A stretch of 64,000 nt of DNA from Huiozyma naganishii CBS 8797 (lineage: Eukaryota; Ascomycota; Saccharomycetes; Saccharomycetales; Saccharomycetaceae). This document shows positions 1 through 64,000 of the stretch, one piece after another (positions within the stretch are counted from its first letter, which is position 1; each line of letters begins with the position of its first letter). Below the pieces are notes generated by a model. It did not search any database, was not told where the DNA came from, and saw only the letters and a list, made by a program, of their open reading frames with translations. Position numbers and translations under genes: made by a program. Location of the stretch: NCBI RefSeq assembly GCF_000348985.1, contig NC_035922.1, forward strand, positions 819,604-883,603, written 5' to 3'.

Positions 1-397
1 ATCATTTAATCCAGTTTGTTTCTATTTGTAAAACTATCTTATAAAATGGTACACCCAAGTGACGAGTATTCTTTATGTTTCTTTAGGGAAATATTCGGCA
101 ATTTAAATACCAAGTGGGAAAACGTGGGAAATTTGCACAGAGAATGGTTCAACTAAATTGGATGTATGGCTCAAGGGGAATTAGTATACTGCAATATGTT
201 ATTCATATGTCATATTTGAGGATCTTGTATAATATTATATAATCTTATCACGAAAAGTCTAAACTTTACTGTGTATACTATAAATAGTTTGACACTTTGA
301 GATTTTTACTTTTTAAGAATTGTGTAAATAAATAGTTATAACTTGATAAAAAACTCCAAAATGAAATACACCAAATAGAAAAGTGAAGTGCAGAACA
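1..397. other. AT-rich 5' flank of the first gene
   Basis: This stretch has no convincing coding frame and is strongly AT-rich. It ends at the ATG of the short-chain dehydrogenase gene. A TATA-like element (TATAAATA at 279-286) lies about 110 bases before that ATG, a normal promoter distance in yeast. I see no tRNA, repeat or LTR here. Confidence 0.6.
279..286 (+). promoter_or_regulatory. TATA-like element upstream of the SDR gene
   Basis: TATAAATA matches the TATAWAWR consensus and lies about 112 bases upstream of the ATG at 398. Promoter activity is inferred from motif and distance only. Confidence 0.4.
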
Positions 398-1264
398 ATG
401 GGCCTATTACTAGACTCTTACTTTGGAGCCTTTAAAACCCCAAAGCAGAGGGCGCTTGCTCCCTTTATTTGTAAACATCAAAAAGTTTTAATAACTGGGG
501 GTTCTAATGGTTTAGGGTTATGCTTGACAAAAAGTTTCAGCAAGTTGCTCACGGTGGAGAAGGTAATCATTCTCGATTTGGAACCCCCTGAAGATACGAT
601 ACTAGCAAATGAGAAAGTCTGTTTTTATTTTTGTGATATAACACAAGTTGAAATGCTAAAACAAGTACAAAAAAGAATAGTCAGGGAACATGGCGACATT
701 TCAATTCTCATTAACAATGCAGGAATAACAAATATTAAGCCATTACTGTCGATGGACGATGCAGAGATTACCAGGATACTTCAAGTAAACTTTCTAGGCG
801 CCTATATGGTAACACAGGTGTTTTTGGACAACTTAATTTCTTTTGGAGATAGTACTATCATTAATATTTGTTCGATCTTAGGTGTTATCTCGCCAGCAAA
901 CTTGACCGCATACTGCGCTGCCAAAGCATGTTTAATTTCATTTCATAAAAGCTTGAAATTATTAATGGAACATTCAGAGACTATCCATATGCCCAGGAAA
1001 ATAAAAACTTTGTTATTGTGCCCGGGAAAAATACGAACAAAAATGTTTGAAGATGTTTCTACTCCGTCAACATTGTTTGCACCAGATTTAAGTCCAGAGG
1101 AGCTTTCCGAAGATATCGTTTGTGCGGTCGAGGGGAGAAACAGAGAACAAATACTTTCACCGTATTATGCCAATTTGGTCCCACTTTTCCAAAGATTGGA
1201 ATGGCCGTATTGGCGTCTTTTGAAAAAATATAGTGGGATGAATGAAGTAACTAACTTGAACTAG
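398..1264 (+). CDS. Short-chain dehydrogenase/reductase, YDL114W-like
   Basis: A 288-residue classical SDR-fold oxidoreductase. The cofactor motif TGGSNGLG is at residues 33-40 and the NNAG motif at 106-109. The catalytic tetrad is complete (Asn131, Ser159, Tyr172, Lys176, the last two in YCAAK). An Asp60 after the second strand would favour NAD(H), as in related families; this is inference. The long open frame starts at a GTG (383), so I chose the first ATG at 398. It sits next to ATG20 exactly as YDL114W does in S. cerevisiae, and that gene is an uncharacterised SDR. The natural substrate is unknown, and the short hydrophobic N-terminus gives no clear targeting signal. Confidence 0.85.
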   Translation: MGLLLDSYFGAFKTPKQRALAPFICKHQKVLITGGSNGLGLCLTKSFSKLLTVEKVIILDLEPPEDTILANEKVCFYFCDITQVEMLKQVQKRIVREHGDISILINNAGITNIKPLLSMDDAEITRILQVNFLGAYMVTQVFLDNLISFGDSTIINICSILGVISPANLTAYCAAKACLISFHKSLKLLMEHSETIHMPRKIKTLLLCPGKIRTKMFEDVSTPSTLFAPDLSPEELSEDIVCAVEGRNREQILSPYYANLVPLFQRLEWPYWRLLKKYSGMNEVTNLN

Positions 1265-1344
1265 GCTATAAAAAAGCGTGTCACCATTCAGTTTGGTCCT
1301 TATTTTTGCTTAGTAATTCGAACATCAAAATATTTAGTTCATCT

Positions 1345-3411
1345 TTATGTATTATTGTCTACCTGCTTTACGTTGCTTTCGGCTTCACTTTGATCGCTCT
1401 TCAGCTTTTTCCAAATCTCTAGATTCTTTTCAGCATGTATTTTCATATACCTGGAGTAATGTCTCATAATATCTGTCAATTCTTCCTCCCGCTCTTTGGA
1501 AAATTTGGGCAGTTCTCTCTCCTTAATTTCAGCGGATATTACTAGTAGATCATTTTCTGCAACGCTTAACATCTCTTGTAGCTTCGCAATATCATTCTCT
1601 AGCGAAAGTTTTAAAGTTTGAGGATCAACTTCTTGATAATTGACGGTATCCTTCACAATTGTAGCAATTTTAGAAAACTTGTTCAACAGTTTCCCACCAT
1701 AACCTTTTGGTGCTGTTGGTGGTCTATCAAAGGTAATTTGGCCGGACTTTGCAGTTTCTTGGTTAATCACGTTATCTACTGCGCTGAAGTCATTTTTCTC
1801 TTGTTCCAGTTTACGAAGCTGATCATTCTTACTCCGTAGTGTTTTTCTCAATGTTTCCAACTGGATCAATTTCATTCTTCTATATTTGATCAATTCTCTA
1901 ACAGATGTGGCCACCAAAGCGCTTTCACCGAGCGGTTCGTTTACATTGTAATGTAATCGACTTACTAGTTGTTCAAATGTTATAGCTGATTCATCATATG
2001 TTCTGCTAAGCAGAGCCAGTTGGCTGGCAAGTTCAAATTCCTTCCCGGCTTCTTTTGTAAATTCTGCTGATTCCTCACTAATTTCTTTGTATTCGACAAT
2101 CAAGCCACTCAAGCTTTTCGTAAGCTTTTTGTTCAACTTGGTTAACCCATTCGCCATTATATCCTCGTATTTTTTGTACTCTTGATCCAGTTTTTGAAAG
2201 GAATAATTAAACTTCATCAATTTTTCATCCAAGGTTTCCGGATCCTTTGAATTTGTCACCTTTTCTTTTGGTAAATGAATATGAGTTGTGGTGGGAATGG
2301 GTAATGAGGCATGGACTCTTGTTGAGCTGGTTGGATCTAAAGGGTTACACTGCAGAACGTTTTTGGGGAGCGATGTAAAAGTAGCAGAGCTGGCAACAAA
2401 CTCGCTCCATACACGGTTATTCGAGTCTAAGAAGTCAACAATAATGGGGGTCTTCATAATTTCGTCGTTGTTCAGCACTTTGTTCAAAAACTGAGTTAGT
2501 ACCCTAATTCTATGTCGTATTAAAGTTTCGTCCTGGTTTTTCTTGGTGCCATTAATGACCGAAGTTGTTAGGTCTACTGATCCAGTGTGGTCGGATGGTA
2601 AAAAATATTGCGAACCGGTCGCACCAGTTATGGCTTTGCCATAATTTCTTATTGATTGCTTCTCTGGAATTGGTGGAATCAGGATTGTCGGAAATAGTTT
2701 AACAAGCAAGTCTCTCAAATTTTCAAAGTCATTATATCTCCGCCGAACAGTGAAATTGTTATACTGTATGGTGTAAGTTATGTAACTTCTTCCTTGCAAC
2801 TCTGATACCTTCCCCGCTTCCAAAATGCGCGCGTGCCTCTTATCAGACACGTTAGTCCGTTCAACTAAGGAGTTTCGCTTTTTCGTGAAACGTTCAGATT
2901 CCACAACATTCCTGTTGTGAACCTTTGCTATCATAGGAGCAGACATTAATCCTTCATCGTCATCATCATCGACATCATTAACATTTCGCGCGTTACTATC
3001 TGAATTCGTTGATTTCATTCTATCGTGATCCTTTTCTGCATCGCCCAATCGCGACCGATCGGAAACATTATCTTTGTCCAGGCTCACCTCACTGGCGTAT
3101 TTCTCCATAAATGGATTATCTTCCTCCATCAAGGCTGTATGAATCATTCTACTCTCCACAGCGTTTGTTGTCTTTTTGTCATCACCTCCATTGCTATCAT
3201 AAAATGTAGAACTCTGTTTCTGGTCACTGGCCTGCAGTTCGCTGTCATACCCCGTATGCACTGAATCACCAGACATATTGTTGGAGTTAGCAGTCGCTAA
3301 TGGGGATGCTCCTCGTGTTGGATTACCTGAACTAACCGAAGATGAAGACACGTTGACACTGTTACCTGTCTGTACCCCCTGTTTGCGTTTCTGCTTAGAC
3401 TTTTTACCCAT
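1345..3411 (-). CDS. ATG20: Sorting nexin Atg20 (Snx42)
   Basis: A 688-residue PX-BAR sorting nexin. The N-terminal 190 residues are low-complexity, Ser/Asn/Asp-rich and basic at the very start. The PX domain covers roughly residues 200-345 and shows the RRRYNDF phosphoinositide-binding core and a proline-rich loop (PPIPEKQ). The C-terminal half is helical and charged, as expected of a BAR domain (about 400-670). In S. cerevisiae Atg20 binds PI3P, pairs with Snx4/Atg24, and works in the Cvt pathway, selective autophagy and endosomal retrieval. The frame extends upstream to a TTG at 3435; the first ATG is at 3411 (MGKKSKQKRK). Its position between the YDL114W-like SDR and TRM3 matches YDL113C. 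It is somewhat longer than the S. cerevisiae protein (about 640). Confidence 0.93.
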   Translation of the reverse strand: MGKKSKQKRKQGVQTGNSVNVSSSSVSSGNPTRGASPLATANSNNMSGDSVHTGYDSELQASDQKQSSTFYDSNGGDDKKTTNAVESRMIHTALMEEDNPFMEKYASEVSLDKDNVSDRSRLGDAEKDHDRMKSTNSDSNARNVNDVDDDDDEGLMSAPMIAKVHNRNVVESERFTKKRNSLVERTNVSDKRHARILEAGKVSELQGRSYITYTIQYNNFTVRRRYNDFENLRDLLVKLFPTILIPPIPEKQSIRNYGKAITGATGSQYFLPSDHTGSVDLTTSVINGTKKNQDETLIRHRIRVLTQFLNKVLNNDEIMKTPIIVDFLDSNNRVWSEFVASSATFTSLPKNVLQCNPLDPTSSTRVHASLPIPTTTHIHLPKEKVTNSKDPETLDEKLMKFNYSFQKLDQEYKKYEDIMANGLTKLNKKLTKSLSGLIVEYKEISEESAEFTKEAGKEFELASQLALLSRTYDESAITFEQLVSRLHYNVNEPLGESALVATSVRELIKYRRMKLIQLETLRKTLRSKNDQLRKLEQEKNDFSAVDNVINQETAKSGQITFDRPPTAPKGYGGKLLNKFSKIATIVKDTVNYQEVDPQTLKLSLENDIAKLQEMLSVAENDLLVISAEIKERELPKFSKEREEELTDIMRHYSRYMKIHAEKNLEIWKKLKSDQSEAESNVKQVDNNT

Positions 3412-3933
3412 ATCGAACAAAGATACGTTACGCAAGGCACACAGGGGATAGCCTAATCGGTCACTCTGGTGAGGGTCAAAATTCAGGTCCCTTCTTCAAC
3501 CAAAGGTGTGTCTACTTGGAATCTTGAACTAGAAAGATTCAGCCGATTGGGAAAACCCTTACACGTACTCGTCACGTGGGACTGCGGCGGCTTTGGAGAA
3601 TTTTAGAACAGCTTACTGTGATGTGTTGCTGGACTCAGTATCTAGGATTCCAATGTAGCTCCCCCAGTTGCACAGTCTAAAACTTATGAATATCGGTTTC
3701 TTCCGTAGACCTGACATTGCAATCAGAGTAAAATAGGACTTCGCCCATAACCGCTGTTTATTGTAGTATAGTATAGTAAGTGGAAAAAATTTTCGACTTT
3801 TCTATTTTTGCAAATTTGAAAGGCGATGCCAGTTATGGAGTGTAACAGTATATTTCCTCGACAAATCTTTCTCTGCCGATTCGAAATCCGAGCGGTTACA
3901 ACACCACACTCTGGTGGATTGATATAATTGAAT
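3412..3933. other. Divergent promoter region ATG20/TRM3
   Basis: 522 bases between two divergent genes with no supported gene. A TCACGTG E-box (3572-3578, the reverse complement of CACGTGA) is a likely Cbf1-type site. The TRM3-proximal half is AT-rich, with a run of A/T around 3780-3825. Confidence 0.5.
3572..3578 (-). promoter_or_regulatory. CACGTGA (Cbf1-type E-box)
   Basis: TCACGTG on the + strand, that is CACGTGA on the - strand, between ATG20 and TRM3. It fits the RTCACRTG-type core bound by Cbf1 in yeasts. Function is inferred from the motif only. Confidence 0.4.
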
Positions 3934-6900
3934 ATGTCAAATAGTGCTGTTATTTTGAAGTACTTGCCGGAATCGACTCAATTGGAGTTGGTTAGCACTT
4001 TAATTAATCAAGATGAATTGGAGCAAGCACTCGAAATAATCAATGTTACAGCTATTGACTTGTTTGGACATGAAGCAGTTTTAGGGAAATTATTTGAGAA
4101 ATTTGAACATGCCGTATCGGAATTCTTCTCCGATTTCCAAAATGATAAAAATAATAGATGCGACATGCAGGAGCTGCTACAAGAACATCATGAACTGCTG
4201 ACTTTGTTTGAGTATATCAAGACTATTCCAAAATTACAGGATCAGTTTTATGACTGGACCTATTCTAAAATACTTTCTTTTATCAAGGAGAGGAGAAATG
4301 CCCTATATGATGAACTCTTTTTTAGTGAAATCGTGTCAAAATTCATTGATCTGAAAACAAGTCCTTTTGCTTTAGAAGAGGGAAATATGAGTGACGAAAC
4401 GGAACTTTTATTATTGTTATCATTAGTTGAACTACATTTTTTATCAATCGAGGAAGATGACTCCAAATTGCAGGATCAAAAATCCAATGAATTGGATAGA
4501 TTGCTTATCCCATTAATTGGCTGTAATATAGAAAACATTGCACTAAGCTGCTCCAAACTCATTCGTTGGAGGTTTAAATGCATAAACCAAGCTTGCTCAG
4601 CTGACTCTGAATTTGATAGCTTGACTTGGAAATTAATTAAACGAATGAATAATCCAGGAGCAACCAGGGAGTGGAAGGAAAGGAACATCTTGACGTTCTT
4701 GCTAAGAATACTATCCAACGCTAATATTTCTAACGGCCTTATATCTTTCATGAAAACTAGGGAATATTGGGGCTTTTTGCAGGACTCTTTAAACCATAAA
4801 GTACATGAATACAGAAAATTAGGCCAAGCTGTGCTGAAATTATCAGTTCAACGTTTGTCTACAAACACAAACGAGACGTTTTCTGCAGAGTTATTTATAT
4901 GGGATCAGCGAGAAGGTGCCGACATTATAGAAACATGGAAAAAATTCACAACCTTGTACGAGATAGTTGCATTAGATACCGCCCTAAATCAAATTCAGGA
5001 AGCTCGTACTGATATTTTGAGCATATTTGATAGCAAGTTTTTAGATCCCAGTTGGGGTCTGATCTTGTTTTCCACTGGTTTGAGAGCATCTATGGAAAGC
5101 GTCAGAAAGTATGTTGTGTCGTTGATCCTGGAAGTGCAAAATCCATCTATATTTACCTCTAACCTGAGAATCCTAACAGAGACTATTTTACCGACATTAA
5201 TGCAAGCCCATTACTTCAAAGCGATTAAGAACAATTCCCATTATGCACAAGATTGCCCTCATGGTGAACGCGTGGCTAGATTTGTTAGTAGAATCTTGAA
5301 CAATAGTAACGGCCTTGAACAGGAAACCATAAAAGAAATTTTATTGTTGTTGATTCAATTTGGTGCCGCGTTCGATCCTGCTAGAATATACGTATCACTT
5401 GGATTGTATCGTTTTTTAGAAAGCAAGGGTAACAAGTCTATAACGAATGAGCATATATTGTTATTCCGGAAGCTATTCGAATTTGAATGCGAAGAACTAA
5501 TTTTTGAAACAACCATGCAAACCTTATATTGGAACTGCTTAAATTATGTCTCGGATGATGTTACTCCTGAAGTGTGGGTAGATGTTGCGCTTTTCCACTT
5601 GAGGAAATGCCTCTGCAAATTAAATCATCTGGATGCTGGCTTGTCAACTGATCAAAAACCAAATAGCCAAAAAATCACTATCCCATTCAAAGACAATAAT
5701 GGCCGGTATAGAAGCGTGGATACAATGATAAACTTGAATAAAATTAATTCAGTTATCTTAATCAAACTCACTGACTTTCTTTATGAACTAAAAAAAGACA
5801 TGTGGTTTGACCAGGTTAAACTTGAACAAGAAAGGGATCTTCTACTGACAATCGAACAACCTTCCAAGTACAGTACTACGGAACCTACCGGTGATATTCA
5901 AACTTTGCCTGTAGAATCATTCAAATCAATAAATGTGCCAGGCTTCTTTGAAAATCTACTGATTGCATTCACACCTTACAAAATGGAGATATTTGCAAAT
6001 ATTCCGGCTGAAATACTAAAACAACAACTTGGACAAATTGGGCACGAGCGTTTGTGTCGTCTGTACTCTGGTATCACATCATATTTCAAACAAACTGTGG
6101 ATAATAAGTTGAAAGATGAAGCATACGGCCGTTTCTTTTGGTTTGTTTCCTTAACTTATCACTCCGATATATCGTCAGAAGATGTAAACGGTGTTTTAAT
6201 ATTGGCAAAATCAAACGTTTTTGATGATAATTGCAACTACTCAGGTAACGTATCCATCACATCCCTGTGTAGAGACATTCTTTCCAACTCAGATGTAAAC
6301 GTTGAGAATTTACTAATTATTTATGACATTGCATCTACAATCTGGGAAAGTATTAATGAGGAAAGGTTGGTGTTAAAGGAAAGTCAATTGCATATCCAAC
6401 TGATTAATATCCTTTTTGACAGTCATATCTTGAGATATGCTACCGAGCAATCTTTGACTATGCAAAAGAATTTATTGGTGTATGGCAAACAGGTTGCCAA
6501 ATTGGGGTACGCAAGAAGGGTATTTTTACCTGCCATCTCTGGTAATCTTGCTGTTTTTCTGAACAGTTACTCGAAATCTTTTAAAAATAAGGAATCGTAC
6601 ATTTGGCTTGCAGATCTCCTCATATCTGTCATTGTACAGCCTCAAATGGAGCAGAATATCTTTCATTTGAAAACAGTCGTATCTTTCATTTATGATGAGT
6701 ATTTTGGAGCTGAAAACACAGAGAAATTGTATCATCTGGTTTACAACGATTTCGAAATCAGCAGCAAAGTTTGGGCTATAGCTGGTGCGATCCTCTCTGG
6801 ACCAGTATTTGGCCAACAAATCCGGGATTATTTAGTACACAGTACCAACCTACTAACCTCCAAGAAACGGATTGATGCGATAGAGGAAAACCAAAGGCTA

Positions 6901-8199
6901 TTGGAATGGCAACTGTTGCTTCTTTCGTCTTCACGTTGTGAAAACAGAGCAAGCGAAAGCATGATTTTATCTGTGTTGGAAAGTATAGAAAACGAGGCTT
7001 CTCCCCTTGTCAGGATTTACAAAGAATGGTTTCTTGGATTGGAACTAGCTGAAACATACAATGATTCTGAGAAGCCGAACATGATTGAGGATTATCTCTT
7101 TGATTTATTGATAGACCATAGCAAGCCAACTCTGGTTGTAAGTGCAACCAAAATTTTATTCCTTGCACTTAAGGGGGCAAGTTCTCAGGATCATCAACGT
7201 CTGCTGAGTAGGTTCATCTGTTTTTTGATCCCCAATGCAGGATCCAACAAACCTCTCGTAAGGCATTTCTCTAATTCTTTAATGTTGTCCTTTTGGCCTC
7301 ATTTCAAGGACGAGTTGAAGGACTCCACTTTGCGAGAAACTGTCAAGAACTTGTACGACAACGCAAAAAAGACGGAGGTCATCGGCCAATACAGAAGCGG
7401 TGATGCGAATGTTTGGGATATCAAGAAAGATTTCACTCTGACGGGCATATTTGGCGGTGTAATTCGGAAGACAACGGATCATGACCCTCTCTATATTGGT
7501 ACTGCCGAATTTCAGCAATACATGGCTGAATTTCCAGAAGTTCGTTCATTTGTGGATTTTGGCGCTGATGACAGTCATCTGTGGTTGGGCAAAAGGGGTA
7601 CCACCACTGATACTGTAGATGAGGGTGTCCCAGACTGCGCGCAGAGTACCGAGATCTCGCCATTACAGACAAAAAGCGGTGCTTGGGAGACTGTGCTGGA
7701 TTTGAATAACAAGAAATCGACTGACACCGTTAAACGCTCGAGTTTGATAGTTGTTGCTTCCCTCGTTGACAAGCCACCGAACCTCGGTGGCATATGTAGA
7801 CTCTGTGACGTTTTAGGGGCCGAGCTATTGACAATACAGGACATACGAGCTAAGAAGCATCCTCAGTTCAAGAACGTAGCAGTTACGGCAGATAAATGGA
7901 TGCCGATGCAGGAGGTTCCCGTTAATGACATAGCCAGTTTTATGAAGGAGAAAAAAGGGGAAGGTTATACACTAATTGGGCTGGAGCAAACTGACAAGTC
8001 TGTGAAATTGGATAACGATTACCATTTCCCGAAGAAATCTTTGATTCTGCTCGGTACCGAAGCACACGGTATTCCGGGCCATCTTTTAGAGGAGCTGGAT
8101 CTTTGTTTGGAGATCAAACAGTTTGGAGTCATCAGGTCAATGAACATCCAAACTGCAACTGCTGTGATCGTCCACTCGTACACGGTTCAACACATGTAG
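3934..8199 (+). CDS. TRM3: tRNA (Gm18) 2'-O-ribose methyltransferase Trm3
   Basis: A 1421-residue protein with a long helical N-terminal region (about residues 1-1240) and a C-terminal SpoU/SPOUT methyltransferase domain (about 1255-1421). The three SpoU motifs are visible: NLGGICR (motif 1), LGTEAHGIP (motif 2) and IRSMNIQTATAV (motif 3), which build the knotted SAM site. In S. cerevisiae Trm3 methylates the 2'-OH of G18 in many tRNAs. Length agrees with the family (about 1436). The codon at 3928 is TTG, so the start is the ATG at 3934 (MSNSAVILK). In S. cerevisiae RRP42 follows TRM3; here only 123 bases separate TRM3 from TMA17, so RRP42 is absent. Confidence 0.95.
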   Translation: MSNSAVILKYLPESTQLELVSTLINQDELEQALEIINVTAIDLFGHEAVLGKLFEKFEHAVSEFFSDFQNDKNNRCDMQELLQEHHELLTLFEYIKTIPKLQDQFYDWTYSKILSFIKERRNALYDELFFSEIVSKFIDLKTSPFALEEGNMSDETELLLLLSLVELHFLSIEEDDSKLQDQKSNELDRLLIPLIGCNIENIALSCSKLIRWRFKCINQACSADSEFDSLTWKLIKRMNNPGATREWKERNILTFLLRILSNANISNGLISFMKTREYWGFLQDSLNHKVHEYRKLGQAVLKLSVQRLSTNTNETFSAELFIWDQREGADIIETWKKFTTLYEIVALDTALNQIQEARTDILSIFDSKFLDPSWGLILFSTGLRASMESVRKYVVSLILEVQNPSIFTSNLRILTETILPTLMQAHYFKAIKNNSHYAQDCPHGERVARFVSRILNNSNGLEQETIKEILLLLIQFGAAFDPARIYVSLGLYRFLESKGNKSITNEHILLFRKLFEFECEELIFETTMQTLYWNCLNYVSDDVTPEVWVDVALFHLRKCLCKLNHLDAGLSTDQKPNSQKITIPFKDNNGRYRSVDTMINLNKINSVILIKLTDFLYELKKDMWFDQVKLEQERDLLLTIEQPSKYSTTEPTGDIQTLPVESFKSINVPGFFENLLIAFTPYKMEIFANIPAEILKQQLGQIGHERLCRLYSGITSYFKQTVDNKLKDEAYGRFFWFVSLTYHSDISSEDVNGVLILAKSNVFDDNCNYSGNVSITSLCRDILSNSDVNVENLLIIYDIASTIWESINEERLVLKESQLHIQLINILFDSHILRYATEQSLTMQKNLLVYGKQVAKLGYARRVFLPAISGNLAVFLNSYSKSFKNKESYIWLADLLISVIVQPQMEQNIFHLKTVVSFIYDEYFGAENTEKLYHLVYNDFEISSKVWAIAGAILSGPVFGQQIRDYLVHSTNLLTSKKRIDAIEENQRLLEWQLLLLSSSRCENRASESMILSVLESIENEASPLVRIYKEWFLGLELAETYNDSEKPNMIEDYLFDLLIDHSKPTLVVSATKILFLALKGASSQDHQRLLSRFICFLIPNAGSNKPLVRHFSNSLMLSFWPHFKDELKDSTLRETVKNLYDNAKKTEVIGQYRSGDANVWDIKKDFTLTGIFGGVIRKTTDHDPLYIGTAEFQQYMAEFPEVRSFVDFGADDSHLWLGKRGTTTDTVDEGVPDCAQSTEISPLQTKSGAWETVLDLNNKKSTDTVKRSSLIVVASLVDKPPNLGGICRLCDVLGAELLTIQDIRAKKHPQFKNVAVTADKWMPMQEVPVNDIASFMKEKKGEGYTLIGLEQTDKSVKLDNDYHFPKKSLILLGTEAHGIPGHLLEELDLCLEIKQFGVIRSMNIQTATAVIVHSYTVQHM

Positions 8200-8322
8200 T
8201 CTAAGACTTTGAAAACATAAAACCCTATAGAATGTATTATGTAGCTGTACAAAACCACAAAAGGAATGTAAGACGAAGACGAGAATGTGAAAATTTTGAG
8301 ATTACCAACCCTATGACTTTAC

Positions 8323-8766
8323 TCAAAGATCGATGACGGCTGGGATGTCTTGTGGGGTCTCCCTTTTAGATGCAGAGTCAGAAGAATCAGCTACACTTCC
8401 CCCGGCAGGTTTACCAGTAGCTCTGTATATATCTTCTTGATCCAAGGCTTCAATGATCTCTCTGTAATTGTCCAAAACAATCTCATTTTCCCTTATAGAA
8501 TCGTTGAACAACTGAAGATCACTTGAGTCAATGTTCAAATTCTCGTCATCTTCGTCGTCGAGATCAAACTCATCCCTCTGAGGTTTCTCACCCCCAATCT
8601 TGGAGATATATCTTCTCAGCCGTGCATTCGACCTATTCAGATGCGCCGTGCTGTTTTCGATCTCGCGTCTTACGTTAGCAAGTTCATCATTAGACATCTC
8701 CCGGACTGCAACTCTAAATTCCTGAATTTTCACCGGCCGTTTAATCCCCTCAAAATTATGATTCAT
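8323..8766 (-). CDS. TMA17: Tma17/Adc17, proteasome assembly chaperone
   Basis: A 147-residue acidic helical protein. Conserved family segments include RRPVKIQEF-like residues near the N-terminus, a predicted coiled coil with ENSTAHLNRSNARL at about 36-50, and SIRENEIVLDNY around 90-101. In S. cerevisiae Tma17 (YDL110C, about 150 residues) is a stress-induced chaperone that helps pair Rpt6 with Rpt3 in assembly of the proteasome base. The first ATG is used. It lies between TRM3 and the YDL109C-like lipase as in S. cerevisiae. The C-terminal 25 residues are low-complexity and poorly conserved. Confidence 0.88.
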   Translation of the reverse strand: MNHNFEGIKRPVKIQEFRVAVREMSNDELANVRREIENSTAHLNRSNARLRRYISKIGGEKPQRDEFDLDDEDDENLNIDSSDLQLFNDSIRENEIVLDNYREIIEALDQEDIYRATGKPAGGSVADSSDSASKRETPQDIPAVIDL

Positions 8767-8802
8767 ATTAAAGTTCCTATCTTTCGCCTCTGTTGGTCAC
8801 TG

Positions 8803-8809
8803 TTACCCG
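8803..8809 (+). promoter_or_regulatory. Reb1-type site upstream of TMA17
   Basis: TTACCCG, the Reb1 core, lies 37 bases upstream of the TMA17 ATG. Reb1 normally positions nucleosome-depleted promoters; this site is unusually close to the start codon. Motif evidence only. Confidence 0.4.
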
Positions 8810-8993
8810 ATTGTCGTACCACGTCCTACCTGTCGCATCTACTCAGCATATGGAAAGTAACCCACCCTTTATATAGTATAAGATTTTTTTGGAATATAAT
8901 TTTGCTGCTCACGTAAGGTCTTTTTTTCCCCTCTTGAGCTGCAACCCCACTCCGCCCCGCCAACTGCGGGAATGACGTAGAAGGAACTCGCTG

Positions 8994-10814
8994 CTACCGG
9001 AAGGACCGCTCGAGGAGGTTGCTGGCGTGCGGGAGGAGTCCGTTTGAGCAGTGGCGGTCGACACGTGTGATCCAGGAGTACAGCTTATTTGGGTCCACAT
9101 TTTGCGGTGGCTGGTTGCTGGCAGATGCGGTCTCGTGGTCCCCCACTGCGGAAGATACGACTGCGCCCGTGACGGCTGCTGCAAAGTGGTTCTCGAGGAG
9201 GTGGTCCACCACGGGCCAGCCGTACGCATTTCCGAATTCTCTCCTTACTACCATGTTGTTGTGGGCGTCGCCGCTCTGTATGGCGACCACTACTTTGCGC
9301 CATTCGATTCCTTCGTGCCAATTGTTGGCCATCGTCTCGAGCATGCTTGGCTCGCTCGTATTCCGCTCTGATGTGATGCGTGACCCTATATGCTTTCTCA
9401 ATAGCGTATCTCTGTATTGCTCCCGTACCCTTTCGATATCTTGTGGGGTATACAGTTTATCGTGCACTATGGTACCCGTCCTACTCTCAGGGTCCATAAT
9501 AAACTGCTTTCTAGGTCTTTTTACATTTATCATTGAGGTCATTGACCCAATCGCCGAGCTCTTCGGCAGTTTTTTAACAGCTTGCTTGGCGTTTTTATTG
9601 ATCGCATGGTCCGTTTGTCGATATAGTTTTGCTAGTACGTCCTCGTAGTCTAGGTATAACAACGATGACGTGTATAAGGGCACAATCCCATCGTGAATTG
9701 CATTACAGTAGATGGTCCTTCTCTGAAACCTCTGTAATATGCTGTGTACAGGATCTCCAGACAGAGAATACAATAACGGTACCCCATCGTTTGCATTGTC
9801 TTTAGCCAGATTGAGATCCAGCCCGGTCTGTCCCATTAGACCAGCATTTAGTGAGTAGTTTATGTAATTGGAACGGCCCTTCACACTTATACCAAGCAAT
9901 GGCGATGCCATAGTAATGAAATTTACAGGGGAGACCCTGTTAAAAAAATCGGGATACATGATTGCAAGATATGCAATGGCAAAAGTTTGAACAACACCAC
10001 CTAGTGAATGACCGATAAAAGATATCTTCTTAACTCTTTCCGAGAATAATTCTTGGGCAATGTATTTTGCAACATTGATTCCCTGATTCCTGATTCCCCG
10101 CTCAGTTTCACCAACGTTCCCTTTAAAGCCGTCTACAACGCATATTTCGTGTTCCTTAGAGTTAGCCCTACACATACGTTCAATTTGCTCTTTCAAGTAA
10201 AGCATGTCCGTTGTTACATTGGAGTGTACACCGTGGGTAAGAACCACCAAATGAATTTTGGTCTTTACCGTTTTAATGCTATTGGGAATTGCCCATAAAT
10301 CTTGTGTAGTATGCCTTGTAACTTTCAGAATCCCATCATTGAACAGTTTTACTTTTCTCAATTGTTTTGAGCGTAAACTATGCTTGGTTGGTCCAAGGGC
10401 CAGTTCAAAAGACACCTGCGCCTTTTTGTTAAACAGAACCTCGCTAACAATATTTAAGACCCAGCAAATGCGTCTGTTCTCACCCCCTTTCTGAAGCGGT
10501 ACCTCCATATAAAAGCTCTGCTGTGATTGTAAGTTACTCTTTATTAGAGGTGTATATGCAACTTCGTCGTCATCATATTTCGCTGAATGGTCGAAAGCTT
10601 CGTTGCTCAAATCAACGTAAAGAGCAAATGGACCAGCCAAATACCCTACTCTATAAGATAAAGCCGTGACGTTCTTCACTTTGATCCAGAATGATTTTTC
10701 TTTGGATTCGGACCATGCTCCAACATGCTCTATTGTATATCTTTCCATCTGTGCGATGGCCACAAAAGATTCTTGATGGTAGTAAGCCTTATCATCAAGC
10801 TCAGCATCAACCAT
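8994..10814 (-). CDS. Putative serine lipase, DUF676 family (YDL109C-like)
   Basis: A 606-residue alpha/beta-hydrolase. The N-terminal 190 residues resemble the region before the hydrolase fold in Rog1-type proteins. The hydrolase core starts near residue 190 with LTHGVHSN and has the nucleophile elbow GHSLGG at about 265-270. Later His residues (for example AIHDGIVPL) could complete the triad. S. cerevisiae YDL109C belongs to the same family as Rog1, which has monoglyceride lipase activity; the substrate here is not known. The open frame begins at TTG, so I use the ATG at 10814 (MVDAELDDK). The 3' part of the gene (8994-9300) is much more GC-rich than the 5' part and produces long open frames on the opposite strand. 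Confidence 0.85.
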   Translation of the reverse strand: MVDAELDDKAYYHQESFVAIAQMERYTIEHVGAWSESKEKSFWIKVKNVTALSYRVGYLAGPFALYVDLSNEAFDHSAKYDDDEVAYTPLIKSNLQSQQSFYMEVPLQKGGENRRICWVLNIVSEVLFNKKAQVSFELALGPTKHSLRSKQLRKVKLFNDGILKVTRHTTQDLWAIPNSIKTVKTKIHLVVLTHGVHSNVTTDMLYLKEQIERMCRANSKEHEICVVDGFKGNVGETERGIRNQGINVAKYIAQELFSERVKKISFIGHSLGGVVQTFAIAYLAIMYPDFFNRVSPVNFITMASPLLGISVKGRSNYINYSLNAGLMGQTGLDLNLAKDNANDGVPLLYSLSGDPVHSILQRFQRRTIYCNAIHDGIVPLYTSSLLYLDYEDVLAKLYRQTDHAINKNAKQAVKKLPKSSAIGSMTSMINVKRPRKQFIMDPESRTGTIVHDKLYTPQDIERVREQYRDTLLRKHIGSRITSERNTSEPSMLETMANNWHEGIEWRKVVVAIQSGDAHNNMVVRREFGNAYGWPVVDHLLENHFAAAVTGAVVSSAVGDHETASASNQPPQNVDPNKLYSWITRVDRHCSNGLLPHASNLLERSFR

Positions 10815-11039
10815 GTTGCGATGCAACAACGAGTCTCACGAGACTGAACCTTACATCTGGTTGATGCTATTCAGAAAGGTACACTACGGACAGCATATAA
10901 TTTCGAAAGTGACTTGTGAATGAATTTTTCACTCGAAAGCGACATGGATTGAAACATACAGAAGTACACAGAGAGGGCAGAAGAGATACCAGTATTGGAT
11001 ACCAGCCGACCTACCAGCGAAGACTTATTATTCTGAAAA

Positions 11040-11957
11040 ATGCGTGAATCATATTCGAAGGAAAATAAGGTTGGTGAGGGTACTTATGCCGTTGTTTATC
11101 TTGGAACAAGGCAAAGCGACTCGAAGAAGATCGCTATCAAAGAAATCAAAACATCTGAATTCAAGGATGGGTTAGATATGTCGGCTATTAGAGAGGTGAA
11201 GTACCTGCAAGAACTGGAACATCCAAACGTTATCAGACTAATGGATATATTTATGGCATACAATAATTTGAATCTTGTTTTAGAGTTTCTTCCCAGTGAC
11301 TTAGAAGTGGTAATCAAGGACAAGTCGGTACTGTTTACACAGGCAGACATCAAGTCGTGGCTGTTGATGACTTTGAGAGGGGTCCACCATTGCCATAGAA
11401 ATTTTGTATTGCATAGAGATTTGAAGCCTAACAATCTTCTGATCTCGCCAGAAGGTATTATCAAAGTGGCAGATTTCGGGTTGGCCCGAGCTGTGCCCAA
11501 CCCCAGGGAGATCTTGACTTCCAATGTCGTAACAAGGTGGTATAGGGCACCTGAGCTACTGTTTGGTGCTAAACACTACACCTACGCCGTTGATGTATGG
11601 TCCGTTGGAGTTATATTTGCCGAAATGCTACTTAGAGTTCCGTACTTGCCAGGCAAGGATGACGTAGATCAAATGGAGGTCACATTCCGAGCATTGGGAA
11701 CGCCAACAGAAAAAGACTGGCCCAGCGTCTCGATGTTCCCATCATACAATAAATTACAGATTTACCCACCGCCTTCGAGGGATGAGCTCAGGAACAGATT
11801 CATCGCCGTCTCATCCAGCGCACTCAACCTAATGTGTGGGATGCTGGAAATGAACCCAGGGAATCGATGGAGTACCGTGCAATGCCTTGAGTCCGCGTAT
11901 TTCAAAGAGTTGCCGTCACCTTCAAACCCAGCAGATATCAACATCTCTAGCAGTTGA
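11040..11957 (+). CDS. KIN28: Kin28, cyclin-dependent kinase of TFIIH
   Basis: A 305-residue CDK7-type kinase. The ATP loop GEGTYAVVYLG begins at about residue 12. The catalytic loop HRDLKPNN, the DFG motif and the T-loop (TSNVVTRWYRAPE) are all intact. Kin28 with Ccl1 and Tfb3 forms the TFIIK module, which phosphorylates Ser5 of the RNA polymerase II C-terminal repeat at promoters. Length equals the S. cerevisiae protein (306). S. cerevisiae KIN28 has an intron after its fourth codon. Here the frame opens directly at ATG 11040 (MRESYSKENK), and I see no donor or branch point just upstream, so the gene seems intronless. Gene order agrees with YDL108W. Confidence 0.96.
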   Translation: MRESYSKENKVGEGTYAVVYLGTRQSDSKKIAIKEIKTSEFKDGLDMSAIREVKYLQELEHPNVIRLMDIFMAYNNLNLVLEFLPSDLEVVIKDKSVLFTQADIKSWLLMTLRGVHHCHRNFVLHRDLKPNNLLISPEGIIKVADFGLARAVPNPREILTSNVVTRWYRAPELLFGAKHYTYAVDVWSVGVIFAEMLLRVPYLPGKDDVDQMEVTFRALGTPTEKDWPSVSMFPSYNKLQIYPPPSRDELRNRFIAVSSSALNLMCGMLEMNPGNRWSTVQCLESAYFKELPSPSNPADINISSS

Positions 11958-12131
11958 TACTCAGCTGAATATAGCATTTTATTCTGTACGTAATAACGGT
12001 CATTTTATGTTTGGAAAAAAACATGCTGTGATAATATCACACCATAAAGGCATCACAGTTCCTTAACAAAGGTGTTGCAGAAGAGGTAAACAACTGTCTC
12101 GTCAAATAGTGGGACTGTATGTATCTTTGCA

Positions 12132-13232
12132 ATGTCATCAGGATTGCGACAACCCTTTGGCAAAATCTTTCCGTCGAAGAAGCTTATAAACAGGATCTTA
12201 TTCAAACTTGATAGTAATGTTACATCACGAAATATTATACCATTATACCGTCAGCTTCATGAAAATGGTAAGTTGATTGATAGTTCAGGTATATCTGGAA
12301 ATCCTAATACACTATTTTTGATGAATAGGGTGTTGTTTGAGGTTAAGAAGCAGACAAAACAACAGAATGAGACACTGAAATACATGGAACTTTACTTCTT
12401 GAAGAAAGCAGCGTTACTGGGCCAAGCGGATGCAATTTCACTCCTTTGTTTCGATGTGCTAAACAATGCTAAGGGCAACAGCACGAATGATGTGAATCAC
12501 TGCTCAAAACTACTGAAAGCACTGGTGCAAAAGAACCACCCCCTTGCACTAAAAGTAGTTGGAGATCTAAACTATTCAGTTAGCCAACCTGAAGAGAGTG
12601 CAAAGTGGTATTCACAGTATTTGAAAATAGTACCTCAGGGTAAAGACGGTATATGGAGACCCCAGGTTTTGGAAAAGTTGGGGGAGTTGGAATTCAGAAA
12701 AGGTGGTTTCAGTAACGTTTCGATTGCCGAACAGTATTTTTTGGAGGCTATAGGAACTTCTAAGTTACAGGATTGCGTCAAATCCTATTTTTACCTATCC
12801 CAAATCCACGTGAATTATGATCCAGTTAAAGCCCGGGTGCTACTCGAACAATGTTGTACCCAAGGTTTTAAGGAAGCTTTTAAGACACTGGGATATTTAG
12901 AAGCTCAATATTTCAAGAACCTCGATAAAGCACAAGAATGGTTTAAATTGGGAATGGAGTTGTTTGATTTGGAGAGCTACTTTGGTTACTTTGATTGTTG
13001 TGTACAGTCCAAACAATGGATGCAGGCTTACAAGACATACCAAACCCTTTTGAAGTTGAAACCGACGCAAAGAGGGGCGAACTCAGAGCTCATAGGTTTA
13101 TTTCTGGAAAAAAAGAATGATACCATCAACAAGGTCATAATTGAACATAAGAGAGATGATACTGATGTAGACGCAAATGGAGTATCTTCTATTGCGGTTG
13201 ATATTCAAAGAAGCTCTAAATGGAGCATCTAA
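12132..13232 (+). CDS. MSS2: Mss2, mitochondrial factor for Cox2 C-tail export
   Basis: A 366-residue protein made of short helical repeats resembling tetratricopeptide/Sel1 units, for example around residues 95-300. The N-terminus is basic with few acidic residues (PFGKIFPSKKLINRILF), consistent with a mitochondrial presequence. In S. cerevisiae Mss2 is a matrix-side inner-membrane protein needed to translocate the C-terminal tail of Cox2. Length is close to that protein (351). Identification rests on the TPR-like pattern plus exact position between KIN28 and PHO2. Start is the first ATG. Confidence 0.87.
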   Translation: MSSGLRQPFGKIFPSKKLINRILFKLDSNVTSRNIIPLYRQLHENGKLIDSSGISGNPNTLFLMNRVLFEVKKQTKQQNETLKYMELYFLKKAALLGQADAISLLCFDVLNNAKGNSTNDVNHCSKLLKALVQKNHPLALKVVGDLNYSVSQPEESAKWYSQYLKIVPQGKDGIWRPQVLEKLGELEFRKGGFSNVSIAEQYFLEAIGTSKLQDCVKSYFYLSQIHVNYDPVKARVLLEQCCTQGFKEAFKTLGYLEAQYFKNLDKAQEWFKLGMELFDLESYFGYFDCCVQSKQWMQAYKTYQTLLKLKPTQRGANSELIGLFLEKKNDTINKVIIEHKRDDTDVDANGVSSIAVDIQRSSKWSI

Positions 13233-13409
13233 CCGTTTCTGCCCGGACATCCATTTCCGTGTAGCAGGTTCAATCACGCGGAATGTATTTTAGAAAAAGT
13301 GAAAGCACTTTCTGATGCGAGAACACTGTAAATACTACTGTATATAAATATTTAATTTCTAATATATTCGATGCCAGATAAACTATCAGTGCACATATGC
13401 AACGATTAC

Positions 13410-15290
13410 TCAATGGTGAAAGAAAGAAACGTTTAAATCAGATGCATTGCCGACGTTCGCAGAAGGACTGTCATTACCGGCATTGTTTCCTGTAACATTG
13501 TCTGCTGTATATCCACTCTCAAAGTTTTCTTCGTTGTTGTTGCGGTTATTCTGATCACCAGGGGTCTGTTGGATATCATGTAGAGCCGATAAAATGTTAT
13601 CGCTACTATTCAGCAAGTCTGTGCTGTCGAAAAAAAATTGATTTGCTCCAAGGTTCAACGAGTCTAATTCAGTTTGCCCCAAAGAGATGCGCAGGTTAGC
13701 ATTATTATTGATATTAATTTCACCATTACTAGTACCTGTATTATCGTTGCTGCTATTATTATTGATGTTAGTGTTCGTACCAATAAAGTCACGCCCAGGT
13801 AACGGTTGAGGATCGGCTTGACTATTAGGATGATGATTATGATTATTATTATTGCCGTGATTATGAGGATTATCATTATTGTTCAGTGGTGAGTAGAGTG
13901 TGCTCGAAGGTGTCCGCCGAGCAGGGTCAAGGTGTGTCATCTGGTTATTGTAAAGAATATTATTTTGTTGATCGTGCTGCTCTTGTAAGATTGACTCCGT
14001 TAAGGGTATTTGATCAGTTATTGGTAAAGACATTGCCATCGGTATGCCTAAGCCGTTTTTATCTGTGACCATTTCTGTCAAGGGAGTTAAGCCCGACATT
14101 ATATCTGTTTGTTGCGGTGGAGGTGCTATTATATGGTTCGTTGACTTGTAGTCCAAAATTAAAGAATTCATAAACCTTAAGGAACCTTGCAGACCTTTCA
14201 ATGTATGGGGTACATTAGAGCCACCCACAAATGCGTCACTTACTTGTTTACCCTCCGAGAAATCCTCGCAAATGGACCAAAGGTTTGCCGTGTTGTTATC
14301 CGCACCGGATTCATTCAAAAAATAAACAGCAAAATTCGGTGGCTTATCCACTGTTAGCTTTAGTTCACCGAATGCGTTACTATTCTCATCGTTCAAAGTA
14401 CCGTCGTCATCGCTATCCTCGTTGTCACGGCCCGAAGTTTTCATGGGCTTCCCTGTATCCCGATTGTATCTGATGATGGCATCATCGGATTCCAAACTTA
14501 AGGAACAATTCGTTACTGCATCTATGGGATAGAAGATTCTGAAAAGAATCTTAGTGCTGTTGGCCATTGCACTGAAAAAATAATTGATTTCAAAATTCTT
14601 TTTGGATATCAGGACCAGAAGGTCTGTGGAGTTCAGCATAATAGAATTTATTGACTGTGGCGACAGATTCTTGAGCATCTGTAGCAGAGGAAATTTCATT
14701 TTCAATAGGGAGCCACTTTTCATTCTATTCCAGGCACCCACAGTGATCGAACATATGTCGATGAAGTAGTAGTTTTTATTGATGTTGAGAGGAATTCTGT
14801 CAAAAAAATTCAGATCCAAATAGCTATTTCCGCCATGTATGGATGATGTTCCCTCTTGCCTGTTTGCTAAATTCTTCATTCTGTTTTTCTTGAACTTGGC
14901 CCTTCTGTTTTGAAACCATATTGTCACATTTTTCATCGGCATATCTATCATTTTCGCAATAACTTTCCTCTGATCGATCGAAGGACTCGGGTTGGTCTCA
15001 AACTCTTTTTCCAAAATATCCAGGGTTTCCCCCTTAGCCCTCTTCCTCTTTGCCCTCGCATGGCTTGTTTCATCTTGAGAGTCGTGGCCGTGCTCACGGT
15101 CATGTGCGTCTCTATCTCCGCGGGCCATACCGTCATATGAACCGTGACCATCCTCATTTTCATTCGAATTTAATGCACCCCCATTGTTCAACTGACCGGA
15201 TTCTTCCGGGGAAAACACCTCGTTCGGTAGCAGACCAAAATTATCCGGAAAAATTCCATTCAGATTCTGACTGTGCCCAAAATCGTCCAT
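13410..15290 (-). CDS. PHO2: Pho2/Bas2 homeodomain transcription factor
   Basis: A 626-residue protein with a homeodomain at residues 79-138; the recognition helix contains WFQNRRAKFKKN. Pho2 cooperates with Pho4 (phosphate genes), Bas1 (purine and histidine genes) and Swi5 (HO). The C-terminal half is rich in Asn, with long Asn/His-Asn stretches around residues 470-560. The N-terminus is acidic and rich in Asp/His/Gly before the homeodomain. Longer than the S. cerevisiae protein (559), mainly through these low-complexity parts. Position matches YDL106C. Start is the ATG at 15290. Confidence 0.93.
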   Translation of the reverse strand: MDDFGHSQNLNGIFPDNFGLLPNEVFSPEESGQLNNGGALNSNENEDGHGSYDGMARGDRDAHDREHGHDSQDETSHARAKRKRAKGETLDILEKEFETNPSPSIDQRKVIAKMIDMPMKNVTIWFQNRRAKFKKNRMKNLANRQEGTSSIHGGNSYLDLNFFDRIPLNINKNYYFIDICSITVGAWNRMKSGSLLKMKFPLLQMLKNLSPQSINSIMLNSTDLLVLISKKNFEINYFFSAMANSTKILFRIFYPIDAVTNCSLSLESDDAIIRYNRDTGKPMKTSGRDNEDSDDDGTLNDENSNAFGELKLTVDKPPNFAVYFLNESGADNNTANLWSICEDFSEGKQVSDAFVGGSNVPHTLKGLQGSLRFMNSLILDYKSTNHIIAPPPQQTDIMSGLTPLTEMVTDKNGLGIPMAMSLPITDQIPLTESILQEQHDQQNNILYNNQMTHLDPARRTPSSTLYSPLNNNDNPHNHGNNNNHNHHPNSQADPQPLPGRDFIGTNTNINNNSSNDNTGTSNGEININNNANLRISLGQTELDSLNLGANQFFFDSTDLLNSSDNILSALHDIQQTPGDQNNRNNNEENFESGYTADNVTGNNAGNDSPSANVGNASDLNVSFFHH

Positions 15291-15783
15291 CGTGTACCAG
15301 AGAACAGTCTGCTATGATTATTCTTATAGTCTTCTCTCCTTCCTTTCGTCCTGTTCTGAAGAAAACCGGCTAGAAAAGAGACTGTAAAAAGATCCTGACA
15401 GTCAACCAGAACAAAAGCAAAAAGCGATAGGCAATTCTAAAGTCAACCTCGTAACGGTAAAGTGCACAAGGAACGCAATCCCTATAATTCAACACCGATT
15501 GTCCCTCGGTCCGACTCCCCGTCAAAATCTGCAGGTCTTCTAAAGACGACTACTTATTTTTCCTTTTTCTTTTTCGGTGTTACGGCCATTTTTTTGAAAG
15601 TAAACGCGGGTAACAATATTTTTGGCGTATAACTGAAACTTCTTGAGATACTGGCACTGACGCAGACGACGAGGTAATCAGACCAGAGGTAGAGTAAGCG
15701 TCTTTGGAACCGTGCAAGTGTTCTAGTGTATTATTTTCTGATACTGTGGGGGAAGTATAGATTGAAAGAAAGAAAGGAAAAAG
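15291..15783. other. Divergent promoter region PHO2/NSE4
   Basis: 493 bases with no supported gene. A Reb1-type core (CGGGTAA, 15607-15613) lies about 170 bases upstream of NSE4. A T-rich tract (about 15552-15596) precedes it. Confidence 0.5.
15607..15613 (-). promoter_or_regulatory. Reb1-type site upstream of NSE4
   Basis: CGGGTAA on the + strand (TTACCCG on the -) is the Reb1 core, flanked by GC then AT-rich sequence. It sits in the shared PHO2/NSE4 promoter. Motif evidence only. Confidence 0.45.
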
Positions 15784-17013
15784 ATGGCTGTGGCTCTAGA
15801 ACCGTCCAAAAAGAGGGCGAGGGAAAATACTGGTGCGAATGATGGAATTGCTGCTGAGGTTAGCAAGAAAATACGATCCACGGGTGACAAACCGTCAGAG
15901 GAGGAGGGAAAGAAAAGTGGTTTAGATGAAACCGAACCGAATGGGACTGATGGTGAAAGTGCCGAATTCAAAGTGTTGCAGGCTTACAGGAGTTTTGAAA
16001 ATGACATCTCGAAGGATAGAGTAAAGGTGATTCAGAACCGGGACATTGGCGTCACACTGAATAAGCTGGATTCGATTGACTCGCTTTTTCAAAAAATGAG
16101 TGGGACGAAGAATAACGGACTGTTTGCCCACGACTCTCGAGCTATGCTGAGCATCAGTGAGTTGGCGCACCTCAGTGTCCAGAATTTGAAATTGGGGGAG
16201 GGTCGGTATAGCATTACTTTGAGCGATACTTTGAGTTCGCTGAAGCGGTATATGCTTCAAGATTATTTCAAAAGTAATGGGATACAAGAGGAGACTGTTG
16301 GCAGGGGCTTGAATGCAGCAGATGATGATGATGGCGGTGTTGACGAAAATGTGGAACTGGACTCCGAATCGCGATCAAACACTACAAAGATTAGGGAAAG
16401 GACACTGAACAAAGAGTTCTTGGAACAATTCTCAAAATACAATACTTTCAACCAGTTCAACTGGTTTAGAATGGGTGCTCTTTTTGATAACTTAAACCTT
16501 GGTGTCCCGACAACCGATCACTTACTGGGACCCTTCTCTGTTGAGAAGAAAAGGCGAGAAAACGGGACGAGGCCAAGGATAAGCGACCCAGTCGGTAAAG
16601 CAACAAAGGCGGACGAGGTTAGTAAGTCAGATATAAATGATGGCCAAGATGTCACGACACCGGAACACGTCAAGAGGTGTTTCAAGACTTTACTGAATAA
16701 GAATGGGATGGAGAAAATATCTCTTTTCAAGTTCTGCTTGGACCCGAACTCATTCGCCAAATCTGTAGAGAACCTGTTCTATACCAGTTTCCTGTTGAAA
16801 GATGGGAAAATTGTGCTAGAGCAGGATGAGCAAGATGGGTTTCCGACTATCAGGGTGAAAGATGATATATCAGCAATGAGACCAGAGGAGAGGGAAATTG
16901 AGAAACAGAAAAGGAAGGATGCTCATCAGAATCATATTATTTTCCAAATGGATATGCCCACTTGGCGGAAACTACTGGAGAAGTTAAACATCACATCGAG
17001 TTATATCGATTAA
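15784..17013 (+). CDS. NSE4: Nse4, kleisin subunit of the Smc5-Smc6 complex
   Basis: A 409-residue kleisin. The family signature NNGLFAHDSRAML is near residue 113, and the C-terminal winged-helix part ends with HQNHIIFQMDMPTWRK. Nse4 bridges the Smc5 and Smc6 heads together with Nse1 and Nse3 and is essential for DNA repair and replication-fork stability. Length matches the S. cerevisiae protein (402). The first 55 residues are charged and low-complexity. Start at ATG 15784. Orientation and neighbours match YDL105W. Confidence 0.94.
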   Translation: MAVALEPSKKRARENTGANDGIAAEVSKKIRSTGDKPSEEEGKKSGLDETEPNGTDGESAEFKVLQAYRSFENDISKDRVKVIQNRDIGVTLNKLDSIDSLFQKMSGTKNNGLFAHDSRAMLSISELAHLSVQNLKLGEGRYSITLSDTLSSLKRYMLQDYFKSNGIQEETVGRGLNAADDDDGGVDENVELDSESRSNTTKIRERTLNKEFLEQFSKYNTFNQFNWFRMGALFDNLNLGVPTTDHLLGPFSVEKKRRENGTRPRISDPVGKATKADEVSKSDINDGQDVTTPEHVKRCFKTLLNKNGMEKISLFKFCLDPNSFAKSVENLFYTSFLLKDGKIVLEQDEQDGFPTIRVKDDISAMRPEEREIEKQKRKDAHQNHIIFQMDMPTWRKLLEKLNITSSYID

Positions 17014-17200
17014 GATCCAGCGTTGATCTCCTTCTTCCTGTTTTCTGTTTTTTATTTAGATAAAAAAAGAAGGCAGGAATCTCCGCATTCCAAAGTCCCC
17101 ATCGTTACAGAAGTTGCAAGCCTCACGAGGATCCAACTGTGCTCATCCCTTCATCATCAGCATGCATTAACTAATATTCCTGTGGCACTCACAGGTTCGA

Positions 17201-18403
17201 TTACCTCATATAATCATTGTTATTTACATAATATTTTTCTTTTTTCCACTCTGATATGGCGGCTAGTTCATCAAGCGCCCATTTCCTCACGGGTAACATA
17301 CTCATATCGTTATATATCTGGACATTTTTCGTGGTTTTAAAGTGCCGCATCAGTTCAATACCAGTCCATCCGATCATCACTGCGTTGTCCGTACACAAAG
17401 CGGCCTCTGGGTAGTAAAAATTGTCGAAGTGGTCCTTGAGTTCGAGTTCGAGTCTTCTCCTCAACTCAACATTGGAACTGACACCGCCCGAACAAACAAA
17501 GCTTCTTGCACCCTGTGTGCGTATATTCCCTGAGGGATTCCGCATGACATCTCTGATCTTGGATATTAGATGAGTGAATATTGCTTCCTGAATTTGCCCC
17601 GCGAAGACTCCCTTCTGTGTGTCGGTCCCGTTCAAGGGGGTCAATTTCAGTTGTTCCTTCACTGCGGTGACAAATGGTGCAAACGAGAAGGCCAGTTTCC
17701 CCTTATTGAACCCACTCAAAGGATTCGGTAACCTGAAAGGGTGCCGTTCACCCTGTGCCGCATTGCGGGCCCAACGTTCCATCTCTTTCCCAATCATGAT
17801 CCCGGTAATGCCAAGTTCACGTCCACATTTATCCAGAGAGTCGCCGACGGCAACGTCAATCGTATCACACACGATTCTGTGGTTGATGATATCCTCGGAG
17901 TGCACCAGCATTGTGTGGCCGCCACTGACAAGCAGACTCGTGAACGGGAACTCGATGCGGGGGTCCGTCATCCGAGGAACCAAAAGGTGTCCCAACATAT
18001 GATTTACGCCCAAGAGGGGCACACCCAGAGCTAACGACAGCCCCTTGGCCAGATTGAGCCCGACAGACAGAGATCCAAGCATCCCGGGACCCCTCGTCAC
18101 TGCTATCAGATCGGGACGGTTCGTGATTCTGGATAACTCAAGTTTTTCGAGGAGACACGGCAGTGCACTCTGGTGGTGCGTGTGGGCCTGCGTGGGGATA
18201 ATCCCCCCAGCGCTGGCACTGTCCAAGGTATCTTTCAAATGGCACAGAACCCTGCACTGCCCAAAACCACCACCACTGTGATCGTCGTCGTCGCAGTCCA
18301 GCAAGGCAACACTCGAATCGTCGCACGAGGACTCAATCGCCAACACCCTGTAAAATCTCAAACTGCGCGGGGCAAACACCCGAACGCACTTCGCAAGGAA
18401 CAT
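17201..18403 (-). CDS. QRI7: Qri7, mitochondrial tRNA t6A37 synthase (TsaD/Kae1 family)
   Basis: A 400-residue ASKHA-fold enzyme of the Kae1/TsaD family, mitochondrial in S. cerevisiae, where with Sua5 it makes N6-threonylcarbamoyladenosine at position 37 of tRNAs. Visible motifs are AIESSCDDSSVAL at the start of the fold, the metal-binding His-x3-His (HMLGH), VSGGHTM and VCSGGVSSN. The N-terminus from the ATG at 18403 is basic and Arg-rich (MFLAKCVRVFAPRSLRFYR), a good mitochondrial presequence. The frame begins further upstream at a TTG, which I reject. Length is like the S. cerevisiae protein (407). Confidence 0.94.
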   Translation of the reverse strand: MFLAKCVRVFAPRSLRFYRVLAIESSCDDSSVALLDCDDDDHSGGGFGQCRVLCHLKDTLDSASAGGIIPTQAHTHHQSALPCLLEKLELSRITNRPDLIAVTRGPGMLGSLSVGLNLAKGLSLALGVPLLGVNHMLGHLLVPRMTDPRIEFPFTSLLVSGGHTMLVHSEDIINHRIVCDTIDVAVGDSLDKCGRELGITGIMIGKEMERWARNAAQGERHPFRLPNPLSGFNKGKLAFSFAPFVTAVKEQLKLTPLNGTDTQKGVFAGQIQEAIFTHLISKIRDVMRNPSGNIRTQGARSFVCSGGVSSNVELRRRLELELKDHFDNFYYPEAALCTDNAVMIGWTGIELMRHFKTTKNVQIYNDMSMLPVRKWALDELAAISEWKKEKYYVNNNDYMR

Positions 18404-18938
18404 ACACAGATCTCTACAGGGCAAACCCGAGCCTCACGAGGGAACCAACAACCCTTTCCCGGACGACCGCACCCAGGACTCCACCCATATCTGGGCGATG
18501 ATCAACAGAAACTGAAATCTCTTCATTGTTTACTGCTACACCGGGACTTCGCAGCCAAGAGACACACTTAACACAAAACACAAGGCGCAAGACTCAAAAC
18601 GCCAGAGAAACAGCCGCAGAGAACAGGAAAATTACATAACACGAAAAAAGGAAAAGTAAAATCTCGAGAAAAATTTTGACGGCGAAAAAAAGGAAGAGAA
18701 AAACTGAGAAAACTTTCGGGAAAAGAAAATATAAAGAAAGGAATCCTAATTGACTAAAAAAAGACTAAAGATCTGCAGTGAAGCAAGATTATTGATTTAA
18801 CATCGAGGAAAAAACACCTCTAGTCTGTTGTGTTATACTTTTATACCCTCCTCCCCCCCACCTTCGTCCACTTTTACTTTTTTTCTTTTTTCTTTTTGGC
18901 TTTTGGCGACCCCTCATCCCTGTAGGCTCCCTTTTCGA
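18404..18938. other. Divergent promoter region QRI7/MSS11
   Basis: 535 bases without a supported gene. It contains A/G-rich tracts (about 18590-18780) and then a long pyrimidine tract (about 18838-18900) just upstream of the MSS11 ATG. An in-frame open stretch upstream of that ATG starts at 18828 but is hydrophobic and pyrimidine-driven, so I take it as leader. Confidence 0.5.
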
Positions 18939-21317
18939 ATGGATAGTGCAGGTAACGTCCCAGGAACGAACGGTAATAACGGTGTACAACTGGGCGAGAT
19001 GGATCCAAGCCATACTTTTGAAGGGGCCGGTCTACCTTCCGAAAATGGTCTACACATGTATATGACGAATAGGGTGTCCCCCGCTGGGTACTCACTCGAA
19101 TCCTCGATGAAACGCACTGCATCTATACAAAAGCCAAAGCGGAAACAGCCTAAAAAATCGAGAAGTAAGAATGCAGCGACAAATAACACAGATATACACA
19201 ATGCAGGGATGCGACAAGGGTTTACCCCGCAGTCTGCCTCCATAATGGCCCAAGGAGCCCCCCCAGTTGACGGTGCTACTGGCCGTGCTGATTTTCAATC
19301 ACAGACACAACCGGAACCCGTGTACGATCCAAAGTTGGTCGTTTCTGATGCAATGGCCGGAAACTCGAGGCAGCTTCTCTACGCACATATCTACAACTAC
19401 CTATTGGAGAATCGACATTACGACACTGCGAGACAGTTCATCAGGGAGGCAGATATACCGATCTCAAATCCAGACGAGCCGTCGAACAACACAAACAAAA
19501 ACTCCAGTAGTAACCAGAATAATATATCACAAAAACTGAAGAACCTGCCGACAGATCATCTCCTGAGGTCTAAAATGGTGATAAACTCACCAGACACTTT
19601 CTTGCTGGAGTGGTGGCAGCTGTTCTACCTCCTTAACGACTTTGTGGAAAATTCACCCATGGATCTTCTTCACAATATTGAACACCCAAAGTTTGATTAC
19701 GTTCACCCATTGTTTACGCCAGGGGAGAACACGAACAGACCAGAGGTAAACTCAAATTCATTCCCCAGTATGCCACAAATAAAACACAGCAGGTACCGCC
19801 CACGGGGGGACCCCCCACTGCCAATGAACCAACAACCGGCACAATACCCACAAAAGCCATACGGGAACTTTCCAAACGCAGAATTTCCGGGAAAACATCC
19901 AATGATGAACACTTCTATAGGCAATGTGTACCGCCAAGGCTCCTCAGAGGGGAGCACGGACTCTGCCACTATAGAGAATAAAAGAGCAAGGAGCATCAGG
20001 TCAAATTCAACTGACAGTCAACATACGGTCCCAATATCCACCGGCAATCCAGGAATTTCATTAAACGCCCAGCAACAGCCGAATATACCAGCTGGAATTC
20101 AGGATCCGAACAAGAGGATTCCCAGCGCTGGGCCCACAATGATGAGAAATAGTGGACCGTTGCCACAGCAAATGAGTATACAGCAACAAATACAACTACA
20201 GCAGATGCAACAAAGCGCGCAGATGGCTGGATCCCCTGTCGCTTTTTCTAATCAACAAGTACCTAACATGGTCCCCAATCATCAAAGTCAACCACAACAG
20301 AGACCAACAATGCATCAACGACCCGTTCCACAGGGCCAAGTACCGCCGCCCCAACAACATCAGCAGCAAATGCAGCTTCAACATCAACACCAGCAACAAC
20401 AGCAACAGCAGCAGCAACGTTCATCGACATCTACTCTACCCCTAACACCACACCAGCAACAAATGTATTATGCTGAGATGGCAAACATGATGAAACATCA
20501 AAGACAGCAGCAGCAACAACAACAGCAACAGCAACAACAGCAGCAACAGCAAATACTACAGCATGTCCAGCGCCAAAAGACAGCTGATAATCCAAGAAAT
20601 GCTGCAGCTATCATGCAACAAATGTTTGAAAGAATGAACGCAAGAAATATGCCGAATAACAGCAATGGTGGTGCTGATATGAATGCAACTCATATGAACC
20701 CGAACATGCAGCACATGTCCGACCGGGCAAAGTCTCAGTACGCTCCCACTGCAACTTCTGTTTTTGCGAATCCTAACATCGGGACCCCAAACATGGGTGG
20801 TGGCATGAACGCTGCAGAAATTCCTAATTTTCCAAACCCCGGTTATCAGCCTGGGATGAATATGAACTTGGAATCGGAGGCTATAGGTGACTCAAGCATA
20901 CAACAGCACTATGAATCGATGTTAAAAAAATGGTTAGCACAACAACAACAGCAGCAGCAGCGACAACAGCAGCAACAGCAGCCTTCACTTCCCAACCAAT
21001 CTCGTATGTCATATGTCGACCAAAATGCGCATATGTTTGGTCCTGCGACTAACATGCACGATATCAATAATAAAAACAGTAGCGGAATGTTACCCATGAA
21101 TAACTCTTATAATAACGAGGACATCGATCTCCAGCTGTTCAATTTTGGTCACTTGAACTCTCAGGTGCTGATGAATTACAAAAATGGAGTCTCAAATAGT
21201 TACGGTAACAACAGTCCACATAACGCTACTACTGCTGCTACTAATGATGATGATAATGATGAAAATAATAATAACATTAATAATAAGGCCACCACTAATA
21301 AAAACAAAAAACAGTAA
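18939..21317 (+). CDS. MSS11: Mss11-type LisH transcription factor
   Basis: A 792-residue protein with a LisH motif at about residues 145-180 (QLLYAHIYNYLLENRHYDTA). The rest is low-complexity and Gln/Asn-rich with three glutamine tracts. In S. cerevisiae Mss11 and Flo8 are the LisH activators of FLO11 and STA genes, controlling filamentation, adhesion and starch use. I assign MSS11 rather than FLO8 because S. cerevisiae MSS11 (YMR164C) lies in the sister block of this region and has the expected orientation. The ATG at 18939 (MDSAGNVPG) is preferred over an earlier in-frame non-AUG start. S. cerevisiae Mss11 is of similar length (758) and also Gln/Asn-rich. Confidence 0.85.
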   Translation: MDSAGNVPGTNGNNGVQLGEMDPSHTFEGAGLPSENGLHMYMTNRVSPAGYSLESSMKRTASIQKPKRKQPKKSRSKNAATNNTDIHNAGMRQGFTPQSASIMAQGAPPVDGATGRADFQSQTQPEPVYDPKLVVSDAMAGNSRQLLYAHIYNYLLENRHYDTARQFIREADIPISNPDEPSNNTNKNSSSNQNNISQKLKNLPTDHLLRSKMVINSPDTFLLEWWQLFYLLNDFVENSPMDLLHNIEHPKFDYVHPLFTPGENTNRPEVNSNSFPSMPQIKHSRYRPRGDPPLPMNQQPAQYPQKPYGNFPNAEFPGKHPMMNTSIGNVYRQGSSEGSTDSATIENKRARSIRSNSTDSQHTVPISTGNPGISLNAQQQPNIPAGIQDPNKRIPSAGPTMMRNSGPLPQQMSIQQQIQLQQMQQSAQMAGSPVAFSNQQVPNMVPNHQSQPQQRPTMHQRPVPQGQVPPPQQHQQQMQLQHQHQQQQQQQQQRSSTSTLPLTPHQQQMYYAEMANMMKHQRQQQQQQQQQQQQQQQQILQHVQRQKTADNPRNAAAIMQQMFERMNARNMPNNSNGGADMNATHMNPNMQHMSDRAKSQYAPTATSVFANPNIGTPNMGGGMNAAEIPNFPNPGYQPGMNMNLESEAIGDSSIQQHYESMLKKWLAQQQQQQQRQQQQQQPSLPNQSRMSYVDQNAHMFGPATNMHDINNKNSSGMLPMNNSYNNEDIDLQLFNFGHLNSQVLMNYKNGVSNSYGNNSPHNATTAATNDDDNDENNNNINNKATTNKNKKQ
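20391..20417 (+). repeat. CAA/CAG glutamine-codon tract 1 in MSS11
   Basis: Nine consecutive CAG/CAA codons. The mixing of the two codons makes it less slippery than a pure triplet repeat. Confidence 0.8.
20505..20552 (+). repeat. CAA/CAG glutamine-codon tract 2 in MSS11
   Basis: Sixteen consecutive glutamine codons, mixed CAG and CAA, the longest of the three tracts. Likely length-polymorphic between strains (inference). Confidence 0.85.
20940..20984 (+). repeat. CAA/CAG glutamine-codon tract 3 in MSS11
   Basis: Fifteen codons, all glutamine except one CGA (Arg) interruption, C-terminal to the other tracts. Confidence 0.8.
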
Positions 21318-21555
21318 CCAGGGTTACGGGGAGGCAACTATGAATGGCGTTTCATATTTTTTTATACATAGGTAAATATATAATGTAATACTATACTCTG
21401 GTTCACTTTGGCCATATGCTCATGCACTGTTGCATATAGTATTTTCATTGATGAGTACTTTAGGCAAATGGAATTTACGGAAAAAAAAATGGAATGGACT
21501 GCTTCACAACAATTTTTTGTCGAGGCTTATATAGATTGAATTCTTACTTTCATAG

Positions 21556-22983
21556 TTATTCCAAGTAAAGTCCGTCTTTATCAAATACGGTACCTTTAAA
21601 CTTGGTCAAGTTTTCACCAGAATAGCTCAGTGTGTTTGACACCTCGACCAATGCATTATTACGTACAATAGCTCCAGCTTGTTTCAACCAAGAAGTACCT
21701 AAAGTCAAGTATGCTTGTCGACTCGTTTCAGAATTGTCATTTTTTGAATTCAAGCCATTCTTTAACGGGGAAAATTCTTTAGTCCTATCAACCTCCAAAC
21801 ACCCGAACCTCTCCAAAGAGCTGGTAGGAAACACATCAAAAATGAACTGCTCTAATTTAATACCGTTAGGTTCTTCTGGTTTAACCACAGTATTGCTTGT
21901 GTTATCAAAATATTGTATTTTCTTTTTGGCAATGTGATATGGCATACTGTCACACCACTGCGACAGTTTTTCCTTCAGCAACTCGACCGAATAATAATGG
22001 TTTACAATATTACCAGCACGCAGAAGCAACAGCCCATCTTCATCGGTTGCCTCAGCCAACTCATTTGAAATCTCGGAATACTCAATTACACAAGGACGAC
22101 CATCCTTTGTAGCTATCAAACCGACTGATTCATGTGCATCCCTCTTCCGAACAGCCTTTGTCGCCAACTGAAAATCATGCTTTATGGCAAATCCAATGAA
22201 AACTGGGTCGGCTAACTTGGATAAAACATTGTCGACACAGTACATGTAAGATATGCTTAATGCCCCTTGACTCAAAATACTTAGGAAGATGCCATTATCT
22301 CTAATTGCACGATATAGTCCACCGTTACCATCTGGGGATTCAACCAAAGACGTTGGATTTGCAAGCAGTAATTTTTTCCCCTCTTCATCGAAGGCCGGCA
22401 AAGTCCCCTGGTTGAAAAATACGATCTGGTCTTTCTTCAAGTTAAAGTACTTGTGATCTCTGAAGAACAATTCGGTGGCTGCCCTGGTGGGGGCTGATGT
22501 CATGATGTACCAAGGAATGGTACAGTCATTACACAGCCGTTGCAAAGTGATGATTTTTTCAGCTTGAATCTGGAAAAGGGATTTGTGGGATGGTAAATTA
22601 ATGTCAAAGCAACCTTTAGGTTGACTTGACCCTAACCGTGTACCTTGACCACCTGCCATCAAAATTATCGCAACTTCACCTGCAGAGATGGCTTTGTGGC
22701 CCAGATTGTAGTATTCTTCCTCCAATTGAGGGTTACCGATCACTGAAGAGTACGATGTTGAAGGGAGTGGTTCAAGCGTGCTTTTCTTGTCAGTATTGTC
22801 CTCATGAAGTTTGATTGCAGTTTGACAGTCCTCGAGCAATTCAGAGGGGGATTCTCTTTGGGCAACAGCAGTCAAGTTTTCGAAGAATGTGGCTTTGTCG
22901 CTAGCCGATAGAGTGTTCAGGTGCTTGAAAAGGTGAGCCTGACCTGCGGCTTCATATTGTTCCTGGATGAATTGATTAGTCAT
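21556..22983 (-). CDS. QRI1: UDP-N-acetylglucosamine pyrophosphorylase
   Basis: A 475-residue UAP1-family enzyme that joins UTP and GlcNAc-1-phosphate to UDP-GlcNAc, the precursor of chitin, N-glycans and GPI anchors. The nucleotide-binding signature LMAGGQGTRLGSSQPKG is present around residues 107-123. The uridine/sugar-site segments SPDGNGGLYRA and KRDAHESVGLIATKDG are intact, as is PNGIKLEQFIFDVF. An in-frame ATG exists at 23037, but the one at 22983 (MTNQFIQEQYEAAG) aligns with the S. cerevisiae start and gives the same length (477), so I use it. Also called UAP1. Position matches YDL103C. Confidence 0.95.
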   Translation of the reverse strand: MTNQFIQEQYEAAGQAHLFKHLNTLSASDKATFFENLTAVAQRESPSELLEDCQTAIKLHEDNTDKKSTLEPLPSTSYSSVIGNPQLEEEYYNLGHKAISAGEVAIILMAGGQGTRLGSSQPKGCFDINLPSHKSLFQIQAEKIITLQRLCNDCTIPWYIMTSAPTRAATELFFRDHKYFNLKKDQIVFFNQGTLPAFDEEGKKLLLANPTSLVESPDGNGGLYRAIRDNGIFLSILSQGALSISYMYCVDNVLSKLADPVFIGFAIKHDFQLATKAVRKRDAHESVGLIATKDGRPCVIEYSEISNELAEATDEDGLLLLRAGNIVNHYYSVELLKEKLSQWCDSMPYHIAKKKIQYFDNTSNTVVKPEEPNGIKLEQFIFDVFPTSSLERFGCLEVDRTKEFSPLKNGLNSKNDNSETSRQAYLTLGTSWLKQAGAIVRNNALVEVSNTLSYSGENLTKFKGTVFDKDGLYLE

Positions 22984-23240
22984 TCTGTGGATTGGAGTTC
23001 TCGACAAGGTATATATAATCAGTAATCGCTTCAACATGAGATCCCAAAAGTTGTACTAACTCTTTTACATATAAGATATCGATTTTTTTTTGTGTTTATT
23101 CTTTCCGAATTGGGATTACTTACAGTGTGAGCAGCGTAATGGAAACCAACGAAGGGTAGAGTGCAATGCCAATCCAAGAATGGGCTGAAGAATGTGATAA
23201 TTGAATAAGTTCTATGTCTATTACAATGTTTTTTCCTTCA

Positions 23241-23768
23241 TCATTCAAACAGTAAAATTTCAAGTACCGGAAGAAGACATATTACCACCAAAGGAAGAAG
23301 TTTGATGGCTGTTTCCATAAAAGTCTGTATTCGTTGTTTCTCCTCGTTGTTTGCTGTATGCTGTGAATTCTGATACGAGATGAAGTTACCTGCCATGTTC
23401 CCGTTCTCTGTGCTCGTTATTAAACTGTCAATCACCGCACCATGTGGATCTCTCGAGTTGAATGGTTTATCAGCTGACCCGTCAGTTTTGCGACTGAATG
23501 CATCGTTCCCATACTTGTCATACATAGCTCTCTTCTGTTTATTACTCAAAGTTTTGTATGCCTTATGAACGAGGGCAAATGCCTCTTTGGCACCCGGGGA
23601 TGAGTTTTTATCGGGGTGCAATTTGGTGATCAACTCTTTGTATGACATTTTCAGTTGTCTTTGACTGACTCCGATATCAACGCCTATAACGTCATAGTAC
23701 GTCCCATTTTCTTTAGAAAGAATCTGTTCATTCAAATTTGTGTGACTGCTGCTCGTTACGCGTGCCAT
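23241..23768 (-). CDS. HLJ1: Hlj1-like ER tail-anchored J-domain protein
   Basis: A 175-residue protein with a J domain at about residues 24-92. The HPD tripeptide is intact within LHPDKNSSPGAKEAF. A single C-terminal hydrophobic segment (LLPLVVICLLPVLEILLF) fits a tail anchor. Hlj1 in S. cerevisiae is an ER-membrane Hsp40 facing the cytosol that works with Ssa1 and Ydj1 in ER-associated degradation. The protein is about 50 residues shorter than Hlj1 (224), and the Gly/Phe-rich middle is largely missing. Assignment rests on the architecture plus location and orientation expected for YMR161W in the interleaved ancestral order. The frame extends to a TTG at 23822; the first ATG is at 23768. Confidence 0.72.
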   Translation of the reverse strand: MARVTSSSHTNLNEQILSKENGTYYDVIGVDIGVSQRQLKMSYKELITKLHPDKNSSPGAKEAFALVHKAYKTLSNKQKRAMYDKYGNDAFSRKTDGSADKPFNSRDPHGAVIDSLITSTENGNMAGNFISYQNSQHTANNEEKQRIQTFMETAIKLLPLVVICLLPVLEILLFE

Positions 23769-24182
23769 CACAGCTTCTGATGTGGTACTTTGTTCTTGGA
23801 CGGCCGGTATAATATAACGCAATATCTAAGCCACAAAAACGGTCAAGTGAAGCTTTAGTGTAGCAAAAAAAAGTCCGGTCTTGAATAATCTCTAAGGAGA
23901 CTGGACGTTAAATATATAACTTGCTGCCCCTTTCGTTCCAAGCCTAGAGTAACTCATAAAGTTGGAAATCCAAAATGAAATGTGATCAGACTTCCCGTCC
24001 TGAAATTCCAGTCGTCTGAACACAGAAAACGGACGAAGGAGACGCTGCATTTTCGATCTCCTTTTGAGCCAGATATGTCCCCATTGGGCAAAAAGTGTCG
24101 AAAGAGGAAACTCCTGCGCGGAATCTCGACCCCGCATTACGTGAAAGAGGAAAATCTCTGTTTTTTTCAACGCTTAAATAAT

Positions 24183-24257
24183 CACGTGAGGCTTCGACAC
24201 AGAATGTTCGAGTGCCTGCAGCGGAAGGCGTGGGGGTGGGTTTTTGCTGTCACGTGA
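24183..24257 (+). promoter_or_regulatory. Two CACGTGA E-boxes upstream of POL3
   Basis: CACGTGA occurs at 24183-24189 and 24251-24257, both on the + strand. Cbf1-type binding is inferred from the core motif. Confidence 0.45.
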
Positions 24258-24273
24258 AGAAGATTTTTGTGAA

Positions 24274-24279
24274 ACGCGA
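24274..24279 (+). promoter_or_regulatory. MCB-like element upstream of POL3
   Basis: ACGCGA differs from the MluI cell-cycle box ACGCGT in one base. S. cerevisiae POL3 is a G1/S-expressed MBF-type gene, so the site is plausible but weak. Confidence 0.3.
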
Positions 24280-24430
24280 CGCTTTAGTTTTTTTTTTCGA
24301 CTTTCCGTACCTTCTGACAGATTTCGTCAGCTCCTGTACTAAAATATCGTTTGTCGTAGATGTGGGTGCTGAGCTGATGAATAGATAGAGGTTGGCACCG
24401 CGTGGACATACAAAACTGGTGTGCCTGAGA

Positions 24431-27400
24431 ATGAGCAGCACGCTAAAGAGACCCGGGGATGATGATGCCTCATCTGAGGAAACGAACAACTATGAAAAGA
24501 AAATGAAAGTTCAGTCGATAGATCGGACGGTTGGGAGTGAGCCAGTGTCCACCATGGAGATCATCCCTTCGGATTCCTTCCGAAAATTCAAGGAACAAGG
24601 GTTTAAGGCAAAGGATGAAGATTTGCACGGGACTCAGATGGAATCAGCGTTTGAGAGGGAGTTGTCCCTTTTGGAACACGAGGCTGCAGAATCGCAGGAA
24701 CAAAATACTCATTACGGTAGGAAGCAACTGCCAGCTGATTTCAACCCAGATACTCACGATATTTCGTTCCAACAGATTGATGCTGAACAGACTACAATAT
24801 CTGGGCTGAGGGATGAGAACACCTCCGGTGTAGTAAGATTTTTTGGTGTCACGTCCGAGGGTCACTCCGTACTCTGTAACGTTACAGGGTTTAAACACTA
24901 CTTGTACGTTCCGGCCCCGAACGACACTGATTCTAAGGATCCGAACAAATTAAAAGAGTTTGTCAACTACCTAAACGAAACTTTTGACAATTCCGTCGAT
25001 TCTATAGAGATAACACTTAAACAGTCCATCTGGGGTTACTCCGGTGACGCCAAGATACCCTTTTGGAAAGTGTATGTGACACACCCGGCTGTACTAAACA
25101 AAATTAGAGCAGCTTTTGAAAGGGGACACTTATCCTTCAATTCGTGGTTTTCAAATGGAACAACCACATATGACAATATTGCATACCCATTGAGAGTTAT
25201 GGTCGACTGTAGCATTGTCGGTATGTCCTGGATCACACTACCGAAAACCAAGTACAAACTTATCCCTGAGAATCAAAAGGTTTCTACAGCTCAATTAGAA
25301 GTTACAATCAACCACCACGATTTAATATCCCACCCTGCAGAGGGGAAATGGTCGCACACTGCTCCGTTAAGAATCCTATCGTTCGATATCGAATGTGCCG
25401 GTAGAGTCGGCATTTTCCCAGAACCAGAAGAGGATCCTGTTATCCAGATAGCTAATGTTGTTAGCGAGGCAGGTGCAAAGAAACCCTTTATTAGAAATGT
25501 CTTCACCGTCCACAGTTGTGCACCCATCACAGGTTCTCAGATATTTGCTCACGATACAGAACAACAGATGCTGTCACACTGGAGAGACTTCATAGTAGAG
25601 GTTGATCCAGACGTGATCATCGGATACAACACAACAAATTTCGATATACCTTACTTGATTAACCGAGCCAGAGCACTAAAAGTGGCAAACTTCCCTTATT
25701 TCGGGAGATTATCGAATGTCAAACAAGAGATCAAGGACTCGGTGTTCTCCTCGAAGGCTTATGGTACAAGATCATCCAAGAATGTCAATATCGATGGACG
25801 GTTACAACTGGATTTGCTGCAGTTTGTCCAGCGTGAATACAAATTAAGATCGTACACTTTAAACGCAGTTTCAGCTCATTTTTTAGGCGAACAAAAGGAG
25901 GATGTGCATCACAGCATCATTACAGATTTGTTCAAGGGAGATAGCGAGACGAGAAGAAGACTGGCCGTATACTGTCTGAAGGACGCATACTTGCCTCTGC
26001 GATTGCTGGAAAAGTTAATGGCCCTGGTTAATTACACAGAAATGGCCCGTGTCACAGGTGTACCGTTTTCGTATCTACTGTCCAGAGGTCAGCAGATCAA
26101 AGTTGTTTCACAATTGTTCAGGAAGTGTTTAGAGATTGATACCGTTATTCCGAATATGCAGTCGCAAGCCTCCGACGAGCAATATGAAGGTGCAACAGTC
26201 ATTGAACCGATCAGAGGCTATTACGATGTCCCCATTGCCACACTTGATTTCAACTCTCTGTACCCGAGTATCATGATGGCACATAATTTGTGTTACACAA
26301 CGTTGTGTAACAAAGCAACGGTGGAAAGAATGAATTTAAAAAAGGACGAAGACTATATCATTACGCCGAATGGGGATTATTTTGTAACTGACAAGTTGCG
26401 CCGTGGTATTCTGCCCATCATTCTGGATGAACTAATCTCTGCAAGATCTAGGGCAAAGAAGGATCTGCGGGATGAGAAGGATTCATTCAAGAGAGACGTT
26501 CTTAATGGTAGACAACTCGCCCTTAAGATCTCCGCCAATTCCGTCTATGGTTTTACCGGTGCCACCGTAGGTAAGCTGCCTTGTTTGGCAATATCATCAT
26601 CAGTCACCTCTTTCGGTCGTGATATGATTATGACTACCAAAAATGCCGTCCAAAAGAAATATTCGATAGAAAACGGCTATAAACACGATGCGGTTGTTGT
26701 ATACGGTGATACCGATTCGGTGATGGTGAAGTTTGGCTCGAACGACTTAAAGGAAGTGATGGATTTGGGCACAGAAGCTGCTGCTTACGTATCGACTTTG
26801 TTCAAGCACCCCATAAATTTAGAATTTGAGAAGGCCTACTTTCCATATCTTCTTATCAACAAGAAAAGATATGCAGGCCTGTTTTGGACAAACCCGGACC
26901 ATTATGACAAACTGGATCAAAAGGGTCTTGCCTCTGTTCGTCGTGATTCATGTTCCCTTGTTTCGATCGTTATGAATAAAGTATTGAAGAAGATTTTGAT
27001 CGAAAGAAACGTTCCTGGCGCCCTCGATTTTGTCAAACAAACAATTAACGATATCTTACAAAACAGAGTTGATATCTCCAAATTAATCATATCGAAGACA
27101 TTGGCCCCCAATTATACGAATCCACAACCCCATGCTGTTCTCTCAGACAGAATGAAGAAAAGAGATGGTATGGGCCCTAATGTCGGAGATCGTGTAGATT
27201 ACGTTATCACTGGCGGTAATGATAAGCTCTACAATAGGGCAGAAGATCCCTTGTACGTTTTGGAACACAATTTGCAAGTTGATTCGAAGTACTATTTGAC
27301 CAACCAGTTACAGAATCCTATTATTAGTATCGTTGCCCCCATCATTGGAGAAAAGGAAGCGAATAATATGTTCATTGTAAAATCGATTAAAATTAATTCT

Positions 27401-27718
27401 GGTCTGACAAAGGGTGGTTTGCTGGGGTTTGTGAAGAAGGTTGCCGTATGTAAGGGCTGCAAAAGCCCATTGAAAAAGGGCGAAACCACGCTGTGTTCCA
27501 ATTGTTCTTCAAGGTCCGGTGAGTTATACTTGAAGGCTTTATATGATGTGCGTGATCTAGAGGAGAAATTTTCTCGATTGTGGACAGAATGTCAACGTTG
27601 TGCCGGGAATTTGCATACTGAGGTGTTGTGCTCTAACAAGAATTGTGATATATTTTACATGCGTGTCAAAGTAAAAAAAGAGTTACAAGAGAAGGTTCAA
27701 CAACTAAGTAAATGGTAA
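24431..27718 (+). CDS. POL3: DNA polymerase delta catalytic subunit
   Basis: A 1095-residue family B polymerase, the lagging-strand replicase, matching the S. cerevisiae length (1097). The proofreading exonuclease carries [18 protein letters not shown] and YCLKDAYLP. The polymerase motifs are DFNSLYPSI (A), [12 protein letters not shown] (B) and YGDTDSVM (C), with the catalytic aspartates present. The C-terminus has two four-cysteine clusters: CysA (CKGC and CSNC), which binds zinc and PCNA contacts, and CysB (CQRC and CSNKNC), which holds the 4Fe-4S cluster. The frame opens 13 codons upstream, but [12 protein letters not shown] at 24431 is the better start. Position matches YDL102W. Confidence 0.97.
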
Positions 27719-27856
27719 ATTATAAAATCTCTCTATACGCATATATAAATTTATCCAAAATCTTGAAATGATTCAACCTTCTACATGTTCTTGTTTTTTG
27801 TACGCCGACTTCCGAATTTGAGGATTAGAGTAACATATTGTAGCACTAGTTAACAA

Positions 27857-29425
27857 TCACAGACATGACAATTCAGTGTACGTCTTTGGTAGTCTGTCGT
27901 CAGTTAGCTGCAATCTTTCCATACTACTGTCAACTCTAGTATTGATCCCACTACTCTGCATCCACTGATGGGCAAAAACAGCATCGACGTCATATCTCTT
28001 CTTGGGATCCCGGACTAATAAGTTAGAAATCAAATGAAGAATAGAATCGTCGATATTGTCCCAGTATGGGGTGTAAAATGCATATTTTGCTTGTAGAATT
28101 TGTTCTTTCAACGACGGTGGGCCCAGTTGGTCACTGAATGGGGGAAATCCACAAAGACAGACATAGAGAATGACACCTGCACTCCACATATCTACCTTTG
28201 CATCGTATTCCGTTTTCATAAGGACCTCTGGAGCAACATATGAGGGTGTCCCACAGAGAGTGTTTGCAAATTGCATCTCACCTGTGAATTTTGCAAGCCC
28301 AAAATCAGCAATTTTGACCTTGATGTCAATTTCGTCTTCATCCCAGGGACCTGATTGGATTTGCACCGGTGAGGTTCTTCTTGTAATGTTCAATAGGATA
28401 TTTTCAGGTTTGATATCTCTATGAATAATATTTTGCCCATGGAGATATTTCAACCCTGTCATGATTTGCTGGAAAATGGCTTTAGTTTCGTCTTGCCGCA
28501 AAGATGTCTTCTTGACAATTCTCTCAAACAATTCCCCGTCGTCCACTTTTTCCAAAACGAGGTACTTCTGAATTTGTGCCTTATTCAAAGGTTCGACAAA
28601 GCTGTCAAGCATATTTACAATATTCGGATGGTGTATGCTCATCAAGATGCTAGTCTCCTCTCTGAACTGCTTACTCTTTTTTTCGTCGTCGTTTTGCTGA
28701 GGTTGAAAAATCTTCACCGCCACCGTGTCACCGGTTGCCTTGTTGGTCCCCTCCTTGACTATGGCATAATGACCAGCACCAAGTTCTTTCCCAAGGAGGT
28801 ATTTATCGAAGAAGGACATCTTCTTCATTTTGGCCTTCAACCTTGTAGCGTCTTGACTTGGAACGAAGGAGCCCATGGGTTTTTTGAACACTGTCGGTGG
28901 AGTTCCCAATTCCCCCCTTGTAACGTTATCTTCATCTGACTGTTGCAGTTTGAGATCTTCACTTACTGAGTCCCAATTAGTCTTCGACTCTTTGAATAAG
29001 AAAGAACAGCTTTTCCCTAAAACGATCTTATCTCCCTGTCTCAAAATTTGATCCTTCTTGACCAGTCTGTTCCCATTGAGGAAGGTGCCGTTGCGACTCT
29101 TATCCACTATGTTGATGAGTTTCTTATCTTCTGAGTCCACCTTGATCTTGACTAGCCTCAACTCGCAATGGATTGTAGAGATATCAGGCTCTTGCAGAAT
29201 AATATCGCACGCTCTGCTTCTCCCAATAGTGGTCACGTCCTTACTGTAGAGCGGAATCCTCTCGTCATCTTTTCCCGGTATAATGTTCAGAAGCGCACCG
29301 ATTTCCTCATCTGCAGGCTCCCTTGGTGATCGCTCTAAGCCTACACTTGTCTGTTGCCTCTTGTTCGAGTAAGGAAGCTCCTCAGAGCGCCCTCTCTTCC
29401 CTGATTCAATCATTTCACTATCCAT
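27857..29425 (-). CDS. DUN1: Dun1 checkpoint kinase
   Basis: A 522-residue Chk2-family kinase. The FHA domain (about residues 50-145) shows the phosphothreonine-binding GRSRACD and NGTFLNGN motifs. The kinase domain (about 195-480) has GAGHYAIVKEG, HRDIKPEN, DFGLA and an activation segment with TLCGTPSYVAPE. Dun1 acts below Mec1-Rad53 and raises dNTP pools by removing Sml1, Dif1 and Crt1 inhibition. S. cerevisiae Dun1 has 513 residues. The frame opens at a TTG (29446); the ATG at 29425 is used. Neighbours match YDL101C. Confidence 0.95.
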   Translation of the reverse strand: MDSEMIESGKRGRSEELPYSNKRQQTSVGLERSPREPADEEIGALLNIIPGKDDERIPLYSKDVTTIGRSRACDIILQEPDISTIHCELRLVKIKVDSEDKKLINIVDKSRNGTFLNGNRLVKKDQILRQGDKIVLGKSCSFLFKESKTNWDSVSEDLKLQQSDEDNVTRGELGTPPTVFKKPMGSFVPSQDATRLKAKMKKMSFFDKYLLGKELGAGHYAIVKEGTNKATGDTVAVKIFQPQQNDDEKKSKQFREETSILMSIHHPNIVNMLDSFVEPLNKAQIQKYLVLEKVDDGELFERIVKKTSLRQDETKAIFQQIMTGLKYLHGQNIIHRDIKPENILLNITRRTSPVQIQSGPWDEDEIDIKVKIADFGLAKFTGEMQFANTLCGTPSYVAPEVLMKTEYDAKVDMWSAGVILYVCLCGFPPFSDQLGPPSLKEQILQAKYAFYTPYWDNIDDSILHLISNLLVRDPKKRYDVDAVFAHQWMQSSGINTRVDSSMERLQLTDDRLPKTYTELSCL

Positions 29426-29800
29426 ACCACTCAGACACGCAGACAACTACACACGTACAGACACACCACTGACGTCTAGATAATGTACTCCATGTAAGCT
29501 GATCAAACAGAACACACGATTACCTTCCAAGTACAGTTGGAAGTTAATGAAGGAAAAATTTTTCACGATCTGGCGACCTTTTTGACGCGTTTATACGTCC
29601 AAGTTTCGTGTCTCCATTGCCGTAAAGGGTAAAATGTAAATAACTAAACTATATTAAGCGTTATGTAACCGACTGGACTGGGATGATCCCCTCCCAGTGC
29701 ATTCTTGTGCATCGTTGATACTTTAGTTCTGCTCCTCTAGTTCGGTGAATGAAATTTGGTGGTTGTCATTGTTACTGCTAATATTCTTTTTCTTTACAGC
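29426..29800. other. DUN1 promoter and GET3 3' flank
   Basis: 375 bases between two minus-strand genes, with no supported gene. An exact MluI cell-cycle box lies at 29585-29590, about 160 bases before the DUN1 ATG. Confidence 0.5.
29585..29590. promoter_or_regulatory. MCB (ACGCGT) upstream of DUN1
   Basis: ACGCGT is the palindromic MBF site. At 160 bases from the DUN1 start it suggests G1/S or damage-linked expression; this is inference from the motif. Confidence 0.4.
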
Positions 29801-30862
29801 TCAATTTTTCTCCTCTAGCTGGTAGATAATTTGGTTGTCGGCCACCGGGTCGTACTCCTTGTCCAAGAATTGGGAGAATTTAATCAGATTGTTCAGGCCT
29901 CTGATTTCGCCCGCACATAGAGGCATCTTAACGACGTGGAAGTCTTCGTACAGTTCCCCGATTTGGTCCAAATACTTCTTTTGCATCTTCCATCTGGACT
30001 GACATCTCTTACAGTTGTGCTCATTGTCCTGTTCTGCAAACAGCAACTGGTTCACAATAATAGAGTTGACGTCCATGTCGTAGGAAATCAGTTCTTGGAT
30101 CAATCTCTCAGTCTCGTAAAGGGACAGGAACTCGGAGATGCAGACACAGACAAAGGTGGTCAAATCAGGGTTAGTGAACTGTTCTCTGATTGTTTCGACG
30201 TTAGCCTTCAATTCGTTTAGTTTGGCAGAGACATCCACGTTGCCGGCACCCATAAACGAGTTCAGCATGGGCCCCAACTTCCCCGTGATCTCCCCGAACT
30301 TATCCAGTAGTTTGGACAAAGTTGTTGGCAATTGCAGGAATCTCAGCGTGTGGCCCGTGGGGGCAGTGTCGAAAATAACGGTGTCAAAGTTATCACCAGC
30401 CTCGCCACTCTCCTGCCTTTTGATATGCTTCATGACCTCCATGAAGGACAATGCCTCGTCAATACCCGGGATGGACCCAGTCAACTCGGCCATGGCACCA
30501 CCCTGTAGCAGACTCCCCCAACCCGTCACCCGTCCCCCGTTTTCCTGGTTCTTCGAGACGGCCATGTCGTTCATGTCCTTTAGTGCGGCAGATGGGTCGA
30601 TCTCCATACAGGACAAGTTGTCCATCCCTGTAACCTTCCTGGCGTCCTTACCGAATTTCTCTCCAAACGCATCACTCAGGTTGTGCGCTGGATCGGTAGA
30701 GATCAGCAGAAACTGCTTCGAGGGCTGCGCTTTCGCCATTTGCAAAGCGATGGAACACGAAGAGGTGGTCTTCCCAACACCACCTTTCCCACCGACAAAG
30801 ATCCACTTGTAAGTCTCGGAATTGATCAACGAATGCAGATTTGGTTCAGCTTCAAAGTCCAT
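29801..30862 (-). CDS. GET3: Get3, ATPase for tail-anchored protein targeting
   Basis: A 353-residue ArsA-family ATPase (S. cerevisiae 354). The deviant P-loop GGKGGVGKT is at residues 24-32, the switch [10 protein letters not shown] near 166-175, and the zinc-binding CxxC in CKRCQSRW near 285. Get3 dimers take tail-anchored proteins from Get4/5-Sgt2 to the Get1/2 receptor at the ER. The hydrophobic TRC40 insert with [12 protein letters not shown] is visible. Start is the ATG at 30862. It is divergent from BUG1, as YDL100C is from YDL099W. Confidence 0.97.
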
Positions 30863-31075
30863 GGTGTAGTGCTATGTGGTATTGTGTGTATCTCAGCTGC
30901 TGTAAGGTCTTACAGTGTGTCTCTTGGCGTATGACTTGGTGTTTGACACCTGTTCACAAAAGTTGTTTTGCGGTTTGAACCAAAAATTGAATCTTTTGCT
31001 GAAATTTCAAAGACGAGTCTCGACTGGCGCTGAACGAGAAGGATTCACTTCGTGAAGGTTCGCTCTTTGGCTCTC

Positions 31076-31091
31076 GTGTGTGTGTGTGTGT
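31076..31091 (+). repeat. (GT)8 microsatellite in the BUG1 leader
   Basis: Sixteen bases of alternating GT ending 15 bases before the BUG1 ATG. Such tracts are length-variable and can bind Rap1-like proteins weakly; no function is shown here. Confidence 0.7.
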
Positions 31092-31106
31092 TCCGCTGCT
31101 GTAGTT

Positions 31107-32147
31107 ATGTCTGAAAGTAAATTGGATTTGGAGGAGAAGAGAAACAAGCAATTGGAGGAGGCACGCAAGCGTGTGGAGGAGTTGAAGAAGAAGAAGAAGA
31201 CGAAGGGGAAGAAGGGGAAGAAACTTAAGAAGGACGGTGAGGGCGCAGGCGCTGATACGAGCGATGGAACACCGGCTGCAGGGGATATTCCAGACGGCGA
31301 AGGTGTTCCTGGGGACCTGTCTGATGAGCCAAGGGCAATTGAAGAAGATGCAGGGGAGGGTTCCACAAAGGTAGACGAACTCTCTGTTGATGTGCCCTCC
31401 ACGGAGGATTTAACACAAGTACCAGAGGACGAACCATCTCTCGATGGTGCTGAAGTTACAGGCAAGGATTCTGTGGAGTCGAAGAAGGAGGAACCGTCTG
31501 TTGACGCCGCGGAAACTGCTAATGATAACTCAGTGGAGGTGAAGGAGGAGCCGTCTGGTGACGCTGTGGAAACTGCTAATGAAGAGTCCGTGGAGGTGAA
31601 GAAGGAAGAAAGTTTTTCACAAGGTGCAGCACAGGATGACATCTTTGGTAGCCACACTGAAGGTGAATCAGACTTCTTGGAGACGATCAAGAAGGAAGGC
31701 GAGCAGAATCAAGCCGAACAGCTGACACAGCAGGTCACAGAACTGACTGAGCTCAACAGGAAACTAAAGTTCACAAACATAGAACAAGAGAGCACCATCG
31801 ATGAATTGACCGAGGAAATCGGTGCCCTAAAGTTGCGGATACAACAGCTACAAAACTCGCTTACAGAGACGCAGACTCGTCTAACGGCAGCAGAGGAAAG
31901 GCCTGCCTCACCAACTTTGCAGAAGACAGGGCCTCGCGGTGCGTCTGTTGAGTTTGCCAGTTTCCAAACAGGTTCTCCGGCACCGGACAAATCACTATCT
32001 GCTGGGTACTTTGATTCTTCTAGAAGCCAAACCCAACGTATAGAAGAGCCTGTTGTCGATCGTGTCCTACTCGATAAATGGAAGAATTGGAATGTGGATA
32101 TGACCACTTGGAGAAGCATTGGTTCGGGTCCCATCGTTAGCTTGTAA
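31107..32147 (+). CDS. BUG1: Bug1, cis-Golgi coiled-coil protein
   Basis: A 346-residue protein. It starts with a charged Lys/Glu-rich helix (KKKKKTKGKKGKK near residue 30), has a long acidic low-complexity middle, then a coiled coil (about residues 205-270), and ends in a conserved C-terminus (LLDKWKNWNVDMTTWRSIG). In S. cerevisiae Bug1 binds the GRASP protein Grh1 at the cis-Golgi and helps ER-to-Golgi traffic. The C-terminus resembles the golgin/GRASP-binding end. S. cerevisiae length is 341. The first nine in-frame codons lie in the GT-repeat leader, so I use MSESKLDLEEK at 31107. Confidence 0.88.
   Translation: MSESKLDLEEKRNKQLEEARKRVEELKKKKKTKGKKGKKLKKDGEGAGADTSDGTPAAGDIPDGEGVPGDLSDEPRAIEEDAGEGSTKVDELSVDVPSTEDLTQVPEDEPSLDGAEVTGKDSVESKKEEPSVDAAETANDNSVEVKEEPSGDAVETANEESVEVKKEESFSQGAAQDDIFGSHTEGESDFLETIKKEGEQNQAEQLTQQVTELTELNRKLKFTNIEQESTIDELTEEIGALKLRIQQLQNSLTETQTRLTAAEERPASPTLQKTGPRGASVEFASFQTGSPAPDKSLSAGYFDSSRSQTQRIEEPVVDRVLLDKWKNWNVDMTTWRSIGSGPIVSL
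31488..31601 (+). repeat. Two 57-base imperfect tandem repeats in BUG1
   Basis: Units 31488-31544 and 31545-31601 both encode EEPSxDAxETANxxSVEVK. The copies differ by several substitutions, mostly at the last codon positions but also changing residues, so the duplication is not brand new. Confidence 0.8.
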
Positions 32148-32245
32148 CCAGCGTCCTAGTAATTCCATTCAAGGATGTGTCATGTTATATGTATCGTATA
32201 TAAGTGTCCTGAAGCACCACCTTTAAATATGAGTGACCCCCACTC

Positions 32246-32791
32246 TCATTTCGCCCCAAAAGAGGCAAACCCCATCACATTGCCCACCTCGCTTGACGGC
32301 ATGTCAATGCTGTTCTTCTTTGGCCTCTTCGCCCTGTTATCCCTTCGAGCCGCGGGAACTGTTGTCGAGTGTGCCCTCACGAACTTCCCAACGAGCTCCC
32401 CGTACTGCTCAGCAAACTCGTCTATCGGTATGTCGTCGTTATCCCGCTGTTCCAAGATGAGCGGTTCCCCCAACACGGTCTCGAACATGACCCTATGCGC
32501 TGGGTGGTTCAAGTGGTCCGCGAACTGCAACGAGTCCTTCACCGTGACGTCGCACAGTTCGCAATAGAACCCAAACTGTTTGCCCCTCTTGCCCGTCGTG
32601 CCCGCGCCCGCGCCAGCCCCCAACACCCGTTTATTCAACTGCGATACCTCATGGGAGAGCAACTCGTGCGGATGCGTATACTTCCATTTCAACTGCTGTA
32701 GTGCGTCCTCGGATAAGTTCCATTCTGTGCCCGCATTGCCTTGACCCACGTACTGCGACTTATCCCACGTCCTCCTACCGAAATCGCTCAT
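32246..32791 (-). CDS. SNU23: Snu23, U4/U6.U5 tri-snRNP zinc-finger protein
   Basis: A 181-residue spliceosomal protein with one U1-type C2H2 zinc finger (YCELCDVTVKDSLQFADHLN, with the second His pair following). The N-terminus RRTWDKSQYVGQG is typical of the family, as is the basic C-terminus. Snu23 joins the B complex before activation. S. cerevisiae Snu23 has 194 residues. Convergent with BUG1, as YDL098C is with YDL099W. Unusually GC-rich for the window. Confidence 0.93.
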   Translation of the reverse strand: MSDFGRRTWDKSQYVGQGNAGTEWNLSEDALQQLKWKYTHPHELLSHEVSQLNKRVLGAGAGAGTTGKRGKQFGFYCELCDVTVKDSLQFADHLNHPAHRVMFETVLGEPLILEQRDNDDIPIDEFAEQYGELVGKFVRAHSTTVPAARRDNRAKRPKKNSIDMPSSEVGNVMGFASFGAK

Positions 32792-32966
32792 CCTGACGAA
32801 CCGTTATACCGCACCGCTGCCTCTTGCGATGAGGTTGGGCACCCTCTGCAATTAAATGCTTGGTAAACGTTTTTCGTTAACTGTTACGTACAGGCGTGAG
32901 TAATAGAAGACAGTATCTCTCTCTACATTAGTATATATTAGATGTATGACAAAGAGGGGACGGGAT

Positions 32967-34238
32967 CTAGTAGAGGACGGCTGCCTTCTCGTACAGTTGG
33001 TCCACGGCTTTGTTCAGTTGCCCGACAAGTTCCAGTGCCGAGTCGTACGTTGCGTCCTGGTGCGGCGTGTCGTAGACGTACAACCACCCGTTGCCCTGGT
33101 CGAGCACGCCGTAAAACACTTTGTCGAGGATCATCTGTGAGAGTTTGCCCTCGACCTGCTGCGAGTCCAGTCCAATCATCTTTGAGATGTGCGACAACTC
33201 CACGCACTCGAAGGGCTCGATGATCTTGCACAGGTTCGACTCCAGCAGTGTGTCGTACAGCGCGTTGAAGTGCGATTTGATCAAGTCGTCGCCCATGAGA
33301 TCGTCGTGGTACGTGGTCAGTGCGCTGTTGAACTGTAGCAAAGATCTGTTCCCGTACGCCTCTGCGACCGCCTTCATCGCGTCTATCCCGCGCGACTGGT
33401 ACGTCTCCTTCGTGTACTTCGCGTTGAGGATATTCGTGACGTCGTCCATTAGGTTCAGCGATATCTTGGACAGAAGCATGTATCTGAGCACTTGGCATGC
33501 CTTATCGAAGGAGTCATGCGTCGATAAGTTGTGGAAACTTTCGAAACTCTCGTAGAAGTACGAGAACGCGGTCTTGTATTCCTTATCTTCACAGTGCAGA
33601 ATCCCGCTCATCAGATCCAGCTCAGCCATTGTGACTGTCGGACAGTATATCGAGTTAGCCGCTGTCCGAGACGCGGTAAGCGCTGCCTTAGATTTCGCCA
33701 CGTTCCGCAACTTATGGTACACTTTGCTCTCCAACAGATGGACGTCCACGAGAGATGGCTTGTCATCCAATTTCTTAAATTCTGTAAGCAATGAGTTGAT
33801 CAGATCGAGCGCGTCCTTGTACTGCGCCTTTTTGTAATACAAAGTGGCCAATTTGATACTCAAAGCATTCTTCAAGAAACTTCTCTTCTCCCTAGCGGCA
33901 AACTGGATACTCTGCTGACACACCCAGATCTGGTCATCAAGGGAGTCCGGCACCTGTTCAAACGCATCGATCAGCTGTTTCAAGATCTTCGCCGTCTTCG
34001 ACTTGGCCAAATTCGCCATGTACTCTGTAGAGTGCGGGATGAACTCCCGCAACTTCTTCTTCTCCCCTCGGGTCACATACAGCCGGCCCAATTGCAGTAC
34101 ACACTGCTCTTGTTCGTTCTTCAATTTCTCAGCCGCAGTGGCGGGCACGTCCCGCGAAAGCAACTGCAGCAACGCCCTCTCCGCCTCATCGTACTTCTTC
34201 TCGCCAACCAACAGCTTAACCCCTTCCAGCGTCTGCAT
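32967..34238 (-). CDS. RPN6: Rpn6, 19S proteasome lid subunit
   Basis: A 423-residue PCI-domain lid subunit (S. cerevisiae 434). The N-terminal two thirds is an alpha solenoid of TPR-like helices (DALDLINSLLTEFKKL, for example). The C-terminal PCI winged helix covers about residues 300-400, with CVELSHISKMIGLDSQQVEGKL. Rpn6 clamps the lid to the 20S core and base. The coding sequence is clearly more GC-rich than most neighbours. A PACE-like element lies upstream. Start is the ATG at 34238; position matches YDL097C. Confidence 0.95.
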   Translation of the reverse strand: MQTLEGVKLLVGEKKYDEAERALLQLLSRDVPATAAEKLKNEQEQCVLQLGRLYVTRGEKKKLREFIPHSTEYMANLAKSKTAKILKQLIDAFEQVPDSLDDQIWVCQQSIQFAAREKRSFLKNALSIKLATLYYKKAQYKDALDLINSLLTEFKKLDDKPSLVDVHLLESKVYHKLRNVAKSKAALTASRTAANSIYCPTVTMAELDLMSGILHCEDKEYKTAFSYFYESFESFHNLSTHDSFDKACQVLRYMLLSKISLNLMDDVTNILNAKYTKETYQSRGIDAMKAVAEAYGNRSLLQFNSALTTYHDDLMGDDLIKSHFNALYDTLLESNLCKIIEPFECVELSHISKMIGLDSQQVEGKLSQMILDKVFYGVLDQGNGWLYVYDTPHQDATYDSALELVGQLNKAVDQLYEKAAVLY

Positions 34239-34374
34239 CTCACAAAAGCAGTGCCTCCAATCAATTGCTCGTCTGCGAAGGATCCCAGATGCGACCCCCT
34301 TGTCTTACCTCCAGACGACACCCTGCTCTCTCCGCCTCTTGTTCTTCAAATCTTCGACTTGTTGTGGATGAGGA

Positions 34375-34383
34375 AGTGGCAAA
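34375..34383 (+). promoter_or_regulatory. PACE-like Rpn4 site upstream of RPN6
   Basis: AGTGGCAAA differs in the first base from the proteasome-associated control element GGTGGCAAA bound by Rpn4. It lies about 137 bases upstream of the RPN6 ATG, a typical place. Confidence 0.5.
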
Positions 34384-34436
34384 AAAGAGAGGAAGCCCTG
34401 ACTGGGATTGGGGTTAGGGCTTCGGGCAAAATCCAG

Positions 34437-34647
34437 CACGTGACCTTAAATTGCACGTGATTTTTTAACTGCACGTGATTTTTAGTTTTTGTAGACCTGG
34501 TGCGGGACTGAAATATTGGGTTCCCGCCCGTATAAAGGACCAAATCTTGACGTCCCGCCCGCAGCAAATCCCGCCAAAACCCGCCAAATCACGTGAATGC
34601 GGGATCAAAATATGGGTAGCTGCGGGATTCTGCGGGATTGCACGTGA
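34437..34647 (+). promoter_or_regulatory. Cluster of CACGTGA and GCGGGA motifs
   Basis: CACGTGA occurs at 34437, 34454, 34472, 34590 and 34641, all on the + strand; a sixth is at 34817. Between them GCGGGA or its complement TCCCGC occurs at about 34502, 34522, 34553, 34569, 34599, 34622 and 34632, with a further CCCGCC near 34580. CACGTGA fits Cbf1-type bHLH binding. I do not recognise a yeast factor for GCGGGAT. Confidence 0.65.
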
Positions 34648-35100
34648 TGCGGTGGTTCCAAAAGATGTGCTGAATACGCTATAAGAGCATAATGTTCGTG
34701 GGCAATGATATCGACAGATTTACCTAAATGTCTGTCAAACCAGTGGTAGCCATGAATACGACCAACACTACTGCTGTGAGGAAATACTCTTTGCTGTGGA
34801 ATTCAGTTCTTACCCACACGTGACCCAAACTCCCAGACGCCCAGACGCCCCAGACTCCCCCCAGGACGTCTCGTTCTTCGTTTGCGGTGAAAACAGGAAA
34901 AAATTCTGACGACACACTCGGAATGTAAACGATGCAGGTATATAGCAATTATTGAAGTGAACAGTTTACTAATTAGGCGACGCGAGAAGCTGGAGTTGTT
35001 TGTAACACAGCTGCTTTGTTCCTGTTCTTTCTACGAGTTAAACAACTGTTGGTCAAAATACACACACACACACAAGACTCTCAGTTCTTGATACATTGTC

Positions 35101-37353
35101 ATGTTTGAGAAGGGGAACAGTGTGGTTGGCGGCGGTGAAGATCCAGTGCCGCCAGTGGAGCTGCGAGACGGGCCTGTCAGAAAGTACCTCGTGACTGACC
35201 CGCCTGCAGATTTGCACAAATTGAGGGCACACCGGTCGCTGTTTGAGAAGGCGACTGATTCTCGTACTTGCGATGGTTACATGTGCGGTGCGTCTGTTCA
35301 ATCTTGGTTGTCCCGACAGCGTCGTGTTCGACGAGGTGCATTTTGGTGGGTTTGCGGCGGAGTACCTAAGGGGTACCTTTTTTATGGACGTACACCCTCC
35401 ATTGGCCAAGATGCTGTACGCTGCCGTGGGCGGTCTTGGTGGGTTCGAATGGTGAATTACCTTCGAAACATCGGGACTAAATTCCCATCGGATGTGCCCT
35501 ACGCGTTTATGAGGACTTTCTCAGCTGTCTGTGGGTCAATGACCGTGCTTCTCATGTACTTCACGCTCAGGTTTTCAGGGGTATCCATCGCAGTCGCGTT
35601 TCTAGCAGCTGTATGTTTCATCGTGGAAAACTCGTACGTTACTATCTCGCGGTACATCTTGCTCGATGCACCAATGATGTTTTTCATCGCGTTTGCAGTT
35701 TACTCGTTTAAGAGATTCGAATTGTACCCACAGGATTCCTGGGCGGCACTTAGGTCACTAGCGTTGACAGGTGTCGGTTTAGGGTTCGCTGCGTCTTCCA
35801 AATGGGTCGGACTGTTCACTGTTGCCTGGATCGGTCTACTTTGTATCTGGAGGCTCTGGTTCATGGTGGGGGACTTGTCCAAATCACCACGCAGTATCCT
35901 GAAATCAGCAGTGTGGAAGCTGGTGTGTCTCCTCGGTATCCCAGTGGTCATATACATCGCTAGTTTCTACGTTCACTTCCAAATCCTGACAAAGGAGGGT
36001 GACGGCGCAAGTTTCTTCTCCTCAGGGTTCAGGTCCACTTTGGAGGGGAACGCAATCCCACAGGGGATGCTCGCAGATGTCGGTATCACCTCGACGGTAA
36101 CGTTCAAACACCCAGGGACTATGGGCGGGTACTTGCACTCGCACAGTCACATGTACGAGACCGGTTCCGAACAACAACAGATCACTTTGTACCCACATTT
36201 GGACGACAACAACAAGTGGATCATCGAACTCAGTAACTTCCCAGGTGCCACCCTGCCGAGCTTCCAGAACCTCACTGACGGTACATCCATCAGACTGCTC
36301 CACTCGTTGACTCACTGCAGATTGCACTCGCATGACCACAAGGCACCAGTGTCCCAGTTTGCGGACTGGCAGAAGGAGGTCAGTTGCTACGGTTACACTG
36401 GGTTTGAAGGTGACGGCAACGACGACTGGATATTGGAGATCGATAAGGACGCCTCGACCCCGGGCCCCGCACAGGAACGTGTCGTCGCACTAGACACAAA
36501 GTTTCGCCTGAGACACGCGCTGACAGGGTGTTTCTTGTTTTCCCACGAAGTGCAACTCCCTGAATGGGGGTTTGAACAGCAGGAGGTCACCTGCGCGACC
36601 CAGGGTAAACCGCATCTCACTCTGTGGTACATTGAGGATAACGTGAACCCATTGCTCCCCAAGGATGCACCAAGGACTTCGTACCGTCTACCTGGGTTTT
36701 GGGAAAAACTTGTCGAGTCCCACAGTAAGATGTGGCACATCAACAAGAACTTAGTCGAGTCGCACGTTTACGCATCCATGCCATACACCTGGCCGCTGAT
36801 GACCCGTGGGATCAGCTACGTGGGGGAGGAAAACAGAGCCGTATACCTCTTGGGTAACGCCATCATGTGGTGGTCCGTATCACTGTTTGTCGTCCTCTTC
36901 ACAGGCCTTGTTGCCGCAGAACTGCTCGCATGGCAAGTCGGAAAACCGATCTTGCAGGACACACACGTCGTCAACTTCCACGTACAGGTGATCCACTACC
37001 TGTTAGGGTTTGCCGTGCACTTCGCACCATCCTTCCTGATGCAGAGGCAGATGTTCCTACACCATTACTTGCCAGCGTACTACTTTGGTATCTTGGCGTT
37101 AGCACAAGCGCTAGACCTCGTCGCCAACTACGTCTTCAAGAGAAACAGGACTTTCGGTGTCGCCTTTGTCGTCGCCTTCACATTGTCGTGCATCTACTTC
37201 TTCAACACGTTTAAACCTCTCACCTACGGTACCCCATGGACGAAGGAGGAGTGTCTGAAGACGCAGTGGTTGTCGAACTGGGACTACAATTGCCATTCGT
37301 TCCTGGACACATACGAGGAATACAATCAAGTATCCGCTGTTTCACCAGAGTAA
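35101..37353 (+). CDS. PMT1: Pmt1 protein O-mannosyltransferase with a displaced frame segment
   Basis: PMT1-family ER enzyme that moves mannose from Dol-P-Man to Ser/Thr. The N-terminus (DPVPPVELRDGPVRKYLVTDPP) and everything after about 35470 (FPSDVPYAF, the three MIR repeats with HSHDHK, the multi-spanning C-terminus) are typical Pmt1. Between about 35250 and 35460 this frame is open but encodes unrelated residues. The expected first transmembrane helix, the catalytic-loop motif PDSVVFDEVHFGGF and MDVHPPLAK are in frame +2 (within 35243-35455). So the locus needs a +1 shift near 35251 and a -1 shift near 35453. Causes could be sequencing errors or a recent pseudogene. The C-terminus ends at SAVSPE and lacks the tail of S. 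cerevisiae Pmt1 (817 residues); the frame here is 750. Confidence 0.8.
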   Translation: MFEKGNSVVGGGEDPVPPVELRDGPVRKYLVTDPPADLHKLRAHRSLFEKATDSRTCDGYMCGASVQSWLSRQRRVRRGAFWWVCGGVPKGYLFYGRTPSIGQDAVRCRGRSWWVRMVNYLRNIGTKFPSDVPYAFMRTFSAVCGSMTVLLMYFTLRFSGVSIAVAFLAAVCFIVENSYVTISRYILLDAPMMFFIAFAVYSFKRFELYPQDSWAALRSLALTGVGLGFAASSKWVGLFTVAWIGLLCIWRLWFMVGDLSKSPRSILKSAVWKLVCLLGIPVVIYIASFYVHFQILTKEGDGASFFSSGFRSTLEGNAIPQGMLADVGITSTVTFKHPGTMGGYLHSHSHMYETGSEQQQITLYPHLDDNNKWIIELSNFPGATLPSFQNLTDGTSIRLLHSLTHCRLHSHDHKAPVSQFADWQKEVSCYGYTGFEGDGNDDWILEIDKDASTPGPAQERVVALDTKFRLRHALTGCFLFSHEVQLPEWGFEQQEVTCATQGKPHLTLWYIEDNVNPLLPKDAPRTSYRLPGFWEKLVESHSKMWHINKNLVESHVYASMPYTWPLMTRGISYVGEENRAVYLLGNAIMWWSVSLFVVLFTGLVAAELLAWQVGKPILQDTHVVNFHVQVIHYLLGFAVHFAPSFLMQRQMFLHHYLPAYYFGILALAQALDLVANYVFKRNRTFGVAFVVAFTLSCIYFFNTFKPLTYGTPWTKEECLKTQWLSNWDYNCHSFLDTYEEYNQVSAVSPE

Positions 37354-37764
37354 AATAGATAAACGTACACACGTATACAATAGATAGATATATAGAAAGA
37401 ATAGCAAATCATCTCGATAAAGTTGACGAATTCATCGGCAGATATCCCTTACTTGGGCCATTAAGCGAAGAAACAAAACCCCAAATACAAGCTGAAAACA
37501 TGTAAATATACGTAGCATCAGCCAGGACGTTGTACCGGGTATCTTGTGGCTGGAACTGTCCTCCACCGGACGGACCGCTCCCCGTCTCTTGGAACTCGAA
37601 ATCACGTGAGAGAATATCAAAACCACGTGACGAATTGGAACTGCAACAGAACAAATATAAAAAATGACGAAAACTGTAAAGCGCGACGTGTTAAGTTGCA
37701 CTTTACCTCCGACTTTCGCGTGAGATCTTGCTTTTGGCCTGCAACCGACAAAGCAATCCTCCCA
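37354..37764. other. Spacer between the tandem PMT genes
   Basis: 411 bases with no supported gene. Two CACGTGA motifs lie at 37603-37609 and 37624-37630, again both on the + strand, 135-160 bases upstream of the next ATG. An in-frame non-AUG extension upstream of that ATG (from 37546) is not supported. Confidence 0.5.
37603..37630 (+). promoter_or_regulatory. Paired CACGTGA E-boxes upstream of the second PMT gene
   Basis: CACGTGA at 37603-37609 and 37624-37630, spaced 21 bases, same strand as the motifs upstream of PMT1. Shared control of the two PMT genes by a Cbf1-type factor is a plausible inference. Confidence 0.45.
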
Positions 37765-40314
37765 ATGGCTGGTATCAAAGATAAGAAGTCCTCCAAAAAG
37801 GCTTCTGTTACTGCAGCGGAGAAGCAGCTGCCTCCAGTTGAAGTCGAGGTTAAGCGCGGCCCGCAGAGGCCTTACATCGTTTCGGGAACAAGCGATGAGA
37901 TCGTTCAGGAACGTGTTTCGACAAGCTTGGTGGATAAGCTATGTGTTGCCGGACTGATTTGTGTTGGTGCCGGTGTCAGATTCCAGAAGCTGGAGTGGCC
38001 CACCGCTCCAGTGTACCATGAAAGAGAAATTGCGACAGCAATTGAAAAATACGCCAATAAGGAATTCTTTGTTGCTATGGTGCCACCTTTCATTAACCTC
38101 ATGTACAGTGTGGTGGCTAAATTTGCTGGGTATGACGGGACTTTCCCCATTATCGAAGGCGACCTGTTGGACAAGAACGGTCCATATGTTGCCCTGAGAT
38201 TCTTCTCGTCTTTCCTAGGTCTGTTCACCAGTGTCCTTTTGTTTGCAACCTTGCGGTTGTCCGGTATTAAAAGTCTCGTAGCCGCAGCGGTTTCTGGTGC
38301 CTTTATCTTTGAAAATGGGCACACCACCGTTTCCCGTTTGTTTTTGGAGGACTCGCCTATCGCATTTCTAGTCGCTGTTTGTGTTTTCTTGTTCAAGAAA
38401 TCGGAACTGTACGATACTGGGTCTTGCAAATCGTACTCCTTCTTCGTCGGGTCACTCGTTGCTGCAGGCTGCTTGGTAGGATCCAAATGGAGCGGCGCCT
38501 TTATCATTGGCTGGATCTTCCTGATGCTGGCATGGAAGTTTATCCTACGCATTGGTGATCTGACCAAACCAGTCGTTGGGTCCATTAAGCACACGTTTGT
38601 CAAGGGGTTCCTTTTGCTAGTGGTCCCATTTGTGGTCTACATGGCTGTTTTCTTCGTGCACTTCCAATACACCACTGTGGCTTCTCACGACTCGAATATT
38701 TTGTCCGCAGCGTACAGAAACTCGTTGACTAATAGCAATATGGTCAACGACGTCAAGGGTCTAGTGCTTGTTGGCTCACGCATCTCTTTACGCCATGTCA
38801 ACACATACGGTGGCTATTTGCATTCTCATCAAATGTACTATCCAAAGGGATCTAACCAAAGACAAATTTCTTTGTACCCATTCATCGACGAAAACAACGA
38901 CTGGACCATCGAATTGTACGACCATCCAAACGAGGTCCTTGACGGTCTGACCAAGGTAATCGATGGGACTAAAATTAGGTTGAGGCACCCATCCCAATGT
39001 AGATTGCACTCGCATGACCATAAGCCACCTATCTCCGAGCACAGCGACTGGCAAAAGGAGGTCAGCTGCTACGGGTATGCAGGCTTTGACGGTGATGCAA
39101 ACGACGACTGGATTGTGGAAATCGACAAGAAAGCTTCCAAAAAGGGCCCAGCTCAACATGAAATCACCGCTATTGATACAAGATTCAGATTGAAGCACGC
39201 CATGACAGGTTGCTACTTGTTCTCCCACAACGTCAAACTAGCGGATATTGGTATGGACCAGCAGGAAGTGACGTGTGCCTCTTCTGGTATCGACTCTTTA
39301 ACGCTGTGGTACGTCGAAGAAAACGAGAACGACGATCTACCATTTGACACACCACGTGTCTCTTACTCTCCTATCAGTTTCTGGGCAAAGTTCAAAGAGA
39401 CCCATGAAAAGATGAAGTTTGCGATTCGTGTTTTGGAGTTGCCTCACTCTCATATATCATCTCCCCTATCTTGGCCTTTCATGCTAACCGGTAATGAGTT
39501 ATACAGTGTGAACTACGAAAATGTTTACTTTCTAGGGAACGCTATTATGTGGTGGTCGTCCACGCTTTTCATTGTTGTCTTTGGCGTTGTGTGCGCCTCA
39601 GAGCTGATTGCGTGGCAATTGGGCAAATCGATTCTTCAGGACTCATATTTGATCCGTTTCCACTTGGAATCTGTTGAGGATCTTTTGGGTTATGCTACTT
39701 TCATGACTCCCTTGATTCTTCTGGGAGGCAATCACTACATCAACGAGTACCTACCAGGTTACTACTTCGCCATCTTGGCGCTCGCACAAGGTTTGGACGC
39801 CATTGTCAACTTCTTGTTCAGAAAGAATAAACCTGTGGGTTACGCTATTGTGGCATCATTTATGATTGCTAACGTGTATTTCTTCAACAACCGTAAGGAC
39901 ATCATCTATGCTGGATTGGGGAACTCCGACGCATGTTACAAAACCCAATGGTTGAGTTCTTGGGATTACAACTGTGACAGTTACTACCTAACGTACGACG
40001 ACTACAAGGCCACAAGAACTCAAAACAGACTAACAGATGATTCCACTTCTCTGACGTTCATATTCCCTGAGTCTACAGTGCTAGGTGAATTTGATCAAGA
40101 GCCACCCGTCGTCCAACACGATGAGGACGGAGAGAGCAATGGGCTGAACGGTGATGAGGACGGAGAGAGCAATGGGCTGAACGGTGATGAGGATGTCGAT
40201 ATCATGGAGAGGTCGAACGTTGTCTACGTCGACGAAAACGGGAATAAGATCGCTCCCGAGGTCGTCAAGTCCATGGTGGAGGAGGAAGGTGCTATTTTGA
40301 ATAAAGGTGAATAA
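37765..40314 (+). CDS. PMT5: Divergent PMT1-family mannosyltransferase at the PMT5 position
   Basis: An 849-residue PMT with the full PMT plan: N-terminal cytosolic part, first membrane segment, catalytic loop, MIR repeats (about residues 330-520) with CRLHSHDHKPP, and a multi-spanning C-terminus. It lies right after PMT1, where S. cerevisiae has PMT5 (YDL093W, 743 residues). The loop that in Pmt1 reads VVFDEVHF is PVYHEREI here, so the catalytic Asp is replaced by His while the Glu stays. The PMT1 MDVHPPL segment is VAMVPPF. The C-terminal tail DENGNKIAPEVVKSMVEEEG closely resembles the tail of S. cerevisiae Pmt1, not Pmt5. Activity on its own is doubtful; it may act as a partner subunit. 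The ATG at 37765 is the first good start. Confidence 0.8.
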   Translation: MAGIKDKKSSKKASVTAAEKQLPPVEVEVKRGPQRPYIVSGTSDEIVQERVSTSLVDKLCVAGLICVGAGVRFQKLEWPTAPVYHEREIATAIEKYANKEFFVAMVPPFINLMYSVVAKFAGYDGTFPIIEGDLLDKNGPYVALRFFSSFLGLFTSVLLFATLRLSGIKSLVAAAVSGAFIFENGHTTVSRLFLEDSPIAFLVAVCVFLFKKSELYDTGSCKSYSFFVGSLVAAGCLVGSKWSGAFIIGWIFLMLAWKFILRIGDLTKPVVGSIKHTFVKGFLLLVVPFVVYMAVFFVHFQYTTVASHDSNILSAAYRNSLTNSNMVNDVKGLVLVGSRISLRHVNTYGGYLHSHQMYYPKGSNQRQISLYPFIDENNDWTIELYDHPNEVLDGLTKVIDGTKIRLRHPSQCRLHSHDHKPPISEHSDWQKEVSCYGYAGFDGDANDDWIVEIDKKASKKGPAQHEITAIDTRFRLKHAMTGCYLFSHNVKLADIGMDQQEVTCASSGIDSLTLWYVEENENDDLPFDTPRVSYSPISFWAKFKETHEKMKFAIRVLELPHSHISSPLSWPFMLTGNELYSVNYENVYFLGNAIMWWSSTLFIVVFGVVCASELIAWQLGKSILQDSYLIRFHLESVEDLLGYATFMTPLILLGGNHYINEYLPGYYFAILALAQGLDAIVNFLFRKNKPVGYAIVASFMIANVYFFNNRKDIIYAGLGNSDACYKTQWLSSWDYNCDSYYLTYDDYKATRTQNRLTDDSTSLTFIFPESTVLGEFDQEPPVVQHDEDGESNGLNGDEDGESNGLNGDEDVDIMERSNVVYVDENGNKIAPEVVKSMVEEEGAILNKGE
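40120..40185 (+). repeat. Perfect 33-base tandem duplication in the PMT tail
   Basis: Units 40120-40152 and 40153-40185 are identical and encode DEDGESNGLNG twice, followed by a partial third unit (DED). Perfect identity suggests a recent or unstable minisatellite in the cytosolic tail. Confidence 0.9.
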
Positions 40315-40557
40315 TAGTATCATTGTTTCGCCCCTTTGGCGTCCACAATGAGACCCCGTTGTAACGATGTATAGAATATTTACAGGTCAACAGTTACCAC
40401 TTCAATAATAGTGTCTGATCCAATGTGACGATATTTTTCAAAATTTCGAAAAACTTTGAACAAATGCTTGTTTGACAACAAGGTTTCAGGGAATTTCGGT
40501 CGCAGGACAGTCCGTTCAGTGTGGTGCCCTGGGTTGGATTCAAACAAGAGCTTGGCC

Positions 40558-40992
40558 ATGGTTAACGAGGGTTGTGTACCTGCCAGCGAATTCCTGGTGA
40601 AAACGGCAGAGTTTTTCAAATTGGCCAACGAGAAGCATATAGCAGTCCGTTTGACAGCCAAAAGATTGATAAAAGTGGACGAGGTAGACGGGAACGATGA
40701 GTTCAATGCCACCGAATTGCCAAAGTTTGACATATCGAGAGAATCCTCTTTAAAAACGGATCCTGAGGCAATCACTCAGGAACAATACAGTTTACTGATT
40801 CGCATATCCTTTGGTTCGCATGCAAAGAAAACCAAGTGTTCAACCGTTGTCAGTGCTGCTGACTTGGACAAATTTTGGCAGGAGTACTCATCTGTCGTAA
40901 AGACAGGTATGGTTGGGCTTGTCAAGAAGAAGAAGAAGAGGAAGGGCAAGAACGTTGTGTCCAAGGACAAGAAGAAGAAGGCCAAGAAATAA
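40558..40992 (+). CDS. SRP14: Srp14, signal recognition particle Alu-domain subunit
   Basis: A 144-residue protein. The SRP14 fold shows FFKLANEKHIAVRLTAKRLI near the N-terminus and the conserved SFGSHAKKTKCSTVV and FWQEYSSVVKTGM segments. The C-terminus is a Lys-rich RNA-binding tail. In yeast Srp14 acts as a homodimer on scR1 and mediates elongation arrest. An upstream in-frame ATG at 40456 would add 34 residues not seen in the family, so MVNEGCVPASEF at 40558 is preferred; the S. cerevisiae protein has 146 residues. Matches YDL092W. Confidence 0.94.
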   Translation: MVNEGCVPASEFLVKTAEFFKLANEKHIAVRLTAKRLIKVDEVDGNDEFNATELPKFDISRESSLKTDPEAITQEQYSLLIRISFGSHAKKTKCSTVVSAADLDKFWQEYSSVVKTGMVGLVKKKKKRKGKNVVSKDKKKKAKK

Positions 40993-41111
40993 CGCATTAT
41001 TCACTGAACTGCACAGGCAATTCTATCCTTAATATGTAATATAAAACGTATGTTTTGTAAAGTTGAGTACCATTATCATCCATTGTTACCTCTCTGATCA
41101 GCTCATAAACT

Positions 41112-42455
41112 CTAAGCATCATCATCCAAAGCCTCGAATAATACCGTACCTGATGGATAGATGGCAGGTTCATCCTTGATCCTAGCCTCAGGGTCTAACT
41201 CTTGCCTGGGCGCCGGGGATATCAGTCGAAAACTGTAGCGATGTCTGTAGTTTGTTGGGGGTTCGCTCACATTGTCGTCTTCCTCAGGGGAGTCCAAAAG
41301 GTTGTTCATTTTGAGTTCAACAAAGGCGTATATCTCTTCGATTGGTAATGTGGCCGAAAAGCTGCGGGTTATTCTACTATTGTCACCTAAACGAATGGCA
41401 ACACGGCAAGCATCATTATACAATCCCCTTGTGGGCTCTGGCTCTAAATTGGCTTTTCTCCAGAGTAGCCATTGCCGTTTGAGGGTTCTTTCTTGGATCT
41501 CATTCTGCGCTCTTTCTTCGGCTTCGTTTCTTTGGCGGTCCCTCTCCTGATCATGTCTCAAAGATTCCCTAAATCTTGAATCCTGTTGCTCCCTGATTAA
41601 CCTTTCCATTTCTCTGTTTTGCCTTTTCTGGGCCAGTTTGACTAGCTGAGGATACGCTTTCGCTAGGATGGCATCAAATTTCTGGGCGGTATATCCCTCC
41701 AGCGACCCTTCATATTTCCCTATCAATTCCATCCTCGTATTGTCTTTCATCGATAGAACACCAATGAAGGGCATGTGTCTTATTTTCAAGGAGTTCGCGA
41801 CCTGTAAACCCTCCGGAGTGGTAATGTCACCAAACCAAAGGAATATTTGATATGTCTGAACAGCGTTGATAAAGGGTTCAGAGCATAAAATTTTCTCCAC
41901 AAATTCCATTCGATTGGGCACTAGTGGATCGTGGATATATATAAGCCCAAATTTTATCTGACTGATGCATTGCTCTAGCAGGTCTGTGTAACACTGCTGT
42001 ACTAGATTACTCGGTATCACACTGGATTCTGAATTATAAACAGACCCAAATGTGAAGGCGCCTTCCGTACTTGGGACCGACTGTGACGACAGTTCCTCTA
42101 AAAGTCTCGTGGACTCTGTAGCATGATCGTGTACTGATTTATGTTTCCTGTTGTACATGTTCGCAAAATTGAACACTGGTTTAATCAGGCCCAGAAGCAA
42201 TATAATACCTGTAAGGGAATAGTACAAAATCAGTAACGGAATCTGTAAGAGTGCTGACATTGCTATTACTCCAGCTTGTCTCCCAGATATATGAGGAGCT
42301 TGTTGCGCTTCCTGGTATGCATTTCCTGGTCCTGTAGGTCCCCCCTCCGTGGGGAATCCTCCGGGCATTGACAGGGGGCTTTCTGACGAAGGCTCTTGGC
42401 CTAGCCTCTGTCCCCTTTCGGGATAAAATGCCCTCCTAAATATATCTAACGACAT
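41112..42455 (-). CDS. UBX3: Ubx3, membrane-linked UBX-domain Cdc48 adaptor
   Basis: A 447-residue protein (S. cerevisiae 455). A hydrophobic hairpin-like segment at about residues 66-92 (PLLILYYSLTGIILLLGLI) fits membrane insertion. A UAS thioredoxin-like region follows (about 140-280), then a charged coiled coil, then the C-terminal UBX domain (about 340-447) that binds Cdc48. Ubx3 belongs to the Fas-associated-factor family, and in S. cerevisiae is part of the Dsc ubiquitin ligase system and linked to endocytosis. The first codon of the frame is TTG; the next codon is the ATG used. Matches YDL091C. Confidence 0.92.
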   Translation of the reverse strand: MSLDIFRRAFYPERGQRLGQEPSSESPLSMPGGFPTEGGPTGPGNAYQEAQQAPHISGRQAGVIAMSALLQIPLLILYYSLTGIILLLGLIKPVFNFANMYNRKHKSVHDHATESTRLLEELSSQSVPSTEGAFTFGSVYNSESSVIPSNLVQQCYTDLLEQCISQIKFGLIYIHDPLVPNRMEFVEKILCSEPFINAVQTYQIFLWFGDITTPEGLQVANSLKIRHMPFIGVLSMKDNTRMELIGKYEGSLEGYTAQKFDAILAKAYPQLVKLAQKRQNREMERLIREQQDSRFRESLRHDQERDRQRNEAEERAQNEIQERTLKRQWLLWRKANLEPEPTRGLYNDACRVAIRLGDNSRITRSFSATLPIEEIYAFVELKMNNLLDSPEEDDNVSEPPTNYRHRYSFRLISPAPRQELDPEARIKDEPAIYPSGTVLFEALDDDA

Positions 42456-42660
42456 CAACTATCTTGTCCTGTGGTAGTCTATCCAACCAAGGTCATATAC
42501 GACCCTCTTTAAAACTGTCACCTTACATACCTAAGGTAAAAGTCTCTTTGATATTTGAGTAGAAAAGGGCAAAAAAACTATGAGGGAAGGCTCTCAATGA
42601 ATATCAACTCTGCGGTGTCTCTGGGTGGCAGTTGGGATAAGTATGCACATTAAATACGTG

Positions 42661-43962
42661 TTATTTATGGTGGAAGTACTCGGCAAACTGTCTCAGATTT
42701 ACAACAGGCACTCCGTAAACCGGGTTGATTGGTGAAAGACCTGATGTCTTGAATCGTAGTTTAGTGTTGGTAGTGGATTCGATGTGGAGCGCTGGGGAAC
42801 TTCGAACAGGGCCATCTTGCGATGTCTCCGTGTATATAGCTTCTGTAATTGCCAGTCCCAGTAAAACGTAGTTCGTATGGTACAGATCTGCGTGCTTACC
42901 GGGTTTGTCGCGAAGGCCTGGCATGGCCGGATCTTGACAGCATTGGCAGATGTACTCGTGTAATGCGTTCTTATCGATTGGGCACACGTATCCCTTGGTC
43001 TCCAGTATCGCTCCTGTAGCCCCGACCCAGAAGCTGTAGCAACCGTCAACTAGCTTATTGTTCCTCCCATTTAGTCCCTTTTCCTCGTTCAATTGGCGTG
43101 CGCTACACCATTCGAGAAGTTTATCGACATTGATCTGGTCTAATGCATCCAAAATCATTAAACTGGCTACGGCACAAAAGGTATACCCGCCGTGCGCCTC
43201 ATCTTCCTGTGGACAGCCACCAAATCCACCTTCATAAGTTTGACAGGACACAAGATACTGCACGACTCCTTGTACTAACTCTTCGGTCATGATATTGAGC
43301 ATAGATGCGATACTTAGTGCACAGTATACACCTCTTGTATCCACTTCTCCAACTTCTACACAGGTTTTGAAGCCACCATTGGATTGCTTCAATGAGAGCA
43401 ACCATTGATAAATGGATTCCCTGTCGATGTAATCCCAGCAGTTTTCGATATTACCGCATAATGCAAGTGCGTTTATGGAGGCATAAGTCCCCGCTATATG
43501 TGGCATTTGACCTATACCACCACCAAATGGGCCCATTTTCTCCGTTTTTGAAGACCCGATGACATTCAGCTTCTTTGCCATCATAATCTTAACATCATCA
43601 TTGAGCCATTCTTCATTCAAAGATGCCAAGGAATTTGCGACCCAATATAGCATCCAGGGTTGTGATGCATCTAGTGCAGTCATTTGCGGCGGCAATGGCT
43701 GCGCAAGAACGTAATCGAGATACTCTCTGTGAAAGTCCTTGTGTAACGGTTCGATTTCGCATTGCAAAAGCTCCTTACAGGACATAAGTACCTTCTGACG
43801 ATCAATGGTTGTCTCAGTCTCTACCTCTTTCATGATCGGTATAACTTCCTCTTCTGCCGCTCCTTGACCACCTTCCGCAGCAATTTGTTCTTGAACGGAA
43901 CGTTTACGTCCGAGCAAGGACGAGTCTATAAACCTCGCCCTTCTCAATTGCGACTGATCCAT
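42661..43962 (-). CDS. RAM1: Ram1, protein farnesyltransferase beta subunit
   Basis: A 433-residue alpha-alpha barrel (S. cerevisiae 431) that with Ram2 farnesylates CaaX proteins such as Ras and a-factor. Prenyltransferase repeats carry NGGFKTCVEVGEVDTRGVYCAL, YEGGFGGCPQEDEAHGGYTFC, KLVDGCYSFWVG and YHTNYVLLGLA. The zinc ligands expected in this family (Asp and Cys in VDGCYSFW and His in YHTNY) are present. The frame reaches a TTG at 43995; the ATG at 43962 (MDQSQLRRARFI) gives the right length. Matches YDL090C. Confidence 0.96.
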   Translation of the reverse strand: MDQSQLRRARFIDSSLLGRKRSVQEQIAAEGGQGAAEEEVIPIMKEVETETTIDRQKVLMSCKELLQCEIEPLHKDFHREYLDYVLAQPLPPQMTALDASQPWMLYWVANSLASLNEEWLNDDVKIMMAKKLNVIGSSKTEKMGPFGGGIGQMPHIAGTYASINALALCGNIENCWDYIDRESIYQWLLSLKQSNGGFKTCVEVGEVDTRGVYCALSIASMLNIMTEELVQGVVQYLVSCQTYEGGFGGCPQEDEAHGGYTFCAVASLMILDALDQINVDKLLEWCSARQLNEEKGLNGRNNKLVDGCYSFWVGATGAILETKGYVCPIDKNALHEYICQCCQDPAMPGLRDKPGKHADLYHTNYVLLGLAITEAIYTETSQDGPVRSSPALHIESTTNTKLRFKTSGLSPINPVYGVPVVNLRQFAEYFHHK

Positions 43963-44177
43963 TATGAGATATCTACCGTACTGTCTCTGTATCAAGATGA
44001 AACAGTGGTAGCGCTGGTACTGCCAAATTCGATGTTTTCAACCGCACTAAAACCTCAACTCGTTCTTTGTGACAAAATCACCGGAAGGATTTATCTGCCC
44101 CGATGAGCAACAGAAAGGCAACCGTGGTCTCCTGCACCTCCACAACCCTATAAAGACCTACAGTGGCGCACTTTTGG

Positions 44178-45482
44178 ATGGTAATGAACCGACATGGGTC
44201 AACAAGTAGTCGTACAGTGGGTGCTACGACGTCTGCTGGTCTTGACCAGAACTTTGGGAACATCGATGAATTAGGGTGGTTTAAATGGGTATGGTACATT
44301 ACAACCAAACTGACCATATCAGATATCGTCTTGATGATACAGGAGCGTGTTGAGCTAGTTGACTGGGATGAAAAGGCAGATTCTATCGCAAAACCTCTCG
44401 GGATCTGTTTGATTACGTTGACATACTCTATTAGGTTTCTTCAGGATAACCTTATACGACCCAACTCTATAGCACTATACGGGTCTGGTACAAACCATGC
44501 CGGTGACGCAGAGGTATTTGACTTGTCTAAGTCCAAGAAGTTACGCGAGATGGATTACCTGCCACAATTTCCAACTTCCATCCCTAACCTAGGGAGCCAC
44601 CAGCAAATTGAACAGAAATGGTATTTCCGCCTGTTACGGTCTCTGGATAAAGTTACCACCGGTATATCAGTGGTTTGCATATGTTTGAATCTGTTTGTCA
44701 GCTACAAGTTTTTGTTTGGTCACTTCAGATTGTACTCCCTTTTTTATTCTGTTGACCGTCCAAGTGGATCTCCAAACATCGTTATACTCTCTCTGGATGA
44801 ACTAAATGACGATGGTGCATGGGGGATAACATTGGAAAATACACATTGGTCTTTTTGGACAATATGCCGTTATCTCTTGTTCCGTTGGAGGTCTCGTATC
44901 AGACGTAAGCAGGCTCGTTTAGATGATGGCGGTGATGGGACTACCAAAGACTACTATTACCAACTAAGGAAATGGACCCCATCAAGATTTATGACTACCC
45001 TTTTTATTTATTATCCCCCGACTTGTTTGGTGTTTCTCTGCTTGATGGAGGCAAGTTTCTCGATGTTAGGTGCCATTGTCGTCCATCAGTTCTTGTTTAA
45101 AATGATCATTGGAAGATATTTGGTTAGAATTACAGATGATTCCATTTTGTCAAAGTCTTTAATGGATGAGTATATTCAGAAGGCAATCAACCCTCTGACA
45201 AACAAACAAATGCAAGATGCACAAACTGGCGCTACATTTTATGATGAGTTTGGAGACGTGAAATTTTTCCCTGCTACAACTTCAAGTAAAAGGAATATAT
45301 TCCAGAGCCACGACATTGGCGGGGAACTAATCAAGCAAAGTTATGACAAAAGTGAGGGTAGTTTCAAAGATTTCGCAAAAGGCGAAAGAGAAGCTCAGAA
45401 TAGAATATTTGTTCCTCCCAAACAATTTCACCGCTTTCGTGTACGAAATCAAAATTCGCAATCACAAAATTGGAGAAGATAG
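44178..45482 (+). CDS. NUR1: Nur1, nuclear-rim membrane protein
   Basis: A 434-residue protein with several hydrophobic spans (about residues 77-95, 175-200, 270-315) and conserved segments RLLQDNLI-like (RFLQDNLIRPNS), FDLSKSKKLRE and YYQLRKWTPSRFM. In S. cerevisiae Nur1 pairs with Heh1 (CLIP) to anchor rDNA to the inner nuclear membrane and is released by Cdc14. The frame begins with GTG at 44163; ATGs follow at 44178 and 44184, and I use the first. It is about 50 residues shorter than S. cerevisiae Nur1 (484), mostly in the C-terminal tail. Matches YDL089W; the next expected gene, ASM4, is not here. Confidence 0.88.
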   Translation: MVMNRHGSTSSRTVGATTSAGLDQNFGNIDELGWFKWVWYITTKLTISDIVLMIQERVELVDWDEKADSIAKPLGICLITLTYSIRFLQDNLIRPNSIALYGSGTNHAGDAEVFDLSKSKKLREMDYLPQFPTSIPNLGSHQQIEQKWYFRLLRSLDKVTTGISVVCICLNLFVSYKFLFGHFRLYSLFYSVDRPSGSPNIVILSLDELNDDGAWGITLENTHWSFWTICRYLLFRWRSRIRRKQARLDDGGDGTTKDYYYQLRKWTPSRFMTTLFIYYPPTCLVFLCLMEASFSMLGAIVVHQFLFKMIIGRYLVRITDDSILSKSLMDEYIQKAINPLTNKQMQDAQTGATFYDEFGDVKFFPATTSSKRNIFQSHDIGGELIKQSYDKSEGSFKDFAKGEREAQNRIFVPPKQFHRFRVRNQNSQSQNWRR

Positions 45483-45613
45483 TTGAATTTTGCAGTCACC
45501 CAATGGTCAAGCGTTACAAAATGAACTTTCCTCCTTGGCCTAAGCAGTTCAAATACGTAGTATTGTTTTCAAGATACTCTGGATATATAACATATATATT
45601 CTGGCATTTATAT

Positions 45614-46375
45614 TCAAGTTTTTATAATCTTCTTCCTATAAATATTGTAATCTTCCCTCATTTTAACGTACCCTAGATGAACTTTGCCCAAAAAATGATC
45701 TGCTAATCTTCTATCAGTGTCCAGTCTCGAAAGGTATGCTCCGCACACTTCACACACTTGTAATTTTTGCTGCGCGCTTTGGCCCACATTTTCCGTGATG
45801 TTCTTGATCTTTTTCGCTACTACTTTCCTGTTGTCTTGCATTTCTTGCAGTTTGACAGACTGTTGCATTGCCTTAACTACTTCATTGTGTTCTATGAGAG
45901 AATCTATTTCCTGCATCATAAGTCCTATGCGCGTGTCCAACTCATCTAATTCATTAGTCACTTGTTGAATCTTTGCACGCTCCTCGGGTGTGTGTTCAAG
46001 CCTTTTCAATGCAATCCGCGTCTGCCCATTGCAATCGTTGATAAATTTGGAGAGTATAGTAAAGTACTCCCTTTCAAAGTTTAAGAAATCGTGGCCCTGT
46101 TTCTTCATTTTCTCATATTGCATCTTGTATTTCAGTAAATGTATCTGAGGACACTTCCCCATACTCTGTTTGGAGTTTTGGAAGAGGTCATACGGACACG
46201 ACCCGACAAGGTATGCCTTACAGACCCGCGCGTCACTTAGTCCAAAGTCCTTCTTGGGACCTGATATATGTACATGCGCTGCCCTTGAGTGTCTATGATT
46301 ACCGCTAAACCTCAAAAAATCCTTCCCTACTAGCTGATCTATCAGCTTCCTTTGCTCCGCATCATATATACCCAT
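45614..46375 (-). CDS. LUC7: Luc7, U1 snRNP protein
   Basis: A 253-residue protein (S. cerevisiae 261). Two zinc fingers are present: a CCCH-type near the N-terminus (CKAYLVGSCPYDLF followed by KCPQIH) and a C2H2-type near the C-terminus (CEVCGAYLSRLD followed by HFLGKVH). Between them is a coiled coil. Luc7 stabilises the U1 snRNA-5' splice site duplex and influences the choice of weak sites. The frame opens at TTG 46396; ATG 46375 (MGIYDAEQRKL) fits the family start. Matches YDL087C. Confidence 0.96.
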   Translation of the reverse strand: MGIYDAEQRKLIDQLVGKDFLRFSGNHRHSRAAHVHISGPKKDFGLSDARVCKAYLVGSCPYDLFQNSKQSMGKCPQIHLLKYKMQYEKMKKQGHDFLNFEREYFTILSKFINDCNGQTRIALKRLEHTPEERAKIQQVTNELDELDTRIGLMMQEIDSLIEHNEVVKAMQQSVKLQEMQDNRKVVAKKIKNITENVGQSAQQKLQVCEVCGAYLSRLDTDRRLADHFLGKVHLGYVKMREDYNIYRKKIIKT

Positions 46376-46581
46376 TGGGAATGTCCGTGTACGCAATCGA
46401 TTATCACCTCTCTCACTTTACAATGTGAATCCGTTTCAACCATATCAGTTCTCATATTCAAAAATTGCGATGCCATTTTTCTTTTTAAAATTAAGGTGGT
46501 GGACAAAAAAGAGTGAAGGTAAAGATGACACAAAATAGCGAGTTTCGCAAGCAATAAGACAGATATAATATTAGGTGTTTC

Positions 46582-47379
46582 ATGTTGAGCAAATTGATTA
46601 TCAAGGGGGTGGAATTTACCTACAGCAAGCTTAATACAGGGGTAAAGCTTTCCGTGGATGAAGAACAACACATTCTTTTTTTAAGTAGTGGCACCACTAA
46701 AGAGTTTGACCTTTTAAATACTGTTTTTATAAGCGAACTCCTTTTACGGTTTCCAGGTTGCAGTATTATCAATTTAGGATCTTTATCAACTTTGGAAGTG
46801 TTTGACGAAAGGTATCATTATATATACTGTGACTTTAAAAGCGAACGTTCGGTAGATCATGCTTTGAAGAAACTGTTCTTGCATCCCCTCTCCACACATT
46901 TCAATATGGTAATAAATAATGTCCACGAGGGAATCCAAACCGTTTATGATCGCACCATTGACTTTCAAGATGTGGCTCAAATAAGAGACTGTTTACGAGC
47001 CAATTTGACACATATTATGATAATTTTAAAAAATGTCTTACAAAGGGGGGTCAGAAATGAAGATCCTTTATATGTCGTTAGCATGAGCTCTACAATTACT
47101 TTAGATGTGAAGGAGTATGCAATTGGCTATACTTCCGCCAAAGCTGGACTGGCACACTTTATGGATTCTTTAAGTTCTGAAGTGGAAAAAGAATGTAAGT
47201 CTTTCTTAGTGTTTCTGCCCTACCAGCTAAGTACTGATGACGTTCCAGTCCTAGTTGATGACCTTCTTAAGGATTTTCACCATGGAAGACAGGGAGCAAA
47301 AGTATGTCACTTGCCAACAGAAGTCAACAGAATACATATTAGAAAAGATGCACTTAAGTTGTTGAAAGAATGGATGTAG
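46582..47379 (+). CDS. Degenerate short-chain dehydrogenase-like protein
   Basis: A 265-residue protein with an SDR fold in its middle and end. It keeps the NN doublet of NNAG (Asn112-Asn113) and the positions of the catalytic tetrad: Asn141, Ser169/Ser170, Tyr183 and Lys187 (YTSAK). The glycine-rich cofactor motif is lost: the expected TGxxxGxG is SSGTTKEFD (residues 35-43), and the usual acidic residue after strand 2 is not evident. It may therefore bind cofactor poorly or have a structural or regulatory role; this is inference. I do not recognise a syntenic counterpart in S. cerevisiae (ASM4 or NUP53/YIM1 would be expected nearby). It ends 56 bases before the convergent T5orf172-type gene. 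Confidence 0.7.
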   Translation: MLSKLIIKGVEFTYSKLNTGVKLSVDEEQHILFLSSGTTKEFDLLNTVFISELLLRFPGCSIINLGSLSTLEVFDERYHYIYCDFKSERSVDHALKKLFLHPLSTHFNMVINNVHEGIQTVYDRTIDFQDVAQIRDCLRANLTHIMIILKNVLQRGVRNEDPLYVVSMSSTITLDVKEYAIGYTSAKAGLAHFMDSLSSEVEKECKSFLVFLPYQLSTDDVPVLVDDLLKDFHHGRQGAKVCHLPTEVNRIHIRKDALKLLKEWM

Positions 47380-47435
47380 GTTGTTTGATATATGCTTTGA
47401 AGATATCTTTAATTATGTAGGATTTGTATCCATCA

Positions 47436-48264
47436 CTATCCCCCATTTTTCTTGAGACAGAAGTTATCTATATTTTGGAAAATATATGGAAGATCATTTA
47501 TTGGAAGGTAAAACCATTCAAGATGTTTTTTTGTTCCACTGGGATTGCAACCAGAACAGTGTACAATTCCCTTACCGTATTTCTTCCAAAGAGAGGTATG
47601 TATACTGTGTTCAATATGTTGTAATGCAACTGAACCGCTCCCATCGATATAGAACCCCCCGTTTTGGTACGTGCGCAAAACCAAGCCTTTAGGTTCTCTC
47701 GCCTTCTCACTGGCAATGGAATTCTCCTTCTTGCCTTCTCCACTAAGAGAAAATCGTTTCATCCACCTAGTTAACATAGTGACATCCGATTCGTTAGTTG
47801 ACGTGTATGTTTCGGTCAGTTTAGCAATCGCCTGTGGTGTCAAATTAAGAAGTTCGTGATTACACAAGTTTCTCCACTCGTCCAACCTCAATTGCACATT
47901 GCGTTTTGTAGTCATTCCAATCTTGCAGAGCAAGTATCCGTTGTTGTCCCATTTCTCTTTCCCAACAACGGAAACAGCTTTGCCTGTCTTCTTCACCACC
48001 GAATTGTCAAGTTGCAACCAGTTAACTTTCTCCAGGTCATGGTGAACCAGCGCCTCATAGAGTAGTTTGTATGTGTAAATATAAATGAAGCCTGGCCCCT
48101 TTGATGCTGAGTATTGGAATGTCGATGCGTCCGGCGCAGTTGAAGACTGATTTTTATGGTACCAACAATGCGATTGTTCCGGTGGTAATAGAATTTTGCA
48201 GGGCAAACCTTTACTAGTGATGCCTAAGACACTTGTGTTTGCTTTGCTGTGTGCTGGTAGACAT
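47436..48264 (-). CDS. T5orf172/DUF1766-type GIY-YIG protein, probable +1 frameshift gene
   Basis: The main frame (47436-48224) has no ATG before its domain; the stop upstream in that frame overlaps the only good ATG. That ATG (48264) opens a 13-codon frame, MSTSTQQSKHKCL, ending at CTT-AGG-C (48222-48228) just before tandem TAG TAA stops. A +1 shift there gives a 275-residue product continuing GITSKGLPCK. The junction restores a Cys/His motif (C12, C22, C33, H36). Downstream are GIY-YIG-like elements: GFIYIYT (58-64), KIGMTT (from about 114), R126 and EHSIHTSLWKKYG, then CSGC and HLEWFYLP. This resembles the T5orf172 (DUF1766) family, known from S. pombe mug113 and filamentous fungi. Function unknown; nuclease ancestry is inferred. 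A base-call error cannot be excluded. Confidence 0.75.
48222..48228 (-). promoter_or_regulatory. CTT-AGG-C +1 ribosomal frameshift heptamer
   Basis: On the minus strand the zero frame reads TGT CTT AGG CAT CAC TAG TAA. CUU-AGG-C is the exact Ty1/Ty2/Ty4 and ABP140 +1 frameshift signal: peptidyl-tRNA-Leu slips from CUU to UUA while the AGG codon waits for a scarce tRNA-Arg. Skipping the A joins the frames as Cys-Leu-Gly-Ile-Thr. Confidence 0.7.
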
Positions 48265-48691
48265 TACGATGACAATTAAGGTGTTTGATCGGTTGTGCTT
48301 ACGGTTGTGAGCTGATCAAAGTACAGTAGCGGAATGTCCATTTTTTTCTTTTCTCTTTTCACTATATATGGACGCTTTGAGCTTGCACCTGGATCTGCAC
48401 AAAATCGAATGTCTGCCTTCTGGTTGAGCACATTCTTTAAAATGGTTTACGAACAGTTGAGTCCTGTCTTTGTATTTTTCGCCAACTGTTTGCTCTTCGA
48501 GTTGCAAAAAATCCGTTTCCCTGATGCCCGACAAAAGGGGGAGAGACAACCTTGCACCGTTTAACCCGAAAAGATTATATAAATACGACGAGATGTTCAA
48601 CAATATAAGTCTTACTTTGAAATGTAGTGTCAATTGTGGTTTGTAGACTTGTAGAGAAGCAGACTCCGAATCCTACCACAAGAAACACATA
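48265..48691. other. Divergent spacer between the T5orf172-type gene and YDL086W-like gene
   Basis: 427 bases without a supported gene. A TATA element (TATATAAA, 48576-48583) lies about 110 bases upstream of the YDL086W-like ATG. A short open frame at 48334-48564 has no recognisable features. Confidence 0.5.
48576..48583 (+). promoter_or_regulatory. TATA element upstream of the YDL086W-like gene
   Basis: TATATAAA matches TATAWAWR at about 110 bases before the ATG at 48692. Function inferred. Confidence 0.5.
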
Positions 48692-49516
48692 ATGTTGATT
48701 GAAGAGACCTTTGAAGACGTTCCAACTTCGTGTGGGCAGACCCCTATGCGTTGTTACATCTTCACGCCAAAAGTTGCCAATTACCCACAGGCTAAGTTCC
48801 CAGGTGTCATCGTCTACAGTGAAATCTACCAGGTGACTGGTCCCGTGCGTCGTTTTGCGCAAAGAATTGCGTCTCAAGGGTACGTTGTAATTGCGCCAGC
48901 TATCTACCACAACTTTGTTGGTCCCGAGGCCATGCCCTACGATGTGAAGGGCACTGATGACGGGAACCAGTACAAGATTGAAAAGTCATTGTCCTCGTAT
49001 GACGAGGACAACAAGCTGTGCTGCGACCTGTTGTACAGGCTGCCCCAGTTTGACGGGGCCAGGATCGGTGTCACTGGGATGTGTCTAGGTGGACATCTGG
49101 CGTTCAGGGCCCTTTTGGACAAGAGAATTAGCTGCGCTACATGTTTTTTCCCCACTGATATCCACTCCAAGACACTAGGTCTCGGGAAAAACGATGACTC
49201 CTTAGAGCGTGTTTCCAAGGAACTAACCAGAGACCAAGAAATGATACTGATTTTTGGTACTTTGGACACCCACGTTCCACCAGAGGGTAGAGATTTGATC
49301 AGAAAGACTTTAAGGGACAACAACTGTCGTGTCACCTTCCTCGAGGTCCTGGAGGCCCAGCACGCCTTCATCAGAGACGAATCGAGTAAGGGAAGATACG
49401 ACGCTGCCATCACCGAGGGCTGCCTAGGTCTAATGCTGGAACAGTTCAACAGATCGCTGAAGACCACTCTGGGGCCATTTGTGGACAACACCAAGCCTTC
49501 AGTACATGTCTGTTAG
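48692..49516 (+). CDS. Dienelactone hydrolase-family protein (YDL086W-like)
   Basis: A 274-residue alpha/beta-hydrolase, the same length as S. cerevisiae YDL086W (273). The dienelactone-hydrolase catalytic triad is visible: Cys in GMCLGGH, Asp in [10 protein letters not shown] and His in [10 protein letters not shown]. The family includes bacterial carboxymethylenebutenolidases; the physiological substrate in yeasts is unknown. Codon choice looks like that of a well-expressed gene. It lies upstream of NDE, as YDL086W lies before YDL085W. Confidence 0.92.
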
Positions 49517-49879
49517 ACAGTAAACGGTCCGACACCCAACTGTATCGTACGTACTTATATGTCATACGTACTGTTTCTCTACTGAGTTGGAATACTGATA
49601 CATGTTCCTTTTTTTATGACATTTAGATAGCGCCGCACTTTTTATGTGTCATCGCCGCGGGTGGAGGGGTGCGACAACTATAAAAGAAGGACAGTTTCGA
49701 GCAGCCCTTCGAGAAGTATTTGCTTCCGGTTTACCGTCTTTTCGTGTGGGGCAAAGTGTAGAAGCTTTGTATATTTAGTTATAAAGACGTTAAACGGGCA
49801 CGACTTTTAAGGGTTTACGAGCCTTTTTCAGTGACGGTTCTCCATTTTGCTGTATCCCATTCTCCCTTTAGTAACTCTG
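49517..49879. other. NDE promoter region
   Basis: 363 bases without a supported gene. A TATA element (TATAAAAG, 49679-49686) lies 200 bases upstream of the ATG. It is preceded by a GC-rich patch with GGAGGGGTG, which resembles a Mig1 or stress element. An in-frame TTG at 49847 extends the NDE frame, but I do not use it. Confidence 0.5.
49679..49686 (+). promoter_or_regulatory. TATA element upstream of NDE
   Basis: TATAAAAG, a strong TATAWAWR match, about 200 bases upstream of the ATG at 49880. Confidence 0.5.
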
Positions 49880-51574
49880 ATGTGGAAAACTCCAAGTTGC
49901 AAGTTGTCCACTCACCTTGGTGTTAGGGTTTGTGAACGGCAGTTTAGTGTATTCAGTTTTGTGAAACAGAGGTCTAACTTACCAGAAATTAAGCCAGAGA
50001 CTAAAGTTACAAAGATGCCCTCCCGTTTTGGTAAATACACTCGTACCGGGTTCCGGTATGCCCTGTACGCTACATTAGGTGCTACGGTATTTTTTTCGTA
50101 CAGTCTTTACAGGGAACTGCACCCCAGTAAGCGAATTCCGCAAACCCCAACATTCCCGAATGGACAACCGAAGAAAACTTTGGTTGTTTTGGGCACGGGT
50201 TGGGGGGCTGTCTCTCTGTTGCAAAGTTTGGATACCACCATGTACAATGTTGTCGTGATATCCCCCAGAAATTATTTCCTGTTCACTCCATTGCTGACCT
50301 CCACACCCATGGGCACAGTCAACTTGAAATCCATTGTGGAGCCGATAAGGGCAATCCTTGGACGGAGTAAAGGTGACGTGAAATTTTACGAAGCTCAAGC
50401 TATCGACGTGGACCCAGCGCAAAAGAAAATACTGGTGAGATCTGCCGTTGGAGATAAAAATAATAATGGGAATGAATCCATCAGTGGTGATCTCAAGTTG
50501 CCCGACCATGGTGTCAAAAATATTTCATATGATTATTTGGTCGTGAGTGTTGGAGCCGAGTCTACTACATTCAACATCCCGGGTGTTCAAGAGAATGCAT
50601 ATTTCATGAAAGAGGTTACAGATGCAGAGAGAGTCAGAGCACGAATTTTGGATAATATTGAAAAGGCCTCCTTCCTGCCCGTGGGTGATACTAGAAGAAA
50701 ACAGTTACTTAATTTTCTGGTAGTTGGTGGAGGCCCAACAGGTGTGGAGTTTGCTGCTGAGTTGCAGGATTTCGTCAAGCAAGATTTAAAGAAGTGGCTA
50801 CCTGAGCTGTCCAAAGAAGTCAAAATCTCCTTGGTAGAGGCTTTGCCCTCCATTTTGAATATGTTTGATCAGTCCTTGATTGACTATACCCAAACGCTTC
50901 TCAAACATGAGAATATTGACCTAAAGCTAAACACAATGGTGAAAAAGGTGACCAAAAACTCCATCGTCGCAAGCAACGAGGGTAAAGAGGTTGAAATTCC
51001 GTATGGGTTACTGGTGTGGTCAACTGGTAATAAGCCAAGAGTCCTGACGCAGAAAATCATGTCAAAATTAGAAGAGCAGACAGATAGACGTGGACTTTTG
51101 ATCAATGATAATCTGCAGTTGCTGGGTGCAGAGGACTCCATATATGCGCTCGGTGATTGTACTTTTCATCCAGGATTCGTGCCAACAGCGCAGGTAGCAT
51201 ATCAGGAAGGTCGATATTTGGCCAAAACTTTAGAAGCCTTGTTTAAAGTTGAACAAATCAAATGGGAACTCGACAACAACCAGGAGCTGCCCACAAAAAA
51301 GATCGTTCGTCTACAAAAAGAGTTGAGTAAGCATGAATCAAGCATCGTTGCCTTCCAGTACTCTCATATGGGGACTTTAGCGTACATCGGGTCAGAAAAG
51401 GCAATTGCCGACCTAAACATTGCTGGATCACAATACAAATTATCCGGAGGGCCTCTTTTATATTGGTTTTGGAAGTCAGTTTATCTGACAATGTGTATTT
51501 CTTTGAGAAATAGGGTCATGGTCACGGCAGACTGGATAAATGCTTACATCTTCGGAAGAGATTCATCAGTCTGA
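49880..51574 (+). CDS. NDE1: External mitochondrial NADH dehydrogenase (Nde1/Nde2)
   Basis: A 564-residue type II NADH:ubiquinone oxidoreductase. It oxidises cytosolic NADH on the outer face of the inner membrane and does not pump protons. Two Rossmann motifs are visible: VVLGTGWGAVSLL (FAD, about residue 100) and VVGGGPTGVEFAAEL (NADH, about 280). The conserved IGDCTF-like segment (LGDCTFHPG) and the C-terminal membrane-binding FLGRDSS-like end (IFGRDSSV) are present. The N-terminus is basic and hydroxylated (MWKTPSCKLSTHLGVRV), followed by a hydrophobic segment near residue 60. S. cerevisiae has NDE1 (YMR145C) and NDE2 (YDL085W) as duplicates; I cannot tell which copy this is, so the symbol is provisional. 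Confidence 0.92.
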   Translation: MWKTPSCKLSTHLGVRVCERQFSVFSFVKQRSNLPEIKPETKVTKMPSRFGKYTRTGFRYALYATLGATVFFSYSLYRELHPSKRIPQTPTFPNGQPKKTLVVLGTGWGAVSLLQSLDTTMYNVVVISPRNYFLFTPLLTSTPMGTVNLKSIVEPIRAILGRSKGDVKFYEAQAIDVDPAQKKILVRSAVGDKNNNGNESISGDLKLPDHGVKNISYDYLVVSVGAESTTFNIPGVQENAYFMKEVTDAERVRARILDNIEKASFLPVGDTRRKQLLNFLVVGGGPTGVEFAAELQDFVKQDLKKWLPELSKEVKISLVEALPSILNMFDQSLIDYTQTLLKHENIDLKLNTMVKKVTKNSIVASNEGKEVEIPYGLLVWSTGNKPRVLTQKIMSKLEEQTDRRGLLINDNLQLLGAEDSIYALGDCTFHPGFVPTAQVAYQEGRYLAKTLEALFKVEQIKWELDNNQELPTKKIVRLQKELSKHESSIVAFQYSHMGTLAYIGSEKAIADLNIAGSQYKLSGGPLLYWFWKSVYLTMCISLRNRVMVTADWINAYIFGRDSSV

Positions 51575-52019
51575 ACAGCGCAGCTCTAATGTTGTTGTTT
51601 TTCTTTTTTATCCTATATCTCAACTAATATTCGTATACTCGCTCAGTGCGTCAAAAACAGCGTTAATATATTATTTTGCTTAAGTTCTCTTAAATGGTTC
51701 TGTTGTATGTTCCTGATTCGTATGAAGAATATACAAAAAAAAAATTCTCTTCAATATATATATCTATTGCACCTCAATCTAGAGGAATTTCAATTCGCCA
51801 TTGTCGTTCCAATTGATTACTTATTCGCCACCTATTCATTACCAGGCAATTCAGCACTTGCCCTTTCCAAATTGCCATTTTTCTTACTTTTCTCGATACA
51901 GTGTCTTGAGGTGTGCCTTTATTATAAAATTTTTTTCGTCTGAAACGTCCAACTGAGTGGAGTACTAGAATAACGAAGCTGAATACTACGGCAAAACTAT
52001 GGTTTTATAGTTTATACTA
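51575..52019. other. Spacer between NDE and the HTH gene
   Basis: 445 AT-rich bases between two + strand genes, with no supported gene. Contains an A9 run at about 51735. No repeats, tRNA or LTR ends seen. Confidence 0.5.
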
Positions 52020-53960
52020 ATGATGACGGGAAATGGACTACATGGCACGTTGAATTATACACCAGAGTACCCCAGAGTATCAACCATTTTAAGCGTGGCT
52101 ACCGCACCCGACAAACTTGCAGATGATGTCATGGAATCACATCTGCCGAAGAGTAAGCCATACTTTCATGCAGCATCGCCTAGTATGAATAATACCGTTA
52201 ATACTACTACAGGCTCTCTGGAAAGCTCTAATGTTGTTAAGTCAGAGCCGCTTATTGAGGCGGGCATGATATCAGCATTTCTTAAAGATGCAACTAACCA
52301 CGGAAATGGGCACGTCACAATCCAGCAGATATGGGAAGATGGATTTGCAGAACCCATATCTGAAGATAGAGAGCATCGGATTCAGCAGGCTGTAACGTTT
52401 ATGAAGGCAGCTGACATGGCACATTCTATGAATGCTGGAGCCACGAAGTATTCTATCAGACAGGTGGCGCAGCATTTTAAGGTGCCCAAGTCAACATTAT
52501 ATGATAGATTACGCCTGAAACAGAGTGTTTCGGTGGCTGATAAGGACTTTTCAGGAAATATGGATTCTAGTCCGGCTTCTACAGAGGTTAACAACGATTC
52601 TCACGAGGGACCCACCAATAAAATACAACATGATGTTTTAATCAGTAAGAACATTCTTCCTTTCACAACAGGATCTGTCGCTCAACCCCAGAGCAACAAT
52701 TATATAAAGCATGAAAACCAAATGAAAATGAGCGTGAACGAGGAACTGAGAATGTTATCACAAATCAAAGAACTAAGCTATACGTACGGGAATTTGTTTG
52801 GTAGGAAACAAATTCTTGAACACATTAACGAGGAAACTGGTGGAAAGCTCGATCTAGGATCAAGTTGGCTGAAAAGTTTCCTTCAGCGGCACAGTGGAGT
52901 AGTCCTCTATGGTCCGCCAGAGGGGTTCTGTAAGATCAAAGTCAGCTCCCTGCATATGGCAAAAAATAACTACAACCTTCTTTGCAAGTGTTTTGTCAAG
53001 CAAGTTCAGTTCCTTTCAGAGACGAGTTGGAGGGGTAGGAATATATATTATATTGCTAGATCTTCTCTCCATGATCGAGGCCAAAGTAGTGTGTTTTCCT
53101 GTTTCGAGTTGTCGTTGGTAAATCATTCTTTTAAACTGGTCACCACTCCAAAAGTTTTGTTATTCCAAGACTACAGGGGAAGAAAACTGAAAAATGCAAA
53201 TGATAGTGAACCGGTCTCCCCGATAATAAATGGAAAGTTCAGTGGTGATGAAGTGCAGAATCAATTGTGCGATACACTCTTGAAGTGCATCTCAGCTTGT
53301 ATACAACGGGAATACAGCGTATCTGCTGCTACTGATGGGGAAGAGCAAACTAAAACCTATCATTTGTTGAAGGTTTTGTACGAACAGTTTCATTGGGATA
53401 TTACAACCTGCAAAGAAATTTCAAAGACTGCAACGTTCATGTCTGCACCTTGGCAATCTCAAATTTTGGGTGGTTTGGCTGTGGAAGCTGTCGAAAATGA
53501 ACTCCAAGAGAAAGTACAAACACTAAGCGGTGGTTCAACCGATACAGGTATACTTCAGTTTGAGATAAAAGACAATATAAATAAGATAACTTTGGCCAAG
53601 ATTGCTAAACTATTTGTGGGTCTGTTCGAACTTCCCCTCGGGAGGCCTGAAGAGAATGTCTCCATTTCGCTGGGCGGCAGCACAGTTAGCAAAGTTGAAC
53701 AAAAAGCAGACCCCGTGGAGAAAAGCGGGAAACCACCGAACGTCATATCCATGAGTCGATATGACTTTTTGCAAGGGGATCCAATTGCTATTCCAAATGA
53801 GGTCTCTTCGCTGGATGTGCTTCAGTCACAGCTGTCTGAGATATCAGAATTGATAGAAGAAAACGAGTCGCGGTTTTATACTAACATTCAACACGGATCC
53901 ACCAGAGAATTACTTCGGCTACTTTTAAATAGAGTCAAGCGGTTGGCTCAAGGACCGTGA
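52020..53960 (+). CDS. psq/CENP-B-type helix-turn-helix protein
   Basis: A 646-residue protein. Residues about 120-168 form a pipsqueak-type helix-turn-helix (YSIRQVAQHFKVPKSTLYDRL). Residues about 238-297 look like a second CENP-B/Tc5-type HTH (FGRKQILEHINEETGG, then SSWLKSFLQRHSG). This tandem HTH layout is that of pogo-type transposases and proteins derived from them such as CENP-B, S. pombe Abp1 and yeast Pdc2. I see no clear DDE/DDD catalytic core afterwards, so it is probably a domesticated DNA-binding protein or regulator; this is inference. S. cerevisiae has no gene between NDE2 and SUB2. Two ATGs begin the frame; I use the first. Confidence 0.7.
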   Translation: MMTGNGLHGTLNYTPEYPRVSTILSVATAPDKLADDVMESHLPKSKPYFHAASPSMNNTVNTTTGSLESSNVVKSEPLIEAGMISAFLKDATNHGNGHVTIQQIWEDGFAEPISEDREHRIQQAVTFMKAADMAHSMNAGATKYSIRQVAQHFKVPKSTLYDRLRLKQSVSVADKDFSGNMDSSPASTEVNNDSHEGPTNKIQHDVLISKNILPFTTGSVAQPQSNNYIKHENQMKMSVNEELRMLSQIKELSYTYGNLFGRKQILEHINEETGGKLDLGSSWLKSFLQRHSGVVLYGPPEGFCKIKVSSLHMAKNNYNLLCKCFVKQVQFLSETSWRGRNIYYIARSSLHDRGQSSVFSCFELSLVNHSFKLVTTPKVLLFQDYRGRKLKNANDSEPVSPIINGKFSGDEVQNQLCDTLLKCISACIQREYSVSAATDGEEQTKTYHLLKVLYEQFHWDITTCKEISKTATFMSAPWQSQILGGLAVEAVENELQEKVQTLSGGSTDTGILQFEIKDNINKITLAKIAKLFVGLFELPLGRPEENVSISLGGSTVSKVEQKADPVEKSGKPPNVISMSRYDFLQGDPIAIPNEVSSLDVLQSQLSEISELIEENESRFYTNIQHGSTRELLRLLLNRVKRLAQGP

Positions 53961-54353
53961 TGCCACCACAAGCGCCGCCTCCGTCTCTGTCCCTGTCCCA
54001 TGTTCCATGTCCGATATCGTTACCCGAAGCTGTCCGTGTGTCGTGACACAAATTCGACGTGTCCGAGAAAAAAAAAAGATGAAAAAACTGCAAAAAGGCG
54101 TTGTTGTCCATTAGAGTTACTAGAGTACGTCTCAATTGACAATAACAAAGGCGTTGTTCCAGCTTTAATAGTTCGAGGAGAGGTAATTTCAAGTGCATTT
54201 AGGTTTGCATTATTTACCACTGTTGACATAGAAAAGAAAGGTATTATTTACGTCCCTTTCCATTTTTCTTGTCCATTTCCCGAGTTTTTATTTGGCCTCT
54301 TTGAAAAGTTTCTTCTTTAGCACTTCAGTTCAAGTCTAACACACTCCAGAACA
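53961..54353. other. SUB2 promoter region
   Basis: 393 bases without a supported gene. A Reb1-type TTACCCG core is at 54020-54026, about 330 bases before the SUB2 ATG. A 106-codon open frame at 54000-54320 ends just before SUB2, has no known features and is probably chance. Confidence 0.5.
54020..54026 (+). promoter_or_regulatory. Reb1-type site upstream of SUB2
   Basis: TTACCCG core about 330 bases upstream of SUB2 and directly after the HTH gene's stop. It could act as a promoter boundary or as a Reb1 roadblock terminator for the upstream gene. Confidence 0.4.
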
Positions 54354-55703
54354 ATGTCCCACGAAGGTGAAGAAGATTTGTTAGAGTACTCTGACAACGA
54401 GCAAGAGATCCAGGTCGATGCCAACAAAGCCGCCGAGACTACCGCTACTACTACAGCTACAGGCGGTGAGGGTGAGGAGGCCAATGGCGAGGCTGCTGGT
54501 ACCACTGACGGTGACAAGAAAGGTTCCTACGTCGGTATTCACTCTACTGGTTTCAAGGATTTTTTGTTGAAACCTGAATTATCCAGGGCCATCATTGACT
54601 GTGGTTTCGAGCATCCATCTGAAGTCCAACAGCATACTATTCCTCAATCCATTCACGGTACCGATGTCTTGTGTCAAGCCAAATCTGGTTTGGGTAAAAC
54701 TGCCGTTTTTGTGCTGTCCACTTTGCAGCAACTAGATCCTATCCCAGGTGAAGTATCTGTTGTCGTCATTTGTAACGCTAGAGAACTGGCTTACCAAATC
54801 CGTAACGAGTACCTAAGATTCTCGAAATATATGCCAGACGTGAAGACTGCAGTCTTCTACGGTGGTACTCCAATTAACAAGGATGCCGAATTACTCAAGA
54901 ACAAGGAAACCTCTCCTCACATTGTTGTTGCCACTCCAGGTCGTTTGAAGGCTTTAGTTAGAGATAAGATGATTGACCTGTCCCATGTCAAGAACTTTGT
55001 TATTGATGAGTGTGACAAGGTGCTAGAAGAGTTGGACATGAGAAGAGATGTCCAAGACATTTTCAGGGCTACACCAAGAGATAAACAGGTAATGATGTTT
55101 TCTGCCACTTTGTCTCAAGAGATTAGACCAATCTGCAGGCGTTTCTTGCAGAACCCTCTAGAGATTTTCGTCGATGACGAGGCTAAGTTGACATTGCACG
55201 GGTTGCAGCAATACTATACCAAATTGGAGGAACGCGAAAAGAACCGGAAGCTAGCTCAATTGTTAGATGACTTGGAGTTCAACCAGGTTATCATCTTCGT
55301 CAAATCTACGAACAGGGCTAACGAACTAACCAAGCTTCTAAACGAGTCCAACTTCCCTGCCATCACTGTCCACGGTCATATGAAGCAGGAAGAGCGTATT
55401 GCTAGGTACAAAGCATTCAAAGACTTCGAAAAGAGAATCTGTGTATCCACTGATGTTTTCGGTAGAGGTATCGATATTGAACGTATCAACCTTGCCATCA
55501 ATTATGATCTTCCAAGCGAAGCTGATCAGTACTTGCATCGTGTCGGTAGAGCAGGTAGATTCGGTACCAAGGGTCTAGCCATTTCTTTCATTTCCTCTAA
55601 GGAAGATGAGGAAGTGTTGGCCAAGATTCAAGAACGTTTTGATGTTAAAATTACGGAATTCCCAGAAGAAGGTATTGACCCATCCACTTACTTAAATAAT
55701 TAG
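54354..55703 (+). CDS. SUB2: Sub2, DEAD-box ATPase of TREX
   Basis: A 449-residue UAP56-family helicase (S. cerevisiae 446). Motifs: Q-region around [10 protein letters not shown] (AKSGLGKT), Ib (TPGR), II (DECD, the family variant of DEAD), III (SAT), V ([10 protein letters not shown]) and VI (HRVGRAGR). Sub2 acts in spliceosome assembly and mRNA export with THO and Yra1. The N-terminal 60 residues are acidic with Thr/Ala/Gly runs. Codon use is biased toward major codons, as expected for an abundant protein. Matches YDL084W. Confidence 0.97.
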
Positions 55704-56067
55704 TTTGTGTTCCATTAGCCAAGAATACTTAGTTGACAAATTGTACTTATTTTATCCGTTTTCCCTCCTTCTCAATTGCCTTTGCCTGATATCTGAATAA
55801 TCTATAACATCAACTAAAATATGTACTACTAAAATCCAACTCAGATAATGTTGAAGTTTTCACTTGAACATATTGCCCTCTCTTGCAACCTGCAGAAAGA
55901 ATATGGATGCTATGAATATGGTTTATCTTGTTAGCTTGTTACATTTAATTTTTTTCGATGATAAAGTGGTGGTTGTGATTTACGTAAGTATATATGCGCG
56001 TGTATTAATTTCTTTCTTTCCGTTGCATCACGGAATCCAAAAGGAAATATAAGTAAATCATCTTTAA
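55704..56067. other. Convergent 3' spacer SUB2/FDO1
   Basis: 364 AT-rich bases between two convergent genes. Only short open frames; no gene, repeat or RNA seen. Confidence 0.5.
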
Positions 56068-57161
56068 TCAATCTTTCACCGAACCATCAACGGTGTTGAA
56101 ACTTCTCAATCTGGGCAGTTTCGTGGATGATGTTCCAATGGGGAGTTTTTTGATTTCAGGTAAAATGGGAATAGTATTAAATCTTGGCAATGGGGTATTT
56201 TGAGTTACCGGCGTGTTAGTGTTATTATCATTATTGTTGTTGCTGTTGTTATTATTTGGGATGACACTACTGTTGTTGGTGGTTGCTGTTTTGATAAAGG
56301 ACGTTTCCGCATCAGTGGTGTCGTCTTCTAGTTTACTGCCAGATTGTAATATTGTTCTGTTAATGGAAGTGTCTCCGTTTCATCATTCAAAACTTGGCTC
56401 GCCAACGCCCCCAGAGTTCTCAGCATATTAGATCTTTGAAATCTGTTTGCGCTGGTATCTCCATGGGTGTCTGACGTCTCTGCCGTAGTCGTCGTTCGCA
56501 ATGATGATATTGTGGAATTGGAATATTCAAAAGAGGAACCATTATTGTGGTTAATTTCGGCCGCAGAAATATTCAACATCCTGGCTAGTTTGTTGATTTC
56601 TTTGTTTTTCTCAATGATCCTTTTCTTGTACTTCCTGATCTTTATATCCTTTGAGTTTAATCTTTCGTTCAGATTTTGTTTTGTCATTAGCAGTTGATTC
56701 TTCATTCGCTCCAATTCTTGTTTCTTCAAGTTTCTTTCCACATTGACTCTCAACTCATTATCGTTGTTAGCCGATGTTAGCATCATGTTTTTAAATTTAT
56801 ATTGTTGGAGCTGTCTTGATGCGAATTCCAATGAATAGACCAATGATTTTAGAACGGGCAAAACACCCATTTGATCAGGTATGTCAATTACTTGGGCAGC
56901 TGAAGAAATTTGATCTACCGTAGCTTTTTCAGACAAAGGGCGATCAGGTGGGGATAGCATACTGCCATGTAACCCTTGCAAATTCTCTGCAGGACTCTTC
57001 ACCTGTTCAGACGATAGTCTATGCAGAAGTTGCTTGGCGTTGAGTAAAACGTTTGACAGTTCCATATCTTCTTTGGTTTCGGCGACAACCATTTGGTTAT
57101 GAGTGGAAGGTAATGAAATTGGAGGGGTCAGTTCCCGGTCTAGCTTGGGCACTGCCTGCAT
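56068..57161 (-). CDS. FDO1: Fdo1-like coiled-coil protein, frame interrupted
   Basis: The first frame (56328-57161) encodes 277 residues. A coiled coil lies at about residues 120-195, rich in Lys/Glu/Asn, then Ser/Thr-rich sequence and NMLRTLGALASQVLND. It stops at a TAG. A second frame (-1 relative) opens in the same place and continues to a stop at 56068, with an Asn-rich tract and then a conserved-looking end (LPEIKKLPIGTSSTKLPRL). Joined, about 355 residues, close to S. cerevisiae Fdo1 (YMR144W, 342), a partner of Fkh1 in donor preference at mating-type switching. Orientation and place between NDE and RPS16 fit YMR144W. I see no slippery site, so sequencing error or mutation is likelier than programmed shifting. 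Confidence 0.68.
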
Positions 57162-57671
57162 GATGCCCAGATGTGAAGCGAAGGGGGGAAGCGCAGGTTT
57201 GGAATGTGTCCCTTGCTTTCTTTTTATTCGACTGGTAGAGCACTAGTTATACGAAACAGTTCGTCTTCAACAAGTAAGTAACAAGTTTATAAAACTATTA
57301 TGATATCCCAGCACGACCAAAAATATCTCCTGTTCCCTATGCAATGTACCTACAAGTTTCGCCAGAGAGCGACGCGCCGCCAAATTTTTCATCAACGTGT
57401 TTATTGTTTGTTTACATTACAGAGTGCACATTACCTGTTTGGGACACGCCCAAGAAACGGTGAAAGGAAACTCACGACGTACACTGTGACAGAAGTTTGA
57501 GATTGGGAGGAAACATCAGTACCTGATGCTCTGCTCTTGCTCTTATAACGCCAGCTGCTACTTTCATACCTAGGAGCTGATTCTTGGGGTACTAATGAGA
57601 AAAGAGGTTAAGTATTTATATATATAAAACAATGATAATGTATGGAAAATATATCTTGTTTTTTTCTTTCC
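57162..57671. other. FDO1 promoter and RPS16 3' flank
   Basis: 510 bases between two minus-strand genes with no supported gene; a 66-codon frame at 57300-57500 has no features. Confidence 0.5.
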
Positions 57672-58523
57672 TTAACGGTAAGACTTTTGGAATCTGGAAC
57701 GGGCACCCTTACCACCGAATTTCTTTGGTTCGGATCTTCTGGAGTCAGCAATCAACAAAGTTCTGTCGTAAGAGGTGAAGGCCTTCTTAAGTTCGTTCTT
57801 GGATTGTTCGTCGACGTATTTTTGATGGTAGGCAACTAGACCCTTGGCAATAGCCTGTCTAATAGCGTACACCTGAGAGACGTGACCACCACCAGTGACT
57901 CTAACTCTGATGTCAATGTTGGTGAACTTGTCCAAACCAACCAATAGAAGAGGTTCGTAGACCTTGAATCTCAAGATTTCCGGTTCAACCAAGGTGATTG
58001 GAGCACCGTTGACTTTGATCAAACCCTTACCGGCCTTGACGTGGGCGACAGCAGTAGCAGTCTTCTTCTTACCGAAAGTCTAAAATGAAAAGTAATAAAC
58101 ACATCAAAAGATAATGTAAAGTTTATGTTAGTATTATAATTTTTAGGGACTTGTATAACAGAAATCATGGTAATGGTGTCGGTAATATGAATGTTTAATG
58201 GGGTAGTGGATGTTCATAGTATCTGTCACGGTATCGGTCTTTTTACCTAATACTATACAGAGAACGGTAGGCCTCATTGCATCGCTTTAGGAAAGGTTAT
58301 ATGGAGGTATGTACGTGAGTAAACAGCGTGATAGCACGTTGTCTAGGCCCTCACTCCACACGTGTATAGCTCAATACCAATCCGATGGACTGCTCAATTA
58401 TTTCTTACCCATGCCACGAACTGTGAACTTCGATACACCTCTTTTCGTCAAACTATTATCTCCACTATTGCTGATCTCTTCATAAAATTAATAACATACT
58501 TGGACACTTGGAACGGTGGACAT
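57672..58523 (-). CDS. RPS16: 40S ribosomal protein uS9 (Rps16), spliced
   Basis: Two exons: 58500-58523 (24 bases, MSTVPSVQ) and 57672-58079. Together they encode 143 residues, the exact family length. The protein carries the invariant [24 protein letters not shown] core and the C-terminal [11 protein letters not shown] tail that reaches the P-site tRNA. The intron has donor GTATGT, branch point TACTAAC and acceptor TTTTAG, in phase 0 after codon 8, as in both S. cerevisiae paralogues (RPS16A/B). The first eight codons come from a separate exon, so a single open frame misses the true N-terminus. Divergent from RPL13 with shared Rap1 sites. Confidence 0.97.
58080..58499 (-). other. RPS16 intron
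   Basis: 420 bases. Donor GTATGT at 58494-58499, branch point TACTAAC at 58127-58133 (read on the - strand), acceptor AG at 58080-58081. I see no snoRNA box pair inside. Confidence 0.93.
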
Positions 58524-58805
58524 TATTGCGCTTATTGTATGGTATATCTATTGGAATAATGTAGCAAAACGTTATAAGGTCCTTTAAACAAGGGTATGGC
58601 AAAAATTCAATATCGATACGTTAACTAACCGTTTGAGTTCCCCCCCACGATGCAGAGGCGTGTTAGTGTCCCTCTGCGAGCCGTTGGCAGTGTAGACACT
58701 TTCATGAAAAATTACTTGGAATTATTTCTGCGTCTATAGCTGTAAAGGGAAATTTGGCCTTCATCGGAGAAATGTTACATATTTGTTCAAATTTTTGCTT
58801 TATAG

Positions 58806-58816
58806 TGTATGGGTGT
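58806..58816 (-). promoter_or_regulatory. Rap1 site 1, RPS16/RPL13 promoter
   Basis: TGTATGGGTGT on the + strand, the complement of the ACACCCATACA Rap1 consensus. Full match in a ribosomal protein promoter, so function is likely. Confidence 0.8.
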
Positions 58817-58849
58817 AAGTGCGGTCACAATTTTAAAAGTGACTATGTA

Positions 58850-58863
58850 ACACCTGTACATTT
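58850..58863 (+). promoter_or_regulatory. Rap1 site 2, RPS16/RPL13 promoter
   Basis: ACACCTGTACATTT fits the ACACCYRYACAYY Rap1 pattern with one weak position. It is inverted relative to site 1 and 33 bases from it. Confidence 0.7.
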
Positions 58864-59179
58864 TTTAATAAGACCTTCTTTTTTTAGAACTTTTTAAGGA
58901 AGTATGGAGGAGTTTAACCGGAAAGCTTCCCGTTTGGTAGGCTCATTTCCAGCCTGAAGCTTCGGCGGGGCAGCGGGGAAAGAACAAATATTTTCTGCCT
59001 GGGTGGTGGGAAAACCTCGGCTTCCTCTCAGCCTACCGTCCGAGGTAGAGTGTGTGAGTGGCTCCCAACCAGTAGTATGCAGGCGTGACAAATAATACCA
59101 AAAAGTTGATATCGAATCCTACTAGTGACTGTACTTGTAACTAAGCAGTAAAGGACAGTGAAGACAAAATACTGCAACA

Positions 59180-60027
59180 ATGGGTATGTCTAAATTCTAG
59201 TGAACAGAGAGGGGATACACAAATTTACTGAAATGCGTGCCCTTCGTGGTTAATCAATCCAGCTCGTCATTTTACCGGACAGTTTTATCCACGATGAAGT
59301 AACAAAAGCTATCTCATGAAGCTATTCTCTGTGTGAGGAGAGCTGTACAAGATTTAATGTGAAAAAGGAAAAGTCGATTAACACTCTGATTGAAAACAAA
59401 CGTTACTAACATGAACTTATTTACATTTCCACAGCTATCTCTAAGAATTTACCACTTTTGAAGAATCACTTCAGAAAGCACTGGCAAGAACGTGTCAAGG
59501 TCCACTTTGACCAAGCCGGTAAGAAGGTTTCTAGACGTCATGCTAGAGCTGCCAAGGCTGCCAAGATTGCTCCAAGACCATTGGACTTGCTAAGACCAGT
59601 TGTCAGAGCCCCAACTGCCAGATACAACAGAAAGGTGAGAGCTGGTAGAGGTTTCACTTTGGCTGAAGTTAAGGCTGCTGGTTTGACCGCTGCTTACGCC
59701 AGAACCATTGGTATCGCTGTTGACCACAGACGTCAGAACAGAAACACTGAGATCTTTGAATTGAACGTCCAAAGATTGAAGGAATACCAATCTAAGATCA
59801 TTGTCTTCCCAAGAAACGGTAAGGCTGAAGCCGAACAGGTTTTGTCCACTGCCGCCTCTTTCCCAATTGCTCAACCATCCACTGAGATTGAGACCAGAGC
59901 TGTTGAAGACAAGGGTGTCTCTGCTTACACAACCTTGAGATTGGCCAGATCTGACAAGAAATACAAGGGTATCAGAGAGAAGAGAGCCAAGGACAAGGCT
60001 GAAGCTGAGGCCGAAAAGAAGAAATAG
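59180..60027 (+). CDS. RPL13: 60S ribosomal protein eL13 (Rpl13), spliced
   Basis: Exon 1 is only ATG plus G (59180-59183); exon 2 is 59435-60027. The joined protein has 198 residues (S. cerevisiae 199), starting [14 protein letters not shown]. Conserved parts include [32 protein letters not shown] and [16 protein letters not shown]. The intron is in phase 1 after the first base of codon 2, as in S. cerevisiae RPL13A/B. Strong codon bias shows high expression. Divergent from RPS16. Confidence 0.97.
59184..59434 (+). other. RPL13 intron
   Basis: 251 bases with donor GTATGT (59184-59189), branch point TACTAAC (59404-59410) and acceptor ACAG ending at 59434. The branch-to-acceptor distance is short, as usual in yeast. 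Confidence 0.94.
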
Positions 60028-60432
60028 ATTCCTTAATGCATTGTCTACTATGACGTATCATCGCTCCTTCATTTCTTTCTTTCTTCTGAATTCACTAAAA
60101 AAGAAACTATGTACATTTTATAACGGGAAGCCATCACTTATACTAATAGTAAACCTCTTTTATTGAAGGACTATTTCAAACTATTCGATTTTCTCATCTT
60201 GATCTAAAAGCTCGATGCTTGCAGATTAAATTTATGCAAATTGAAAACGTGTGATTCATCTTGGAAGATCCAAACGGACTGTAATTGGGCTAAAGTCTGA
60301 TGTACTGAGAGGTAAGTAATCAAAAAAGATGACTCTTATATTCTAATAAAAATTGTGCACTATATAGTATATAATATTAATATTAAAGAAAAGTGATGAA
60401 ACTATTTTAAAGTAATACGGTGGGCACACTCT
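60028..60432. other. Convergent 3' spacer RPL13/RPP1A
   Basis: 405 AT-rich bases, no gene or repeat recognised. The stretch at 60340-60420 is very AT-rich and could serve 3'-end formation of both genes. Confidence 0.5.
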
Positions 60433-60756
60433 TTAATCGAACAAACCGAAACCCATGTCATCGTCGGATTCTTCCTTGGCTTCTTCTTCTTTTTCTTCTT
60501 CGGCAGCGGCGTCACCGGCGGCACCGGCAGCACCAGCACCAGCAGCACCAGATGGAGCGGCGGCACCAGCAGAAAAGTTGACTAGCAAGTCCTTGACGTT
60601 TTGGCCTTCCAAAGCCTTGGCAAAGATGTCAGCCCAGATACCTTCAACTGGAACGTTGGCAGCTTCGGTCAAAGAAAGCAACTTCTCAGAAGAGATTTCG
60701 ATCTCAGAGTCGGCTAGAATCAAAGCAGCGTAAGATAGAGCGGTTTCAGTGGACAT
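60433..60756 (-). CDS. RPP1A: Ribosomal stalk protein P1-alpha (Rpp1A)
   Basis: A 107-residue acidic stalk protein (S. cerevisiae 106). The N-terminal dimerisation helices run to about residue 65 ([23 protein letters not shown]). An Ala/Gly hinge follows, and the universal C-terminal tail [13 protein letters not shown] recruits elongation factors. Strong codon bias. An Abf1 site lies about 200 bases upstream. Matches YDL081C. Confidence 0.97.
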
Positions 60757-61392
60757 TTTAATGATTGGTTGGGTGGAGATAATCAGTTTAAGCCTAAAGT
60801 AAGCGGACTATTTCTTGGAGTACTTGTAACTGGAACAAACAAAACGAATAGAACATTAACAGCAATTGGTAAAAGTTTGAAAGTTTCTTCAGTCATTGAA
60901 GAAAAATATCAGTTTAAAATTTCACGAAAAAAAAGTTGAGTGCCCAATTGCGTGGTCATTTGATACGGTAATCCGTGTAAAGTGATATATGTATTAGGGT
61001 CCGATAGCTTATTTACAGCGTGCACAGTTCTGGATCGTATTGCCGTTGGTTTCTCTTGCGGGTTGGTAGAGGTCGCTAGCAATCTAAGAAGGTGAGATCG
61101 ACATTGTAGACTTTATTGTGCTATTTCCAGCTTTTAGTTTTAGGTAACATACTTTTCGGCTACTACCTAAAAGACTACATGTCTTGTGTTTAAATAATTG
61201 TAACAGTCCTCAAATATAGCTAGCTGGCCACCAATTATGCGAACGGCGCCAGACACCGTGAAACCGACTGGGGCATTTGTCCGATGACAGATATTCTAAA
61301 ACATGTATATAAACCAGGTATTGCAGAAGGGAAACCCAAAATACAAAACACTAGAGAGAAGCTTCCGCTCTCAAATAAATACTACTGTCTTA
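60757..61392. other. RPP1A promoter and THI3 3' flank
   Basis: 636 bases between two minus-strand genes with no supported gene. An exact Abf1 consensus is at 60955-60967. I see no clear Rap1 site. The far half (61140-61390) lies downstream of THI3 and shows only short frames. Confidence 0.55.
60955..60967 (+). promoter_or_regulatory. Abf1 site upstream of RPP1A
   Basis: GTCATTTGATACG matches RTCRYBNNNNACG at every specified position. Abf1 drives a minority of ribosomal protein genes in yeasts, so regulation of RPP1A is plausible. Confidence 0.6.
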
Positions 61393-63255
61393 CTATATCG
61401 ATGCGACATCATTGAGCCTACTCCTCTTCGGAGTGGGTTCATCAGTGGCATCTGTAAGTTCTACGGAGTCTGGTGTTTCAAAAAACTGCGGGGACTCGTG
61501 AACCTTATTTTGTTCCTCCTTCTCTCTCATCCAACTTTCGACAAGAACCTGAGGAACATCTGTGGAGGGCAGCATTATCTCCAGCATTCTGATTTTATCG
61601 TCTTTGCAAAAGTGCTTGTCATTCATAACATCTCTCAGGTCCCCTAATGTTACAATCTTTCGCGTCTCGTAATCATCTGCACCAAATGCGTCAAAGAATT
61701 TGAGGTAATGCCAAGGCTGGACATCGTAATACGAGGCCTTGGACCTATGGTGTAAAAATCTATCAACAGAGTAACCTTGATTGTTCAGCAAAAATATGTA
61801 CGGTGTAAGCTTCCATCTTATCATAGTGGAAATCTCTTGCATGGTGATTTGGAAAGCACCGTCACCGACAAACAGGAGGACTCTGTGTTGTAACGACGCA
61901 TCCCCTGGGTTTTCCTCTTGTAACTCCTGTGCAGCAAACGATGCACCCAAGCAAGCCCCGACGGAGTAACCAGAGGATGCCCATAATGCCTGTGATATGC
62001 CCTTCGTTCGTGGCGGGAACCTTGTTTGGTTTATACCAAACGCGGAGGTACCGATCTCTGTTATTATAATGTCCCCCTGTTGAAACCAGTGTGACAATTC
62101 GTTCCAAACCCACTCCTGCTTCAATAGTTGGTTGCCCGAGAGTTTGGGTCTTGAGACATTGATGGGCGGGGTATTTCTAAAAGTACAACTTATTTTCGAA
62201 GTATCCAATCGCGATAAAAGTACCTGCATGAGGTGTTTGATGTGTATATCTGGATATGTTGCATTTTTCAGTTTGACAGAGCTGGAATGTATCAAAGCAT
62301 AGTTTTTCGTTTTATAGAAGAAGTGGAAAGTCGGAGTGCTGAATTCCGCAAGTAAGGATCCGATCACTATGATGAAATCTGCAAAGTCCACGACTTCCCG
62401 CACACTCGGAGACGAAAGCGAGCCCGTAAAGACACCGCCGAAATTCGACAAACTTTCGTCTACGGCGCCCTTACCCATTGGTGTGACGAAAGTTGGGAAA
62501 TTTGTCATTTGGCGAAACTGTTTTGTCTCCTCTACGAGATCGTGCCTTATCACGCATGCGTCGACTATAATAGCAGGGTTTTCGCAGGTGTACAGTTTCT
62601 TGAGAATCGTTTTGACAACGTCGTTTTCTATTTCTTGGTTATTGGGCTCAGATTCTAAGTTCAGTGGTGTATCGAGCCTCACGGAATCCACTGTGAGGTC
62701 TACTTGATTTACAGGAATCCCCAAGTACGCTGGTTTCTGTTCCCTCCATGCCATTTCCACGCACTTATCCACCTCCATGCAACAAAGATCTGAGTCTGCA
62801 ACGAGACCCGTATGGCAAGTGACATCGTTGGCCATTCTGTAGAATACGTTGTAATCGCCGTTCCCGAGAGTGTGGTGCAGGAGCAGTTGTTTCGTCTGGG
62901 CGCTTGTAGGTGGCATCCCTACGACGTGTAAGAGACCAACGTGTTCTGCGAATGATCCTGCAACGCCGTTGATAGCAGACAGTTCCCCGACACCGAATGT
63001 GGTTACGAGGCAGCCGAGTCGTTTGATTCTCGAGTACCCGTCAGCCGCGTACGCAGCGTTCAATTCGTTGGCGTTCCCCGCCCACCTCATGTCTGGGATC
63101 CTGTATATTTTATCGAGCAGGGGCATGTTGAACTCGCCGGGCAATCCGAAGATCGTCTTGACTTTGAGCTGTCTCAGCCTGTGGAACAGGTAGTCTGTGA
63201 TGGTGATTTGGTCCGGCAGATTGTTCTGCATTTTGTATGATGTAGTGGGCATCAT
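61393..63255 (-). CDS. THI3: Thi3, pyruvate decarboxylase-like thiamine sensor
   Basis: A 620-residue ThDP-binding protein of the pyruvate decarboxylase family (S. cerevisiae Thi3 609). The ThDP motif GDGAFQITMQ followed by LLNNQGYS is intact, as is the HHTLGNGD His pair. Two catalytic acids of Pdc1 are changed: Asp28 is Glu (GLPGEFN, residue 41) and Glu477 is Asp (YSVDRFLHHRS). The same substitutions occur in S. cerevisiae Thi3, which with Pdc2 and Thi2 senses ThDP and activates thiamine genes. A role as regulator rather than enzyme is therefore likely. The frame opens at TTG 63273; the first ATG is 63255. Matches YDL080C. Confidence 0.93.
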   Translation of the reverse strand: MMPTTSYKMQNNLPDQITITDYLFHRLRQLKVKTIFGLPGEFNMPLLDKIYRIPDMRWAGNANELNAAYAADGYSRIKRLGCLVTTFGVGELSAINGVAGSFAEHVGLLHVVGMPPTSAQTKQLLLHHTLGNGDYNVFYRMANDVTCHTGLVADSDLCCMEVDKCVEMAWREQKPAYLGIPVNQVDLTVDSVRLDTPLNLESEPNNQEIENDVVKTILKKLYTCENPAIIVDACVIRHDLVEETKQFRQMTNFPTFVTPMGKGAVDESLSNFGGVFTGSLSSPSVREVVDFADFIIVIGSLLAEFSTPTFHFFYKTKNYALIHSSSVKLKNATYPDIHIKHLMQVLLSRLDTSKISCTFRNTPPINVSRPKLSGNQLLKQEWVWNELSHWFQQGDIIITEIGTSAFGINQTRFPPRTKGISQALWASSGYSVGACLGASFAAQELQEENPGDASLQHRVLLFVGDGAFQITMQEISTMIRWKLTPYIFLLNNQGYSVDRFLHHRSKASYYDVQPWHYLKFFDAFGADDYETRKIVTLGDLRDVMNDKHFCKDDKIRMLEIMLPSTDVPQVLVESWMREKEEQNKVHESPQFFETPDSVELTDATDEPTPKRSRLNDVASI

Positions 63256-64000
63256 GGCATGCCTATCATTCAATTGAGATCGTGGTGTAGTCCTGCTCCT
63301 TCTAATCTCTTTCCTTTTGCCTTTTCCCTTTCTCTGCTGTCCAGCTTGGTATCAGAATGGGGGATCTATCAATAGCGTAAATTGGGGGGAGGGTGGAAAG
63401 AAGCACAAGAGTTGAATAGTCTGCGGTCAGGTATTTCTGGCTTGCGATCTCACACAAGATGTTTTCTGTCATTCAACAAACATGGAATCTGACGCAGGAG
63501 TCATTTTGCAGACAAAAGCAAGTGGAAGGTATTTAGGTTTAAGNNNNNNNNNNNNNNNNNNNNGAGGATTGTTTAGAAATTACGGGAAAAAACATATTTC
63601 GATTTAAATCCAAGATTCTGCTGCGACTAAATAACGGGAAAGTGAAAGAGCAGAGCAGAGAGAGGGTCTCAGGCTGGTCGCGAGCGGTCAACCGGCTCGA
63701 AGTTTTTATTGCTTGTTTGTTTGCTTGTTGTTCTTATAATGAATAGTTAATGATGTTAAATATATTTGTTATACTCCTGAGATTTCCATATCTACAACTT
63801 TCTTCTCAGCAGGGGGATTGGAGTATAGAGGAGTTGTCACAACGTAGGTGATACACGAGACTATCTCCAGTCCCCCAGCCCCCTCATCTCCCGGCACCTG
63901 TCCGCTTGCAGGTCATGCTCATTCGCCTCTTGGGTTCAATCTCTGCTTCACAGCGGCAAGTTCCTCTTGATTTAAATACCCTAGTTCCACATGGTCGTTG
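63256..64000. other. Right-end region without a clear gene
   Basis: 745 bases including an assembly gap. It begins with the THI3 promoter. The last 80 bases hold a minus-strand open frame (stop at 63919-63921, reading NDHVELGYLNQEELAAVKQR from the edge) that could be the 3' end of a gene extending beyond the window, but it is too short to identify. Confidence 0.4.
63544..63563. other. Assembly gap (20 N)
   Basis: Twenty undetermined bases, probably a scaffold join of unknown real length, in the THI3 upstream region. It shows this is a draft assembly, which matters for judging single-base frameshifts elsewhere. Confidence 0.95.

What the first reader, a model, noticed from the sequence alone, without database searches (positions are those of the whole stretch)
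48214..48264. Probable programmed +1 ribosomal frameshift in a T5orf172-type gene
On the minus strand a 13-codon ATG frame ends at CTT-AGG-C and then meets tandem stops (TAG TAA). The long downstream frame has no ATG before its domain and is closed by a TAA overlapping that ATG. A +1 slip on exactly this heptamer joins them, and it rebuilds a Cys/His motif (C12-x9-C22-x10-C33-x2-H36) whose first Cys is in the zero frame and the rest in the +1 frame. CUU-AGG-C is the established signal of Ty1 and of the cellular gene ABP140. The two frames overlap over about 16 codon positions; assuming equal base use, a chance in-frame copy of this heptamer there is about 1 in 1000. I know of no report of frameshifting in this family.
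Basis: partly seen in the sequence, partly recalled or inferred. Interest (0 to 1): 0.95.

Follow-up and report, generated by a model that had tools for sequence, protein, structure and literature searches.

The report
Yeast YFS1 frameshift gene, already published
This yeast gene is split over two reading frames at the same seven-base signal as the published baker's-yeast gene YFS1, so ribosomes are predicted to skip one base there and make one protein whose likely zinc finger straddles the join; the frameshift is already in print, the finger seems not to be.

Summary
On the minus strand ATG 48264 opens a 16-codon frame holding TGT-CTT-AGG-C (48231-48222), then TAG TAA; the long +1 frame has no ATG before Met117. 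The joined 275-aa protein has 37 homologs. Nine read C-x-G-x-T in one frame; six read V-L-G, as TGT-CTTAGGC does in the +1 frame. No intron signals were found. The genome, likely Kazachstania naganishii, also has CTT-AGG-C in a probable ABP140 and CTT-AGT-T in EST3.

It is not new: Ivanov et al. 2025 (PMC12719033) report this frameshift for the family (YFS1/YPL034W), needed by 52 of 81 homologs and tested in S. cerevisiae.

My addition: the shift site cuts a C-x9-C-x10-C-x2-H motif, likely a CCCH zinc finger and perhaps Mcm10-like, on weak but agreeing evidence. One ligand is in frame 0, three in frame +1.

Against: a tRNA-Leu(AAG) gene is present, several of the best-scoring homologs are single-frame, and another Pfam family (DUF5763) fits the motif better than the Mcm10 one.

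The parts
48214..48264 (-). ORF1 (zero frame): ATG, 16 sense codons MSTSTQQSKHKCLRHH, stop TAG; a second stop TAA follows at 48213-48211
48222..48228 (-). +1 shift heptamer CTT-AGG-C; the skipped base is the A at 48225, +1 frame resumes at GGC 48224-48222
   Evidence: identical to the YFS1 site in PMC12719033
48229..48231 (-). UGY Cys codon directly 5' of the heptamer (Cys12); first ligand of the Cys/His motif, in the zero frame
   Evidence: the paper reports this Cys in 81 of 81 homologs
47436..48224 (-). ORF2 after the shift (+1 frame): residues 14-275 and stop TAG; the +1 frame is open from 48263
48156..48231 (-). probable CCCH zinc finger, perhaps Mcm10-type, Cys12-Cys22-Cys33-His36, split by the shift site
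47511..48092 (-). T5orf172/MUG113-like domain (GxIYIYTY ... CKIGMTTK ... R ... E-H-W), residues 58-251
   Evidence: family alignments; Pfam (window protein itself 18.2 bits, cut-off 22.3)
47913..47915 (-). first in-frame ATG of the +1 frame (Met117); start of the 159-aa protein P0002 held for this genome, which lacks the finger and the GxIYIYTY stretch
48276..48341 (-). possible upstream ORF of 21 codons in an A-rich ATG context (AAAAAAATGGAC); whether it lies in the transcript is unknown

Best explanation
The minus-strand gene at 48264-47436 is the likely ortholog of Saccharomyces cerevisiae YFS1 (YPL034W), and its 275-residue protein is predicted to be made by a programmed +1 ribosomal frameshift on CUU-AGG-C. 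Inferred from the Ty1, ABP140 and YFS1 work: initiation at AUG 48264; a pause at the AGG codon, for which one tRNA-Arg(CCU) gene was found; slippage of peptidyl-tRNA-Leu from CUU to UUA; entry of tRNA-Gly on GGC; and continuation in the +1 frame to TAG 47436. Ribosomes that do not slip would stop at TAG TAA and release a 16-residue peptide. The protein is predicted to be a Mug113/T5orf172 (GIY-YIG type) DNA-acting protein with an N-terminal CCCH zinc finger that may resemble the Mcm10 finger. The shift site lies between the first and second presumed zinc ligands, so only frameshifted translation would make a complete finger. Shown here: the two frames, the heptamer, the homologs, the shared break at protein level, and two other shift sites in the same genome. 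Not shown here: slippage itself, zinc binding and nuclease activity.
For: 1. Frames, heptamer and stops read directly. 2. The joined protein aligns to homologs over up to 98% of its length. 3. Of 37 homologs (P0003-P0039), 9 carry C-x-G-x-T in one frame, 6 read V-L-G-[IV]-T at that place (one named, Lachancea nothofagi), 1 (P0037) reads C-L-R-H as the zero frame here does, and 21 begin inside or past the motif. V-L-G is what GTC-TTA-GGC gives, that is TGT-CTT-AGG-C read in the +1 frame; all 15 in the first two classes share G-x-T. 4. No GTATGT, GTAAGT, GTACGT, GTATGA, GTATGC, GCATGT or TACTAAC on the minus strand of 46801-49000. 5. Same genome: EST3 (by Pfam TPP1) broken at CTT-AGT-T (C12:176624), and a Lifeact-like ORF (MGVRDLIKKFES; probable ABP140) ending in in-frame CTT-AGG-C (C1:360817). 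6. One tRNA-Arg(CCU) and three tRNA-Leu(UAG) genes found. 7. PMC12719033: 52 of 81 homologs need the shift; UGY before and UNAC after the heptamer, both present here (TGT; A-TCAC); 48% frameshifting in a reporter and a single 40-kDa product in S. cerevisiae.
Against: A tRNA-Leu(AAG) gene (C9, UAG-type body) is present, while the paper's discussion says that tRNA is almost always absent where CUU slippage is used. Six of the homologs with the highest scores (P0003-P0006, P0008, P0010) are single-frame. V-L-G is inferred from protein letters, not from DNA; no expression data, reads or DNA of relatives could be obtained (searches found none). S. cerevisiae Yfs1 was not among the named hits, so orthology rests on features the paper describes. 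The window protein scores 18.2 bits for MUG113, under the cut-off of 22.3, with no T5orf172 hit. Its neighbours are a short-chain dehydrogenase and a dienelactone hydrolase gene; synteny with YPL034W was not tested. Fold searches gave no significant match for the nuclease core. The tRNA-Arg pattern read backwards also rang once, though ARAGORN confirms the forward hit.
Confidence: 0.93

Rival explanations
1. A one-base insertion error in the assembly, or a recent frameshift mutation (pseudogene), broke a gene that is otherwise read in one frame.
For: A single extra A would do it; only one assembly of this genome was seen; 9 of 37 homologs are single-frame.
Against: Six homologs from other contigs break at the same codon with the same V-L-G signature; the rest of the +1 frame is intact over 262 codons; the paper reports near-perfect conservation of the same site in the 52 homologs that need a shift.
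Confidence: 0.03
2. An intron joins the frames; the CTTAG of the heptamer would be its 3' splice site.
For: CTTAG fits a YAG acceptor.
Against: None of six donor spellings and no TACTAAC branch point on the minus strand of 46801-49000; the Cys codon just before CTT is the conserved residue, so nothing needs to be removed.
Confidence: 0.01
3. No frameshift: the product is the 159-aa protein from Met117, and ORF1 is an unrelated upstream ORF.
For: This is the protein held for the genome (P0002).
Against: It lacks the Cys/His motif and the GxIYIYTY stretch, which homologs keep. In S. cerevisiae no product of the corresponding Met101 start was seen by blot.
Confidence: 0.03

Closest known systems
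YFS1 / YPL034W of Saccharomyces cerevisiae (Ivanov et al. 2025, PMC12719033)
   Same: Short ATG frame, CUU-AGG-C directly after a conserved UGY Cys, UNAC after it, +1 frame without ATG up to a Met inside the domain, Mug113/GIY-YIG-type protein.
   Different: Here the Cys is codon 12, not codon 3. The paper reports the first 47 residues as unstructured by AlphaFold 3; the AF2 model here gives residues 11-40 block means of pLDDT 79-89. The main text does not name K. naganishii.
ABP140 and Ty1 +1 frameshift site
   Same: Identical heptamer CUU-AGG-C; a probable ABP140 of this genome carries it too.
   Different: The site lies near the start of a small gene; in the probable ABP140 it is about 345 codons in. 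No upstream stimulator was looked for here.
LLP1 / YJR112W-A (PMC12661321, section read)
   Different: Not compared by sequence here; no relation is claimed.
Mcm10 internal-domain CCCH zinc finger (PDB 3ebe, 3h15, 7y01)
   Same: C, C, C, H order and a similar spacing; the only PDB sequences found with the N-terminal profile (3 of 3 at E up to 10); model residues 10-43 superpose.
DUF5763 (PF19067) and zf-TRM13_CCCH (PF11722)
   Same: Both match the same N-terminal motif in some homologs: 7 and 5 of 28 at E up to 0.1; DUF5763 passes its cut-off in P0008, 28 against 26.3 bits.
   Different: DUF5763 is a family of unknown function; neither matches the window protein itself.

Membership tests
YFS1 frameshift genes | CUU-AGG-C in the frame of a short upstream AUG | tested here: met
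   48228-48222, codon 13 of the ORF from ATG 48264
YFS1 frameshift genes | UGY Cys codon before and UNAC after the heptamer | tested here: met
   TGT-CTTAGGC-A-TCAC; features as described in PMC12719033
YFS1 frameshift genes | No AUG in the +1 frame between its upstream stop and a Met inside the domain | tested here: met
   First Met of the +1 frame is residue 117, MTTK; Met101 in S. cerevisiae
YFS1 frameshift genes | Sequence homology to S. cerevisiae Yfs1 | not tested
YFS1 frameshift genes | Frameshifting in vivo | not testable with these tools
   No reads, profiling or mass spectrometry available
CUU slippage background (Farabaugh, as cited in PMC12719033) | Scarce tRNA-Arg(CCU) | tested here: met
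   One gene found by a pattern search (its backward control also rang once), confirmed by ARAGORN; other spellings of the gene would be missed. AGG is 156 of 627 Arg codons in 24 window ORFs of 300 codons or more, some of which may be antisense
CUU slippage background (Farabaugh, as cited in PMC12719033) | tRNA-Leu(UAG) present and tRNA-Leu(IAG) absent | tested here: not met
   12 tRNA-Leu genes found by an A-box pattern: 5 CAA, 3 TAA, 3 TAG, 1 AAG. The AAG copy is UAG-like in body. The paper says 'almost always absent'.
T5orf172 / MUG113 (Pfam) | Score over the curated cut-off | tested here: not met
   Window protein MUG113 18.2 bits against 22.3, no T5orf172 hit. Of 28 aligned members 28 match MUG113 and 27 T5orf172 at E up to 0.1, and all nine homologs scanned pass the T5orf172 cut-off.
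GIY-YIG nuclease fold | Structural match to solved GIY-YIG domains | tested here: inconclusive
   No significant fold match for models of P0040 or P0039
Mcm10-type CCCH zinc finger | C-C-C-H ligands in order, conserved in the family | tested here: met
   C12, C22, C33, H36 invariant in the 10 N-terminal segments given, the window's and nine single-frame homologs'
Mcm10-type CCCH zinc finger | Sequence and fold similarity to Mcm10 | tested here: inconclusive
   concordant but each weak; the window protein itself has no zf-primase hit; of the four homologs with a zf-primase hit three (P0003, P0006, P0008) score better for DUF5763, and P0039 has zf-primase alone
Mcm10-type CCCH zinc finger | Zinc and DNA binding | not testable with these tools
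   Needs protein

The most novel reading that the evidence does not exclude
The YFS1 shift site is placed inside an Mcm10-type CCCH zinc finger: the first zinc ligand is translated before the slip and the other three after it. The frameshift would then gate assembly of a DNA-binding finger fused to a GIY-YIG-type nuclease, which would fit the POL12 genetic interaction that Ivanov et al. describe.
Probability: 0.45. Interest if true: 0.5.

Novelty: already known. Interest (0 to 1): 0.35.

Why it matters
Cellular +1 frameshift genes are few, and this window adds sequence-level evidence in another yeast for one reported only in 2025. It indicates that the 159-aa protein held for this genome is an N-terminally truncated model. 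If the split finger is right, it gives YFS1 a testable DNA-linked function and would explain why the Cys before the shift site is conserved in all 81 published homologs.

Tried and rejected
Intron: rejected for lack of donor and branch sequences. Assembly error or pseudogene: rejected on the same break in six other proteins. Met117 start as the sole product: rejected on conservation and on the published blot.

DNA of relatives: scans of viral contigs and genome contigs with A1 gave 27 and 22 pattern matches and no relative. Pfam searches of the own genome for MUG113 and ODC_AZ found nothing; the first is a sensitivity failure, since the gene is there, and the second rang in no control genome, so OAZ1 was not examined. 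The tRNA family search scored 63 of 483 candidates, so tRNA counts come from pattern searches and are lower bounds. The Lifeact-based pattern gave 11 places against 4 for the backward control; I examined the 8 that came as loci, and one starts with Met-Gly and holds the in-frame heptamer. Fold searches: no GIY-YIG title among the 27 rows listed for the window protein's model, among the 50 of 108 rows and 16 entries listed for homolog P0039's model, or in the one row; Mcm10 did not appear for P0039 either, whose first 30 residues are modelled with block means of 64-82. Whole-length sequence searches of the PDB found nothing at E up to 1. A third protein search, with the 159-aa protein, found only itself. 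A literature search for GIY-YIG with Mcm10 found no paper.

Errors of mine: I read the plus strand of loci whose match is on the minus strand. The EST3 readings, and five of eight ABP140 candidates, were wrong and were redone. The window readings are not affected.

Full report
What is in the sequence. On the minus strand the ATG at 48264 opens a frame of 16 sense codons, MSTSTQQSKHKCLRHH, ended by TAG TAA. Codons 12-14 plus one base are TGT CTT AGG C (48231-48222). The +1 frame is open from 48263 to a TAG ending at 47436, and its first ATG is residue 117 of the joined protein. Joining at the heptamer gives 275 aa. The same heptamer occurs three times in the window, against 4.34 expected; in short translations around them, the other two do not look like junctions of this kind. 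An in-frame copy in the 14 usable slots has a chance of 5.0e-4, or 2.5e-3 for four yeast +1 heptamers together.

Which genome. The window's assembly has 10,845,821 bases in 13 contigs. A review table gives 10.8 Mb and 13 chromosomes for Kazachstania (now Huiozyma) naganishii CBS 8797 (PMC5499181, passage seen; taxonomy). The identification is an inference from size and number.

Relatives. The joined protein found 15 homologs besides the genome's own 159-aa entry, and a profile search raised this to 37, P0003-P0039. At the break, 9 of 37 read C-x-G-x-T in one frame, 6 of 37 read V-L-G-[IV]-T, 1 of 37 (P0037) reads C-L-R-H, and 21 of 37 begin inside or past the motif. For the column count the alignment held 27 of the 37; the 10 left out all begin past the motif. 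Read in the +1 frame, TGT-CTT-AGG-C gives V-L-G, so the six carry the mark of the same frame break at the same codon. A Wickerhamomyces homolog, P0038, is single-frame, and so are six of the best-scoring homologs (P0003-P0006, P0008, P0010). The DNA behind these proteins could not be fetched.

Splicing. None of six donor spellings and no TACTAAC lies on the minus strand of 46801-49000.

The decoding background. EST3 of this genome (Pfam TPP1) is split at CTT-AGT-T (C12:176624, minus strand). An ORF beginning MGVRDLIKKFES, probably ABP140 by its likeness to the Lifeact peptide (recalled), ends its zero frame with CTT-AGG-C at C1:360817, after which the +1 frame stays open. One tRNA-Arg(CCU) gene was found. 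Twelve tRNA-Leu genes were found by an A-box pattern: 5 CAA, 3 UAA, 3 UAG and 1 AAG. The AAG gene has a body like the UAG genes. This last point goes against the rule that frameshifting species lack tRNA-Leu(IAG) (discussion of PMC12719033); whether the gene is expressed is unknown.

What is published. Of PMC12719033 I saw the outline with abstract, the first two results sections, the reporter and blot sections and the discussion, and searched its main text for words; I did not open its profiling section, which the discussion sums up. It names YFS1, encompassing YPL034W, a mug113-like protein with similarity to GIY-YIG nucleases. Of 81 Saccharomycetales homologs 52 need the shift, with near-perfect conservation of CUU-AGG-C; five Kazachstania species lost it and three have CUU-CGG-C. 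A Cys codon UGY precedes the heptamer and UNAC follows it; both are present here. A reporter gave 48% frameshifting and 1.5% after mutation of the site. PMC12661321 (outline with abstract, introduction and the LLP1 section; word search) compares the S. cerevisiae sites. The Ashbya paper PMC3737163, the Zygosaccharomyces paper PMC5433688 and the pseudogene paper PMC2876123 speak of other cellular cases (passages); YFS1 or YPL034W is not named in those passages. Searches for T5orf172 with frameshift, YPL034W, YFS1 and mug113 (listings only) showed no report on this frameshift besides the two 2025 papers. So the finding is right, and already known for the family.

Against the Mcm10 reading. DUF5763 fits the motif better than zf-primase in P0003, P0006 and P0008, and passes its cut-off in P0008; zf-TRM13_CCCH matches 5 of 28 members at E up to 0.1, best 0.00036. 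So a CCCH finger is likelier than an Mcm10-type one in particular. The model of homolog P0039 did not return Mcm10 in its listed rows, and the paper's AlphaFold 3 model leaves this region unstructured in S. cerevisiae. In Mcm10 this finger binds DNA beside an OB fold, and the same domain contacts Pol-alpha (PMC5333062, passages). The words zinc, finger and Mcm10 do not occur in the main texts of the two YFS1 papers, and no paper of the library held both GIY-YIG and Mcm10.

Verdict. By sequence evidence a programmed-frameshift gene, by its features an ortholog of YFS1, already known in kind. The split finger is the part worth a test.

Noticed in passing
G000:C12:176624 (minus strand), loci L046/L047: EST3 of this genome (Pfam TPP1) is split at CTT-AGT-T, the S. 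cerevisiae EST3 signal, with zero frame ...CQLLS* and +1 frame VEFHPEC....
   Followed up: yes
G000:C1:361852-360811 (minus strand), locus L048: A probable ABP140 (MGVRDLIKKFES...) whose zero frame ends ...DSHLRHP* with in-frame CTT-AGG-C; the +1 frame continues. The +1 translation shows X residues further on, so the stored DNA has unread bases there.
   Followed up: partly
G000:C9:572350-572457, locus L040 1490-1597: A tRNA-Leu(AAG) gene with a body nearly identical to the three tRNA-Leu(UAG) genes, as if the anticodon base T34 had become A; unexpected in a yeast with CUU-A shift sites.
   Followed up: partly
window 48276-48341, minus strand: A 21-codon upstream ORF whose ATG context (AAAAAAATGG) is more A-rich than that of ATG 48264 (ATCGTAATGT); it could limit YFS1 translation if transcribed.
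   Followed up: no
protein P0037: A homolog from a 935-base contig reads C-L-R-H-N-K-K-G-x-x-C in one frame; either an indel in that assembly or a natural single-frame variant that lost G-I-T.
   Followed up: no
window 44154-51574: Neighbours are homologs of a DUF2418 protein, LUC7, a short-chain dehydrogenase, dienelactone hydrolase and an NDH2-type NADH dehydrogenase, resembling S. cerevisiae chromosome IV around YDL085-089 (recalled), not the YPL034W region.
   Followed up: partly
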